Assembly: GCA_032622095.1 (NCBI GenBank)
Contig: CP136063.1
Coordinates: forward strand, 28,522,987 to 28,586,986
Source: Siphonodentalium dalli
Taxonomy: Eukaryota > Mollusca > Scaphopoda > Gadilida > Siphonodentaliidae
Direction of reading: 5' to 3'
Length of the DNA: 64,000 nucleotides
The notes below the pieces were generated by a model. The model was not told the DNA's origin. It saw nothing but the letters and a program-made list of their open reading frames with translations, and searched no databases. Position numbers and translations under genes: made by a program. This document shows positions 1-64,000 of the stretch, piece after piece (the stretch's first letter is position 1; every line of letters begins with the position of its first letter).

Positions 1-1490
1 GTTCTGGAGATAATATAAAAAACAAAAAATAATACGCACGGGAGGAATTTTAGGGGCGGGCGCCTATGATAAACAAGGAATCTTTTTTGAGAGGCCCAAT
101 TTGGAGTTTTATTTCGAACATATGAACACATGTATATATTTCGTCGTTGTGGAAAACTTGCGTTATTAACGTTGAGAAAATCCCCAGTGACCGTGCGCAG
201 ATCGGAAGTGAACTCAGGCAAAACCCAGAAGAGGTAATCTAGACTTCCTCGCGGAGCAGTTCCTATGACCCGTGAAATATATTGAAAATTTCTTAGGTGA
301 ACTGGCAGATTTATAATGTCGACAAAGAGAGATAATTCTATACTGTCAGAAAACTGGTCATTTCGCATCTGAGGAAAAATGTGGTATTATTTTTGTTAAG
401 TTCCAAAATTGTGTCGCCGCATAATATAAAATGCCCGGTATTTTAAACATCGAGACCGTGGATGGTGTGGGTGGGATATTTGGATTATTCGTACAGCGGG
501 GGGGGGGGGGGGGGGGGGGGGTCTTGTCGAGTTAAATTATATGCTGTCCGACAATTCGACGGCACCAACTGCAAGGACGATTTGGGTTTTAATTCGCCCC
601 GCCTGTTCGTTTAATCGCCCCGGCACCAGCTAGTACTATAAGTTTATATCATTCAGGGCAGATCAGTTCAAGAAACAGTTTAAAAAAAGAGATATATATA
701 TATATATATTCTCTTGTTAACTTATGAGTATTTAAATGAATTGGTACAGTTGATTTATTCCTGCGCCGGTACAGCTGTGGACTGGTGGCAATTTAACGTC
801 GATCACGTCTGTCAGACGGAGAAGATTGACACCAAAGAGGGATAATTCTATACTGTGAGGAAAAAAATCTGGCTTGAACATGAGTCTGTGATCGTCTGTT
901 GCTGGACCGAAAATACGCTCTTCCGACACCGCACTAAGATAGCAATATACATGTAATTTATAATATGAATTTATGAAGTGAGTGGTTGTTCGTTAGACGA
1001 AATTCGCATTTATGTTTGCACTGTCATTTGAGATAGATATAATTTAAGAACATTTTTGTACCATGGTGTTTGAGAGAGTACACAATTAGCACATATTAAT
1101 TTGTTTCCTACATACTCTCAATAGTTGATCAGTTATGTCACGAATGCCAACGTTTGAAAATTCAAACCGTGCAACCAATAGAACCAGTTTTTGCGGATAT
1201 AATATAATATAAGGATTCAAGATTTCAAAATTCATGATTCAAGAAGAAATTCTTGAATCTGATACTAAAATAAAACTATTGAATAACAGAATGGGTTCAC
1301 AACTGCAGGTTCTATATATAATTATGATACTTAGCAATCTGTACTTTAAATTATTTGTGATTTATATTCTTCAATAAAATATTTATTCGTGAGTAAAAAT
1401 AGAGTATTTTTTTTTTTACTCATTTATAAGTAAATTTTCTTAGTTGGACTTAGAAAATTCCAATAATTAAAAAAAAGTAGAAGTAGATCT
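1..1490. other. intergenic, no supported gene
   Basis: No gene can be supported here. The stretch has a 24-base G run at 498-521 and a short TA microsatellite near 692-710. Two minus-strand stretches, around 265-350 and 735-929, would encode similar peptides (both contain SIELSLF followed by a VIDV/IINL-PVH segment). This suggests a decayed local duplication of unknown origin. AT-rich sequence fills the rest. Confidence 0.5.
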
Positions 1491-1497
1491 GTAAATA

Positions 1498-1745
1498 GTA
1501 TAAGGACAGATTTCTAACATAATTCTAACATGCACTGATGTTAGAAAGTCTGACTTAGAGAATTCTGCTAAATCTTAGCAAACAGGACTTGATCAAAAGT
1601 ATAAAGGACAGATTTCTAACATAATTCTAATGTGCACTGACGTTAGAAAGCCGGACTTAGAGAATTCTGCTAAATCTTATAAGTAAGGAGTTGGTGAAAA
1701 GAATAAAGGACAGATTTCTAACATAATTCTAACGTGGTTTACGTC
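1498..1745. repeat. tandem repeat, about 102-bp unit, 2.5 copies
   Basis: The phrase GGACAGATTTCTAACATAAT recurs at about 1504, 1606 and 1708, giving a 102-bp period. Each unit ends with a GTTAGAAAG...GACTTAGAGAATTCTGC block. The third copy is cut short before a non-repetitive stretch. No coding capacity is seen. Confidence 0.8.
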
Positions 1746-1894
1746 GACAGCCGGTTCAAAGTTGCTGCATTGAAATGAGCGATCTGCTTTCATACACGAT
1801 CTAAGTTAGCCCAGCCAATTAGGACATAAAACTAACATAATTCTAAGGTGCTCTAACGTGTTTCTACCCAAATCATACGTGAAGTTTCTGTACG

Positions 1895-2345
1895 GGTGAT
1901 ACAGAGCGGGACAAGCGTTACAGAAGCTGACAAAATATGTTTTTATTTCTCATCGTTATCTGCGTCTCAGTAGTAACCTTTGATACAGAGCGATACAAGC
2001 GTTACAGCAGTTAAAAATCGTTTTTATTTCTAGTGATTATCTGCGTCCCAGTAGTAACCCTTGATACAGAGCGATACAAGCGTTACAGCAGTTAAAAAAT
2101 CGTTTTTATTTCTAGTGATTATCTGCGTCCCAGTAGTAACCCTTGATACAGAGCGATACAAGCGTTACAGCAGTTAAAAAATCGTTTTTATTTCTAGTGA
2201 TTATCAGCGTCCCAGTAGTAACCCTTGATACAGAGCGATACAAGCGTTACAGCAGTTAAAACATCGTTTTTATTTCTCATCGTTATCGGCGTCCCAGTAG
2301 TAACCCTTGATACAGAGCGATACAAGCGTTACAGCAGTTAATAAT
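1895..2345. repeat. tandem repeat, about 82-bp unit, 5-6 copies
   Basis: TGATACAGAGCGATACAAGC recurs at about 1980, 2064, 2146, 2227 and 2309, with a diverged first copy near 1898. Units end in CCCAGTAGTAACCC. The three central copies are almost identical, so the array expanded recently. It abuts the zinc-finger fragment that starts near 2350. Confidence 0.85.
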
Positions 2346-2349
2346 AATA

Positions 2350-2735
2350 AAAATCGGTTCACAAGAGCAGAGACCACAAAAGAGCGTTGTGTATGTAGAA
2401 GCGACAAACGGAAATTTAACCCGAGTTATAATTTGAAACAAAAACGTGACAGCCGATCTGGCAGTTAACTTTTACGAGGCCTGAATTTGTATGGAGTTAG
2501 ACTTATTTTATTGTTTTCAGACCTCGAGAAACATCCGCTCCTTCGTCGGAACAAAAGACAATCCACACAGGAGACAGTCCACACGATTGTGAGATTATGT
2601 AGGGAAGTATTCAGCCATTCTGGTCATCTGAATTCACATATGATATGTCACACAGGCGATCGGCCATTTGAGTGTGAAGCATGTGAAAATGTATTCACGA
2701 ACTCGAGAAATCGGTTTGTACATACATGACTGTAT
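2350..2735 (+). pseudogene. C2H2 zinc-finger fragment, copy A
   Basis: Reading frames here encode parts of C2H2 fingers: HTGD linkers, then SHSGHLNSHMICHTGDRPFECE and CENVFTNS. The first Cys pair (DCEI) and the rest of that finger lie in different frames. An extra T in GAGATTATGTAG near 2597 explains this, since GAGATATGTAG would keep one frame. The segment is paralogous to 60985-61310, where the same extra base occurs. Copy A also has about 50 extra bases (about 2490-2540) ending in TTTTATTGTTTTCAG, a good splice-acceptor sequence, so they may be intron or alternative-exon sequence lost from copy B. It is broken and unlikely to be translated. Confidence 0.7.
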
Positions 2736-3065
2736 GGGTGTCAATACATGAGAAATCGGTCTGTACACACATGACTGTATGGGTGTCAATACAGGATAAA
2801 TCGGTTTGTACATACATGACTGTATGGGTGTCAATACATGATTAATCGGTCTGTACATACATGACTGTATGGGTGTCAATACATGAGAAATCGGACTGTA
2901 CAGACATGACTGGGTGCCAATACATGAGAAATCGGTCTGTACATACATGACTGTATGGGTGTCAATACATGAGAAATCGGTCTGTACATACATGGGTAAT
3001 TGGGTGTCAATACAGGAGAAATCGGACTGTACATACATGACTGTATGGGTATCAATACAGAAGTA
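2705..3065. repeat. 45-bp minisatellite, about 8 copies
   Basis: The unit contains GAGAAATCGGTCTGTACATA followed by CATGACTGTATGGGTGTCAA. About eight imperfect units follow the zinc-finger fragment directly. The paralogous locus at 61296-61390 has only about two units, so the array expanded after duplication or contracted in the other copy. Because 45 is divisible by 3, long reading frames appear on both strands. They are by-products of the repeat. Confidence 0.85.
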
Positions 3066-3310
3066 TGGGTATGAAAAAGTCAAATCATTATCTATTATAT
3101 CATATGTATAGTAGTTCTTATAAATATCAAGTTTACTTGAAAAAAAAATCAACAACAAAAAAACGAACAACAAAAGACACATATCTTGTAAATAGACAAA
3201 ATCTATTTTTATCCAATTATTTCTATCCAACACCTCTATCTTAACATAATTATTATCCATATGTGTTTTACTTCACCTATACACTTACTATCTAGTTTTG
3301 TAATGTAACC
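3066..3310. other. gap between minisatellite and zinc-finger remnants
   Basis: AT-rich sequence with A runs. No gene or repeat boundary can be supported. Confidence 0.4.
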
Positions 3311-3339
3311 CATCAACTTGGGATGCTCCTCACACATAT

Positions 3340-4069
3340 CAGGGATATCAACAACAACTCAACTATCGGTGTCAATACAGGAGATCGTCCACAGATTCAA
3401 CACGAATGTGGGGTATGTGGGAACCATCAGACATTCGGAATATCTTACTTCACACGTGAGAGGTCACGCAGGCGATCGACCATTCGAGTGTGATTTGCGG
3501 AAAAATATTCACATATTCTGGAACTTTATCTAACTATAAGATAATGCAATTGGGGAATCGCCCACTCGAGTGTGATTTATGCGGGAAAACATTCAAACAA
3601 TTGAGGTGTCTAAATAGTCATAAGATAATCCACACGAGTGTGACATGTGCGGAAAATCATTCACATATTTGGTCAATCTGACAAAGCACAAGAGATTCCA
3701 TACAGGCGATTCTCCACACGCGTGTCATATGTGTGGGAAAACATTTAGTTCACGCAGCTAAGTAAACATGAGAACCCATATAAACATACACGCAGGAAAT
3801 TGACCGTACGAATATGAGATATGTGGTAAGTAAACATGAGAACCCACACACACATACACGCAGGACATCGACCGTACGAATGTGAGATATGTGGTAAAGA
3901 ATTTACTCGGTTAGGAACTCTGACTGCATATGAGAAAACATACGGGAGAGCGTCCCTATCATTGTGGTGTTTGTGATAAATCGTTTGCCTACTCGGGTAC
4001 ACTGACGAAACACAAGAAGATCCACATAGGCGATCATCCACTAGCGTGCGATATGTGTCGATTTGCATA
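3340..4069 (+). pseudogene. decayed C2H2 zinc-finger array
   Basis: The + strand carries a run of finger remnants spread over several frames: [49 protein letters not shown] and, last, GERPYHCGVCDKSF...LTKHKKIH ending in CDMCRFA and a stop at about 4069. At least four frame changes or stops separate them. The linkers (HTGD/GDRPF) match those at 2350-2735, so this is probably the remainder of the same ancestral gene. It is a zinc-finger pseudogene of about seven fingers, and nothing indicates expression. Confidence 0.7.
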
Positions 4070-4141
4070 ATGAGGTCCCCCAGAGGGTGGATTTAGTGAT
4101 GCTATCCCGCAAGGAAATAAAACCCTTGAACTATAGATTCA

Positions 4142-4604
4142 AGATGGATTATCTCTTTAAATAGCAAATTTTAAATAGTTGCGTTGGTATAAAATAATCA
4201 ATATGAAATGAAGACCCCTGTCCGGAAAAGCTTCTAACAATTAATATTGATTTTATTTCGAATATTTAATCGGGACCGTGTATGTGTCTAATTTTAGAAC
4301 AGACCATTCGGATGATACCATATTGCGATATAGAGCATTGGGCTGTTCCTGTAGCTACGCACCGAAAGTCAAATGTCTCAGACTGATTGTTTGTATTGTT
4401 ATGTTCCATAGTTATAAGCGATAATAAGTATAACTAACGTTTATTTGTGACAAAATTGTACAATAAAATTTCTGGTCTCTGTTAACAGTATCACTATTGT
4501 CCGTTAGCTAAACAACTACACCTTTTTAGACTAGAAAATATTCGAAATACAATTAATATTAATCGACAGAAGCAAATACATGTTTACAAAGAGAAAATCC
4601 ACCT
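4142..4604 (-). mobile_element. TTAA-type MITE, copy A (old)
   Basis: This is a diverged reverse-orientation copy of the roughly 520-bp MITE described at 20934. It begins AGATGGATTATCTCTTT and ends with the complement of AGGTGG followed by TTAA (4605-4608). The left target site has decayed to TTCA. One terminal arm is shortened. The divergence marks it as one of the older copies. Confidence 0.8.
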
Positions 4605-4608
4605 TTAA

Positions 4609-5341
4609 AATAACCACCAAATTATTGTATAACACTCAGGGACCATCGTTCTGGCAGATACAAATAAGATCTAACAGAAACGCAGGCATCGCGAGTCGAA
4701 AAAAAAAACGATAACGACGCTGGAAATGAATGAGGGACAAATACGTCATATCAAAATGGCGGCGCTTCCGGTCGAGATTGGCAAGTCACTTATTTGGTCA
4801 AATGTTTGTACATGTATATGTTGCACGAACATGGTCACTAGTTATATTTGTGCTGTGCAATATCTTGGTATGAGGAGACTGTTTCAAAACCCTTGAAAAA
4901 ATAGTTTTTTTGGCATGAGGGGCTGTTTTCAAAAGAATTATGTCTTTGCTAGCCATGACAGAATCATTTGGTAAATCCCAATAAGCCTACTCCTTGAATT
5001 ATTTTATTTTTTGAGTTGCGAATATATTTGGAATGTTTCCTGATTGTTGGGAAAATGACCCCCTGCTTCTGTTACGGTGATTGTTTCTCTATTTTGGCAC
5101 CAGAACCTCCCTAGGTACATCGATGTTACAGTGGTTGTTCCTCTGTTTGGCGGCAGAACCTCTCTAGGTACATCGGGGCCACTGGGGTTATCATCCCATG
5201 AGCTTTGACCAAACTCTATGTGCGGTACCTTACAATCATAAAGTTCACACATGTAGTGCAGTGCTAATTTACGAAGAAGATTCATTCTGCCCTCCTTTTC
5301 TGCTGTCATCGGAATCTTGGGGGAGGAAGGCGGCACATTGA
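4609..5341. other. intergenic, no supported gene
   Basis: No convincing gene. Around 5085-5180 a short imperfect direct repeat is visible (GTTACxGTG...CAGAACCTCxCTAGGTACATCG twice). The minus-strand frame across it at 5004-5336 has no recognisable domain and is probably not real. Confidence 0.4.
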
Positions 5342-5572
5342 AACAAACTTCAGCCCAAAATTTACTCGACGGGGAAGTCGTGTGAGATTGCCAACGAAGG
5401 TTATCCTAAATGGATTGATACAGAGAAGAAGAAGGTACGGGCGGATCAAGTGTCATTCGACCAAGGACGAGAGAAATCTCGTATCCTGATGAATAAACGT
5501 GCGCATAAATATGTGGTTGTGCATAGAAGCACCATCCACAAAACGATAGATGAATACGCAGTCTTTTCGTGA
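5342..5572 (+). CDS. unrecognised coding-like fragment (76 codons)
   Basis: This is an open frame on the + strand, bounded by stops on both sides. The encoded peptide has a protein-like composition: K/E/D-rich, with EIANEGYPKWIDTEKKKV, VSFDQGREKSRIL and KYVVVHRSTIHKTIDEY segments. There is no ATG until about two thirds of the way along, so it would have to be an internal exon or a remnant. The last segment resembles the start of a second frame at 27126 (IVVLFSRTVHKTIDVYTQ), which suggests a dispersed family. I cannot name the family. It may be a decayed mobile-element or virus-like protein piece or a host exon. Confidence 0.35.
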   Translation, partial: NKLQPKIYSTGKSCEIANEGYPKWIDTEKKKVRADQVSFDQGREKSRILMNKRAHKYVVVHRSTIHKTIDEYAVFS

Positions 5573-5689
5573 GTAAGCGAACAATAGAAAGGAATATTCT
5601 CTGTTCATATTCTCTGTTCATAACACTTACCAGGTAAGCTCCCAGGCATTTCGTAACTCTCAGTCGCATGTGCATATTAATCGTGATGC

Positions 5690-5850
5690 CTGATGGGCTA
5701 ATAATAGTGATGGGTGAGGATTTATGCTGAAATTAATAATAGTGATGGTAATTTCACTCTACATGTATGTCTCAATGCCAAATAATAGTGATCATTGGGA
5801 ATTTTCTCTAGAATTAATAATCGTGCTGACAGTGACACTATTATTAGGCA
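5690..5850. repeat. iterated AATAATAGTGATG motif
   Basis: AATAATAGTGAT or close variants occur about five times at 30-50-base spacing. The complementary CACTATTATTA lies at the right end, so the outer copies form a weak inverted repeat. This may be a small degraded foldback element. Confidence 0.4.
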
Positions 5851-6249
5851 CATATGAGTAGTTGTTGTATAAATGGCTTTGTTTACTCATAAATCTTGTT
5901 GCGTTGACAATTTCAACAGACCTCTGATATACACATGTTTGAAAGCCTGCCCTCTATTTTCGTATACGAAAACTTAAGCGGCCATTTGATCTAATCCGAA
6001 GACATACACGCAAGATAATTCCTCAGTTTCTTGCCAACGATCTTGTCCATCATTAAAGACAAATGGGCCACCTATGGGTGTGACTTGGTCCACAACCGCA
6101 TCAACCCAACCAATAAGGTTCCGAATAAGGCAATATCACAAGTTGTGGACCGAGAAGACTTGGTCTATCACAACTGTGAACTGAACATACAATGATGTGG
6201 TACATGTAGTATGATGTACCAGTGATACTAGCATCAAATACATATATTT

Positions 6250-6412
6250 ATGCCCTAAATAATTGACCCCTTAACCACAGCAGAATTATTGCTAACTGTT
6301 CAAGATTTTCACGATTTAGTCAGATTTAGTCGGAAATATGGTTTGTTAAAAATTGTTGCAATTCGTCGGAAATATCTCTGCTGTGGTTAAGAAGTCGATT
6401 ATTTAGGGCATT
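6250..6412. repeat. 163-bp inverted-repeat element
   Basis: The ends are ATGCCCTAAATAAT and its complement, followed inward by CTTAACCACAGCAGA and its complement. The arms are about 35 bp with a roughly 90-base spacer. This is a MITE-like or foldback element. No target duplication is clear beyond possible TA dinucleotides. Confidence 0.6.
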
Positions 6413-8250
6413 ACTCTTGGGCTCCAAATAAATCAGCAAACTAAAAATGTCTATACCATGATTCTGATATCAAAATGCTGAGCTTAATAACTTTGTGCAT
6501 GTACATATTCCATCAAGTATTTGTCATACATGTTAACATTTAAATATTGAATAAAACACCACATGACACATACTATGTTGATTCCTATACTTGACCTACT
6601 ATAAAAATAATTTGTTTAAGCAGTTATGTTGATTTTTTCTCAGTGTTCACCCTGCATTATTATTTTTGTCTGCACTTTTATTATTGACTTTCGATGGAAT
6701 TTCCCATCTGCACTATTATTTGGAGCATAAATATTCTGTTTACCGTTAGGCCTAATTTAATTATTAATTTATTTCTTTTCAGCAGATTGAAGAGCCCTAT
6801 TGGCCTGACTGTGCCTGGTGGTCCCATAATACTGGTATATATGATGGCATCAATATCATACATGACTTGTCATATCCACAGCCTTTACCACCACATCACC
6901 CACAAGAATGTTCCCGATATAATTATTTGGTAAGTTTGTTTTAATAATACATCTGATCTTCTCCAATATCATCGTGATGCTCATGAATGATGGAATTACA
7001 CAATAGGTACATGGAGTGGCATGATTGAATATAAACCATTTTGTGATTGTGAACATGTAAAAAATTAGAGGTGGTAAAATGAATTAAAAAAAACTAAGTA
7101 GAATCTACTAATGCTGAGCTTCAATGGCAGGAATGTGCTGATATTTGGTCAAGGATCTCAACAGTTTACATGATTTCTTTAATTTCATGCTTCACATTAA
7201 TTAACGGGGAAGCGAAATGACCAGTTTTGAATGGGGATTTCCATGTAAGGTAATGTATGAAGCAGTTGCTTGGGAACTAAAGCTGGTATATCATTGAACA
7301 GTCGTAACATTTAACTGACAGGTGCACTAGGCAAATTATAAAATTAACCTATAATTTTATTATAATGGAACAAGTTCAAATCTGACCCACCTGTGACCAG
7401 ATAACTAGTAAAATACCTATTTTCAATACGATATCAAGTCACAAGTATTTGAGTATTTGACACTTAGTATTTGCAACTCTATAACTTAATTTGGAGAGCC
7501 CTTAGTATGTAAAATTTGTCACTTGGTCTTAAAGATGGTTATCTCTTCCTATATACGTTTTTAGATATTTTCCGGGTTAGAAAAAAATAAATATGAGTCG
7601 AAGAAAGCTGCCAATTTCCTGAATTGATTATACATGTATGCACCAATACAATTCAATTTCATCTGTTTGTCTGCCTATGGGCAACTAAATGTCAGATCCT
7701 CTTGAGCTGAACATTATACACATGGATCAATTAACCTGGGGAGTGACGGGACAGATAGGTAGGGACTATCGGATAGGTGCCTTCGACGTCAGATGTCTTA
7801 AAATGGTGTACTAATAATTATTTTGACCAAATAATTAATTATATGCCCAAAATGGTTTGACTCTGTCATTAATCATAGATGAAGTTGGCCTTCTCTCTAT
7901 GCCTACCAATGACTTTGCTACAAAAATTATGACTAATTTAGCAATAGAATGCTATTACCCAAATATTAACCCTTTTATGTCGGGAGATGTGCTGGTGCAG
8001 CATTAAAGATTCTGTGCCAGTGCATTATCGTATATATGCGAGGCTCCCCAGGGGAGGCTTGTGTATATAACAGAATGCATTGGTATAGGTTTTTCTCAAA
8101 ATTTCAGGAAGCTCCAAAAATGAAGAAGATAAATAGGATTCAGATTCTGAGTGAACATAATTTTCTTTTTCTTATTTTTTGAAGATTGAGGATGAAGCTT
8201 GGCAGAATGATAGCCAAAAAACTATCAACGAACAAGTATTCAATGCGTGG
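6413..8250. other. intergenic, no supported gene
   Basis: No homologous coding segment was recognised. Short frames near 6680-7056 overlap on both strands and show no domain. TA/AT-rich sequence dominates. A splice-acceptor-like CTTTTCAG at about 6775-6782 is isolated. Confidence 0.4.
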
Positions 8251-8251
8251 A

Positions 8252-8772
8252 CTTAAGAAACATATGATGGCAGTGAGCATAGGATGGCGAGAAGATGGGA
8301 CCGTCGAATGCTGCTCATTCTAGGACAGTAACTAAAGTGTATAATCTGTTTGTGAACAAGATATGTGTTCCTATGACCTATATCTTCTGGATATAAGTGT
8401 GATCTTCTGTCACATGTGACAATGTGGGAGTTGTTTAGTGGAACCGGAAAACTACTGATAGAAGGCATTATTCTGAATTAATTCAAATTGATATCAAAAT
8501 CCAGAACAAAATACTTAAGAAACACATGGTGGCAGTGAGCATAGGATGGCTGGAAGATGGAACCGTGGAATGCTGCTCATTCTAGGACAGTGGTGTCTAC
8601 TAGTAAAGTGTATAATCTGTTTTGAACAAGATTTGTGTTCCTACTATCTTCTGGATTTAAAGTTTAATCTTCTGTCACATGTGGCAATGTGGGATTGGCT
8701 TAGTGAAACATGGAAACTACTGACACAAGGTGCTATTTTTAATTCAAATTGATGTCAAAATCCAGAAAAAAA
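8252..8772. repeat. tandem duplication, two units of about 260 bp
   Basis: TTAAGAAACATATGATGGCA at about 8253 is matched by TTAAGAAACACATGGTGGCA at about 8516. The two units stay alignable through ATCCAGAACAAAATA / ATCCAGAAAAAAATA. Similarity is high but with small indels. No function is evident. Confidence 0.8.
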
Positions 8773-9010
8773 TAACTGGCAAAGTTTATCAATCTACAAA
8801 CTTGGACTCTTGGAGACATACCATATAAACAGGACATAATATGTGATAATCAGAATAAGTGGCAATGTACATGGGACAAGTGTCACAGTCACACGTAACA
8901 ACAACAACTAGGCAATGAGTTCATTGTTTATTAAAATAATATTTACTTTCTTTATATCATTTGCTTGTTGACTTATTTCTGATAGAACATTAAATTTTAA
9001 ATATAATTAA

Positions 9011-9518
9011 AGGTGGATTATCTCTTTGTAAACATGTATTATATAGTTACCGGGGTATAAAAAATTAGATTTGAATCGAAGACTCCTGTCCGGAAATGCT
9101 TCTATCGATTAATATTAATTTTATTTCGAATATTTTCTGGTCTAAAAAGGTGTGTTTGTTCAGCTAACGAACAATCGTGGTTACTGTTAACAGAGACCAG
9201 AAATTATATTGTGCAAATAAACGTTAATTATACTCACTATCGCTTATATCTGTGGAACAAAACAATACAAACAACCAATCTGTGACATTTGACATTCGTT
9301 GCGTAGCCTTAGGAACAGTCCAGTGCTCTATATCGCAATACGGTCTCATCAGAATGGTCGGTTCTAAAATAGTAACATAAACGGGCCCGATTTAATATTC
9401 GAAATAAAATCAATATTAATTGATAGACGCTTTTCCGGACATATGTCTTCAGTTCATATCTATTATTTTATACCCACGCAACTATTTAAAATTTGTTATT
9501 TAAAGAGATAATCCATCT
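9011..9518 (+). mobile_element. TTAA-type MITE, copy B
   Basis: The element starts AGGTGGATTATCTCTTT and ends CCATCT, with TTAA at 9007-9010 and 9519-9522. It has the long imperfect terminal inverted repeats of the family and a small internal deletion compared with 20934-21453. It has no transposase. Confidence 0.9.
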
Positions 9519-9522
9519 TTAA

Positions 9523-9884
9523 GAAATTACCGCATGTCATATTATGGTACTCCCAGGTGCCTAATGATAGTGTCAGCACATTTATGAATTTTGGATGTCA
9601 TTTCTCGCCAGCAATCTCCAGAATTTACCTCAAGTATCGGTTTACTGTAGCAGTAGTGTCAGTGTTCATGACAGAACACATGTATTCTGTATCTAAATCA
9701 GAACAGAACAAATGCGTTCTATTATTTGACTCAGAACACATTTTCGCGTTCTATATCTTTTTTTTGTTTTAATATTTTTTATTCAGATCATTTTTTAATT
9801 TCATCATTTGACATTAGTCTTATTCAGTATTGTATAACATTTTCAAATATTTTGAGGTATATATGAACATACATGTATATATCA
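9523..9884. other. gap between MITEs, with AGAACA/TGTTCT-like half-sites
   Basis: Contains AGAACACATGTATTCTG, AGAACAGAACAAATGCGTTCT and AGAACACATTTTCGCGTTCT between 9674 and 9755. This resembles the denser array at 17150-17365. No gene. Confidence 0.5.
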
Positions 9885-9888
9885 TTAA

Positions 9889-10404
9889 AGGTGGATTATC
9901 TCTTTGTAAACATGTATTATACAGTTACCGGGGTATAAAATATTAAATTTGAATCGAAGACTCCTGTCCGGAAATGTTTCTATCGATTAATATTAATTTT
10001 ATTTCGAATATTTTCTGGTCTAAAAAGGTGTGTTTGTTCAGCTAACGAACAATATTGGTTACTGTTAACAGAGACCAGAAATTATATTGTGCAATTTTGT
10101 CACAAATAAACGTTATACTCATTATCGCTTATATCGTTGGAACAAAACAATACAAACAAATAATCTGTGACATTTGACATTCGTTGCGTAGCCGTAGGAA
10201 CAGCCCAGTGCTCTATATCGCAATATGGTCTCATCCGAATGGTCGGTTCTAAAAATAGTAACATAAACGGGCCCGATTTAATATTCGAAATAAAATCAAT
10301 ATTTATTGATAGAAGCTTTTCCGGACATAGGTCTCCAGTTCATATCTATTATTTTATACCCACGTAACTATTTAAAATTTGTTATTTAAAGAGATAATCC
10401 ATCT
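9889..10404 (+). mobile_element. TTAA-type MITE, copy C
   Basis: Same family as 20934-21453, flanked by TTAA at 9885-9888 and 10405-10408. It lies directly 3' of the L1-like LINE (minus strand). Length is 516 bp, and it has no transposase. Confidence 0.9.
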
Positions 10405-10604
10405 TTAAAGGTAATTTGTAGATATAAAGTAACAAAATATAAATCAAGTAAATTTTTTTTGTGGATAATCAGTGTATTTGTGGAATGTGGATACTTATGA
10501 TCATTTATTTCTGAACTGTCGTGGGGGGGGGGGGGAGTTATTAAATCCATATTATGAGCATGTTTGAGTAATAGCTTCACTGAGAAGTAGATATTGTCTT
10601 GTTT

Positions 10605-11774
10605 TCAATTGCTAAGAATTGCTTCCAGAGCTTCCCATCTTTCCCCATATTTTTTACTTCTATCATTCAAGGAATATGTGTTTAGAGTTTCAATTCTTTT
10701 ATAATATTTAAAAAATTCAATAAGTCCATTTATAGTTGGGTTGGTAGCCCTCATTTTGCATGAGTATATAAATTTTCTATACAGTATTGTACAGATATCA
10801 AGGGTATCATTGGGATGTATATCTCCATGCATACCTAAGACAGTATATTCTGGTTTTAATTCGAATGTAATATCCCATTTTTCTTTTAACTTATGTTGGA
10901 GTTGAAGTAGTACTGATTTTGAAATGGGGCAATCCCAAAAGAGATGTATAATTGTTTCTTTTGTGTTCCCACAAAAAGAGCATAATTCTGTTTCTGACAG
11001 TTTACACTTGAATAATTTTGAATTTGTATAAAGTATGTCTTGATTAATTTTGTATTGAAAACTTATCAGGCCAGTATCATCTGTGATATGATATGGGTTG
11101 CTATATATTTGTTTCCAATCTAAATCACATGAAGCTATTCCAAGTCTATTAGACCATTTTTTTTGTATGTGGGAAGGTGTTTCAACCTATTGTCTAAGAA
11201 TAATTGGGTAAAAAATCTTACATGGTTTTAAGGCATTCCCGAGTATTTCTATTTTTTCTTTTTTAATTGATTCAAGTTTCTCACTATTTCTCAAACATGC
11301 TCTCCATTGGGGTGGTATCGCATTCAACAGTCCTTGATAGTGTGTGAAAGGAATTTGTAAATTATAAGTGCTACAGAATGATGGATAGTCTAAGAGTCCA
11401 CCATCTTCTTTCATCAAGTCATTTATAAAAAATACACCCTGCTTTATCCATTTAGTGTTTAAGAGCATATGATTGTCTATTTTTATATATTTATTCCAAT
11501 AAATGGATTGGGATTGGATGTCTTGTGGGGATGTGCTGATATCTTGATATACCAAACTCCAAGCATGTATAACACTATTCCAAAATGGATTGACTTTATT
11601 TGCCATAATAGCCAGTGCTTCATTTTGAAAGGACCAAACTTTTGGACCACCAAAGGGCTCCAAGTCATCTAAGATTATATTTTTCCAGCTGGCATTATTG
11701 GAGGTGTCTAGCAATTTTTTTATCCAGGTCATTTTTAATGCATTTGCAAATGAGTCAATATGTGGAAACTTCAA
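10605..11774 (-). pseudogene. LINE ORF2 C-terminal region
   Basis: Two frames, 11774-11187 and 10832-10605, continue the ORF2 polypeptide after the RT. The first has L1-like wording (KFPHIDSFANALKMTWIKKLL, WSFQNEALAIM) found in the post-RT region. The second ends in a Cys-poor segment. Sequence between them on the minus strand, around 10900-11000, still encodes a CGNTKETIIHLFWDCP-type zinc-knuckle motif in another frame. The region has at least two frameshifts. Confidence 0.7.
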
Positions 11775-11866
11775 GCCTCCGTTTTCAATTTCATTTATTA
11801 TAACATTACGTTTAATTTTATCATTCTTTCCAGACCATAAAAAGCGATAACAGATTTGTTGGATTT

Positions 11867-13049
11867 TTAGAGATGTGTCTTTTGAAGGGGGAGGTAGTAC
11901 TGACAGACAGTGATTAACATTGGAAGTGCAAGAGTCTTTATTACTGTTGTTTTTCCAGTAAGACTTAGTTGTCTGAAGGACCAGTCATTCAGTAGATTTT
12001 CTATCTTTTTTATTTTTGTCTTGTAATTATTTTCAATGTAGTCATCATTGAAGAGGTTGAATTCAATACCAAGTATAGTGACCGAATTTGAGTGATTCCA
12101 TAGGACATTTTCTTCTGTTGGAATTTCTTCACCGCAGCCCCGTTTCGATCCAACCCATAAGACTTGAGTTTTTTGGAAGTTTGCTTTTAGTCCTGTTATG
12201 TTTGCGAAATTTCGGACTGTATTAAGAGCTTCGTTTAGTGAGTGTGAGTCATTCCTGAGGAAGAGGGTCATGTCATCTGCATATTGTGAGACCATGTATT
12301 CAGTTTTGTTAACTTTTATCCCGTTTATATCTAAATTATTTTTTAAAGAGTTTCTACCGTTAACATACACAGGTAAGGAGAAAATGGGTCACCTTGTCTT
12401 ACCCCTCTATGTATATCTATCTTGTTAGATAGGTTTCCGTTATTGACAATATAGCTGAAAATGTCTGTATAAAAAGTTTTTACCCAACCGATGATATCTG
12501 GTCCAAACTTGTAAAAATTTTAAACAATTTTCTAAATAACTCCATTCTAAGGCGTCAAAAGCTTTTTCAAAATCAAGTAGTACTAGTAATCCAGGTATAT
12601 CTATTTGCTCGCATTTTTTCTAATAAATCAAATGTAAGCCTTGTTGATTTCCCAATGTAACGCCCTGCTAGAAATCAAAGTTGTGAATCTGCAATAAGTT
12701 TTGGGAGGACTTTCTTTACCCGATTGGCAATAACTGTTGATCCAATTTTAACATCAACATTGAGAAGCGAAATAGGTCTCCAATTTTTAATGTATTCTTT
12801 AGGTTTATTGGGTTTTGGCAGACATGTTATAATTCCACATCTTTGTGTGACTGATAATTTTTGTGTACGAAAACCATAGTTCAATGAGTTAACAACCAAT
12901 TGCCCCAGATCTTTCCAAAAAAAATTGTAGAATTCTGCTGTATATCCATCTGATCCTGGGGATTTTTCATTTTTTATCTTTTTTAATGATGCTGTGCATT
13001 CGTATTCAGTTAGTTGTCCCTCCAAAGATTCAGTTTCTTGCGTATCCAA
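11867..13049 (-). pseudogene. LINE ORF2 reverse transcriptase, frame-broken
   Basis: The N-terminal RT part (13049-12675) contains SPGSDGYTAEFYNFFWK, GIITCLPKPNKP and NWRPISLLNVDVKI. The middle part, in shifted frames near 12560, contains LLVLLDFEKAFDALEWSY, which carries the first catalytic Asp. The last part (12370-11867) has VSQYADDMTLFL with the YADD catalytic pair, then TGLKANFQKTQVLWVG and SLTGKTTVIKTLALP, all typical of L1/Tx1 RTs. Frame changes near 12660 and 12400 break it. In an active element this would copy the RNA at a nicked target. Here it is a relic. Confidence 0.85.
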
Positions 13050-13335
13050 GAAGTTCAGAAAAGGGTTTTCAACATCGAGAAAATTATTTTCTTCATCTCC
13101 AGCTGTTGGTTCAATCTTTGATTCATATAGATTTTTATAAAAATTGTGTTGTTCTTCAATTATGTCAGAAAGTTCGGTTATTTCAGATCCATCACTCTTA
13201 ATTAGTTTGGCAATAGTTTTTTTCAGTCTAGCTTCTTTTTTCTAAGTTGCAAAAGTATTTGGTTGATTTTTCCCCTTCTACTTTCCATTTTGCTTTAGTT
13301 CTCAAAATTATTCCCTGTATTTTCTTGTCTCTTAA

Positions 13336-14397
13336 TTAGATTAATTTATCTATTTTTACAGCGACCGATTCATCACCATTGTCGAGTATTTCCGAAAGCC
13401 TTGAAATTTCTGTCTCAAGTTTATTTTCAGATTCATTTCTTCCCTTTTTCAAATTTGAAGAGTATGCAATAGTTTGGCCACGAATCATAATTTTTAGGGT
13501 TTCCCAAAATAGTTGATCATTGATTTTAAAAATGTTTTCATCCCCAATGCGTATATTTTCAATGTTATTATTCACATATTGGTCTACTACCTCAGCAATT
13601 ATAGTTTTAACTAATTCTATATACTTTTTGTCTCTCAATAAACTGTTGTTAAATTTCCATGTCCCTCTGCCCCTGGGATGACTCACAAATTGTATAGTTA
13701 AGCTCACTGGAGAATGGTCTGATTTATAACTAGTATGTATATCAGATGTTTTTATAAAAGACTGAAGATCAGCGGAGACCAAGAAGTAGTCGAGCCTAGC
13801 CATTTTACTTCCTGGGCCCCTCCAACTATATCGTTTAATGCCTGGGTTATGAAGCCTCCATGTATCGTGTAAACCTAACCTCATTTGCCAGAACTTCATT
13901 TTTTCATTTGATTTTGTGTTGTTTTTCTGTTTATAATGGATTGTATCCATTGAATAGTCCTGAGGTACATTCCAGTCTCCTGCAATTATCATAGAAGAGT
14001 TTTCCAATTTGTCAATTTTGTTAAAACGTTTTTCAAAAAACATTGGGCTGTCCTCGTTCAGCCCATATACAGCACATAGGCTAAGTCTCTGATGTTGGAT
14101 TGTAATATCAAGAATGATGTAATTTCCACTGTCATCAGCCACTATTTCGTGTATTTCATATTGGATTGAATTTTTTAAAATAATGGCTACCCCTCTTTTA
14201 GCACTGGAAAATGAGGAAAACATGGCTTCATAACCCCATTCCATCCTCCATCTTTTTTCTGTTTCTTTACTTGAATGCGTATCAATTAACAAAGAAATAT
14301 CATACCTAGCTCTACATCTATTGAATAAATCTCTACGCTTTACATGGTCAGACGACAACCCACGACAGTTCATGGCTCCAATTGATATATTAGCCAT
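13336..14397 (-). pseudogene. LINE ORF2 endonuclease domain (L1-like)
   Basis: About 353 residues from the ATG at 14397, which gives MANISIGAMNCRGLSS. Endonuclease/exonuclease/phosphatase landmarks are visible: the N-terminal NCRG with LLIDTHSS, RGVAIILKN, the catalytic-loop AGDWNVPQD, RLDYFLVS, and the C-terminal SDHSPV with the terminal His. In LINEs this domain nicks target DNA to prime reverse transcription. An in-frame TAA at 13336-13338 ends the frame. The same frame continues past it into RDKKIQGIILRTKAKWKVEG, so this is a nonsense change within one ORF2 and not the natural end. The endonuclease itself looks complete. Confidence 0.85.
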
Positions 14398-14403
14398 TTT
14401 CAA

Positions 14404-15099
14404 TATTCATATCAAGATCACAATCATATCATTGATTATCCGTCTTAAATATCTACTTTCATTTTTTATATTGTAACATGTATAACAGTTCAAATAAAAA
14501 AGTAATGAACGATGAAATGTATGCATGATCTTAGTTTTTTTATTAACAATAACAACGGACTTCTGGTGTTTACCTGGATATGCAACTACAGTCATGAAGG
14601 CTTCAAGTGGTGTTACCTTCAATATGTATTTGTAGATATCCAATACTTCTCATTTCCTTTTACGGTACATGGGCTCCAATTTTGTGATGTTTTTTTTACT
14701 GTTTGGTAAATTCCATTCAATATTTATTATCGTATTTAAATTTTTCAATTCATTTATTTTTTATTTTTATTTTTTGGTTCATTTTCAAAAAGACTTGAAT
14801 ATATATTTTGTCAAGTTCTCCGACCCGCAGTGATGACATTGGCTGGTTTAAACTCTGGGCACAAGATTCATATCCATGTATATATCTGCGCAGAGAGTAA
14901 ATCAGCCACAGTAATCGCCTACTCTTGAGGTACATTGTTTTGGTGTAAAATGTACCTCATGTAAAAAAAAAACATTTGAAGTTTCCTCCTTTGACTAATT
15001 GAACTATTGAAAGCAGCAAGTTTTGCCTTGTGCTTTTCTCATTAACATAATAAATGAGTATACTATTGTGAGTAACTATTTGTTTTCTCACATGTTTAA
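14404..15099. other. spacer upstream of LINE ORF2
   Basis: AT-rich sequence with poly-A and poly-T runs. No domain is recognised. It probably includes the inter-ORF or 5' region of the LINE, or unrelated flank. Confidence 0.4.
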
Positions 15100-15619
15100 A
15101 GGTGGATTATCTCTTTGTAAACATGTATTATATAGTTACCGGGGTATCAAATATTAGATTTGAATCGAAGACTCCTGTCCGAAAATGCTTCTATCGATTA
15201 ATATTAATTTTATTTCGAATATTTTCTGGTCTAAAAAGGAGTGTTTGTTCAGCTAACGAACAATAGTGGTTACTGTTAACAGAGACCAGAAATTATATTG
15301 TGCAATTTTGTCACAAATAAACGTTAATTATACTCATGGTCGCTTATATATTTGGAACAAAACAATACAATCAACCAATCTGTGACATTTGACATTCGTT
15401 GCGTAGCCGTAGGAACAGCCCAGTGCTCTATATCGCAATGCGGTCTCATCCGAATGGTCGGTTCTAAAAATAGTAACATAAACGGGCCCGATTTAATATT
15501 CGAAATAAAATCAATATTAATTGATAGAAGCTTTTCCGGACATAGGTCTTCAGTTCATATCTATTATTTTATACCCACGCAAATATTCAAAATTTGTTAT
15601 TTAAAGAGATAATCCATCT
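15100..15619 (+). mobile_element. TTAA-type MITE, copy D
   Basis: A 520-bp copy flanked by TTAA at 15096-15099 and 15620-15623. It is close to the consensus, so a relatively recent insertion. It lies between the LINE ORF2 and the candidate ORF1. Confidence 0.9.
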
Positions 15620-15623
15620 TTAA

Positions 15624-16230
15624 CAGTTTTTGATACATACAACAACATAAATATATTTTCCCCACGTGATACAACCATATACATTACATGGGCATACACA
15701 TACATATATAGTTTACACCATGCTTCCGTGTGAACAACATTTCAGATATTCATAAATTATCCTTATTTCCATTATGCTATTCTAGGGGGCTGACCAGTAC
15801 TTAGAATTACCTTTCAATGATAAACTATTAGTCCAACAGTTAAATATTGTTAATGATGTTGTCAAGCCTCATTGATAACTGTTTATTATAGATATAGTGA
15901 GATTTTGCTTGTTAATACTTCAAGACAGCCCCAAAACATTGTTAAATTGTCTTAGGTACTTGGAAGTTAAGTACCGGTATTAATGAAAGGAAAAGTGCAT
16001 ACAGGTAGCAATGTCATGCTTTGTGAGAAAACAGGAAGTATATCTCTTGCGGTCTCTCAGAAGGGCTCAATTGTGCAAATTTACTCACGGAATACTATTG
16101 GTCCAATGACTAAGTACCAGTAGTTTGGAAATTTAGGAGGAAAACAAAACTCCACATAATACCTCCAGGGCAGATATAGAGCTCTATTTTCTTCCCAAGA
16201 TTTTCTTGTAGCTTATCAGGTATGCGTACC
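15624..16230. other. intergenic, no supported gene
   Basis: No reading frame or repeat of note. It could be part of the LINE spacer or unrelated host DNA. Confidence 0.4.
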
Positions 16231-16233
16231 TGT

Positions 16234-16286
16234 ATTGTTCACCCATATACATGTATACCGTATATATATATATATATATATATACC

Positions 16287-16336
<50 letters not shown>

Positions 16337-16362
16337 GGTATACATGTATATGGGTGAACAAT
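16234..16362. repeat. 129-bp palindrome with TA-repeat core
   Basis: ATTGTTCACCCATATACATG at the left end is the reverse complement of the right end, and the symmetric ATACCGTATA motif and (TA)n fill the centre. It can fold on itself almost perfectly. It ends two bases from the true stop codon of the LINE ORF1-like frame (16364-16366). Confidence 0.85.
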
Positions 16363-16363
16363 T

Positions 16364-17188
16364 TTATTTATTCATGAAATAGTTTTTTTGTGTTACTAGC
16401 TTCAAGGGTTCTTGTTTCATATAAACTAGTTTTGTCTGCTTCTTCTCTTTCTCTGGTAGTGCAGCTCTTGCTCTTAAAAGTTCGCCTCAGAATTTAGAAA
16501 CAGATGGAGGTAAATCTATGGACACACCTGCCGATGATCCTGATGGCAGTTTTTTGGCGCTATTCAAGACTAGGTCTCTGTCTGGCAGAGATATGAATCT
16601 TATCATAATATCAGGGCAAGAATGACTACCTGATGGTAACCGATGGCAAACACCGAGGAACATGTCTCTTAATTGTTCTTCCTGAATATGGAGTTCAGAC
16701 GAGAAGAAGTCCAAAGCTTTCCCTGACGTAATTCTGGGAGTTTCATTCCTCGATCCTTTAATCCCTCTCAACACCAGATTCCATTTTCGTCCCCATAAGT
16801 CTAGTTTCGTATGGGCTATTTCCAGATTGTTGAGTTTCTCCGAAAAGGAATTTACTTTATCTTCTAATGCACTTATTGACTCAGAGCCGCATTCTTTGAT
16901 TTTTTCCTTCAAGTCTTCGTGTATAAAATCTATGCTGACCTTAAGTTCATCAAGTGTTTCTTCATGTTTAGAAACTTTCTCTTCTACAACGTTAGTATTC
17001 TTAGATGTTTTTTCCACATCTTCTACTTTTTTTTGAAGTTCCACGACTGTTTTCTCCACACAATCCAGCCGGCCGCCTACAGATTGGTGTAGCTGCGTTC
17101 TATATCTGTTACATTGAGCCCGACTCGTTCTAAAATTATGTTTCAGAACACATCCGAACACATCGGACATGTTCCAGAAAGAACACAT
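16364..17188 (-). pseudogene. LINE ORF1-like protein (coiled coil plus RRM), one nonsense codon
   Basis: The N-terminal half is a long coiled coil (VEKTVVELQKKVEDVEKT through ALEDKVNSFSEKLNNLE). It is followed by an L1 ORF1p-like RNA-binding domain: RKWNLVLRGIKGSRNE, LGVCHRLPSGSH, DIMIRFISLPDRDLVLNSAKKL. An in-frame TGA at 16487-16489 interrupts it. The same frame then continues with LLRARAALPEKEKKQTKLVY to a TAA at 16364-16366, as expected for the ORF1p C-terminus. It is therefore a single-codon break in an otherwise full-length ORF1. The first 30 residues overlap the AGAACAC array, so the true start may lie further in. In L1 elements this protein coats the RNA. Its link to the ORF2 at 10.4-14.4 kb is inferred from strand and order. 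Confidence 0.75.
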
Positions 17189-17365
17189 ATGTGTTCTGAT
17201 TTAGAACACTAGTGTTCTGGGGTGAGAACACTAGTGTTCTACTATTTTTAGAACACGTTTATTATTATTATTATTGTTTATGTGTTCTACTTATCGTGTT
17301 CTGTTTTAGAACACATTTATGTGTTCTATAGCTGTTACATTTCGTGTTCTATTTAGGTGTTCTGC
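17150..17365. repeat. array of AGAACAC / GTGTTCT palindromic half-sites
   Basis: About five AGAACAC and eight GTGTTCT heptamers occur in roughly 200 bp. They include two perfect 16-base palindromes AGAACACTAGTGTTCT and one AGAACACATATGTGTTCT. The array separates the 3' end of the zinc-finger gene from the LINE ORF1. AGAACA is the half-site of class I steroid-receptor elements, but the 4- and 6-base spacers are not the canonical 3. Receptor binding is therefore speculation. Confidence 0.75.
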
Positions 17366-17370
17366 ACTTT

Positions 17371-17715
17371 TTACATATGTGATTTCTCACATATATCGCA
17401 TTGATACGGACGCTCTCCGGCATGGACTCTCTGATGTTTCATTAGGGTACTCTTCTCTGCGAATAATTTCTCACACATATCGCACTGATACGGACGCTCT
17501 CCAGAATGGAATCTCTTATGTTTCGTTAGATCACTCGTCTGGGTGAATGATTTCTCACATATATCGCACTGATACGGACGCTCGCCAGAATGGACTCTCT
17601 TATGATCCATTAAGGTACTCTTCTCTGCGAATGATTTCTCACACATATCGCACTGATATGGACGCTCTCCAGAATGGAATCTCTTATGTCGCATTATTTG
17701 ACTCTTCTCCCCGAA
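17371..17715 (-). pseudogene. distal fingers of the same array, after the stop codon
   Basis: Downstream of the TAA at 17716 the same reading frame continues, with no frameshift, through the rest of the interrupted finger and three further complete fingers (SFAEKSTLMDH, SFTQTSDLTKH, LFAEKSTLMKH). It ends in CDICEKSHM and a stop. The finger spelling matches the main array. One base change (TCA to TAA) therefore shortened the protein by about four fingers, unless this is a sequencing error or a polymorphism. Without read-through these fingers are not translated. Confidence 0.75.
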
Positions 17716-19494
17716 TTATTTCTCACATATATCGCATTGATACGGAGGCTCGCCAGAATGGACTCTCTTATGTGCCATTAGGTTACTCTTCTCGCCGAAT
17801 GAATTATCACATATATCGCACTGATACGGACGCTCTCCGGAATGGACTTTTTTATGTCTCATTAGGTCACTCGTCTGAGTGAATGATTTCTCACATATAT
17901 CGCATTGATACAGACAATCTCCAGGATGGACTCTCTTATGATCCGTTAAGATACTCGTCTCGGCGATTGATTTCTCACATATATCGGAATGATACGGATG
18001 CTCGCCAAAATGGACTCTATTGTGGCTCATTAGGCTACTCGTCTGGGTGAATGATTTCTCACATATATCGCACTGATACGGACGCTCGCCAGAATGGACT
18101 CTCTTATGCGCCATTAATTTATTCTTCTCGCCGAATGATTTCTCACATATATCGCACTGATATGGACGATCTCCAGAATGGACTCTCTTATGCGCCATTA
18201 GGTTACTTGTCTGGGTGAATGATTTCTCATATATATCGCACTGATACGGACGCTCGCCAGAATGGACTCTCTTATGAGCCATTAATTTATTCTTCTCGCC
18301 GAATGATTTCTCACATATATCACACTGATACGAACGATCTCCAGAATGGACTCTCTTATGTGCCATTAGGTTACTCGTCTGGGTGAATGATTTCTCACAC
18401 ATATCGCAATGATACGGACGCTCGCCAGAATGGACTCTCTTATGCGCCATTAATTTATTCTTCTCGCTGAATGATTTCTCACATATATCACACTGATACG
18501 GACGATCTCCAGAATGGACTCTCTTATGTGCCATTAGGTTACTCGTCTGGGTGAATGATTTCTCACACATATCGCAATGATACGGACGCTCGCCAGAATG
18601 GACTCTCTTATGTTTCATTAGGGTACTCTTCCCGCCGAATGATTTCTCACATATATCGCACTGATACGGACGATCTCCAGAATGGACTCTCTTATGCGCC
18701 ATTAGGTTACTCGTCTGGGTGAATGATTTCTCACATATATCGCACTGATACGGACGCTCGCCAGAATGGACTCTCTTATGCGCCATTAGGAAACTCTTCT
18801 GGGTGAATGATTTCTCACATATATCGCACCGATACGGACGATCTCCGGAATGGACTCTCTTGTGAATCATAAGGTTACTCGTCTGGGCAAATGATTTCTC
18901 ACATATATCGCAATGATAAGGACGATCTCCAGAATGGACTTTCTTATGATCCGTTAAGGTACCCGTATCGGTGAATGATTTCTCACATATATCGCACTGA
19001 TAAGGACGATCTCCGGAATGGACTCTCTTGTGTCTCATTAGGCTACACGTCTGGGTGAATGATTTCTCACATATATCGCACTGATACGGACGCTCGCCAG
19101 AATGGATTCTCTTATGCGCCATTAATTTATTCTTCTCGCCGAATGATTTCTCACATATATCGCACCGATACGGACGATCTCCAGAATGGACTCTCTTATG
19201 CGCCATTAGGTTACTCGTCTGGGTGAATGATTTCTCACATATATCGCACTGATACGGACGCTCGCCAGAATGTATTCTCTTATGCACCATTAGGTTACTT
19301 GTCTGGGTGAATGATTTCTCACATATATCGCACTGATAAGGGCGATCTCCGGAATGGACTCTCTTGTGTCTCATTAGGTTACTCCTCTCGGTGAATGATT
19401 TCTCACATACATCGCACTGATATGGACGCTCGCCAGACTGGACTCTCTTATGATCCATTAGGGTATTTGTCTGAGTTAATGGTTTCTCACCCAC
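17716..19494 (-). CDS. poly-C2H2 zinc-finger protein, main array
   Basis: A single frame encodes about 20 tandem C2H2 fingers of the form YQCDICEKSF-x8-HKRVH with HSGE/HSGD linkers, 28 residues (84 bp) per finger. No KRAB, BTB or other effector domain is visible in this exon. A stop lies just upstream, and the first codon of the open frame is GTG, so the start codon must be in an upstream exon or lost. Fingers 9-16 alternate two types (TQTSNLMA and xEKNKLMA) with alternating linkers, which shows amplification of a two-finger unit. Two fingers have lost a zinc ligand (CDIY for CDIC; YHSD for YHCD). The frame ends at a TAA that replaces the Ser of CEKSF. Sequence-specific DNA binding is expected from the family. 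The targets are unknown. Confidence 0.8.
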   Translation of the reverse strand: MGEKPLTQTNTLMDHKRVQSGERPYQCDVCEKSFTERSNLMRHKRVHSGDRPYQCDICEKSFTQTSNLMVHKRIHSGERPYQCDICEKSFTQTSNLMAHKRVHSGDRPYRCDICEKSFGEKNKLMAHKRIHSGERPYQCDICEKSFTQTCSLMRHKRVHSGDRPYQCDICEKSFTDTGTLTDHKKVHSGDRPYHCDICEKSFAQTSNLMIHKRVHSGDRPYRCDICEKSFTQKSFLMAHKRVHSGERPYQCDICEKSFTQTSNLMAHKRVHSGDRPYQCDICEKSFGGKSTLMKHKRVHSGERPYHCDMCEKSFTQTSNLMAHKRVHSGDRPYQCDICEKSFSEKNKLMAHKRVHSGERPYHCDMCEKSFTQTSNLMAHKRVHSGDRSYQCDICEKSFGEKNKLMAHKRVHSGERPYQCDIYEKSFTQTSNLMAHKRVHSGDRPYQCDICEKSFGEKNKLMAHKRVHSGERPYQCDICEKSFTQTSSLMSHNRVHFGEHPYHSDICEKSIAETSILTDHKRVHPGDCLYQCDICEKSFTQTSDLMRHKKVHSGERPYQCDICDNSFGEKSNLMAHKRVHSGEPPYQCDICEK

Positions 19495-19595
19495 GACCTA
19501 CTCCGAATTCGATGGCCAAATGTCCCATTATGTACCGGTATATACACTGTAAATATGTTATACGACTCTATATTTTGTGCGATTGAATAAAGCAT

Positions 19596-19800
19596 ACAAT
19601 TGCCACCGGTGTGGATTCTCGTATGTGTTATATAACTTGTCTTGAATGATTTCTCACACACATCGCACTGATCTGGACGATCTCATGTGTTGATTCTCGT
19701 ATGTCATTGGACTGAAGTCTGTGTTGGGCTTTCATACATCACACTCGAGTGATTTCCCCAAATTCCCCGCTTATCTCGCACTCGTATGGAGTGGATTATC
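19596..19800 (-). pseudogene. upstream zinc-finger remnants
   Basis: One recognisable finger (CDVCEKSFKTSYITHTRIH) and more decayed finger-like sequence lie just upstream of the main array, in broken frames. They share the CEKSF and HTGG-type wording, so they are probably the 5' part of the ancestral gene or an older duplicate. No start codon or promoter could be recognised. Confidence 0.5.
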
Positions 19801-20754
19801 TCATGTGCCGATTATTATTTGTATTGAAGAATCCTATTCACGACCCGTTAATGGCGTTTAACATCCTAATCTGCTACATGTAATTGTTCTCTTCACCACC
19901 AACTTGACCAAGGTCCAAGGCACGGATGGTGAGGTGTTAAAGCAGATACTGGACACCGCTGTCTGATCGACAAAGGAAGGTCCACTTTATTCCCAATGTC
20001 AGCATACACAAAAACAGTCAGTTACAGCCCACGCGATCATTGTCGACAAGAAACACCGATTTCCTTTGTTCCCAAAAGATTGATACCAATAAGATTTCAA
20101 AATATGGTTCCATAGAATGGATACGTGTATTGGGGGATGGTGATAAACAAATTGGGTCGATATTATACACGTACTCCAGTGTTTAGTGAAAACAAATAGC
20201 TAACTAATTCACTGCATATAGCCCGGGAACTATAAATTTAAAAGGGTGACACCAATTAAATTAATTATGATTTGTTGACGGCTCATTAGACCACACAAGA
20301 GCTGAATCAACATAAATAAAACATAATAACAAAACAAAATATACAAATGATGAGCAAGCAAGCTTCATGCAAATAATTCAAATCAAATTGTCTATTTCAT
20401 GCAAATTCAAATGAATAAGTAATGATTAAATAACAACTAACTGCTTTAAGCCATTCAAACTCAAATCACAGTTGGTCCAGCTCTTGTGAAGTCAAATCAA
20501 TTAATGACTCAAAACATTCCCGCGAATTCCAGCCACAGTAAAACTAATTAATTACTACTCACACGAATAAGACCAATGAAACTACGGCTGAGCATTAATC
20601 ATCCTGGAGTAATTGTGTGATAATTGATCATGATATAATATTGAATTGTAATGAATACGGAAAGGATATCGACCTATTGCTAATTGTGAATTACATTATT
20701 TGTATCCAAATAAGACCAATGAATAATGGTGAATAGCGAAAATAAGAAAGTTAC
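19801..20754. other. intergenic, upstream side of the zinc-finger gene
   Basis: No supported coding sequence. As the 5' side of a minus-strand gene it could hold a promoter, but I see no distinctive element. Confidence 0.4.
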
Positions 20755-20929
20755 ATGTACATTAGTGCTAAAGACCGTCCGGTTCAGCGTCACAAACTCG
20801 ACAGTAATCTCGTCGTATAACTCCCCCCCCCCCGTTCTATGTCTATTTTGGTGGACAGAGGATGACACCATCTTTTATTAAGTTGCAGTCTACATGTATT
20901 TAGAAACCGACGCTGCTTGTTATTATGGA
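20755..20929. repeat. dispersed repeat, copy 1 (also 27200, 46493)
   Basis: Contains GTTCAGCGTCACAAACTCGA, TCGTCGTATAACTC and TATTTTGGTGGACAG blocks shared with 27200-27370 and 46493-46634. The minus strand reads as a protein-like stretch (ELYDEITVEFVTLNR, VFSTNVH) in this copy and partly in the 27-kb copy. It may be a fragment of an unidentified coding element. It includes a C11 run. Confidence 0.7.
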
Positions 20930-20933
20930 TTAA

Positions 20934-21453
20934 AGGTGGATTATCTCTTTGTAAACATGTATTATATAGTTACCGGGGTATAAACTATTAGATCTGAATC
21001 GAAGACTCCTGTCCGGAAATGCTTCTATCGATTAATATTAATTTTATTTCGAATATTTTCTGGTCTAAAAAGGTGTGTTTGTTCAGCTAACGAACAATAT
21101 TGGTTACTGTTAACAGAGACCAGAAATTATATTGTGAAATTTTGTCACAAATAAACGTCAATTATACTCATTATCGCTTATATCTGTGGAACAAAACAGT
21201 ACAAACAACCAATCTGTGACATTTGACATTCGTTGCGTAGCCGTAGGAACAGCCCAGTGCTCTATATCGCAATACGGTCTCATCCGAATGGTCGGTTCTA
21301 AAAATAGTAACATAAATGGGCCCGATTTAATATTCGAAATAAAATCAATATTAATTGATAGAAGCTTTTCCGGACATATGTCTTCAGTTCGTATCTATTA
21401 TTTTATACCCACGCAACTATTTAAAATTTGTTATTTAAAGAGATAATCCATCT
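20934..21453 (+). mobile_element. TTAA-type MITE, copy E (reference copy)
   Basis: A 520-bp non-autonomous element with TTAA at 20930-20933 and 21454-21457. The left arm starts AGGTGGATTATCTCTTT and the right arm, read inward, AGATGGATTATCTCTTT. The inverted repeats are about 130 bp and imperfect, and include TTATTTCGAATATT. The paralogous segment at 46493-47000 lacks the element and has a single TTAA (46635-46638) between the same flanks, which proves the boundaries and the target duplication. TTAA targeting is characteristic of the piggyBac superfamily, although the termini are not the usual CCC. The short frame inside is shared by all copies and is not a gene. Confidence 0.95.
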
Positions 21454-21457
21454 TTAA

Positions 21458-22560
21458 CCCTTATACAGAACAAACACTTACTTGACTAAGGCACAAGCCC
21501 AGTAAACGATGGTTTACCAGGCTTTGCTCTGTGCCAGTTAAGGTAAAGGTATATATATATAAATATAGAATATCTGGGAGTTTGGACAAAGTTTGGAAAC
21601 ACAAAGGAATAGTGAACTAAATGAATGGTAATATAAATTCTACTTGAAGACAGAGATATCGAGAATAAATACTGGTTAGCAGCCTAAAATTCATATTTAT
21701 GATTTTATACCCACGCAACTATTTCAAATCTGTTATTTAAAGAGATAATCCAAATTCAAATGTGTAATATCTCTTTGTAAACGTATTATATAGTTACTGG
21801 GGTATAACATATTAGAATTGTGGAATAAAACATTATAACCAATCAATCTGGGGCATTGGACGTGGATTATCTCTTCGTAAACATGTTTTATGTAGTTACC
21901 GGGGTATAACATATCAGACCTGAATCGAAGACTCCTGTCCAGAAATGCTTTTATCGATTAATAATAATTTTATTTCGATTATTTTCTAGTCTAAAAAGGT
22001 GTAGTTGTTTAGCCAAGAAACAAGAGACCATAAATTTTATTGTACAATTTTGTCACAAATAAACGTTAATGTGACATTTGACTTTCGGTGCTTAGCCATA
22101 GGAAGATCCCAGTGGTCTATATCACAATATGGTATCATCCGAATGGTATTTTCTAAAAATAGACGGTCCCAATTAAATAGTCTAAATAAAATCAATATTA
22201 ATTGACAGAAGCCTTTCCTGACAAGGGTTTTCAGTTCATATTTATTATTTTATATCCACGCAACTATTTAAAATTCGTTATTTAAAAAGTTAATCCATCC
22301 TTAATTGTTAGAAGCCTTTCCTGACAAGGGTTTTCAGTTCATATTTATTATTTTATACCCACGCAACTATTTAAAATTCGTTATGTAAAGAGATAATCCA
22401 TCCTTAATTCATAGAAGCCTTTCCTGACAAGGGTTTTCAGTTAATATTTGTTATTTAAAAAGATAACCCATCCTTAATTCATAGAAGCCTTTCCTGACAA
22501 GGCTTTTCAGTTCATATTTATTATTTTATACCCACGCAACTATTTAAAATTCGTTATTTT
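21458..22560 (+). repeat. older MITE subfamily plus tandem terminal repeats
   Basis: Holds a diverged relative of the MITE (about 21869-22310, recognisable by TTTAGCCAAGAAACAAGAGACC). It is followed by four tandem pieces of about 95 bp copied from its 3' terminal arm (AGAAGCCTTTCCTGACAAGG to GATAATCCATCC). A stem-loop-forming block (CCAGTAAACGATGGTTTACC) sits near 21500. The paralogous region is 46639-47470, which lacks the tandem expansion. Confidence 0.75.
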
Positions 22561-23340
22561 TATGGTTTATGCCATTATGGCAAAGGTGATGTCAAGGCCT
22601 AGTAACTAAATACTGGGTGCATAGCACCACACCGACCCACCGGACTAGCAGGAAAATACTAGTATGGAAGATCGACTGGTAACTGAGAGGGATCCCTCGG
22701 CTATCTACAGGTCAACAAAAGATACAGGATAGTATAACGGCCGATCATTCTGTCGTCATATATGTAAATATTCACGTGATATGTGTACAAAACAAATGTA
22801 TGCACACCATGGCGGAAAAGGAACATAGCACCAAGACTCATTAGGAATATGGGAATATCTTATTGTTATGCTGCCCAAATTGTAGTATAGGTACCTGTTA
22901 CTCCGTACACCGTGATATGAAATTTATGAGCCATGATTCGGGAAGTGATTTAGTAAACGCTCTTCATTTAGCATCAAGCTATGGTATTGTGTTATTAGTA
23001 GCTGTGTAGCTTAAACATTATAATTTCTTATCTGATCCACTAAGCTATAACATTGTATAGTGAAAATAGTCCCTGAGTTCCCGCTAATGAGGGGAGTGAG
23101 CTGTACTAACATAGGGTGATAACAGTCAAGGATATATAGTAGTCAACATTAGGTACAGATACATATATAGTTTATTGTTTAAATAAAAGTATAATTACAG
23201 TGATTCTGATCTGTGAATGTCGCTAAGCATTTTGAGAGCGCACAGTGAAATGTTTCAGAAAAAAAATTACTACGACCAGGCCGAAATATGTCACAATTAC
23301 AAAGGTGGGTATGCCAGAAAATAAAAGTGAACTACGGTGG
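22561..23340. other. unclassified insert within the MITE repeats
   Basis: Sequence unrelated to the flanking terminal repeats, including GAGAGGGATCCCTCGG. No gene, terminal repeat or target duplication was recognised. It is absent from the paralogous 46.5-47.5 kb segment. Confidence 0.45.
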
Positions 23341-23471
23341 TAAAAATATACGGTCCCAATTGAATATTCGAAATAAAATCAATATTAATTGACAGAAGCT
23401 CCTCCTGACAAGGTCTTCAGTTCATATTTATTATTTTATACCCACGCAACTATTTAAAATTCGTTATTTAA

Positions 23472-23992
23472 AGGTGGATTATCTCTTTGTAAAAATGTAT
23501 TATACAGTTACCGGGGTATAAAATATTAGATTTGAATCGAAGACTCATGTTCGGAAATGCTTCTATCGATTAATATTAATTTTATTTCGAATACTTTTTG
23601 GTCTAAAAAGGCGTGTTTGTTCAGCTAACGAACAATAGTGGTTACTGTTAACCAAGACCAGAAATTATATTGTGCAATTTTGTCACAAATAAACGTTAAT
23701 TATACTCATTATCGCTTATATCTGTGGAACAAAACAATACAAACAAATCAATCTGTGACATTTGACATTCGTTGCGTAGCCGTAGGAACAGCTCAGTGCT
23801 CTATATCGCAATACGGTCTCATCCGAATGGTCGGTTCTAAAAATAGTAACATAAATGGGCCCGATTTAATATTCGAAATAAAATCAATATTAATTGATAG
23901 AAGCTTTTCCGGACATAGGTGTTCAGTTCATATCTATTATTTTATATCCACGCAACTATTTAAAATTTGTTATTTAAAGAGATAATCCATCT
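23472..23992 (+). mobile_element. TTAA-type MITE, copy G, inserted in a related arm
   Basis: A 521-bp copy flanked by TTAA (23468-23471 and 23993-23996). The host site is the TTAA inside GTTATTTAAAGAGATAATCC, itself the terminal arm of an older family member. The element has therefore inserted into its own relative. Confidence 0.9.
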
Positions 23993-23996
23993 TTAA

Positions 23997-24370
23997 AGAG
24001 ATAATCCATCCTTAATTCATAGAAGCCTTTCCTGACAAGGGTTTTCAGTTCATATTTATTAGTTTATACCCACGCAACTATTTAAAATTCGTTATTTAAC
24101 AGATAATCCATCCTTACTTGTTAGAAACCTTTCCTGACAAGGGTCTTCAGTTCATATTTATTATTTTATACCCACGCAACTATTTAAAATTCGTTATTTA
24201 AACAGATAATCCATCCTTAATTGTTAGAAGCCTTTCCTGACAAGGGTCTTCAGTTCATATTTATTATTTTATATCCACCCAACTATTTAAAATTCGTTAT
24301 TTAAAAAGATAATCCATCCTTAATTGTTAGAAGCCTTTCCTGACAAGTGTTTTCAATTCATATTTATTAT
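23997..24370. repeat. tandem array of MITE 3' terminal arms, about 95-bp unit
   Basis: Four near-identical units of the MITE right arm (AGAAGCCTTTCCTGACAAGG, then TATTATTTTATACCCACGCA, then GATAATCCATCC) follow one another directly. Together with 22200-22560 they show that the terminal arm, not the whole element, was amplified. Confidence 0.8.
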
Positions 24371-24419
24371 CATATTGATGGTTATATTTCGAATTGCGAA
24401 TGAATAGAAACACTCCTTG

Positions 24420-24528
24420 CCTTGTTCAGCAGAATATCCATTTAAACGAGTTTTCCAACTTCGACAATGTTATCTCACCTCAAAGTTGGAAGACTCGTTT
24501 AAATGGAAATTCTGCTGATTTAACAAGG
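24420..24528. repeat. 109-bp foldback, copy 1 of 3
   Basis: The arms of about 45 bp (CCTTGTT-AGCAGAAT...TCCATTTAAACGAGT) are separated by about 18 bases. Near-identical copies occur at 47574-47682 and 50161-50270. Each is followed by GAGTGTTTCTATCACATxCG. The second block is tandemly repeated at 24690-24820. Confidence 0.8.
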
Positions 24529-25240
24529 TAGTGAGTGTTTCTGTCACATCCGAAAATCAAAATATACGCGATAATGCCGTTTACCCAACCACAATCGGCG
24601 TGATGTATAAGAAATTCAACGCTGGCACGTGTTGGGGTGTCACCTATAATTGTTTATCCTTCTATTTTATTCTTTAGTATATATTTTAATGAGTGTTTCT
24701 ATCATATTCGAATGTCAAAATATACGCGACAATACAGTTCACCCGACCACAATCGCCGTGATGTGTAAGAAATTCAACATCACCACGGGTTGGGGCGTCA
24801 CCTATAATTGTAGGTATTATAATTATTTTTAAAATATTTTTCTATAAGTTTCCGGTGTATAAATCATGTTGCGAAAGAGAGAGTCCCTCTTTTAAAAAGT
24901 CACTTCACATAGTATATATCTACCGGAGGACATACACAATAAGCATAATACACGACAATTGTTTCCTAAGAGATATATTTGTCGCCAAGCCAATGACCAC
25001 CAAGAAATCGGTTGTTTTAAAACTATTCCTAAGAATTTGATGACTTTAGGTGAATAATATGTTACATATACCCCAGATGATAGACATTTTCTGGTTTAAA
25101 ATGCAAAAACATCACTGGAAACGTTTCATAGAAACCTATTTTTTATTGTTGGTGATGCTAGTGAACATATTGCAAAGAAGAACAAGTATGTATCTTTTTG
25201 GAGTACTTTTCGGAACACATGTACCCTCGATTCCAAACGC
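24529..25240. repeat. 3' flank shared with the 50.8-kb gene
   Basis: Collinear with 50271-50839, the region downstream of the large minus-strand gene. It includes a conserved AATAAA on the minus strand near 25140. One local duplication (24530-24660 and 24690-24820) is specific to this copy. The + strand of that block reads as a protein-like stretch (SQNIRxNAVYPTTIGVMCK) in all copies, for reasons unknown. Confidence 0.7.
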
Positions 25241-25445
25241 CTAAACGATTTTCTGTTTCACATCGATATCCATAGCACTGTCCCAAACAACGACTGGTGT
25301 ACAAACCTGGTATCAATGACAACTGTTTATACCTGGATCATTACAACGCGTGTTGCTAACTTTAGTTAGAATTGTATCAGATTCCACTTTGTATTTCACC
25401 ATGCTACGACTGTCATATATATCATTACAGACTTCATTTCGGTTG
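25241..25445 (-). pseudogene. duplicated C-terminal tail of the three-module zinc protein
   Basis: Translates on the minus strand to a close match of the last 65 or so residues of the gene at 50840-56218, ending QVCTPVVVWDSAMDIDVKQ and a TAG. Compared with the intact copy, the final residues are changed and there is one in-frame stop about 22 codons before the end. Homology stops at about 25445. The minus-strand zinc-finger array begins about 120 bp further upstream. The segment is either a relic of a second copy of the large gene or a tail exon once shared by a zinc-finger gene. Confidence 0.8.
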
Positions 25446-25566
25446 AAATCTATTACGTACAACAATAGCAGTCTACTGGTTGGGCAATGATACCAAGCAC
25501 GAAAGGCCTCCGGAATTACACATGCATTAAATGATCGTTTTATAAGTCATCACAACAGTAAGGCTA

Positions 25567-26880
<1,314 letters not shown>

Positions 26881-27199
26881 AGGCGGTCTCCTTAACATTC
26901 AGCCTTCAGGTTAGAATCTCAAATCGTGTGCCGGGATTTGTGAGTCAGCTGTATATCGCTTGAAGCGACAGGCTATATAAAGCGAGAATCTGATCCAATT
27001 ATAATGGAATTCCACAGTGTAACTGTAAATTATTTAGTTTGTGATTTGGAAGGATCACGTATAAATCTACCGATTTTCAAGTCGAACAAAGGACGATCGA
27101 AATAAAGTATTTATGTTGAATTACCATGCGTAAAGATATTGTGGTTTTGTTTAGTAGAACGGTTCACAAAACGATAGATGTATATACACAGCTTACAAT
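26881..27199. other. upstream of the second zinc-finger array
   Basis: No recognised gene. The + frame at 27126 (MRKDIVVLF, then TVHKTIDVYTQ) resembles the end of the fragment at 5342-5572. This suggests another piece of the same unknown coding repeat. Confidence 0.4.
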
Positions 27200-27375
27200 G
27201 CTATGTACATTAGTGCTAAAGACCGGCCGGTTCAGCGTCACGAACTCGATAGTAATTTCGTCGTATAGGTATAACTCTTCCCCCGATATGGGTCTATTTT
27301 GGTGGACAGGGGATTACACCATCTTTTAATAAGACTATTTAGAAACCGACGGTGTGTGTTATTATGGATTATTAG
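27200..27375. repeat. dispersed repeat, copy 2
   Basis: Matches 20755-20929 and 46493-46634 (GTTCAGCGTCACGAACTCGA, TATTTTGGTGGACAGGGGA, TTTAGAAACCGACGG). See the first copy. Confidence 0.75.
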
Positions 27376-27550
27376 TCTAGCAGCCAAGTGCCGGATTTTG
27401 CTCTTCAACCCAAAATTCTCTGTTAAAGTTTTTTTCTCGGCGGATAATTCATTAGTTGTATCTCCGCAAATGTTTTCCGGTTGATGTGCTCTTGTATCCC
27501 TTGGGAAAATCTAAATATTCAAGATTGCAACAAACTACCCAAAACGACAT

Positions 27551-28018
27551 ATGGCCATATGGAATCACGGAACTAAATGGTTTCCCATAGGCGACAGTGT
27601 TAACGTTTCGGCCAAATTCGCTGAATTGAAGCCTGCAGGCCATACCAGTGATGTTTACCCAGCTAGATTGACACCAGTTGATCACGAAAATGCAAGAAAA
27701 ATCATAGGTCATGTGTTTACTTTTTAAAATAAATCCCCAAGTGTACGACAGGGCTATCTCACAGCCAAATTTGATCTGGAACAACCCAGATCTACAACAG
27801 CTAGTTAAATACATTTCCCGCTCACAAAAATCCGTTCCCCCATTCATTCACCAATTTAAATTATTTAGATAGTATGTACAAATCAAATAAACGCGATGTC
27901 ATCCTTTAATAACGTGTCGCATGTATCAGGTGAAGGTCATTCTTCAGTTACCTTCACCTTTAGGGTTCCACGGTGTACTCGCTCCCCGACTCTAGAACAC
28001 ATTTAGCTCCCTGATTCC
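27551..28018 (+). repeat. direct repeat copy 1 (about 460 bp)
   Basis: Nearly identical to 28914-29372. The first 170 bp are open on the + strand and protein-like: HGTKWFPIGDSVNVSAKF, AELKPAGHTSDVYPARL, then a stop after GHVFTF. The 3' part contains a perfect 10-bp stem-loop (AGGTGAAGGT and its complement). The product is unrecognised. Confidence 0.8.
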
Positions 28019-28913
28019 TATATATATGTATATGTGTGAATAACAGCGTTTCTTATAGTATTTTATCAAAATATAAACCTTACTGAAATCAAAAATGGAT
28101 TATATCGAGCAGTAGTGGTTTATTTTTCCAATATGAGGCATCCTGAAAATTAGTGTCAATCCTCAAAATAAAGCAAAAAAATTTAGCTTTTTTTTTTCAA
28201 TTTTACTTGCTATTAAATGCATCTTGTATAACTGAAGTATGTCCTTATATACCATAATATTACTAAATTGAAGAGGAAATGTTAATATACATTTTGAGAG
28301 GGATATATTGTCCAATTTTAAACCCTTTTCATGCAGAATTTGGCAATTTATAATAAATAGTTACCAAAATTAACAGAAAATAAAAAATATATATATTTTA
28401 ATAGCAATGTAAAGCAACCATAAGTCAATTTAAATATCGAAACATTATGATACAACATCAGACACAGCTTCAGGCATGAAATTTTACCAGATGGCAGGGC
28501 ATACTGTCTGTTTAACAAAGCTACCATGACAGTTTTGCACGACAGTAACTCTAGTGGTGATGCCATCACCCCCCCCCCCCGACTTGGGGTGGGGCTACGG
28601 TCCCAGATAAGGCTACTGGGTGCCGGAAAAGCTTAATTGGGTCAAATGACACATTTTCCCAATGGGGGGGGGGCTAACACTCCTCAAAATTGTGGGGAGG
28701 GGGGCTTTAGACCCCCTGACCCCCTAATGGTACCTGACATTCATGGAAAATTACCAGATTTATCACTTTCTTTACTATCTACAGGCGAATCCATGCGTTT
28801 CTTCTTTAAATCTGTCCAAAATGTGGTCATTTTCATTTGAAAATAAGAAAATATGGAAATAATAACTTATCATGGTGAGACGTGAAATTTCGTAAAATTC
28901 AAATTTTTCTTAT
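28019..28913. other. spacer between the direct repeats
   Basis: No supported gene. It includes a C12 run near 28568 and G-rich tracts around 28660-28705. It ends with TTTTTCTTATAG, a splice-acceptor-like string, directly at the second repeat. Confidence 0.5.
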
Positions 28914-29372
28914 AGTAATCACGGAACTAAATGGTTTCCCATAGGCGACAGTGTTAACGTTTCGGCCAAATTCGCTGAATTGAAGCCTGCAGGCCATACC
29001 AGTGATGTTTACCCAGCTAGATTGTCACCAGTTGATCACGAAAATGCAAGAAAAATCATAGGTCATGTGTTTACTTTTTAAAATAAATCCCCAAGTGTAC
29101 GACAGGGCTATCTCACAGCCAAATTTGATCTGGAAAAACCCAGATCTACAACAGCTAGTTAAATACATTTCCCGCTCACAAAAATCCGTTCCCCCATTCA
29201 TTCACCAGTTTAAATTATTTAGATATTATGTACAAATCAAATAAACGCGATGTCATCCTTTAATAACGTGTCGCATGTATCAGGTGAAGGTCATTCTTCA
29301 GTTACCTTCACCTTTAGGGTTCCACGGTGTACTCGCTCCCCGACTCTAGAACACATTTAGCTCCCTGATTCC
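28914..29372 (+). repeat. direct repeat copy 2 (about 460 bp)
   Basis: Second copy of 27551-28018, differing at only a few bases (for example LSP for LTP in the encoded stretch). The high identity points to a recent duplication. Confidence 0.8.
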
Positions 29373-29489
29373 ATATGGATTTGATCATGTTTTATTGAGT
29401 GGCAGAAGTTGGAAATCACGTTAGCACGTTGGTTTATGTACATATGTACACAGCAGATCACAAAAATGTTAACATCTTACTTTGATATA

Positions 29490-29638
29490 TATATAGATAG
29501 ATAGATAGATAGTTTATTGCAATACACCAGTACAGGCAGTCGTAAATGACATAATGTACAAGTAAATTAAACATAATACATAATATATGTGCATATATAA
29601 CAGTAAACAAGCCTATAACTATATCCTACACACGATTC
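29490..29638. mobile_element. possible LINE 3' tail with (GATA)n
   Basis: A (TAGA)n tract is followed by TAGTTTATTGCAATACACCA and A/T-rich sequence. The pattern resembles the simple-repeat tails of some LINEs, read on the minus strand. No coding part is attached. Confidence 0.35.
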
Positions 29639-29642
29639 TTAA

Positions 29643-30162
29643 AGGTGGATTATCTCTTTGTAAACAGGTATTATATAGTTACGGGGGTATAAAATATTAG
29701 ATTTGAATCGAAGACTCCTGTCCGGAAATGCTTCTATCGATTAATATTAATTTTATTTCGAATATTTTTTGGTCTAAAAAGGTGTGTTTGTTAAGCTAAC
29801 GAACAATAGTGGTTACTGTTAACAGAGACCAGAAATTATATTGTGCACTTTTGTCACAAATAAACGTTAATTATACTCGTCATCGCTTATATCTGTGGAA
29901 CAAAACAATACAAACAACCAATCTGTGACATCTGACATTCGTTGCGTAGCCGTAGGAACAGCCCAGTGCCCTATATCGCAATACGGTCTCATCCGAATGG
30001 TCGGTTCTAAATATAGTAACATAAACGGGCCCGATTTAATATTCGAAATAAAATCAATATTAATTGATAGAAGCTTTTCCGGACATAGGTCTTCAGTTCA
30101 TAACTATTATTTTATACCCACGCAACTATTTAAAATTTGTTATTTAAAGAGATAATCCATCT
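29643..30162 (+). mobile_element. TTAA-type MITE, copy H
   Basis: A 520-bp copy flanked by TTAA at 29639-29642 and 30163-30166. It is near the consensus and has no transposase. Confidence 0.9.
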
Positions 30163-30166
30163 TTAA

Positions 30167-31430
30167 TTATACTTCCATGGTGTAACCAAGGAAGTATATT
30201 GTTTTTGTACTGGTGCGTTTTCCGTTTATTTGGAAATACTCAGAAACTATGGGCAGTAGGAACGTGAAATCTCTACCGAATGTAGGCATCCACTGTTTAC
30301 TAAGTATAATGGTAACCGAAACTCGGCTCAATGGATTTTGACGGAGATATGGCCCTTTTTCGAATATTTTTCATTATTTTTATAGTCGACACTTTTACAA
30401 CTCCCTAATATTTGAAAGTATAAGGAGTATCAATCTAAACTGTTGTGCGTATGTTGGGGTCAATGAGTTCTAACCTATCGTCGTATAATGAATATTGTCC
30501 GCGTTTCCCCTGTGGAGTTATCTCCCTTTATCTAAAAAAAAATGTCATTTTATTATCTTGGAAATTATAAGGCGCAGAGTATCGAAAATTGGACCGTATG
30601 CACACCTCGATATGCCCTACTGCCCACGGGCATCAAATCTTGTGTCCGCATTTTCCCTGAGGAGTTACCGCCCATGAATAGGGACACACTATACACCAGG
30701 ATGAATAAACAAAGGTTTTTTTTTGTTTTTTGTTTAAAGTACAGAGCTCTAAATTTTTTATTCCATATTCCGAATTGATCGAGAGATTCGGACACGAATA
30801 TACCACTTAAAAATGTTTTTACTCAGGACTTTCTGCGTTACTGGATAAGGAAATATTGCAACTATTTTCCCACCAAATCCAAACCGGCTGGTTAAAGAGC
30901 AAGATAATATGGTATCATGTACGTTGACATAATTTATGTACGCCCCAGAAGTTTGACGGCCATACTATAAATGTAACAGGTCCAACGGAGAATGCGTGTC
31001 AGTGTGGGTTGAGACTTTAGGAAAATTCCACGAAAATCAAAGGGGGAAAGGAGGGGAAAGGGGGGAAAAGGGGGGAAATTCAAACATCGAGATAAATTTT
31101 GTTGACGAGTACATCTGATGGCTAGTGTTCATGCGCATCCAGATGGCGATTTTCTAATTTTCAGCTGGAACGGTTTACTCGTGACAACGCTATATATCAT
31201 AAATATGTATACTTATGTAGTCTATCACTAGCCGATTTTTAGCCCCAAATCTAAACGGGCTAATGTAGGAGCGAGTTTCACGCTGGAGCACGTAAGCCGG
31301 TATACTGTAGGTAACCCTACAATATTTGACCGCTCTACTATAAACGCAACCTGCTCAAGGGAGTGTTTGTGTCGGGTGGGTTCAGATTTGGCAAATTCCA
31401 TTGAAGATCACATGGGGAAAATTACTCCGA
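30167..31430. other. unclassified intergenic sequence
   Basis: Contains a short inverted pair (ATACTTCC...GGAAGTAT) and a diverged internal duplication (TGTCCGCGTTTCCCCTGTGG near 30497 and TGTCCGCATTTTCCCTGAGG near 30641). It also has a G-rich tract at 31038-31075 with at least four G runs. No gene is supported. Confidence 0.45.
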
Positions 31431-31439
31431 AAATCGATT

Positions 31440-32215
31440 AATGAATACTCGGTAGTGGTCTTAAATTCATATTTATTATTTTATACTAACGCAACTATTT
31501 CAAATATGTTATTTAAAGAGATAATCCATCTTTTAAGAGATAACCCAAATTCAAATGTGTATTATATCTTTGTAAACGTATTATATAGTTACCGGGGTAT
31601 AAAATATTAGAATTGTGGAATAAAACATTATAACCAATCAATCTGGGGCTTTGGACGTTCGGTGTGTAGCCATAGGAACAGCATAACGCTCTCTATCGCT
31701 ATATGGTATCACCCGAATGGTCTGTTCTAAAAATAGACGAATACATGGACCCAATAAAATATTCGAAATAAAATCAATATTAAAGGTGGATTATCTCTTT
31801 GTAAACATGTTTATGTATTTACAGGGGTATAAAATATTAGACTTGAATCGAAGACTCCTGTCCAGAAATGCTTCTATCGATTAATATTAATTTTATTTCG
31901 AATATTTTCCACTCTAAAAATGTGTAGTTGTTTAGCTAACGAACAAGAGACCAGAAATGTTATTGTACAATTTTGTCACAAATAAATATCAATGGGACAT
32001 TTGACTTTCGGTGCGTAGCCATAGGAACAGCCCAGTGCTCTATATCGCAATATGGTATCATCCGAATGGTCTTTTCTAAAAATAGACACATAAACGGTCC
32101 CTATTAAATATTCGAAATAAAATCAATATTAATTAATAGAAGCTTTTCCGGACAAGGGTCTTCAGGTCATAATTATTATTTTAAACCCACGCAACTGTGG
32201 ATATATTTCGAATTT
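31440..32215 (+). mobile_element. two diverged MITE-family remnants
   Basis: The first piece (31440-31780) resembles 21690-21870 and 46855-47040. The second starts AGGTGGATTATCTCTTT at about 31785 and belongs to the older subfamily (TTTAGCTAACGAACAAGAGACC). It ends near 32200 with loss of the right terminus. Both are older than copies B-H. Confidence 0.7.
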
Positions 32216-32490
32216 CGAATGAATAAAAACACAGCACATTTACATACACTAGCATGAAACACAGAAAATAGCATGAACATAGACATAAATACACCATTGT
32301 CAGTGTATAATGCACCCCACTATACATATATACACTAGCATGAACATGCACAAATGCATGTATACATATACCTGCAACGTGCATATATATACGCGTACGC
32401 AAGCGCACACGCACACCTGCTAGATGTCGTTCACGACGGGGATCACTGTTACAAATTTGTTGGATGATAATCATAATGGTTACCTATTGT

Positions 32491-33090
32491 CTAGACTAAG
32501 CTCTCAGATACCCATATATTCCAAAGATGACCAGTATGACGAATACAAAAATATATCAATTCAACGCCACCTCCTATTTTATTTCTGATGACGTCGGGAA
32601 TCTTTCCCAGTAAAAGTATGATCTTGTCCTTTTTGGATAAGCTCTCTAGTGTTAGAAACAGGTCGACACCAAAGCGGTCTAAGCAAGTAAACCAAAATGC
32701 ATTTCTATGCTCCTCTAAGACGGAACAGTCGCAAATAACATGTTCTGCAATATTTGTGTAACTACGATGACATTTTGAACAAATTGTATCGCAAATATCA
32801 GACGGTGAGCAAATCAGCTGAGCGACCAAATAAAATGTTGATTTCTCTTCGGGATATTTTTGACAGACTTTCCATAAATTGGACATACGAATATTGTTGT
32901 GTACAGATATAAATCTACTAAATGAGGGGTCATTTCCAACCCGGGTCTGCCATGCAGATTCAAATACAGGCCGCGAGTGGTTGATGATTTGCTTCCATGC
33001 CAGCTGTTTTGGAAAGTTTGATGATGAGACGTAGTCTTTCAAGTAGTCCAAAAGTTGAATATTTTCTAGAACGGTGATAACATTGTGCAT
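32491..33090 (-). pseudogene. LINE ORF2 C-terminal zinc region
   Basis: Contains CDTICSKCHRSYTNIAEHVICDCSVLEEHRNAFW, a Cys/His knuckle of the type that follows the RT in many non-LTR elements (here C-x3-C-x2-C...H...C). It lies in a different frame from the RT thumb, so a further break falls between 33198 and 33090. Confidence 0.75.
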
Positions 33091-33197
33091 CCAATTGTGG
33101 GTGACAGGTTGATTATGTATGTAATCTAGAACCCTGTATACAAAAACGTGTTTGACAGTTTTTTTCTGTTCCCAGGTTGCACAAGGCTCTAAAAAGT

Positions 33198-34827
33198 CTA
33201 AGCGTCAATGATTTCCTTTATCGGACGGGTGCCTACAAGAGCGAGAGCCATATCAGTGCGAGTTTGAATGTGTAGGCCCTGCATGTTTTTCACACACATA
33301 CGATGAACTTTCTCTAAGTTTGTACAGTTCACTTCTGTCTGATTATGAAGCAGTTCCGATCCATATAAACCACGGGGAAGAACGACGCTGTTATAAATTT
33401 TCATCGCACTAGCGGGAGTAATACCGCCTGCATAAAGACCGGCGTTGGACGTCATGAAAAATGTTGAGCGTATTTTGCTTACTGTCATATCAGTGAATAC
33501 GTTATTGAACTTATATTTAGTTAGTGGTATACCAAGGTGTGTTACTTGATCTACCTCTGCAATAGCACTAGTCCAGTCTGTGATAATGAAAAAGGGCCAT
33601 ATCGTCAGCATGTGTGAGACAATGACAGTTTATGTTTTTCATGAACAAACCAAACTGAGATCTTTCTAACTCATAAAGTAAATTATCAATGTAAATGGTG
33701 TATAGGAATGGGGAAACAGAGCCCCCTTGTCTGGCGCCGTGCGTGACCTCAAACCAACGTGAGGAAATTCCAGAAAAAGACGTTCTCCACCATATGCCTG
33801 TCAGAAGGCAGTTGAGTATTTTTAATGTATTTCCTCTGACCTGGCGCTCATAAAGTTTGAATAGTAATCCATTAATCCAAACGGTATCAAATGCTTTCCA
33901 CACGTCCAAGAAGCACGCATATAATTTGCTATGCTTCTCGGACGTGTAATAAATGCATTCCTGTACCATGAAGGACGACATCATACAGCTAATATTCTGT
34001 TGAAAACCATTTTGTAACGGATGTACTGTTAGGGTTGAAGGAGAGTTATTTTGTAATCGAAGAAGGATAACTCTTTCAAACATTTTGTAAATTACTGGTA
34101 ATAGAGTTATCGTTCTGCAACTGTCAAAATTGTCACGAGGCTTAAGTGTTCCTTTATATAATGAGCCAATGACACCCAATTTTGCATTTTGTGGAACATA
34201 CACAAGTTCAATCATCTTTGAAAATAAAAATGCAATGCACTGTAAAATCGAATCACCACCGTATATAAAGTGTTCATAATTTATGTTGTCCCATCCTGCA
34301 GCTTTTTTATGCGGCAGAGATTTGAGAAGGGAGCTAACTTCAGACGAGGTTACTGGATATATTACTCGTTCATCTATTGGGCTGAATGAATGTTTAGAAA
34401 GTTCTTTGGTTATAACTACATTGATTTTCTTAAAGTGCTTTTGATCAAACTCAGGGCTCACCAGTGGGTTAGAAAAGATTGTTTCGTAATATGATGCCCA
34501 TCCCTCGACTATTTCAGCCGGGGCTCTCAGAATATTACCATTGTGTTTAAAAACTGAATTTGAAAGAACATCGTTAGATTTTCGTTTAGTATTGAACAAT
34601 TTGAAAAACGCACTTTGGTCTGCCTCAGCACACCTATCAATGTCTGCGTTAATTGAATCTAAATGTTGTTTTGAGTATTTCCGATATTCTCTGCGAAAGG
34701 TGCGCTTAGCCTCTTTATAACATGATAATTCTATGCTAACCTCTCCTCTGGGGCGACCTGCCTTCAACCAAAGAGAACGATAGTATGTTAGTGTATTTCG
34801 TAAGCTATTTAGGTGTGAGTTCCAAAA
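33198..34827 (-). pseudogene. LINE ORF2 reverse transcriptase, second clade
   Basis: RT motifs in order: PHKKAAGWDNINYEHF, SRTI-like CRTITLLPVIYKMFE, LQNGFQQ, the catalytic FLDVWKAFDTVW, HGARQGGSVSPFLYTIYIDNLL and CLTHADDMALF. The usual YADD is HADD here, an uncommon substitution next to the catalytic Asp pair. A frameshift just after the catalytic box (near 33590) moves the thumb region (DQVTHLGIPL, LPRGLYGSELL) to another frame, which ends at 33198. It is inactive. Confidence 0.85.
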
Positions 34828-35817
34828 TTATTTAAGGAAGGGTTTGAATGATGTCTGAGCCGAGTTGCATATCGCGCTTATGAGATCATTGTAATAATTG
34901 TCTAGTAAGTGTGTGTTCTTAACCTGAGGTAGTAATTTTTCTAAGTCACTTTGATAAGTTTGAATATTTTCTTGCATTGAGGAAAATTGTTTCCATTTTA
35001 ATCGTGATCTATCGGTGTTAGTGTTGAGTTCAGGTTCAATGCTTAGTTCAATGTTGAGTATTGTTGTGATAGGTCGATGATTCGATACATTTAATACATC
35101 ATCATAGAGAACATCAAAGCAATTTATGTTGTATTTATCCATTTTGGGAACAAAAATGTGGTCAATTACGGAGCCACTTAATCCCGAGGGAGATACAAAT
35201 GTTGGCAATTGAGTTGAATCTTGAGCAAATATATATGGTGAGACTAGCTCAAGTTCGTCAACGAGAAACTTTAGTACTTTACAGCGTTTGTCGCCTTTAT
35301 AGAGGGTAGCATTGAAGTCGCCCATGAGTATAATTTTACCTAATGCCCGATAGCTGCCACACAGCGTTGATAATTTTTCGATATATTCCTTGTAAAAGTC
35401 AAGTGTGTAATTGGTCGAAGGTAGATAAACGTGAAAAATGTAAATGTAACTAGTTTTCGAAATTTGGACCTGAATTCCTATAATTCTATCATCATTTATA
35501 TCAATGGTCGATATCCGACCTCCGAGGGTCCTCCTGTTCCAGCAGAGGAAAACACCCCCTTTGTTTCTCCCTCTCTGCAATGGCAGACGCTGGGAGAAGT
35601 CACACACAGTGTGAAATATGTAGTTCTTGTTGATAGAATTTAGAAAGTGCCCATTTTTTTTAGCTAGCCAATGTTCGCTAATACCGCAAATATCAATGTT
35701 CTGGTTTTCGATAAGATTACCTAAGTACGCTGCGCTGGACATAATGCCCGTCGCATTCCATACAAGAATTTTGATCATAATGATAAAGTGTGTACATAAC
35801 ATTTCAAAATATTTCAC
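34828..35817 (-). pseudogene. LINE ORF2 endonuclease domain, second clade
   Basis: Apurinic-type endonuclease landmarks in one frame: KILVWNATGIM, GISEHWL, RGRNKGGVFLCWN, YLPSTNY, LMGDFNATLY, SVIDHIFVP and NHRPITTI. The natural start is probably the internal Met before KILVWN. The frame ends at an in-frame TAA (34828-34830) after FKPFLK. The same frame then continues as FWNSHLNSLRNTLTYYRSLW into the RT. The change is a single nonsense codon between two domains of one protein. Confidence 0.85.
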
Positions 35818-35905
35818 AGTGCTTAATATACAGCAATACCAAATAATTAAACAATGCGATTAATATTAGAGATATATAAGTACAGCAATCTACCAAAATT
35901 TACAG

Positions 35906-38330
35906 TTATCGTATATCATCTCGACGTCCGGACGATTCCATTTGTGTTCGGTCGCGGTATGCAGGGGACATCGAATGGCGATTCCTGGAACTATGTGGTC
36001 TTAAGGGAGTTGAACTTTGCTGTCTAGGTGCTACTTCAGAAAATGGGACCCAATCTCTGCATTCAATGTCATGAAACAAAAATTGTCTGCATTTGACGTC
36101 GTCTGCATACTCCTCGTCAACATTGATCCGTCCTGTAGCTGTATGGTGTCTTGCATTATACATAATTTTTACAACTGTGAGTGGAATTTGTTTATAATAT
36201 AGATGATCCGCAATGTCCAGGGCTGTAATGTCGTAACTCAGATTATTTAGGAAAAGTCTCACAGGTTTTATTGGTCCTCGATTTCTTTGTGTGTAGTAAT
36301 CTGGTTCCCGAAAACGATCTTCCTTTACTCTCCTCGAGGTGTAACTTCTAACTTCTATTACTCTCTCTGGTAATAACACTGATGGCATTGGCTTCACATA
36401 ACGAATCTACCTTTTGCGAATGAGAATGTACAGATGGAGTTTTCTTCGTTTTGTTGATAGAAGGCATTTGTGTGTTTTTCATATCACTAACCAATTGTGA
36501 CAATGCATTAGCACTTTGAGTAGCATCAACAAAAGCTTAGGACATTTGACCTATCTTCCCAGCAATGGTATCCGTAAACGCGGAGAGAGCATTCTGCATG
36601 AATTCAAAACATATAGTATTCACATTATCAGTCCTTCTTTCCAGTGTGTCAGAATCATTCATTCTTCTTGTTATATCGGTGAGTGAAAATTTTAGTGATT
36701 CCATATTCATAGTGTTTATCTGTATACCTCTGGAAAAAGTTTCTAATTTGGTGTAAATCCCACGAGTATCATTTACAACATTTTTTAGTTCATTACGGAG
36801 AGAAGTTATGTCAGATACACATTCGTCCTGCATGCGTGAAGAGATATGTTCCACATTTTTAACCCGAGTGTGAAGATATGTTGCAATCTTATCGACACGC
36901 TGCATGATTTGATTTTGTTTTGGGTGATCGGAATCAGGGTTGGGGTGATTACATGCCAATGTAATCGATTACGATTACAATTACTTTTGATTTATATGAT
37001 TACGATTACTGATTACATTTTTTTCAATGTAATTGATTACGATTACAATTACATGAGTAAATGTAATCGATTACTTTTTGATTACATCTGATTACAATTG
37101 TTAGTGTCCAACCATTTTGATAGCATATGACTAAATAATGAAACAAATCAATTAAAATATCAAATTTGATTGAATAAAACATCACTACATAACATGAACA
37201 CAAGAAGCGACTGAAACAATAGAAAGAAGCAAGCAATAAACACATAAACGTTTTACATTTACATTTATTGGTGAGGTTTCACCATGAAGATGTGCACCAA
37301 CTTATTGGGAATATATTACTCTGTATGTGTATTTATGTTATGTAAATATATTTTTTATATATTTAGTAATTTTCTTACATGCATTGAAACTAAAGCATAA
37401 TATTTATGAGACTATCATTAGAAACAATTATAAATTATTTGCCTGTTCTGTTAGATTCAATACCCAACACAATGAAAATAACACTAAAAGTTTATTTGAT
37501 GTTCATTCATATCATTCATATCCTGATTAGGATTAAATGAGGCTTAACTCCATGAGTGCAGTTAATGACAAACCAGATAATTAGGTCTACCATTGTATAT
37601 CACACCTGCTTTGTTCAGTTAATTAGCCCTATTGTACCAGTGTGACTATACAGCCATTGTCTACAGTAGTCCCAATATTATATAATTCTAATTGAAGTTG
37701 GCCAGCCTATTTTATTTATATTAGAACATTTCATTGTCTGTATCATAAGTTTATTGCTATACATGCTGTGTTCAACATTTCAACAATTGTGCGTTATCTG
37801 TGTCCACTGCCAGAATGTACACAGTGTACTACATGAAACATTTGTACTAATTTTCTGACATGATATTTGTGTCTGTGCACACTCCACAGTGCTACATTGT
37901 TAATGTGAGACTATGAGTATCCAATAGCTATTATTGATAATTTAGTAAAAGTAATCAAAAAGTAATCAAAATGTAATCATGATTACAGGTTAATTTGAAA
38001 GTAATCAATTACGATTACTTGTAATAAAAAAATGTCATGATTACTGATTACAGGTGATTACTCCAAATTTTGTAATCAATTACTTTGATTACAATTACTG
38101 ATTACGATTACCCCAACCCTGATCGGAATCCATTTTGTCTAAGCGTTGACTCAGTGACTCGATGTCAGACATTATCTTGGACACTGAAGTGGTCAGATCA
38201 GGAAGTTCCTCTATCACATGTGTTGATAGTTCGCTGTGGTTTGTCTGTAGTAAAAGGATTTCTCGTTGGAGGTCAAACAGAGGTTGTCAAGGAAGGACAT
38301 GACGAGTTAACTGTGACTAAATCCAGAGCC
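35906..38330 (-). pseudogene. LINE ORF1 (coiled coil and RRM-like), split by hAT
   Basis: Upstream of the insert the frame reads a coiled coil (REILLLQTNHSELSTHVIEE, KIMSDIESLSQRLDKMDSD). Across the insert, once the 8-base target duplication is discounted, it continues with HPKQNQIMQRVDKI without a frame change. The coiled coil runs to GKIGQMS, where a TAA at 36537-36539 interrupts it. The same frame then continues for about 45 codons, and a shifted frame carries the RRM-like part (36397-35906: VRLFLNNLSYDITALDIAD, VVKIMYNARHHTATGRINV). A further frame change lies near 38280, so the N-terminal MALDLVTVNS is out of frame. The role in active elements is RNA binding. Confidence 0.7.
36935..38121. 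mobile_element. non-autonomous hAT-type element in LINE ORF1
   Basis: The ends are CAGGGTTGGGGT and its complement, flanked by the 8-base duplication ATCGGAAT (36927-36934 and 38122-38129). These are the hallmarks of hAT elements. Both subterminal regions are packed with GTAATC/GATTAC repeats (roughly 36947-37100 and 37950-38112). The 1187-bp element has no transposase. It is younger than the LINE it splits. Confidence 0.9.
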
Positions 38331-38354
38331 ATCTGAACCGCACTGGGTATTGCA

Positions 38355-38418
38355 TACCGGCCGCCAGCGTTAGTTAATTAGACACCGCTGTCTAATTAAC
38401 TAACGCTGACGGCCGGTA
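38355..38418. repeat. hairpin with 30-bp arms at the LINE 5' side
   Basis: TACCGGCCGCCAGCGTTAGT...GACA and its reverse complement are separated by CCGC, with one mismatch in 30. It lies just upstream of the second LINE's ORF1 start. It could be a structured 5' UTR or an independent palindrome. Confidence 0.85.
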
Positions 38419-38419
38419 A

Positions 38420-39220
38420 TCACAGTGACAACACAGCTGGTATGTTTACCTTTCAAGGCTTGTTATACTAATTAATTTGCAGTCAGCTGCTTAGATATGT
38501 CTTCATAAGCAATGTATATCACGTTTCAAATTTCATTTTTTTAATTTCAAAATTTAATTTTTTTTAATTTTTTTTTTTACATTTTTAGATCCTCAGTCCA
38601 GCTTAATATACACCATAAAACTGTTTTTTTCATTGCAAGTTTATAATTTTAAATTTTAAATTCAAAGTTTAACTTTAAAAAAAATTTAATTTAATTTTTA
38701 TGATTTAAAAAAAAAAACCTGAATCTGAAATGATAAATAAACGAAATTAAAAGTTTTGAAACCTAACTTACATTTAAAAAGAAAGACAGGTAGCAAGACA
38801 CTCTTTTTAGGTATGGTAACTGGTAGCAAACTAATCTCCGCCTAACTTAAACTCAGCTATAATATTTTGGTCGGCATCTATGAACCGACAAAATAGGAAC
38901 CAAACAAATATACCGTGCCAATCAGGAACGCAGGAAAAAGTAACAATATATTTTCTCTGGACTGTGTCTGATTTCCGATAATCCGCTAATCGTGTCACAG
39001 CTGACAGTAAACATCCGCTATCCGTATCCTGTTATGACCGGTTATCCATAGGTGTGAAATGAATTTATGATGGTCACTGATTGCGGAAGGGATTATAACT
39101 AAGACAAAGGGATGCGCGATTTTCTCCCAGTGCCTTTCCGACTTATTGCCTGTCGTGACTATGATAAGAGTGGGCCCGGATGCGTAACTATTAGCCCGAA
39201 ATAAAGTTGGGGTTCGGAAG
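38420..39220. other. intergenic, no supported gene
   Basis: Contains A/T-rich low-complexity sequence (38530-38720) with no coding signal. Confidence 0.4.
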
Positions 39221-39224
39221 AGGG

Positions 39225-41085
39225 GCCTTCCCGTGGATATATTTTCGATTGGAAAAAGGGTATATGTCGGGGAAATATAGCTCTATAATATCCCATAATT
39301 AGAATAATATGCTGTGACTTAATATTTAAAGATATAACGGTTTCAAAGTGAAACGTTCTGACAGCCGCGCGAGCCTTGTGTATAAGAAGTATTAAATAGT
39401 TTGCTGATGACTGAGAATATCCCAACCGCACCCACACCCAGGTCTGGTAAATTGAAAATGAATCAAAGTTCCCGTGGATATATTTTCGATTGGAAAACGG
39501 GTATCTGTCGGGGAAAAATAGCTCTACAACATCCAATAAATAGAATCATATGCTGTGACTTAATATTTAAAGATATAACGGTTTCAAAGTGAAACGTTCT
39601 GACAGCCGCGCGAGCCTTGTGTATAAGAAGTATTAAATAGTTTGCTGATGACTGAGAAATATCCCAACCGCACCCACACCCAGGTCTGGTAAATTGAAAA
39701 TGAATCAAAGTTCCCGTGGATATATTTTCGATTGGAAAACTGGTGTCTGTCGGGGAAAAATAGCTCTACAATATCCAATAAATAGAATCATATGCTGTGA
39801 CTTAATATTTGAAGATATAACGGTTTCAAAGTGAAACGTTCTGACAGCGGCGCGAGCCTTGTGTATAAGAAGTATTAAATAGTTTGCTGATGACTGAGAA
39901 TATCCCAACCGCACCCACACTCAGGTCTGGTAAATTGAAAATGAATCAAAGTTCCCGTGGATATAATTTCGATTGGAAAACGGGTATCTGTCGGGGGAAA
40001 ATAGCTCTACAATATCCAATAAATAGAATCATATGCTGTGACTTAATATTTAAAGATATAACGGTTTCAAAGTGAAACGTTCTGACAGCCGCGCGAGCCT
40101 TGTGTATAAGAAATATTAAATAGTTTGCTGATGACTGAGAATATCCCAACCGCACCCACACCCAGGTCTGATAAATTGAAAATAAATCAAAGTTCCCGTG
40201 GATATATTTTCGATTGGAAAACGGGTATCTGTCGGGGAAAAATAGCTCTACAATATCCAATAAATAGAATTATATGCTGTGACTTAATATTTCAAGATAT
40301 AACGGTTTCAAAGTGAAACGTTCTGACAGCCGCGCGAGCCTTGTGTATAAGAAGTATTAAATAGTTTGCTGATGACTGAGAATATCCCAACCGCACCCAC
40401 ACCCAGGTCTGGTAAATTGAAAATGAATCAAAGTTCCTGTGGATATATTTTCCATTGGAAAACGGGTATCTGTCGGGGGAAAATAGCTCTACAACATCCA
40501 ATAAATAGAATCATATGCTGTGACTTAATATTTCAAGATATAACGGTTTCAAAGTGAAACGTTCTGACAGCCGCGGAGCCTTGTGTATATAAAAAGTATT
40601 AAATAGTTTGCTGATGACTGAAAATATCCAAACCGCACCCACACCCAGGTCTGGTAAATTGAAAATGAATCAAAGTTCTCGTGGATATATTTTCGATTGG
40701 AAAACGGGTATCTGTCGGGGAAAAATAGCTCTACAATATCCAATAAATAGAATCATATGCTGTGACTTAATATTTCAGGATATAACGGTTTCGAAGGGAA
40801 CCTTCTGACAGCCGCGCGAGCCTTGTGTATATAAGAAGTATTAAATAGTTTGCTGACGACTGAGAATATCCAAACCGCACACACACCCAGGTCTGGTAAA
40901 TTGGAAATGAATCAAAGTTCCCGTGGATATATTTTCGATTGGAAAACGGGTATCTGTCGGGGGGGGGGGGGGAAATAGCTCTACAATATCCAATAAATAG
41001 TATCATATGCTGTGACTTAATATTTCAAGATATAACGGTTTGAAAGTGAACGTTCTGACAGCCGCGCGAGCCTTGTGTATAAGAA
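39225..41085. repeat. satellite, about 241-bp unit, nearly 8 copies
   Basis: GTTCCCGTGGATATATTTTC recurs near 39469, 39711, 39952, 40193, 40434, 40676 and 40918, with a diverged start at 39226. Units are over 90% alike. Because 241 is not a multiple of 3, frames rotate, and long open stretches recur on both strands. They are repeat artefacts. In one unit (40959-40972) the usual G4 run has grown to 14 G. The left edge differs in sequence and the right edge passes directly into a different repeat. Confidence 0.9.
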
Positions 41086-41090
41086 GTATT

Positions 41091-41743
41091 GTAATACGAC
41101 CCTGCCTAACTATGCTTAAAAGCCATGTCCTGATTGGCCAGTGGCCCGAGTTACCATGGCTATCTCGTTCCAGTTTTGTGGTACAATTCTACTTTTTCCA
41201 ATTGTACCACGAAAAAAATCGGTTTATTCAGATCGCAGCACGCGACTTTTCCCGTCTTTTCTAACTCCGCGCAAACGGGGCATCAACGGAGTACACCCGC
41301 AACCCTTTGAATTTTGCATCGTGACAATCTTGCGAATTTTCTAGCGATTAAACTGCGATTTGTCGCTTGAAACCAGTTTGGTTGACAATGAATATGGTCC
41401 AAATGATGTTATGGTATATTGATATATGTTAGGACCAAAGAAAGTTACTTAATAAGTATATTAAATGACAAAATAAATCCATGGGGCCGGGCTGTGCATT
41501 CGTCGATTCGAATCTCGATCATATTCGATATTTCGGAATCAAGTTGAAAATGAAAGCGTTTGTTCACCAGTATACAGAAGGGGAAAAAGATTAGTTTAGT
41601 AAACTAGATCATTTGTATCGCTTTGTGTAAGGAAAATGGTCCATAGTCGATGATCATATTCATGTTGTCCCAACAACGTTCAAAACAGAAATGACCGAAA
41701 TCGTATTTCCTGTACAATTTAAATGAAACGCACGGGCGCCGCT
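41091..41743. repeat. direct repeat, copy 1
   Basis: Starts GTAATACGACCCTGCC and ends CGGGCGCCGCT. It is almost identical to 42134-42714, except for about 65 bp missing from the second copy. It includes a local inverted pair (GTGGTACAATT and its complement, 41180-41212). The right border is unique sequence. Confidence 0.85.
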
Positions 41744-41969
41744 GAAAACACATCGTGTTTTAGCCAATCACAACGATTATTTCTAGAAGAGGTGCCTCGA
41801 AAAGTCAACGGGGGAATTTCATAACAAGACAAGACATTACGAGAGTACTCCATGCAAAGAAATCGAGTACGCCCAATACGAATTACACCACGAAATGTTT
41901 TCTCACCTGAGACCGAAAAAGCGCAGTATTTCGTTGACTATTCAGTCGAATTGTGACCATAAACTTTCA

Positions 41970-42143
41970 GTCGTATTACAAAAGAAATAAATACACGGTG
42001 TATCGGTGTGTATGGTCAAGTTGTACCACAAAAAACCTGATTGTAGGACTCCGCTATGCGTCATCCTACAATCAGTTTTTTGTGGTACAACTTGACCATA
42101 CACACCTCTACACCGTGTATTTATTTCTTAATAGTAATACGAC
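41970..42143. repeat. 174-bp hairpin between the direct repeats
   Basis: The outer ends GTCGTATTAC/GTAATACGAC enclose arms of about 67 bp (AAGAAATAAATACACGGTGT to GATTGTAGGA) around a 15-base loop. Arm identity is about 95%. The outer 10-mer also begins the direct repeats at 41091 and 42134, so these pieces belong to one composite repeat. Confidence 0.85.
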
Positions 42144-42714
42144 CCTGCCTAACTATGCTTAAAAGCCATGTCCTGATTGGCCAGTGGCCCGAGTTACCAT
42201 GGCTATCTCGTTCCAGTTTTGTGGTACAATTCTACTTTTTCCAATTGTACCACGAAAAAAATCGGTTTATTTGATCGCCGCACGCGACTTTTCCCGTCTT
42301 TTCTAACTCCGCGCAAACGGGGCATCAACGGAGTACACCCGCAACACTTTGAATTTTGCTACATCTTGACAATCTTGCGAATTTTCTAGCGATTTGTCGC
42401 TTGAAACCAGTTTGGTTGCCAATGAATATGGTCCAAATGATGTTATGGTATATTGATATATGTTACGACCAAAGAAAGTTACTTAATAAGTATATTAAAT
42501 GACAAAATAAATCCATGAAAATGAAAGCGTTTGTTCACCAGTATACAGAAGGGGAATAAGATTAGTTTAGTAAACTAGATCATTTATATCGCTTTGTGTA
42601 AGGAAAATGGTCCATAGTCGATGATCATATTCATGTTGTCCCAACAACGTTCAAAACAGAAATGACCGAAATCGTATTTCCTGTACAATTTAAATGAAAC
42701 GCACGGGCGCCGCT
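42134..42714. repeat. direct repeat, copy 2
   Basis: Second copy of 41091-41743, with an internal deletion. It runs directly into the truncated MITE at 42715. Confidence 0.85.
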
Positions 42715-43139
42715 TTTAATTAATATTGATTTTGTTTTGAATATTAAATCGGGCCCATTTATGTTACTATTTTTAGAACCGACCATTCGGATGAGACCGT
42801 ATTGCGATATAGAGCACTGAGCTGTTCCTACGGCTACGCAACGATTGTCAAATGTCACAGATTGATTGTTTGTATTGTTTTGTTCCACAGATATAAGCGA
42901 TAATGAGTATAATTAACGTTTATTTGTGACAAAATTGCACAATATAATTTCTGGTCTTGGTTAACAGTAACCACTATTGTTCGTTAGCTGAACAAACACG
43001 CCGTTTAGACCAAAAAGTATTCGAAATAAAATTAATATTAATCGATAGAAGCATTTCCGGACAGGAGTCTTCGATTCAAATCTAATATTTTATACCCCGG
43101 TAACTATATAATACATGTTTACAAAGAGATAATCCACCT
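42715..43139 (-). mobile_element. TTAA-type MITE, copy I, one arm truncated
   Basis: A reverse-orientation copy with TTAA at 43140-43143 on the intact side. The other side begins inside the arm at TTAATTAATATTGATTTTG, so about 90 bp of the terminus is missing. Confidence 0.85.
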
Positions 43140-43291
43140 TTAACATTTTATACATCGAATAATTAACGGTGATTAATTTGCCAGGGTGCCCTGCCCATGC
43201 TCCCACAGGCTGAGATATGAAAGGAATATGGAGAGCTTATTAATTAATGGTTGTATGCAGGAGTCAGCGTATGGTATAAAGCCAGTGCGGT

Positions 43292-43782
43292 TCACACCCA
43301 GGCGCCGTGCATTAGTGCTGGGAGTCGTCCTCCAGGTTTGTAAATTCGCTCCTTCAGTTCAGTATGAGGCTCAAATGGGTATTCTCTCGATAATTTAACT
43401 TGATCAAAGACATTTTGTCTTATTCCCTCTAAGATGCTATCAGACATTTGACAAGAGTCTTGTATTGTTTGGATGAAATCATCTTTTGGAACACTGTGAA
43501 GTATTTCAATACGGATAGGACACAAAGTGGGATACCATCCATATCCCTGTTTCCAACACAATGTGAAAGTTCGTTCATTTTGTAAGACAATTCTTGCTCC
43601 ACTGGTGGATTTATACTGGTGGAGAAACCATGTGTTGTCGTTGTAATTGTTTCATCATTCGGTGATACATCAGCAACATCATTATCATCAACATGATTAG
43701 AGTCATGACTATTTTCTACAAAATCGTTTTGAGAATCTAAGCAGTGAATTATTTTCGGTGATGTAGTTTCCATGTTTGACAT
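43292..43782 (-). pseudogene. unrecognised protein, probable single frameshift
   Basis: Starts with a true ATG at 43782 (MSNMETTSPKIIHCLDS). The N-terminal part is acidic and low-complexity (SHDSNHVDDNDVADVSPNDE), ending NELSHCVGNRDMDGI. A second frame then carries PTLCPIRIEILHSVPKDDF, QTIQDSCQMSDSILEGIRQN and LKERIYKPGGRLPAL, which reads like the continuation of the same protein. The switch lies near 43530. Total length would be about 160 residues. I recognise no domain. It may be a retained host exon, or a transposon-derived protein. The region upstream (43790-44100) contains CpG-richer sequence but no recognisable promoter element. Confidence 0.4.
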
Positions 43783-44430
43783 GTTTCAGTTCGACTGTGT
43801 TACCTGTGTATGCACGTAATAATTACAACTTTGTTTATGTCCATGTTACGCTCTGCGATCACAGCTGTCATAATGTAAACATAATGCTGACACATTCGGC
43901 GACTCCCGACTCTTCATTGGTCAGCTCAATGCGGCAGGGTGTGTTTAACGGTTGACCATCAGATCAACAATCAATGCAGGTCGTCGTGAATGAGTTGTCC
44001 GTGTGGGTACAAAGTTGGGATGCTTTTGGAATTCATTGGGCTGACTTGACGGTTTTGTTCTTCTTGTAGAGTTCTTACAGCGTGGCCTAAAAATGTAAAC
44101 AAGGCAATAATAATGGCGGAAAACTTGTCCTTTTCAAATTAAGATTGTCAAACGAACGAAATATATATTTCATCTTGTATCGAAATGTTCAAATGTGCAC
44201 AAATTTGAATATCGGAATACATCACCCATTGGCTCCGAGTACAAGAGATCAGCTATCGTCCATAATAATGGATAAAATTGACGAAATACGCGGCCCTATT
44301 GGTGTCATGTTACTCCGTCCGCCAACTTGGATCCTTTTTCGAGTACGTGAACGGTTACAAAACCCGAGTGCGCGAACGGTTACAGGGAATGCCTATAGAT
44401 TATTTTACGGATGCCGATGACCACCAATCA
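43783..44430. other. intergenic, no supported gene
   Basis: A + frame at 44145-44420 begins with TTG and has no recognisable domain. I do not support it as a gene. Confidence 0.4.
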
Positions 44431-44438
44431 AGGTGAAC

Positions 44439-45208
44439 CAGGGTTCGCGCTGCCTATTGCCAATTTAGCAAATTGCTATAAAAAAATTGAAATGGCTCCA
44501 AAAAAATCCCGATTGGCTACAAAAAGTGGCACCTAGCTTTTTGACATTTGGCAATTGGTACCCATCGGGCATATAATAATAAAACTTGCAGTTAATCGGT
44601 CGGAAACAAAACACACATCGATATCCGGTCGCGACATAGCTAATTGTGTCCTAATTGAAAGGGTATAATAGATTCGCGGCTTATGTCAGATCGACTTATT
44701 TTATCGCGGGGGGGGGGGGGGGTGTGACATGGTTTCGAATTTCTACTCGATAGTAACACTAAGAACGGCTATTGACTCCAATTTGACAAATATTAGTCAA
44801 ACAAAGGGCTTATTGAAGTCTACATCGTTAGGACGTTGTGTGTTGATAGTAGGTGTTAGGTGATAAATTATCATAAATATCTCCTTCGTAACTCAGCTTT
44901 AACAATCTGTGACAGACAGAAAATATGAATCGTAAGTGCAAGTTAGATTTAAGACACGCAACACCCTGCTAAAATGAAAAAAGTTACTGATTTCTTCGGA
45001 CATTCAGACATTATATAAATAAATATATACATATAATAGATAATTTGCTTGTTTTTTTGGGGTTTTTTTTTGGAATACCAAGTTCAAGAGTGGCACCAAA
45101 AAATATTGGTCGGAAAAAAGTGGCAACAGAAAGTATAAAGTGGCTCTAAAAGTAATGCAATTGGCAACAGTGTTGGCACCTGGACATTTTGGGCCAGCGC
45201 GAACCCTG
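44439..45208. mobile_element. non-autonomous hAT-type element, 770 bp
   Basis: Terminal repeats CAGGGTTCGCGCTG and its complement. The flanking 8-mers AGGTGAAC and AGGATAAC match at 6 of 8, a decayed hAT-style target duplication. Subterminal TTGGC/GGCACC repeats are visible. It has no transposase and carries a 15-base G run at 44708-44722. Confidence 0.75.
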
Positions 45209-45399
45209 AGGATAACACATATCACACACAGGCGGCCACCCGCCCACTGCCTCCATCGGATATTTTCGTGTATTACTTTTTTTATTGGTCACGTAAGTCA
45301 CATGGGGCATACCAGATATTTTCTTGCCCGTCGATCATGTGTACATGGTTTGAGACTGTAGAAGGGTTAGCAGGAATTATTTTTATTTAGATAATCACA

Positions 45400-46280
45400 C
45401 AAAAAGTTAAATATATGGGAATGAAATTGCATACTTAGTTTACAGACCTTTTTAAGGCTTAACAGCGACCCGATATTTTTTTTAATTTGTAAGTAAAATA
45501 AGTATTGATTTTTATGACAAATAAATATGTTTGTCAAATAGCTCGGTATGGCTGGAAAGCAGATTATCGGGGATGATGGGGTCATCTTTTAAGATTATCA
45601 TTCTAAAAGAACATCTGGAAGCAGAAATGCATACCGATTTTACAATTGTTTTAACGCTTCTGGCAGTAACATGACATTTTTTCCGATTGCAAAATAAGTA
45701 TTGATTTTTTGACAAATGAGTATGGTTGTCAAATAGCTTTATAGGAATGGTTGGACAGCGGATTAGCAGGGGTGGTATTGGTCGAGATTCTTATACGAAA
45801 AGAAAATTTAGAAATAGAACTGCATACGTATTTCACAATTGTTTTAAGGCTTCTAACGTTGACATGGCATTTGTTTTTCGTTTGCAAAAAAAGTATCGAT
45901 TTTGTAACAAATAAGTATGGTTGTCTAATGGGTATGTTCTAATTCTGCATCCTTATTTTCTGCCTGGTTTATTAGGCCACGTTCACAAGTTAGACATAGG
46001 CTAATTATATCCCCTATACATCATATATCGGTTCTAAGTAGTTAATTACCTGACATTATTTACATAATAAGTATTGATTTTTCCTGACAAATATTGATGC
46101 GCGGTTATCAGACATATGTATATGGTCGGAGAGGCATTATCAGGGATGTTGGTCGAGATTACCACACCAAAACAACATTTGGGAATATAATTGCAATCGT
46201 TTTAAGAGTAAACAGCAACCCCACATTTTTTAATTTGTGAAATATGTATTTTTTTCCTGACAAATATATATGGTTATCAT
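45400..46280. repeat. diverged tandem repeat, about 180-195-bp unit, about 4 copies
   Basis: AAGTATTGATTTTT followed by GACAAAT and a GGTTGTCAAATAG block recurs near 45499, 45694, 45890, 46067 and 46245. Similarity between units is moderate, so this is an old array. No gene is seen. Confidence 0.65.
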
Positions 46281-46492
46281 ATATATAGTTGTCGTTTGTA
46301 GCATACAGTCCGAGAAGCCTGATTGTTATTGTTCAGTTCAACTCGATAAAAGGGACGAAATGATTGACAGTCGGTCGGTACAGACCTCACAGTGAATGTC
46401 ACAGCGCGCCTGCGCAATAGATATTTTGAGTCCTATGCGCATGTGTAAGCCAAAAACCATACTTATTTTACAACCATACTAATATTTTAGAA

Positions 46493-47550
46493 CACCGGTT
46501 CAGCGTCACAAACTCGAGAGTAATCTCGTCGTATAACTCTCCCCCGATCTATGTCTATTTTGGTGGACAGGGGATGACACCATCTATATTAAGTTGCAGT
46601 CTATTTAGAAACCGACGTTGTGTGTTATTATGGATTAACCCTTATACAGAACAAACACTTACTTGACTAAGGCACAAGCCCAGTAAACGATGGTTTACCA
46701 GGCTTTACTCTGTGCCAGTTAAGGTAAAGGTATATATAAATATAGAATATCTGGGAGTTTGGACAAGGAAACACAAAGGAATCGTGAATTAAATGAATGG
46801 TAATATAAAATGCTACTTGAAGACAGAGATATCGAGAATGAATACTGGTTAGCAGCCTAAAATTCATATTTATTATTTTATACCCACGCAACTATTTCAA
46901 ATCTGTTATTTAAAGAGATAATCCAAATTCAAATGTGTATTATCTCTTTGTAAACGTATTATATAGTTACCAGGGTATAAAATATTAGAATTGTGGAATA
47001 AAACATTACAACCAATCAATCTGGGGCATTGGACGTGGATTATCTCTTTGTAAACATGTTTTATGTAGTTACCGGGGTATAACATATTAGACCTGAATCG
47101 AAGACTCCTGTCCAGAAATGCTTTTATCGATTAATAATAATTTTATTTCGATTATGTTCTAGTCTAAAAAGGTGTAGTTGTTTAGCCAAGAAACAAGAGA
47201 CCATAAGTTTAATTGTACAATTTTGTCACAAATAAACGTTAATGGGACATTTGACTTTCGGTGCTTAGCCATAGGAAGAGCCCAGTGCTCTATATCACAA
47301 TATGGTATCATCCGAATGGTATTTTCTAAAAATGGACGGTCCCAATTAAATATTCGAAATAAAATCAATATTAATTGACAGAAGCCTTTCCGGACAGGGG
47401 TCTTCAGTTCATATTTATTATTTTATACCCACGCAACTATTTAAAATTTGTTATTTAAAGAAATAATCCATCCTTAATTCATAGAAGCCTTTCCTGACAA
47501 GGGTTTTCAGTTCATATTTATTATCATATTGATGGATATATTTCGAATTG
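46493..47550 (+). repeat. segmental copy of 20.76-22.4 kb, MITE-free
   Basis: Collinear with 20760-22400 but lacking MITE E and the terminal-arm expansion. It starts with the dispersed repeat (copy 3, 46493-46634) and a single TTAA at 46635-46638. It continues through the CAGTAAACGATGGTTTACC block and the old MITE subfamily member (about 47035-47475). Confidence 0.85.
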
Positions 47551-47573
47551 CGAATGAATAGAAACACGCCTTG

Positions 47574-47965
47574 CCTTGTTCAGCAGAATATCAATTTAAA
47601 CGAGTTTTCCAACTTCGACAATGTTATCTCACCTCAAAGTTGTAAAACTCGTTTAAATGGAAATTCTGCTGATTTAACAAGGTAATGAGTGTTTCTATGA
47701 CATCCGAAAGTCAAAATATACGTGATAATTCCGTTTACCCGACCACAATCGGCGTGATGTGTAAGAAATTCAACATCACCACGGGTTGGGGCGTCACCTA
47801 TAATTGTCTATCCTTCTATTTTATTGTTTAGTATATATTTTTAAAATATTTTTCTACAAGTTCCCGGTGTATAAATCATGTTGCGAAAGAGATAATCCCT
47901 CTTTTAAAAAGTCACTTCACATAGTATATTTCTACCGTGGGACATACACGATAAGCATAATACAC
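47574..47965. repeat. foldback copy 2 and flank
   Basis: The 109-bp foldback (47574-47682) and about 280 bp of following sequence match 24420-24960, with one of the tandem blocks. The match ends near 47965. Confidence 0.75.
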
Positions 47966-48270
47966 GCAGCAACATTTCGTTTAAACTAAGAATATTTAGC
48001 CAATATATAGCACCATGAACAGAGGAGCACCTGGAAATTTCTTTGAAACATCTGTACCTTCATGGAGATATGATAGCCAGGTGTCCTCGAGATCTTAGTC
48101 CAACCCACTAGATTGATTGATACATATCAATATGTAAAACCCAGTTATCATATTTTATCGAACTAATGTGTTTATGATGTTCATGTATCATATTATAATG
48201 TCTAATGTATACGCAGTTGTAAATAAATAAATACTTCATTATTGGTGGAACGGATTAATCGCGATAAACA
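47966..48270 (+). mobile_element. possible LINE 3' end
   Basis: A short coding-like piece (APGNFFETSVPSWRYDSQ) ends in a stop. It is followed by AT-rich sequence and a TAAATAAATAAATAC tail, as in some LINE 3' ends. No RT is attached, so this is tentative. Confidence 0.35.
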
Positions 48271-48430
48271 GAATGACATGTTTTATATAGTTACCGGGGT
48301 ATAAAATATTAGATTTGAATTGAAGACTCCTGTCCGGAAATGCTTCTATCGATTACTATTAATTTTATTTCGAATATTTTCTGATCTAAAAATGTGTATT
48401 TGTTCAGCTAACGAACAATAGTGTTTACTG

Positions 48431-49725
48431 ATTGATTGATTGATTTATTTATTGCATAAGTCACATAACAGTGAAACAAGCAAAACATATGTTCACTATG
48501 TACACAACTTTGAATATCACATTAATCATTGTTCATTTCATATACACAGCAGTAATTAAATTAGATTACACAATAATAGGCGATAAACTTAACAAGTATG
48601 ATAATTACATGTGTTCACCCATAACAATAAATGATTTCGATTATATAGTATAAGACACCTTCTTTAAGGCACACCTTAGGAATATGCATAGTCTTTTTAT
48701 GAGGCTTATATTTTGAAGAGATAGGAGACCATGGAATTTCTCTCTCGTATGGTTCTTCCAAAAGTACTCAGGGATATATTGTTTTCTGATTTCATCCAAA
48801 TGACTGCATATAATAACTAAATGGTAATCGTCTCCTAAATATTCTCCACATATGGTGCATATCCTATTGTCATTACCATTCTGAGATTTCTTCCATCTTG
48901 CGCACTCTATAGGCAGTTTATGATTTGCAGTTCTGAGCTTCAAGAGGTATATCGATATATTAGACGGCAAAATCTTCAAGTAATTTGGGTAACCGTAGTC
49001 AGTTTTAAAGGGGTACTGTACCCAAGATGTTGTTGTTGGTTTCTATAATCCCCGAGTCGGAGAATAAGGTAACAACTTTTCCATTTTTTGAAAGTCTGTT
49101 GAGTACGAAGTATTGTTACGGATGGCAAATTTACCGGAATGCAAAAATACAAATTGTCGTTGTCGAGTAATTTTTGTACAGTTTTCAACCAAATGAATCA
49201 AATAAACATTATATTATATGCTTAGCAGTCCCACATACTCATTTAAGTTAGTGTATGGTCACTAGTCAATGAGTGGCTTGGGTTTTCTCCCCGTATAAGC
49301 ATAATGTTTCAAACGATCGTGTGTGCAATTGTTTTATTAATCCAGTATCCCTCAATTATAATTTGATTACGTTTTGTACACGGAAATTCCAATTTTAAGA
49401 GACGCCATTTTATGGCTGGAGCCATAAAATCAATTTATATTAAATTATTAACTTTTAAATTATTAAATTTTAAGATAGCCTATTAACCTGAGCGTTTACA
49501 GAATACATCTTCGACTCAAATTACTTATATTTCTATATAGTATCGATAATAGATCGTTGTTATCACCGGGAATTTAATGAAAATGGCGTACATTACCCCT
49601 TTAATAAAGCTATAAAATTGGCCCCTCGATGAAGCAGATGTGTTTATGTCAACGAGTAGTGCGTCCCAATGACGTTGTTTGAGAATAGTTTTTGCATTTC
49701 TCAGTTCAATAGCGGTCAGGCCCGT
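48431..49725 (-). mobile_element. 5'-truncated LINE 3' end, inserted in a MITE
   Basis: On the minus strand it encodes the end of a LINE ORF2: LTAIELRNAKTILKQRHWD, SASSRGQFYSFIKTDYGYPN, LKILPSNISIYLLKLRTANH and a Cys/His knuckle CTICGEYLGDDYHLVIICSH. It stops at 48641. The 3' tail ends in (TCAA)n at 48431-48446. The reading frame is continuous once the TTAA element at 49009-49600 is set aside. This clade differs from both larger LINEs in the window. It is 5'-truncated, as is usual for LINE copies. Confidence 0.8.
49009..49600. mobile_element. second TTAA-target MITE family, 592 bp
   Basis: Flanked by TTAA (49005-49008 and 49601-49604). The ends are AGGGGTA-x-TGTAC and its complement. Removing it with one TTAA restores the LINE frame exactly (FIKTDYGYP), which fixes the boundaries. 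It is unrelated to the 520-bp family apart from the target choice and has no transposase. Confidence 0.85.
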
Positions 49726-50084
49726 CTGTTAACCAGAAGAGACCAGAAATTTTATTGTACAATTTTGTCACAAATAAACGTTAGTAATACTTATTTTCGC
49801 TTATATATGTGGAACACAACAATACAAACAAACAATCTGGGACATTTGACTTCGAAACAGCCCAGTGCTCTATATCGCAATATGGTATCATCATAATGGT
49901 CTGTTCTAAAATTGACACATAAACGGTTCAGATTTAATATTCGAAATAAAATCAATATTAATTGATAGAAGCTTTTTCGGACAGGTGTCTTCTGATCCTA
50001 TATATTATTTTATACCCACGCAACTATTTAAAATTTGTTATTTAAAGAAATAATCCATCTTTCATTGATAGAAGCCTTTCCTGA

Positions 50085-50839
50085 CAAGGGTTTAAAGTTC
50101 ATATTTATTATCACATTGATCGATATATTTCGAATTGCGAATGAATAGAAACACGCCTTGCCTTGTTCAGCAGAATATCCATTTAAACGAGTTTTTCCAA
50201 CTTCGACAATGTTATCTCACCTCAAAGTTGTAAAACTCGTTTAAATGGAAATTCTGCTGATTTAACAAGGTAATGAGTGTTTCCATCACATTCGAAAGTC
50301 AAAATATACGCCATAATGCCGTTTACCCAACCACAATCGGCGTGATGTGTAAGAGATTCAACGCTGCCACGTGTTGGGTGTCACCTATAATTGTCTATCC
50401 TTCTATTTTATTCTTTAGTATATTTAAAAAATATTTTTCTACAAGTTCCCGGTGTATAAATCGTGTTGCGGAAGAGATAATCCCTTTTTTTAAAACTCAC
50501 TTCACATATTATATTTCTACCAGAGGGACATACACGATAAGCATAATACACGACAATTCTTTCCTAAGAGATATATTTGTCGTCAAGCCAATGACCACCA
50601 AGAAATCGCTTGTTTTTAAAACTATTCCTAAGAATTTAATGACTTTAGGTGAATAATATGTTATGTACCCAAAATGATAGACATTTTCTGATTCAAAATG
50701 CAAAAACATCACTGGAAACGTTTCATAGAAACCTATTTTTTTTATTGTTGATGATGCTACTGAACATGTTGAAAAGAAGAACAAGTATGTATCTTTTTGA
50801 AGTACTTTTCGGAACACATGTACCCTCGAGTCCAAACGC
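50085..50839. repeat. 3' flank of the large gene, duplicated at 24.37-25.24 kb
   Basis: Contains foldback copy 3 (50161-50270) and sequence collinear with 24529-25240. It forms the immediate downstream region of the minus-strand gene. Confidence 0.8.
50741..50746 (-). promoter_or_regulatory. candidate polyadenylation signal
   Basis: AATAAA on the minus strand about 94 bases after the stop codon of the large gene. The same hexamer is kept at the duplicated locus near 25140. Confidence 0.5.
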
Positions 50840-53800
50840 CTAAACGGGTTCCTGTTTCACATCGATATCCAGAGCATTGTCCCAAACAACGACTGGCGAA
50901 CAAACCTGGTTTACACGACAACAGTTTATACCTGGATCATTACAACGGGTGTTGCTAACTGTAGTTAGAATTGTATCAGATTTCCCTTTGTATTTTAACA
51001 TGCAACGAGTGTCATGTGTATCATTACCGACTTCAATTCGGTTAACTGTCGCATCACTATTCTGGTTTGTCTGCGGTTTATACTGTACACCAGATTCCTC
51101 ACTTTCATTCTCAATTTTTATCTTCGTTCCACAATAGGTCGAACCCGAATTGAGATTACCACCACCAGAAAAGTTTTGTGTATCGGCCCACTCACGTGAT
51201 TCGTACCCATTAAGGTGTTCCTCGGGTGCATCGTCGGTGACGTCATGAATGTCAGCTAATAAACGACCATCGAGGGACACAGTTTCCGGCTTCATATCAA
51301 CATCATCACACTGACCTGTGTCTGTGGTAAATACGACAACAGAGTCACGTGGTATAACTGTGTCGGTGACGTCATGAATGTCAGCTAATAAACCACCATC
51401 GAGGTACACAGTTTCCGGCTTCATATCAACATCATCACACTGAGCTGTGTCTGTGGTAAATACTACATCAGAGTCACGTGGTATAACTGTGTCGTTGTAT
51501 GTTGTGAATTCTTCAGCAGCATCCTGTGGTATAAGCATTCCCGTCTGTTTAGTTTCGAATATTCCTGTCTCGGGCTGAGAAACATCAAGTGAATGCACAT
51601 TGGCATTAGGGGAGAACAGCAAGTTCAACATTGTGTGAGTTGAATTAAGACGTGATGCCAGGTTTAAATGTGTTGTGCCCACACCACGCTCAGGTCCAAA
51701 GAAAAACTCAAGGTATTTCCACGCGGGTTGGGGTGTATTCTGAAAGTCATTGATAAACTTTCTTTCTAAACTCCTCGTGTAGCGAGCGACTGGAAACATG
51801 TGTATGTGATGCTTAAGGTGTAGACCCCACTCACTGATATTGACTGATCCGTGTCCACATATGCCACAGAAGATTAGTCCAGAGCCAGTCTCCACGTTAA
51901 CACCAAACATCGGGCGAATCAGATCGGTTAAACGGCAGACATCGAGACGGGGACGCATGCGCGGGGGCAGCATAGTCTCTCTGGTTAGACTTCCTGGTAA
52001 TTCGACAGGATATTTGGCATCAAGAGCAAAAAATATCGTTCTGCGTTTTCGGCGAATTGATAATAACCTTTCAAGTTTGTGTCCAGGCAATACAGAATCT
52101 AGCTTCATGTTGGTGAAGAAAAACGAGAGTGTGTGTGCAGGTGTCTGCTTTCTTGTGGAATACATATCACAAAATATATGATTTTTGAGTTTAGCTGACA
52201 TTTTTGCAGATCCAGATGGCCAGTTCCCATGAGAAAGACTGTGGTCAATGCTTAGACAATGCATATTATTTGTTATGGTGCAGAGAAAATAACTTGGTCC
52301 GCTGATATCGAATATTACACAGTGATTGAGAGTGGAGCGGGCATGACTGTTATCAAACACGTGCTTTAACATTGTAGTGGGCACCTCTCCGTGAACTAAA
52401 TCCATGCCAGATATGGGGATAAATGTCTCACATTGATCACAGAATAGAACCTGAATGTCACCTGAGAACCAGTCAGAACAGTGGTCGCTATCCTTCGTTT
52501 GCCAAAAATGGAGAATAAGGTCTATCATGGAGGATTGAACCTTGCCGCATAATGCGCATTTCACATCAATGTAAGACACTGTATGCATCATCTTACAAAG
52601 TCTAAACATCACTTCTCCAAGTTGATTAATCCTTGAAAAGAGATCGCCATTCATATCAAAGGGTCGGATTGCGGATTTGCGGATCGACTCCAGTTGTCCC
52701 CCTATATTGCCAGTTTTAATTGATGCTTCTGGCATTGCGACCGCAGTATTCACGGTTTCAGGCTGTATCGACTTCAGTTTTCCCACTTGATTGGCAGATT
52801 GAGTTGATGCTAGTGGCATGGCGATCACACTATTAATGGTTTGAGGGTGTATCGACTTCAGTTTTCCCACTTGATTGGTAGATTGAGTTGATGCTAGTGG
52901 CATAGCGACCACACTATTAACAGTTTGAGGGTGTATCGACTTCAGTTTTCCCACTTGATTGGCAGATTGAGTTGATGCTAGTGGCATAGCGACCGTATTA
53001 ATAGTTTTAGGCGGCATAAACTTCGGCGGATCTATAATATTAACGGTTTGAGACTGCATCAACTTCATTCGGGAGTGGGTATAAGCAGACTCACGTGGTT
53101 GGCACTTCCTTTCACTATCCAAGTCTGTGTTTGTAACCGGTCCGTATTCATCATCACCAGCACTCTGCGATATAGTTACTTGTGGAAAATTAACATCGAA
53201 AACAAATCGACTGGATTGTGGGGAAAATATGAGATTGAGAATAGTTTGCACCGCAATTAAACCAGTCGTAAAGTGGGTCGGTTCTTGTAGTTTTCTAAAG
53301 ATGCTGCCGTCGATGAAACAACGACGAAGTATGGCCCATGCGGGAATCGTATCGAATTTAAGTTCCTTTACAAGTTCAGTTTCTTTCCATATGGAAGTTT
53401 GAACGAGTGGAAACAGATGTATATGTCCCTTCAAATGTAAGCCCCATTTACTAACGCTCTGGAATCCGTTCTTGCAAATTCCACAAAACAAACGAGCCGA
53501 CCCAGTCAAAATGTTTAGCCCGACAATTGGAAGAAATAACATATCGATCGTGCTTGAAAATTGAAGGCATTGAATGACCTTGTCCGATAACACGGTATCG
53601 GAAGAAAGACTTTCAGATATTTCGACTATCCTATCTGTAGAATTGGCTGCAAACATCAAAGTCTTGCATTCTCGGTTCAAAGACTTCTTGAAATAATCCT
53701 GAATATTTTGGACGAATGTTGTGCTAATTTTCATGCATTTACACAAAGAGGATAGTCTGTCTTTCAATGGAAGAGAACAGTTACAGTTATATATATCTTC

Positions 53801-56218
53801 AAAGATGTGAATTCTTAGTACATGGTTCCATTCTACCCGCGTAGCACTCACCCAATTTCCGACCGATATACTCGCATTCACAGATAAACAGTTGTTCGGG
53901 CTCATCGTATGCAAAAGAATGTATGTGGGGCCGTTGATACCGAAAGAGACACAGCCATTCGACACACCACCAGCATGGTCGCGAACAATATGGTTCACAA
54001 TATGTTCTGAGAACTGTTTCTCATAGATATTAGCGTTCCATGTCGGATAGAAATATTCGCATTTGCCGCAGTAAAACAGGCCTATTTCGTTCGTACTATT
54101 CAGCCATTCCGCACAATGGCTCCTGCTGTTTTCCCACATATGACCAAGAAGAGAGGTAGCCGAGGTCGTTTCATGTTTACACACACCACAGTGTAAAGAT
54201 AGGACAGACTCTTCTTGTGTGTGATTGTACGTGTATAAAGTAACAACAAGCTGTCCTAATGCGCGCATTTTAAGTGTCAATTCGTCGTCCATCTCCACGG
54301 ATGACTGTAGAGTGAGAATGGTGTTCCACTGTTTAGTACCCTCACTGCTGTTCGTAATTGGGCACGCTATGATATTCTGACAATCACGTTTGTGATCGCC
54401 GCAAACAGTCACGGGAACCATGCCATGTTCCGTTTGCCCAGCCTTGTCGGCACTCACCAAGGATGATCTAGCAATGCATGAAGACACGTGCAAACTGATA
54501 CATCGGTCGTTCATTGGTTCTGTGGTGTTCATGCTGTTACACAATGTATCGGTTCGTTTAGTTAAAACAGGAACAGCATCATTGGTGAGTGTAGACAAAG
54601 GAACGTAAATAACATGTTCAGTTGCTCCTGTTGCGAATAGTGCATTCAAAACATGTCTTGCGGTAGCCAAACCTACAACATAGTTAGCTGCACAAGATGT
54701 GTAAGCGCGAGTTTCGAAGAATCTCTCTAATTGCTTCCAAATTGGGAGTGGTGAAGAAATCGCCATGGATAAAAAACGGTTTCCGGAAGTTGTAAGACGA
54801 CCTGCTGGAAACATATGGATATGTTCCCCCAGATGGAGTCCCCACTTACTGATATTGGTGAATCCCAAGCGACAAATGCCACAATACACACGAATCGAGC
54901 CTGTTAAAGAATCTACTCCAATCACCGGATGAGTAAGTCTTTTCATCCGGCTTACTAGTTTTGTCCGGACAAGCGTACACGGTAACTGGCCTCTTAAGAT
55001 AGTGTAAGGTTGATTCGTAAACACAAAGTCATTGTCACATGTGGACACAATTATGTAGCGCGATCCTTGTTCGGTAAACCGTTTAACTATGACATCGACA
55101 GAGAGCCCTAGAGTCGAACTTAGTTTCAAACAGGTCGTTGAAAATATAAGTCGATGAACAGCAAAATTATTCCCGTCATGTTTATCTTTTAAAAGTCCAC
55201 ACATCGGACATGACAGACACGAGAAAACGTCGGCGAATATATGTTTCTTGGCATGTACATCTGATGTATTGTATGACAATGCAGGCCAGTTACCCAGGGA
55301 CATGCTTGTGTCGATAATCAGATGATCAGGAGATCTGGATATCTGCAGTAATGTGTAAACAGGACCATCAGCATCGAAACATATGCATGAGTCTGGAGTA
55401 TTTCCGTCTAGTACGTGCATTGCGAGATGTTTCACAATACTAGATGAAAACTTCGACGTTAAGAGATTAGTGTCGCTTGTCGGAAGATATACATAGCATT
55501 GACTGCAGTAAAACAATTGAATCGGGCCACTCTCCCATCCCAAGCAATGCGTGAACCTTTGAATCCACATATGGTCAATAAGACGGTTCACATTCTTCCA
55601 ACAGTGATGACAAATCCCACAATGGAATACTCCGCCGCGGATAGATTCCACTCTACGTATTAGTTTCGCCAGGTTGGAGATTCTAGCTGGATCACGGGCG
55701 CCTGATTTCACCGTACAACTATTAGTGGCAGATTTTAATGCATCCTTCTGTATATTCGGTTCCCCAGAGGCAGTTAGTTCACATGCTAGATCAGGGTTGT
55801 GTGTAAATGGTTCATCAGATGAAGTCAGTTCACATGCTAGATCCCGGTTCTGTGTAAATGTTTCCCCAGAGGCAGTTAGTTCACGTGCTAGATCCGGGTT
55901 GTGTGTAAATGGTTCCCCAGAGACAGTCAGCTCACATGCTAGATCCGGGTTGTGTGTGAATGGTTCACCAGAGACAGTCAGTTCACATGCTAGATCCGGG
56001 TTGTGTGTGAATGGTTCACCAGAGACAGTCAGTTCACATGCTAGATCCGAGGTGTGTGTAAATGTAGCGCTGTACTCTTCTCTAACGACTCCGATATTTT
56101 CCACGATACCACATGTGCTTCCTTGTTCAGTGTACGATCCTGATGTCTCACATGAATCGTCCGATATCCTTCTCGTCTTGGGTGGGCGTGAATCGATACC
56201 ATGTTCATTCATTTGCAT
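50840..56218 (-). CDS. three-module zinc-ligand protein, novel family
   Basis: An uninterrupted frame of 1792 codons. The open frame reaches a little further, but an in-frame TGA lies just upstream, and the first ATG is at 56218 (MQMNEHGIDSRPPKTRR). Numbering from there: residues 53-154, six 17-residue repeats (FTHNPDLACELTVSGEP); 183-541, 651-1012 and 1197-1550, three modules; 1073-1179, repeats of about 30 residues (VAMPLASTQSANQVGKLKSI); 1576-1661, a 43-residue duplication (DTVIPRDSxVVFTTDT). Each module has C-x2-C-x12-H-x7/8-H, then C-x2-C-x22-H-x3-5-H, a GPxY...LS.GNW block, HIFxD, a TGS segment, and CGIC-x12-HLxxHIHxFP (C2H2 spacing). IKIE (about 1700) and VKQE at the C-terminus fit sumoylation sites. 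There is no signal peptide or membrane segment. A nuclear nucleic-acid-binding role is plausible but inferred. I do not recognise the family. Confidence 0.85.
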   Translation of the reverse strand: MQMNEHGIDSRPPKTRRISDDSCETSGSYTEQGSTCGIVENIGVVREEYSATFTHTSDLACELTVSGEPFTHNPDLACELTVSGEPFTHNPDLACELTVSGEPFTHNPDLARELTASGETFTQNRDLACELTSSDEPFTHNPDLACELTASGEPNIQKDALKSATNSCTVKSGARDPARISNLAKLIRRVESIRGGVFHCGICHHCWKNVNRLIDHMWIQRFTHCLGWESGPIQLFYCSQCYVYLPTSDTNLLTSKFSSSIVKHLAMHVLDGNTPDSCICFDADGPVYTLLQISRSPDHLIIDTSMSLGNWPALSYNTSDVHAKKHIFADVFSCLSCPMCGLLKDKHDGNNFAVHRLIFSTTCLKLSSTLGLSVDVIVKRFTEQGSRYIIVSTCDNDFVFTNQPYTILRGQLPCTLVRTKLVSRMKRLTHPVIGVDSLTGSIRVYCGICRLGFTNISKWGLHLGEHIHMFPAGRLTTSGNRFLSMAISSPLPIWKQLERFFETRAYTSCAANYVVGLATARHVLNALFATGATEHVIYVPLSTLTNDAVPVLTKRTDTLCNSMNTTEPMNDRCISLHVSSCIARSSLVSADKAGQTEHGMVPVTVCGDHKRDCQNIIACPITNSSEGTKQWNTILTLQSSVEMDDELTLKMRALGQLVVTLYTYNHTQEESVLSLHCGVCKHETTSATSLLGHMWENSRSHCAEWLNSTNEIGLFYCGKCEYFYPTWNANIYEKQFSEHIVNHIVRDHAGGVSNGCVSFGINGPTYILLHTMSPNNCLSVNASISVGNWVSATRVEWNHVLRIHIFEDIYNCNCSLPLKDRLSSLCKCMKISTTFVQNIQDYFKKSLNRECKTLMFAANSTDRIVEISESLSSDTVLSDKVIQCLQFSSTIDMLFLPIVGLNILTGSARLFCGICKNGFQSVSKWGLHLKGHIHLFPLVQTSIWKETELVKELKFDTIPAWAILRRCFIDGSIFRKLQEPTHFTTGLIAVQTILNLIFSPQSSRFVFDVNFPQVTISQSAGDDEYGPVTNTDLDSERKCQPRESAYTHSRMKLMQSQTVNIIDPPKFMPPKTINTVAMPLASTQSANQVGKLKSIHPQTVNSVVAMPLASTQSTNQVGKLKSIHPQTINSVIAMPLASTQSANQVGKLKSIQPETVNTAVAMPEASIKTGNIGGQLESIRKSAIRPFDMNGDLFSRINQLGEVMFRLCKMMHTVSYIDVKCALCGKVQSSMIDLILHFWQTKDSDHCSDWFSGDIQVLFCDQCETFIPISGMDLVHGEVPTTMLKHVFDNSHARSTLNHCVIFDISGPSYFLCTITNNMHCLSIDHSLSHGNWPSGSAKMSAKLKNHIFCDMYSTRKQTPAHTLSFFFTNMKLDSVLPGHKLERLLSIRRKRRTIFFALDAKYPVELPGSLTRETMLPPRMRPRLDVCRLTDLIRPMFGVNVETGSGLIFCGICGHGSVNISEWGLHLKHHIHMFPVARYTRSLERKFINDFQNTPQPAWKYLEFFFGPERGVGTTHLNLASRLNSTHTMLNLLFSPNANVHSLDVSQPETGIFETKQTGMLIPQDAAEEFTTYNDTVIPRDSDVVFTTDTAQCDDVDMKPETVYLDGGLLADIHDVTDTVIPRDSVVVFTTDTGQCDDVDMKPETVSLDGRLLADIHDVTDDAPEEHLNGYESREWADTQNFSGGGNLNSGSTYCGTKIKIENESEESGVQYKPQTNQNSDATVNRIEVGNDTHDTRCMLKYKGKSDTILTTVSNTRCNDPGINCCRVNQVCSPVVVWDNALDIDVKQEPV

Positions 56219-56427
56219 GATGAAAGCGAGCAATGTTCGTCAGTGTGTCGATGGAATTATCAATCACCGTGTATATACGTAATTCAATTAACCTGTCTTG
56301 TTCAGCGGATGATCCCCCGTGGGCAATGTAGACTTTCTCTCTCGCCAAGGCCGCTTCCCTGTAAATACATAGTGAACATTTATGACGTAAAGCAAACCGC
56401 TTCGGTGAATTACACCAGCGAATAATT

Positions 56428-56541
56428 TAAAATGGTATATCTCTTTGTAAGCATGTGTTACATGTATATAGTTACGGCCCTTACGGGGTATAAACAATTA
56501 GATATGAATCGAAGACCTCTGTCCGGAAAAGCTTCTATCCA
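56428..56541 (+). mobile_element. MITE left-arm fragment upstream of the large gene
   Basis: Carries the family's left arm (ATCTCTTTGTAAGCATG to GTCCGGAAAAGCTTCTATCC) with a small insertion. It is interrupted by copy J at its internal TTAA. Confidence 0.7.
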
Positions 56542-56545
56542 TTAA

Positions 56546-57058
56546 AGATGGATTATCTCTTTAAATAACAAATTTTAAATAGTTGCGTCGGTATAAAATA
56601 ATAGATATGAACTGAAGACCCCTGTCCGGAAAAGCTTCTATCAATTAATATTGATTTTATTTCGAATATTAAATCAGGACCGTTTATGTTACTATTTTTA
56701 GAACAGACCATTCGAATGATACCATATTGCGATAGATCACTGGGCTGTTCCTATGGCTACGCACCGAAAGTCAAATGTCCCAGATTGATTGTTTGTATTG
56801 TTCCACAGATATAAGCGATAATGAGTATAATTAAGGTTTGTTTGTGACAAAATTGTACAATAAAAGTTCTGGTCTCTGTTAACAGTAACCACTATTGTTC
56901 GTTAGCTGAACAAACACACCTATTTAGACCAGAAAATATTCGAAATAAAATGAATATTAATCGATAGAAGCATTTCCGGACAGGAGTCTTCGATTCAAAT
57001 GTAATATTGTATACCCCGGTAACTATATAATACATGTCTACAAAGAGATAATCCACCT
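56546..57058 (-). mobile_element. TTAA-type MITE, copy J, nested in an older copy
   Basis: A reverse-orientation, 513-bp copy flanked by TTAA (56542-56545 and 57059-57062). The flanks on both sides are parts of another family member: left arm before it, and internal sequence with GATTTTAGTTCGAATATG after it. Confidence 0.85.
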
Positions 57059-57791
57059 TTAATATTGATTTTAGTTCGAATATGTTCTGGCCTAATAACA
57101 TGTGATTGTTTGGCTAACGAACAATAGTGATTACTGTTAACAGATACCAGAAATGTTATTGTGTAACTTTGTCACAAATAGACGTTAATTAAGGACTTTG
57201 ATAACCCAATTTCCCCCAAATTTGATGGAGTCAAAATAAAGGTTTACGTTCATTAGTTTATTAGTAATCAGAGTAATCAATCCCATGAATGAAACGTATA
57301 TTGAAAAAGTATAATTCGTGTTGGAATATGTTAGAAATACTAAATGTTTAGAGGTATTTTTTTCGAACCCAAAATCAATAAACACAAAGTAGCATATCAA
57401 AGAGAAAAATATGTCAATGTGTACTGAACACTGTGAAGAATGGTGAACAATAAAATAATATTCATATATATCAAGTATTCTTGGATATAATTACTAAGAA
57501 CCACGTGTTTAGACACAATTGAGTAATTTACCTGACATCGCATGTAGTGAGATGACAGTTAATATCTGTGGACAGTGTTGAGTTGTGAATCGCTAGACAA
57601 AAGAACTGTGTAATCCCCAATCTGGGGGTACCCCATAGCCCAGAAACTAGATCACCAATCAGCTGAATCAGGATGTTTTTCTCATGGGTCAGCACTTGCT
57701 GGTCATAATTCCAACTGGCTTGAGTGAGTATATCTTAGAGTATAAGCATGATATCAATTGTAGTGAGGTGACAATTAACTGTTAATATACC

Positions 57792-57968
57792 AATAACTTT
57801 ATTTTGGAGGGCGTTATGGTTTATTAACGGCCCTCCAGAAATGATTAACAGCCCGATGGGTTTATTAAAGGCCCGAGACGAAGTCGATGGCCTTTAATGG
57901 CCCGATGGCTGTTAATTATTTCTGGAGGGCCGTTAATAAACCATAATGCCCGACAAAATCAAGTTATT
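57792..57968. repeat. 177-bp imperfect palindrome
   Basis: AATAACTT at the left pairs with AAGTTATT at the right. Long internal pairing includes GGTTTATTAACGGCCCTCCA with its complement and GGCCTTTAA near the centre. It is part of the segment that interrupts the tandem repeat. Confidence 0.8.
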
Positions 57969-58363
57969 ACTATTATTACCACTTTCTGAAATGAAACCCA
58001 ACTAGAACATAGATGAGTGAGTAAGCAGCAATATGTCAAATGAAATACATGTAATAACTCTTTTTTTTCAAAACGATCACAATTCAAACCATGTGTCGTC
58101 TGTATGTTGTCAAACAAATTGTCACGTGACTAATTATATTATTTACCACGAAAATAGGGACATATCTAACGAAAATTCAGTCAGAAATCTAATTTATTCC
58201 ATTTGTTAGGTAACACTTACTTGTTGTTGGTCTGTTATTACATCATTTACATCTACTACAGTAAAATTTCAGTTTTATTCGTAATAATATACTATAAACT
58301 TGTTTTAACAGAAATTCCGGAATCCGAAATAAGGTTGCGTTCGATTGGATTTCCAGCAAATCG

Positions 58364-58412
58364 CAAACCGGATGCGGGCCGTTAATATCGTTAACGGCCC
58401 GCATCCGGTTTG
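58364..58412. repeat. perfect 22-bp-arm hairpin
   Basis: CAAACCGGATGCGGGCCGTT + AA and its exact complement are separated by TATCG. GC-rich and isolated in AT-rich sequence. It shares GGGCCGTTAA with the palindrome at 57792-57968. Confidence 0.9.
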
Positions 58413-58875
58413 ATGTCGGGCGTTATGGCTTTTTACCGTTCGGGTAAAATACTGTTAATCTACTAGAGAACGCCCTCTAAAGTGGTAATAATATCTGTGG
58501 ACAGAAGTGTTTTGTGAATCTCTTGACAAAAGAACTGTGTAATCCCCAATCTGAGGGTACCCCATAGCCCAGAAACTAGATCACCAATCAGCTGAATCAG
58601 GATGTTTTTCTCATGGGTCAGCACTTGCTGGTCATAATCCCAACTGGCTTGAGTGAGTATATCTTAGAGTATAAGCATGATATCCATTGTAGTGAGGTGA
58701 CAATTAAGTGTTAATATCTGTGGACAGTAGTGTTTTGTGAATATATTGACAAAAGAACTGTGTAATCCCCAACATGAGGGTACCCCATAGCCCAGAAACT
58801 AGATCACCAATCAGCCTGGATCAGGATATATTTTTCTCATGGGTCATAATCCCAGCTGTCTTGAGTGAACATTAA

Positions 58876-59900
58876 CTTGACCCATCAAATTCAGTTCCCA
58901 AATAGCTTTTATGAGCAATAAAATCTACAATTTCTAATCAACTGCTTCCAAGCCAAAATCTTAATAAAACTGAATAAATGTGGGCATATCTTTATTGTTC
59001 ATCATTCGTCACAGTGTTCAGTACAGTTATCCATATCTTTTTCTTAGATGGGATATTATAAGCATAATAATTAATTAATCCGCGCCCAGCGACACCCTCG
59101 CTTTCTGGTTTCCGGCGTCGATCTGATCCGGAAATTACAACATATCTCGCAACTGAACAGCCTTGACCTTCACGTCATTTGAAAATAATTTTGACAGTTG
59201 TATGTTCGATTATATTTTACCCACCCTCCCTCCCATTTGGATTTATTTATCGCTTTGTATTCCCCTCTTTGTGGCGGAATACTCCAATACTCATATGATG
59301 TGAACAGCTATAAACTGGAAACTTACTCATTTATTGACTTGAATATTTAAGATATGTAAAGTTTGAGCTTATGCCCTTATGGGAAGTTGACAATAAGTGA
59401 TAGCAGTAAATATGAAGTCAATTGATATGTATTTCATTATCTTCATAGCTAATTGTATTGTGCGATAGATACTTATTTTTAGTGTCTGTAATCTTTATAG
59501 TTTATGTCAGGAAAATGTTTGATGTTCTGAAAGTGAGCGAATGGTGTGACTCATGTGAGTTGAATGACAGTCGTGTTTTGATGGAGCTGAATGTAATGTA
59601 AACTAATGTATACTATGTAAATGAGCTTGCCTCATTCCTGCCATAATAAATCACAAACTCGGCATTGAGCCTTATTGTCTCTCCTAAACGTAGAATCACA
59701 TGTACATGTCGTAGCGTTACCTCAGGTGTGTCCATTAATTCGGAATTAGTTTCACAGCACCATTTTAAATTAGGGAGCAAGGGGAGTAATTATAATCTGT
59801 GTGCTTGTTGAATTTGCGTTCGGAAAAAATATATTTAAAAAACGTCTATAAATTTCACATTTTGAATTTCTAACATAACGAATTATACTCTCAAAATGCA
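58876..59900. other. interior of the 2.8-kb element, no gene
   Basis: No transposase, RT or other domain is recognised. A short GC-richer patch lies near 59080-59140. Confidence 0.4.
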
Positions 59901-60015
59901 TCTATGGGTTTGGTTACTCTGATTACTAATAAAAGTGAACATAAACCTTTATTTTTTTACATTAAATTTGGGGGAAATTGGGTTAGCAAAGTCATTAATC
60001 TCAGTATCGCTTTAA

Positions 60016-60728
60016 AGGTGGATTATCTCTTTGTAAACATGTACTATATAGTTACTGGGGTATAAAATATTAGATCTGAATCGAAGACCGTTGTCCGGAA
60101 ATGCTTCTATCCATTATTATTAATTTTATTTCGAATATTTTCTGGTCTAAAATTAAAAAGGTGTGTTTGTTTAGCTAGCGAACAATAGTGGTTACTGTTG
60201 ACAGAGACCAGAAATTTTATTGTGTAATTTTGTCACAAATAAACGTTAATTTAATAATTATACTCATCATCGCTTATAAGCCATACAGCCAATCATTCTG
60301 GGACATTTGACGTTCGGTGCGTAGCCATATGAACAGCCTAATGTTCTCTGTCGATACACTGATACATGATATCACCCGAATGGTCTGTTTTAAAAAATAG
60401 ACAAATAAACTGACCATCGAACTATGAAGACGTACATTACTGAGAGACAAAAGGACTTGCCGGCCGGCACAAGATGCGGATCCAACATATGAAACTCTAT
60501 GTAAGTAGATCTGGGATAAATGCGGGAAAGTGTTGTAGTAACGACACTACACTGTTCTAAAAAATAGACAAATAAACGGGCCTAATAAAATATTACTGGT
60601 ATTCGAAATAAAATCAATATTAATTGATAGAAGCTTTTCCGGACAGGGGTCTTCAGTCCATATATATTATTTTATACCCACGCAACTATTTAAAATTTAT
60701 TATTTAAACTTAAAGAGATAATCCATCT
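60016..60728 (+). mobile_element. TTAA-type MITE, copy K, with an internal insert
   Basis: TTAA at 60012-60015; the right site has decayed to TTGA. The 713-bp length comes from about 150 extra bases near 60418-60570. These are bordered by a repeated AATAGACAAATAAAC, which suggests a later insertion or duplication. Confidence 0.8.
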
Positions 60729-60984
60729 TTGATATAACTATGGAATAGTCAGATACATGTAACACAATACACTCAATAAATTAACAGCCCTGGTATTGGT
60801 AAGATTAAGAAACAGAAAAACTTCAAAAAGGGGGTCGTTAAACGTATATATTTAGTCCCATATAGGTGTGAATTTGATATGTACCTACCTTATGCGACAT
60901 AATTATTGTTTAAAATCATGAACCGAGAAACTGTCAGTATTTTGAAATGAGTGAGTTGGTTGCAATGATTGCCACCAAATAATA

Positions 60985-61440
60985 ATAATAAAATTCGGTT
61001 CACACGAACAGAGACCACAAAAGAACGTTGTGTGTGTAGAAGCGACAAACGGACATTTAACCAGAGTTATAATTTGAAACAGTCACAGCCGATCTGGCAG
61101 TTAACTTTTACGAGGCCTGAATTTGCTCCTTCGACAGAACAAAAGACAATCCACACAGGAGACAGTCCACACGATTGTGAGATTATGTAGGAACGTATTC
61201 AGCCATTCTGGTCATCTGAATTCACATATGATATGTCACACAGGCGATCGGCCATTTGAGTGTGAAGCAGGTGAAAATGTATTCACGAACTCGGGAAATC
61301 GGTTTGTACATACATGATTGTATGGTGTCAATACAGGAGAAATCGGACTGTACATACATGACTGTATGGGTATCAATACAGGAGTATGGGTATGAAAAAG
61401 TCAAATTATTATCTATTATATCATATGGGTTGCTTTTATG
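60985..61440 (+). pseudogene. C2H2 zinc-finger fragment, copy B
   Basis: Paralogous to 2350-3110: the same upstream block (GTTCACACGAACAGAGACCA, AAGCGACAAACGGACATTTA), the same finger remnants (SHSGHLNSHMICHTGDRPFECEA), and the same extra T in GAGATTATGTAG (near 61179) that breaks the frame. It lacks the intron-like 50 bases and has two minisatellite units where copy A has eight. The array was already broken before it was duplicated. Confidence 0.7.
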
Positions 61441-61672
61441 ATTTCTTAAAAGCGGTAATGTTCTGGAAAAATGAGAACGCAATCCATCTTTCTGAAGTTC
61501 GAACATGTGTACGGCTCCCGAGGCTTTGCGTATCGGGGCTTTCCATTAGTCAGTTATTTTAGTTGATCATTTCCAATCCAATCAGAATTTGCTATACGTC
61601 AAAGACGTTGATTTGTCGTTTTTGTTTATAGTAGTTACGTTTGACTTCCGTCCTAATTACAGGTAATAATTC

Positions 61673-61795
61673 ATTCGAATTTTGAGCGACAAAGCGCGCG
61701 AATCATTTCTTTGATTCGAATTTTGAGCGACAAAGCGCGCGAATCATTTCTTTGATTCGAATGTTGAGCAACAAAGCGCGAGAATCATTTCTATA
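61673..61795. repeat. 41-bp tandem repeat, 3 copies
   Basis: GATTCGAATTTTGAGCGACA with AAGCGCGCGAATCATTTCTTT repeated three times. Each unit contains GATTCG...CGAATC, a short inverted pair. Confidence 0.8.
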
Positions 61796-61859
61796 GCTCT
61801 AGACATTTCTCTTTGATATGGCAGCGCCATTTTGACTTTATATAATTGATCATTGAATT

Positions 61860-64000
61860 TATAAGTCTCCGACTTTTATTTGAATTTTATTGAAATTTCA
61901 TTTCAATATTTGATATGGCTACCTATCGATCAACGAGATCAGCCAAAAAAACACGACTACCGAGTGTTAGACAGTGTCGTCTTCAGTCGTGAGAATTTAG
62001 AGGAAGATTCTGAATCAGACGAGGCTGCTGAAACAAAGCCGAAGCTATACACAGAAAACGAATCTGATGACACCGAAAGGGTGAACAACCTTAGTCAGCT
62101 GGAAAAGTCTATGGTCGACCTACAAAATGATTATGAGCGTCTGGTGACGCACAGCAAAGAAACGATGAGCTGAGGCAGAAGGTAACCGCGAGAAAATGGA
62201 AATGCTGCAGCAAAGGGAAGGACTTCCCAGAAGACAGACATGTAGGGCCTTTATAATCGACTCACTCAGAAAGGATGTTAAATCCAAGCAAAAAGCACAA
62301 TCATTGCTAGTCCAAGTCTTCTCGTACTAAAGCCGGCTAAGATATTGGGATGGAGGTGCCGGTCTTTAGTCCGAGTTCCAGGCCCATGCATTCCTTTGAC
62401 ACGAATTAAGCGTTAGTGACCCGCTCAAATAAAACCACAATTATATGAAATAAAATATCACAATTGCGATAATAAACGGATATTTTCTGCAGAAGACATG
62501 CTATTTTATCTGAAACCCACATCAGTTGTGAATTTAAAACGGTAATTTAATGCGAAAAGAGACATTTACCTCAATGTTTACAATTTTTTTAAAGTATGCG
62601 AACTCGGTTGACCTCGCGAACTGTGTTCGGCATTTTCCGTTGAAAATATTCCGTAGATTTTGGACAACAACGCAAATTACGATGAATTCTCCATTGTAAT
62701 CGTAATTATGTGTGTCAATAAATAAAATAATAAATAGATTAATTAAACATTGGAGATATAAATGTAATACACTAAATAAATGAACCTTAAGTTTGAAAAG
62801 TCCCACTAAAACGGAAGAACTATATTTCGAAACTGTGTGATTCGGTTCTCCGATTATTTTATCAACACATATGTCAAAATGCACATCACACGCACGGCAA
62901 GTCAGACACAAGAGTTCTAATTTGCTCCAATTTTGACAAGTTGCTTGCGAAAATTGTCAACAAAACTACCGTTCTGATCCTCCATTATGTCATTAAGTTT
63001 TTAGTGCGGGAATTGTTCTGAAAGCACATAGAAAACTGGACTTTCGGGCGATCGGTTTTCGCCATTTTTGTTCGGAAAACCCGCGCTATATATAGAAACG
63101 GAAAGTAGAATTCCCAGAACAAACAGCGGATTATGCCGAACTTATTCGGACCACTTCGGCTTTCGGTTAAAACGTAAACAAACAGAGAAACAAATCGATG
63201 TGTGTGGCAATCAACCGGAATATTCTATGTGTAATTTAACATTAAAGTTAGATTATTATACACCATTATGACCATAAGATGTAAGCCTTTCCGATGTATA
63301 TAGCATCATGTATTGATTTGCTAGGTAAATCGAGTAAAATGCACCACAAATTCCCGCCACAGATCGTGGGCGTAACTCGTGTCAAAGGAATGGTATACAA
63401 GCGGGCTTGGACTAAAAACAGCAAGTCGCCATCCCAATATCTTAGCTGGTTTTAGTACAAGAAGACTTGGACTAAATCATTGCTTAAAGAATTTGAAGTA
63501 TTCGATCTCAATGAAAATGACAATTCAGACTCAGATACCGGTAGTGTCAGTGATAGAAGTATTCAGAGCTCATCACTAATTCGAAGAAAAAGAGTGTTAA
63601 AGTCTGGTTTGGCAGTTGGAGCCAACCCAAAAATCAAATTCCCTTAAAAATGCCCACACACAATGCTACAGCTTGAATTTGTAACAAGAGACATAGAGTT
63701 TACTAAACTAACTTCCAATCAGTTTGTAGCAGGGGAGCTAGAGATCATCGCATCCGCTACCAGCCAAGTTGAGATTGAGGGCAGATTGAAACTTTTGAAG
63801 AAACGCTCATATTATTATGAAATTTACGAGTAGAAAGCGCTTCTGCAATTATATGCTGCTTGGATTCGAAGAATCGAATATGGGCATAATAATTGGGGTG
63901 ACAATCCAGCAGAAATTGAAACCGCCTTACTGGCTGGGTGCACTAGGAGCAAAGCCCCTAGAAGGTTCCCACCAAACCTGAGCACTCAACCAGTTTCTCA
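61860..64000 (+). mobile_element. fossil retroelement, gag-like region (DIRS-like, tentative)
   Basis: The + strand carries an acidic, coiled-coil N-terminal part and, after a DNA-transposon insertion, a region resembling the gag-type protein of DIRS-like tyrosine-recombinase retrotransposons known from molluscs and cnidarians. The element runs off the right edge of the window. It is broken, with several breaks in the visible part. Its family is judged from sequence style only. Moderate decay suggests it is old. Confidence 0.5.
62308..63474. mobile_element. Mutator-like MITE inserted in the retroelement
   Basis: A 1167-bp element whose ends (TAGTCCAAGTCTTCTCGTAC and its near complement) form inverted repeats of about 100 bp. 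It is flanked by the 9-base duplication AATCATTGC (62299-62307 and 63475-63483). Long terminal repeats with 9-base duplications are typical of Mutator-like elements. It has no transposase and is younger than its host element. Confidence 0.85.

Follow-up and report, generated by a model that had tools for sequence, protein, structure and literature searches.

The window, the whole 64,000-nucleotide stretch of Siphonodentalium dalli DNA analysed here, carries a member of a real, selected and unnamed gene family whose proteins are made of C2H2-derived zinc fingers. Tentatively, and with a confidence just short of an even chance, we read this as a birth-and-death family of intracellular, probably nuclear, SUMO-regulated zinc-finger proteins, whose largely fixed fingers would serve a repressor-type regulator or a scaffold.

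The coding frame lies on the minus strand (Table 1). It runs uninterrupted through 1792 codons from an ATG at 56218 to a stop at 50840, or spans 50840-56233 if counted from a TTG. On the plus strand, frame 1 is packed with stops across 50840-56218. A preliminary description of this DNA had reported the 1792-codon frame without naming its strand and had taken its length as an argument for function. The frame itself was confirmed. Under simulated neutral drift of 0.05-0.6 substitutions per site, the frame gains about 6 to 54 stops (6.5 at 0.05 substitutions per site; 37 to 54 at 0.3 to 0.6). At the divergence between the window copy and its close relative L012, neutral simulation leaves the frame free of stops in 14.5% of runs, so this pair alone is little proof of constraint.

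The encoded protein contains three homologous modules (pairwise BLASTP E-values of 2e-47, 4e-50 and 4e-52; 29-33% identity). Their conserved core measures 319-336 residues, and successive modules start about 477 and 544 residues apart. The three copies had been recognized in the preliminary description, which set their length at about 355 residues; this figure is replaced by that of the core. The order of motifs given there stands (C-x2-C-x12-H-x7/8-H, C-x2-C-x22-H-x3-5-H, HIFxD, TGS, CGIC-x12-HLxxHIHxFP), with the exception of LSxGNW, which reads [MIL]SxGNW. Tandem repeats with units of 51, 84 and 129 bp, all multiples of three, are located around and between the modules. The criterion used detected one basic cluster in the window protein (RRKRR, within module 3), and no clear nuclear localization signal was found in it.

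Table 1 Features of the coding frame on the minus strand of the window.
Feature	Positions	Strand	Remarks
Coding frame, 1792 aa	50840..56218	-	Start Met region common to C3 and most C6 copies; C-terminus common to C3, C6 and C1 copies
N-terminal linker, about six 17-residue (51 bp) tandem repeats	55758..56064	-	Repeat number differs from L012
Module 1, conserved core	54644..55651	-	HMM domain hit
Module 1, predicted zinc site 1, C-x2-C-x12-H-x7-H, C2H2-like	55547..55621	-	C, C and first H in 26/26 modules
Module 1, predicted zinc site 2, C-x2-C-x22-H-x3-H, long-insert finger	55415..55507	-	C, C and first H in 26/26 modules
Module 1, fourth, optional site, C-x2-C-x6-H-x7-H	55154..55210	-	Not in window modules 2 and 3
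Module 1, predicted zinc site 3, C-x2-C-x12-H-x3-H, classical C2H2 spacing, W for Leu	54821..54883	-	Four ligands in 26/26 modules
Module 2, conserved core	53264..54220	-	HMM domain hit
Linker between modules 2 and 3, 28-residue (84 bp) tandem repeats	52683..52994	-	
Module 3, conserved core	51626..52588	-	HMM domain hit
C-terminal tail, two 43-residue (129 bp) repeats, MKPE motif in each	51233..51494	-	
C-terminal motif VVVWDNALDIDVKQEPV, WDNA plus psi-K-x-E-P, SUMO-type	50843..50893	-	

Family members, clusters and spread

We searched the genome (2,226,750,531 bases in nine contigs, with the window on contig C3) using five family queries, which converged on at least 25 family loci on five chromosomes. 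These comprise at least one locus each on C1 and C2, eight on C3, nine on C6 and six on C9. Seven of the eight C3 loci lie within 28.26-28.67 Mb, and the clusters on C6 and C9 occupy 14.85-18.16 Mb and 188.33-188.45 Mb. Frames of more than 1100 codons are present at 18 of the 25 loci. The other seven loci are shorter or broken, which makes "decayed surroundings", the wording of the preliminary description, a fair one. Most loci sit in clusters that also contain broken copies; the family has evolved by tandem birth and death.

A long frame is not equivalent to an intact copy. The frame of L009 (1345 codons) is interrupted in module 3, the tail of L018 stops early, the N-terminal part of L019 lies in a different frame, and in L027 and L036 stops occur in or after the tails. 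At L033 (1067-9436), an uninterrupted family frame of 2790 codons encodes two modules, followed by about 900 residues of tail. At L014, a decayed family copy is accompanied by a frame (4510-5514) whose first part contains a helix-hairpin-helix stretch (PF12836 at E 0.004, below the cut-off).

Three modules are found in the C1 gene and in the long copies on C3, and two in the C6, C9 and C2 genes. A maximum-likelihood tree was built from 26 modules; its long branches C2 and C9i are placed unsurely. Each module of the C1 gene groups in this tree with the module of the same number in the C3 gene (support 100/99, 100/100 and 100/99 for modules 1, 2 and 3, respectively). Because of this module-by-module grouping, the tripling is considered older than the split between the C1 and C3 genes. 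It also seems that module 3 was lost from the C6 genes.

Several other elements were noted in the window and elsewhere in the genome. A dispersed repeat of about 530 bp occupies 56541-57062, and pieces related to it lie at about 47035-47477, 49738-50062 and 60012-60410; its first piece recurs beside family copies on C1, C3, C6 and C9 at 83-93%. Further elements are a satellite-like array at 39228-41090 (unit of 241 bp, 7.7 copies, 95% matches) and LINE-type reverse transcriptase and endonuclease frames at 33568-34767, 34828-35817 and 13336-14403 (minus). With a CpG observed/expected ratio of 0.93, the whole window shows little sign of methylation-driven CpG loss. On C1, the order of the guanidino kinase exons at 58840403-58889373 hints at a two-domain gene; among solved structures, taurocyamine and arginine kinases come closest to them. 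The best single-domain arginine kinase scored 83.5 and 74.7 bits, above the 70.6 and 65 bits of the Limulus enzyme, to which these exons are not close.

Purifying selection on the modules

We estimated dN/dS by the Nei-Gojobori method with our own script in nine pairs of paralogues; the pair L026/L028 was dropped due to saturated synonymous sites. The values range from 0.33 to 0.55 for the modules versus 0.37 to 0.81 for linkers plus tails. For the modules, the interval excludes 1 in eight of the nine pairs, with L020/L021, which are too similar, as the exception, and for linkers plus tails it includes 1 in four of the nine. The preliminary description had seen selection behind the ligand pattern, and the module values, below 1 with confidence in eight pairs, agree with this view.

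Conservation of the predicted zinc sites

For the comparison of sites, we aligned 26 modules from 12 genes picked for diversity, omitting near-identical and broken copies. Positions are numbered according to module 1, whose site coordinates were confirmed by translation. Fourteen of the 336 columns are invariant: C11, C14, H27, C49, C52, H75, P242, C257, C260, W270, G271, H273, H277 and W305. Ten of these 14 are residues predicted to bind zinc (p 1.5e-14 in a hypergeometric test, a guide value since the rows are related). The observation that ligands are kept while most other residues diverge, originally made on the three modules of the window, extends for these ten ligands to all 26. Loss of the ligands in orthologues of related species had been named as evidence that would speak against the proposed domain; in intact paralogues of this genome the ligands are kept. 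Broken copies can lose them, as in L022 (CGVY for CGVC) and L011 (where L replaces the first His in site 2).

The three sites differ in how strictly their spacing is maintained. At site 1, x12 is found in 22 of the 26 modules, and the gap that comes next measures 6-12 residues; in 20 modules the second His falls on the aligned column. The last His of site 2 occupies the aligned column in 23 modules, and x22 is found in 19. Site 3 begins with C-x2-C in 21 modules and C-x4-C in five, continues with x12 in 25 (x14 in one) and ends with H-x3-H in all 26; a Trp stands in the usual place of Leu. Thus, the C2H2 pattern C-x2-4-C-x12-H-x3-5-H describes site 3 in 25 of 26 modules, and site 1 only up to its first His (22/26). 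Thirteen modules have a complete fourth site, C-x2-C-x6-H-x7/8-H; ten have gaps at its C, C and H columns, and in three it is altered. This nearly all-or-none distribution is the pattern expected of a real metal site. From these patterns we infer that the modules bind zinc.

Sites 2 and 3 are separated by 160-192 residues, and no noteworthy match was obtained for this core. Two AlphaFold runs gave models of low confidence (pLDDT 36 and 51), which weakly predict a bba order at site 1, at site 3 and, with a long loop, at site 2. A Foldseek search with the second of these low-confidence models returned no match below E 2.

Relation to known zinc fingers

No Pfam family passed its cut-off in the window protein or in five other members scanned whole. 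The only Pfam match of the window protein was zf-C2H2_2 (PF12756), with 18.3 bits against a cut-off of 26.9. When 19 modules were scanned singly, 22 families reached E 1, several of them unrelated, and C2H2 kinds were common to most modules. Among these weak matches were zf-C2H2_4 in seven of the 19 modules, zf-C2H2_jaz in six (best E 1.5e-4, below the cut-off) and zf-C2H2_2 in two. The same 19 modules gave nothing below E 0.026 in NCBIfam and nothing below E 0.0098 in PHROGs. When the PDB was searched with a profile of the 19 modules, site 1 matched the C2H2 fingers of ZBTB20 (E 0.003); the best E-values were 0.91 for the window protein alone and 0.45 for a profile of its three modules. No published description of the family appeared in those portions of the literature that were available to our search.

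A strong match to a known family, which would have argued against the preliminary description, was sought in Pfam, NCBIfam, PHROGs and the PDB profile search and not found, and its statement that the domain matches no named family holds at the Pfam cut-offs. Its placement of the motifs outside the known kinds of fingers was not supported: site 3 has classical C2H2 spacing, and site 1 is C2H2-like. The match to ZBTB20 and the C2H2 spacings led us to reject a class of zinc-ligand proteins unrelated to C2H2.

The module is most plausibly a composite in which C2H2-derived fingers surround an unmatched core. In about 330 residues, it would comprise a C2H2-like finger, a long-insert finger, the core and a C2H2 finger of classical spacing, giving three predicted sites, or four in some modules. 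It resembles C2H2 fingers (Pfam zf-C2H2, PF00096, and kin; ZBTB20) in the spacing of site 3 and in the first half of site 1, and it may share their bba order, which the low-confidence models weakly predict. It differs from them in the displaced second His of site 1, the long insert of site 2, the W instead of L in the core of site 3 and scores below all Pfam cut-offs. Whereas the fingers of C2H2 arrays are linked, those of this family stand singly, 13-15 and 160-192 residues apart. A likeness to the paired zf-C2H2_2 fingers is visible below the threshold in module 2 of the window (E 0.0027) and in the C2 member (E 0.011), but the bit score of the window protein and the small number of matching modules set the family apart from them.

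SUMO-type motifs in the C-terminal tail

The sequence psi-K-x-E is the general consensus of SUMO acceptor sites. We counted such motifs in the tails of ten of the 18 long-frame members, with 300 shuffles each and tail borders set by hand. [VILMF]KxE occurs 34 times in the ten tails versus 3.6 expected, and twice in their modules versus 4.4 expected; the motifs are not independent, as the sequences are related and some motifs lie in tandem repeats. The excess has p < 0.01 in nine of the ten tails; L028 gave p 0.11, and L034 gave p 0.13 for the strict [VI] form.

Among 17 frames compared, seven carry WDNA and then psi-K-x-E at their end or close to it (the window copy, L012, L015, L020, L021, L024 and L026), and these are distributed over C1, C3, C6 and C9. 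Five more frames possess variants of WDNA, namely WEN[AV] in L016, L017 and L019 and [IN]DNA together with IKIE in L028 and L034. L027 has WDHA and FDNA, with the acceptor missing. The WDNA form is lacking in L018, L033, L035 and L036; L035 ends in IKIKEEPPDD. In the tail of L026, the WDNA-psi-K-x-E unit is present four times at a spacing of 33 residues, with E or D as the acid, and this tail matches in sequence only its C9 neighbours. The psi-K-x-E motifs of the tails are likely SUMO acceptors. SUMO-modified at these motifs, the tail may serve as a transcription- or chromatin-regulating tether of the repressor type.

Putative base-reading positions of site 3

In an ordinary C2H2 finger, the helix positions -1, 2, 3 and 6 read the bases. 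Across the 26 modules, S occupies position -1 of the site 3 helix in 24 and position 2 in 19, L occupies position 6 in 24, and position 3 shows nine types of residues. An ordinary C2H2 array of 18 fingers in the same window (17716-19494) varies at all four positions, a rough yardstick in that the fingers of one array are set against paralogous modules. The near constancy of positions -1 and 6, and for the most part of position 2, favours largely fixed modules. As these reading positions are mostly fixed, the modules would bind a constant partner, either protein or nucleic acid, rather than evolve new DNA words.

The variation at position 3 and the presence of S at position 2 in only 19 modules add weight to another explanation, according to which the proteins are sequence-specific DNA-binding repressors in an arms race with transposons, like the vertebrate KRAB or insect ZAD proteins. 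We consider this unlikely. The clusters that mix intact and broken copies, the moderately high dN/dS and the SUMO-type tails fit it; the likeness to KRAB and ZAD zinc-finger clusters in clustering, birth and death, and SUMO-type motifs is an evolutionary one. Frames of ordinary C2H2 arrays also exist in the same window and beside two family copies. However, the fingers of a module are far apart and do not form a linked array, site 3 hardly varies at two reading positions, and the window protein and five other members lack KRAB, ZAD or any other known repressor domain.

The ordinary array frames of the window, at 17716-19494 and 25610-26410 (minus), have 592 and 266 codons and finger repeats of 84 bp. 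A coiled-coil-like frame (16487-17188) adjoins the first of them.

Alternative origins and functions

Descent of the genes from a mobile element or a virus by domestication would explain why the modules of all long members are intron-free. Uninterrupted module frames at 18 of the 25 loci, in a genome whose guanidino kinase genes are split over many kilobases, point in this direction, although a retrocopy of a cellular gene would equally be intron-free. We regard such descent as improbable. The homology between the window and L012, about 91 kb apart, spans 45000, where the query for the flanks started, to about 60400 at 97-99% identity, in pieces (L029, L012 and L030) with a break at 49.0-49.7 kb. 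Since it extends through the flanks, we read the window/L012 copy as the product of a segmental duplication; no mobile-element ends were seen around the duplicate in the BLAST blocks. None of six members has a transposase or polymerase domain, and no phage family matched below E 0.0098. As candidates for the gene itself, a mobile element was rejected because the flanks were co-duplicated, and a viral origin because one scan of viral contigs gave no relative.

Little probability is also given to intracellular immune or self/non-self factors that diversify through repeat number and tandem duplication. The number of linker repeats does differ between the window copy and the 98% identical L012, the family undergoes birth and death, and its linkers and tails evolve faster. 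Yet the modules, presumably the recognition part, evolve more slowly than the tails, and no known immune domain was found in the six members scanned.

That the gene is dying or has recently died, its frame having stayed open by chance, is very improbable: several broken copies lie in the same cluster and the similarity to L012 makes a stop-free frame under neutrality conceivable, but the module dN/dS for window versus L012 is 0.35 (0.16-0.79), module 3 differs by three synonymous and no amino-acid changes, and long frames have been retained at large distances on C1, C2, C6 and C9. Module 1 differs in this pair by one synonymous and three amino-acid changes. A pseudogene was rejected on the module dN/dS, the drift simulation and the substitution pattern between window and L012.

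Implications

We return to the reading with which we began, a birth-and-death family of SUMO-regulated proteins with largely fixed fingers, and infer that its members would bind zinc, reside in the nucleus, undergo SUMO modification and act in repression. Rather unlikely in its full extent is a bolder version, in which an undescribed domain (three or four C2H2-derived sites and a new core of 160-192 residues) together with a WDNA-psi-K-x-E SUMO-docking tail would define a fast-duplicating nuclear family whose coding frames are uninterrupted, a lineage-specific system of genome defence or chromatin regulation built on largely fixed modules and not on DNA-reading arrays.

A family of large proteins with at least 25 loci in one animal genome is named by none of the profile libraries used, and catalogues of genes filtered by known domains could miss it. 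Its modules seem to uncouple the structure of the zinc finger from the reading of DNA words, and the tail motif provides a direct, testable handle through SUMO. If the proteins form a repressor or defence system, they would represent a parallel to the KRAB zinc-finger clusters, made from other parts.
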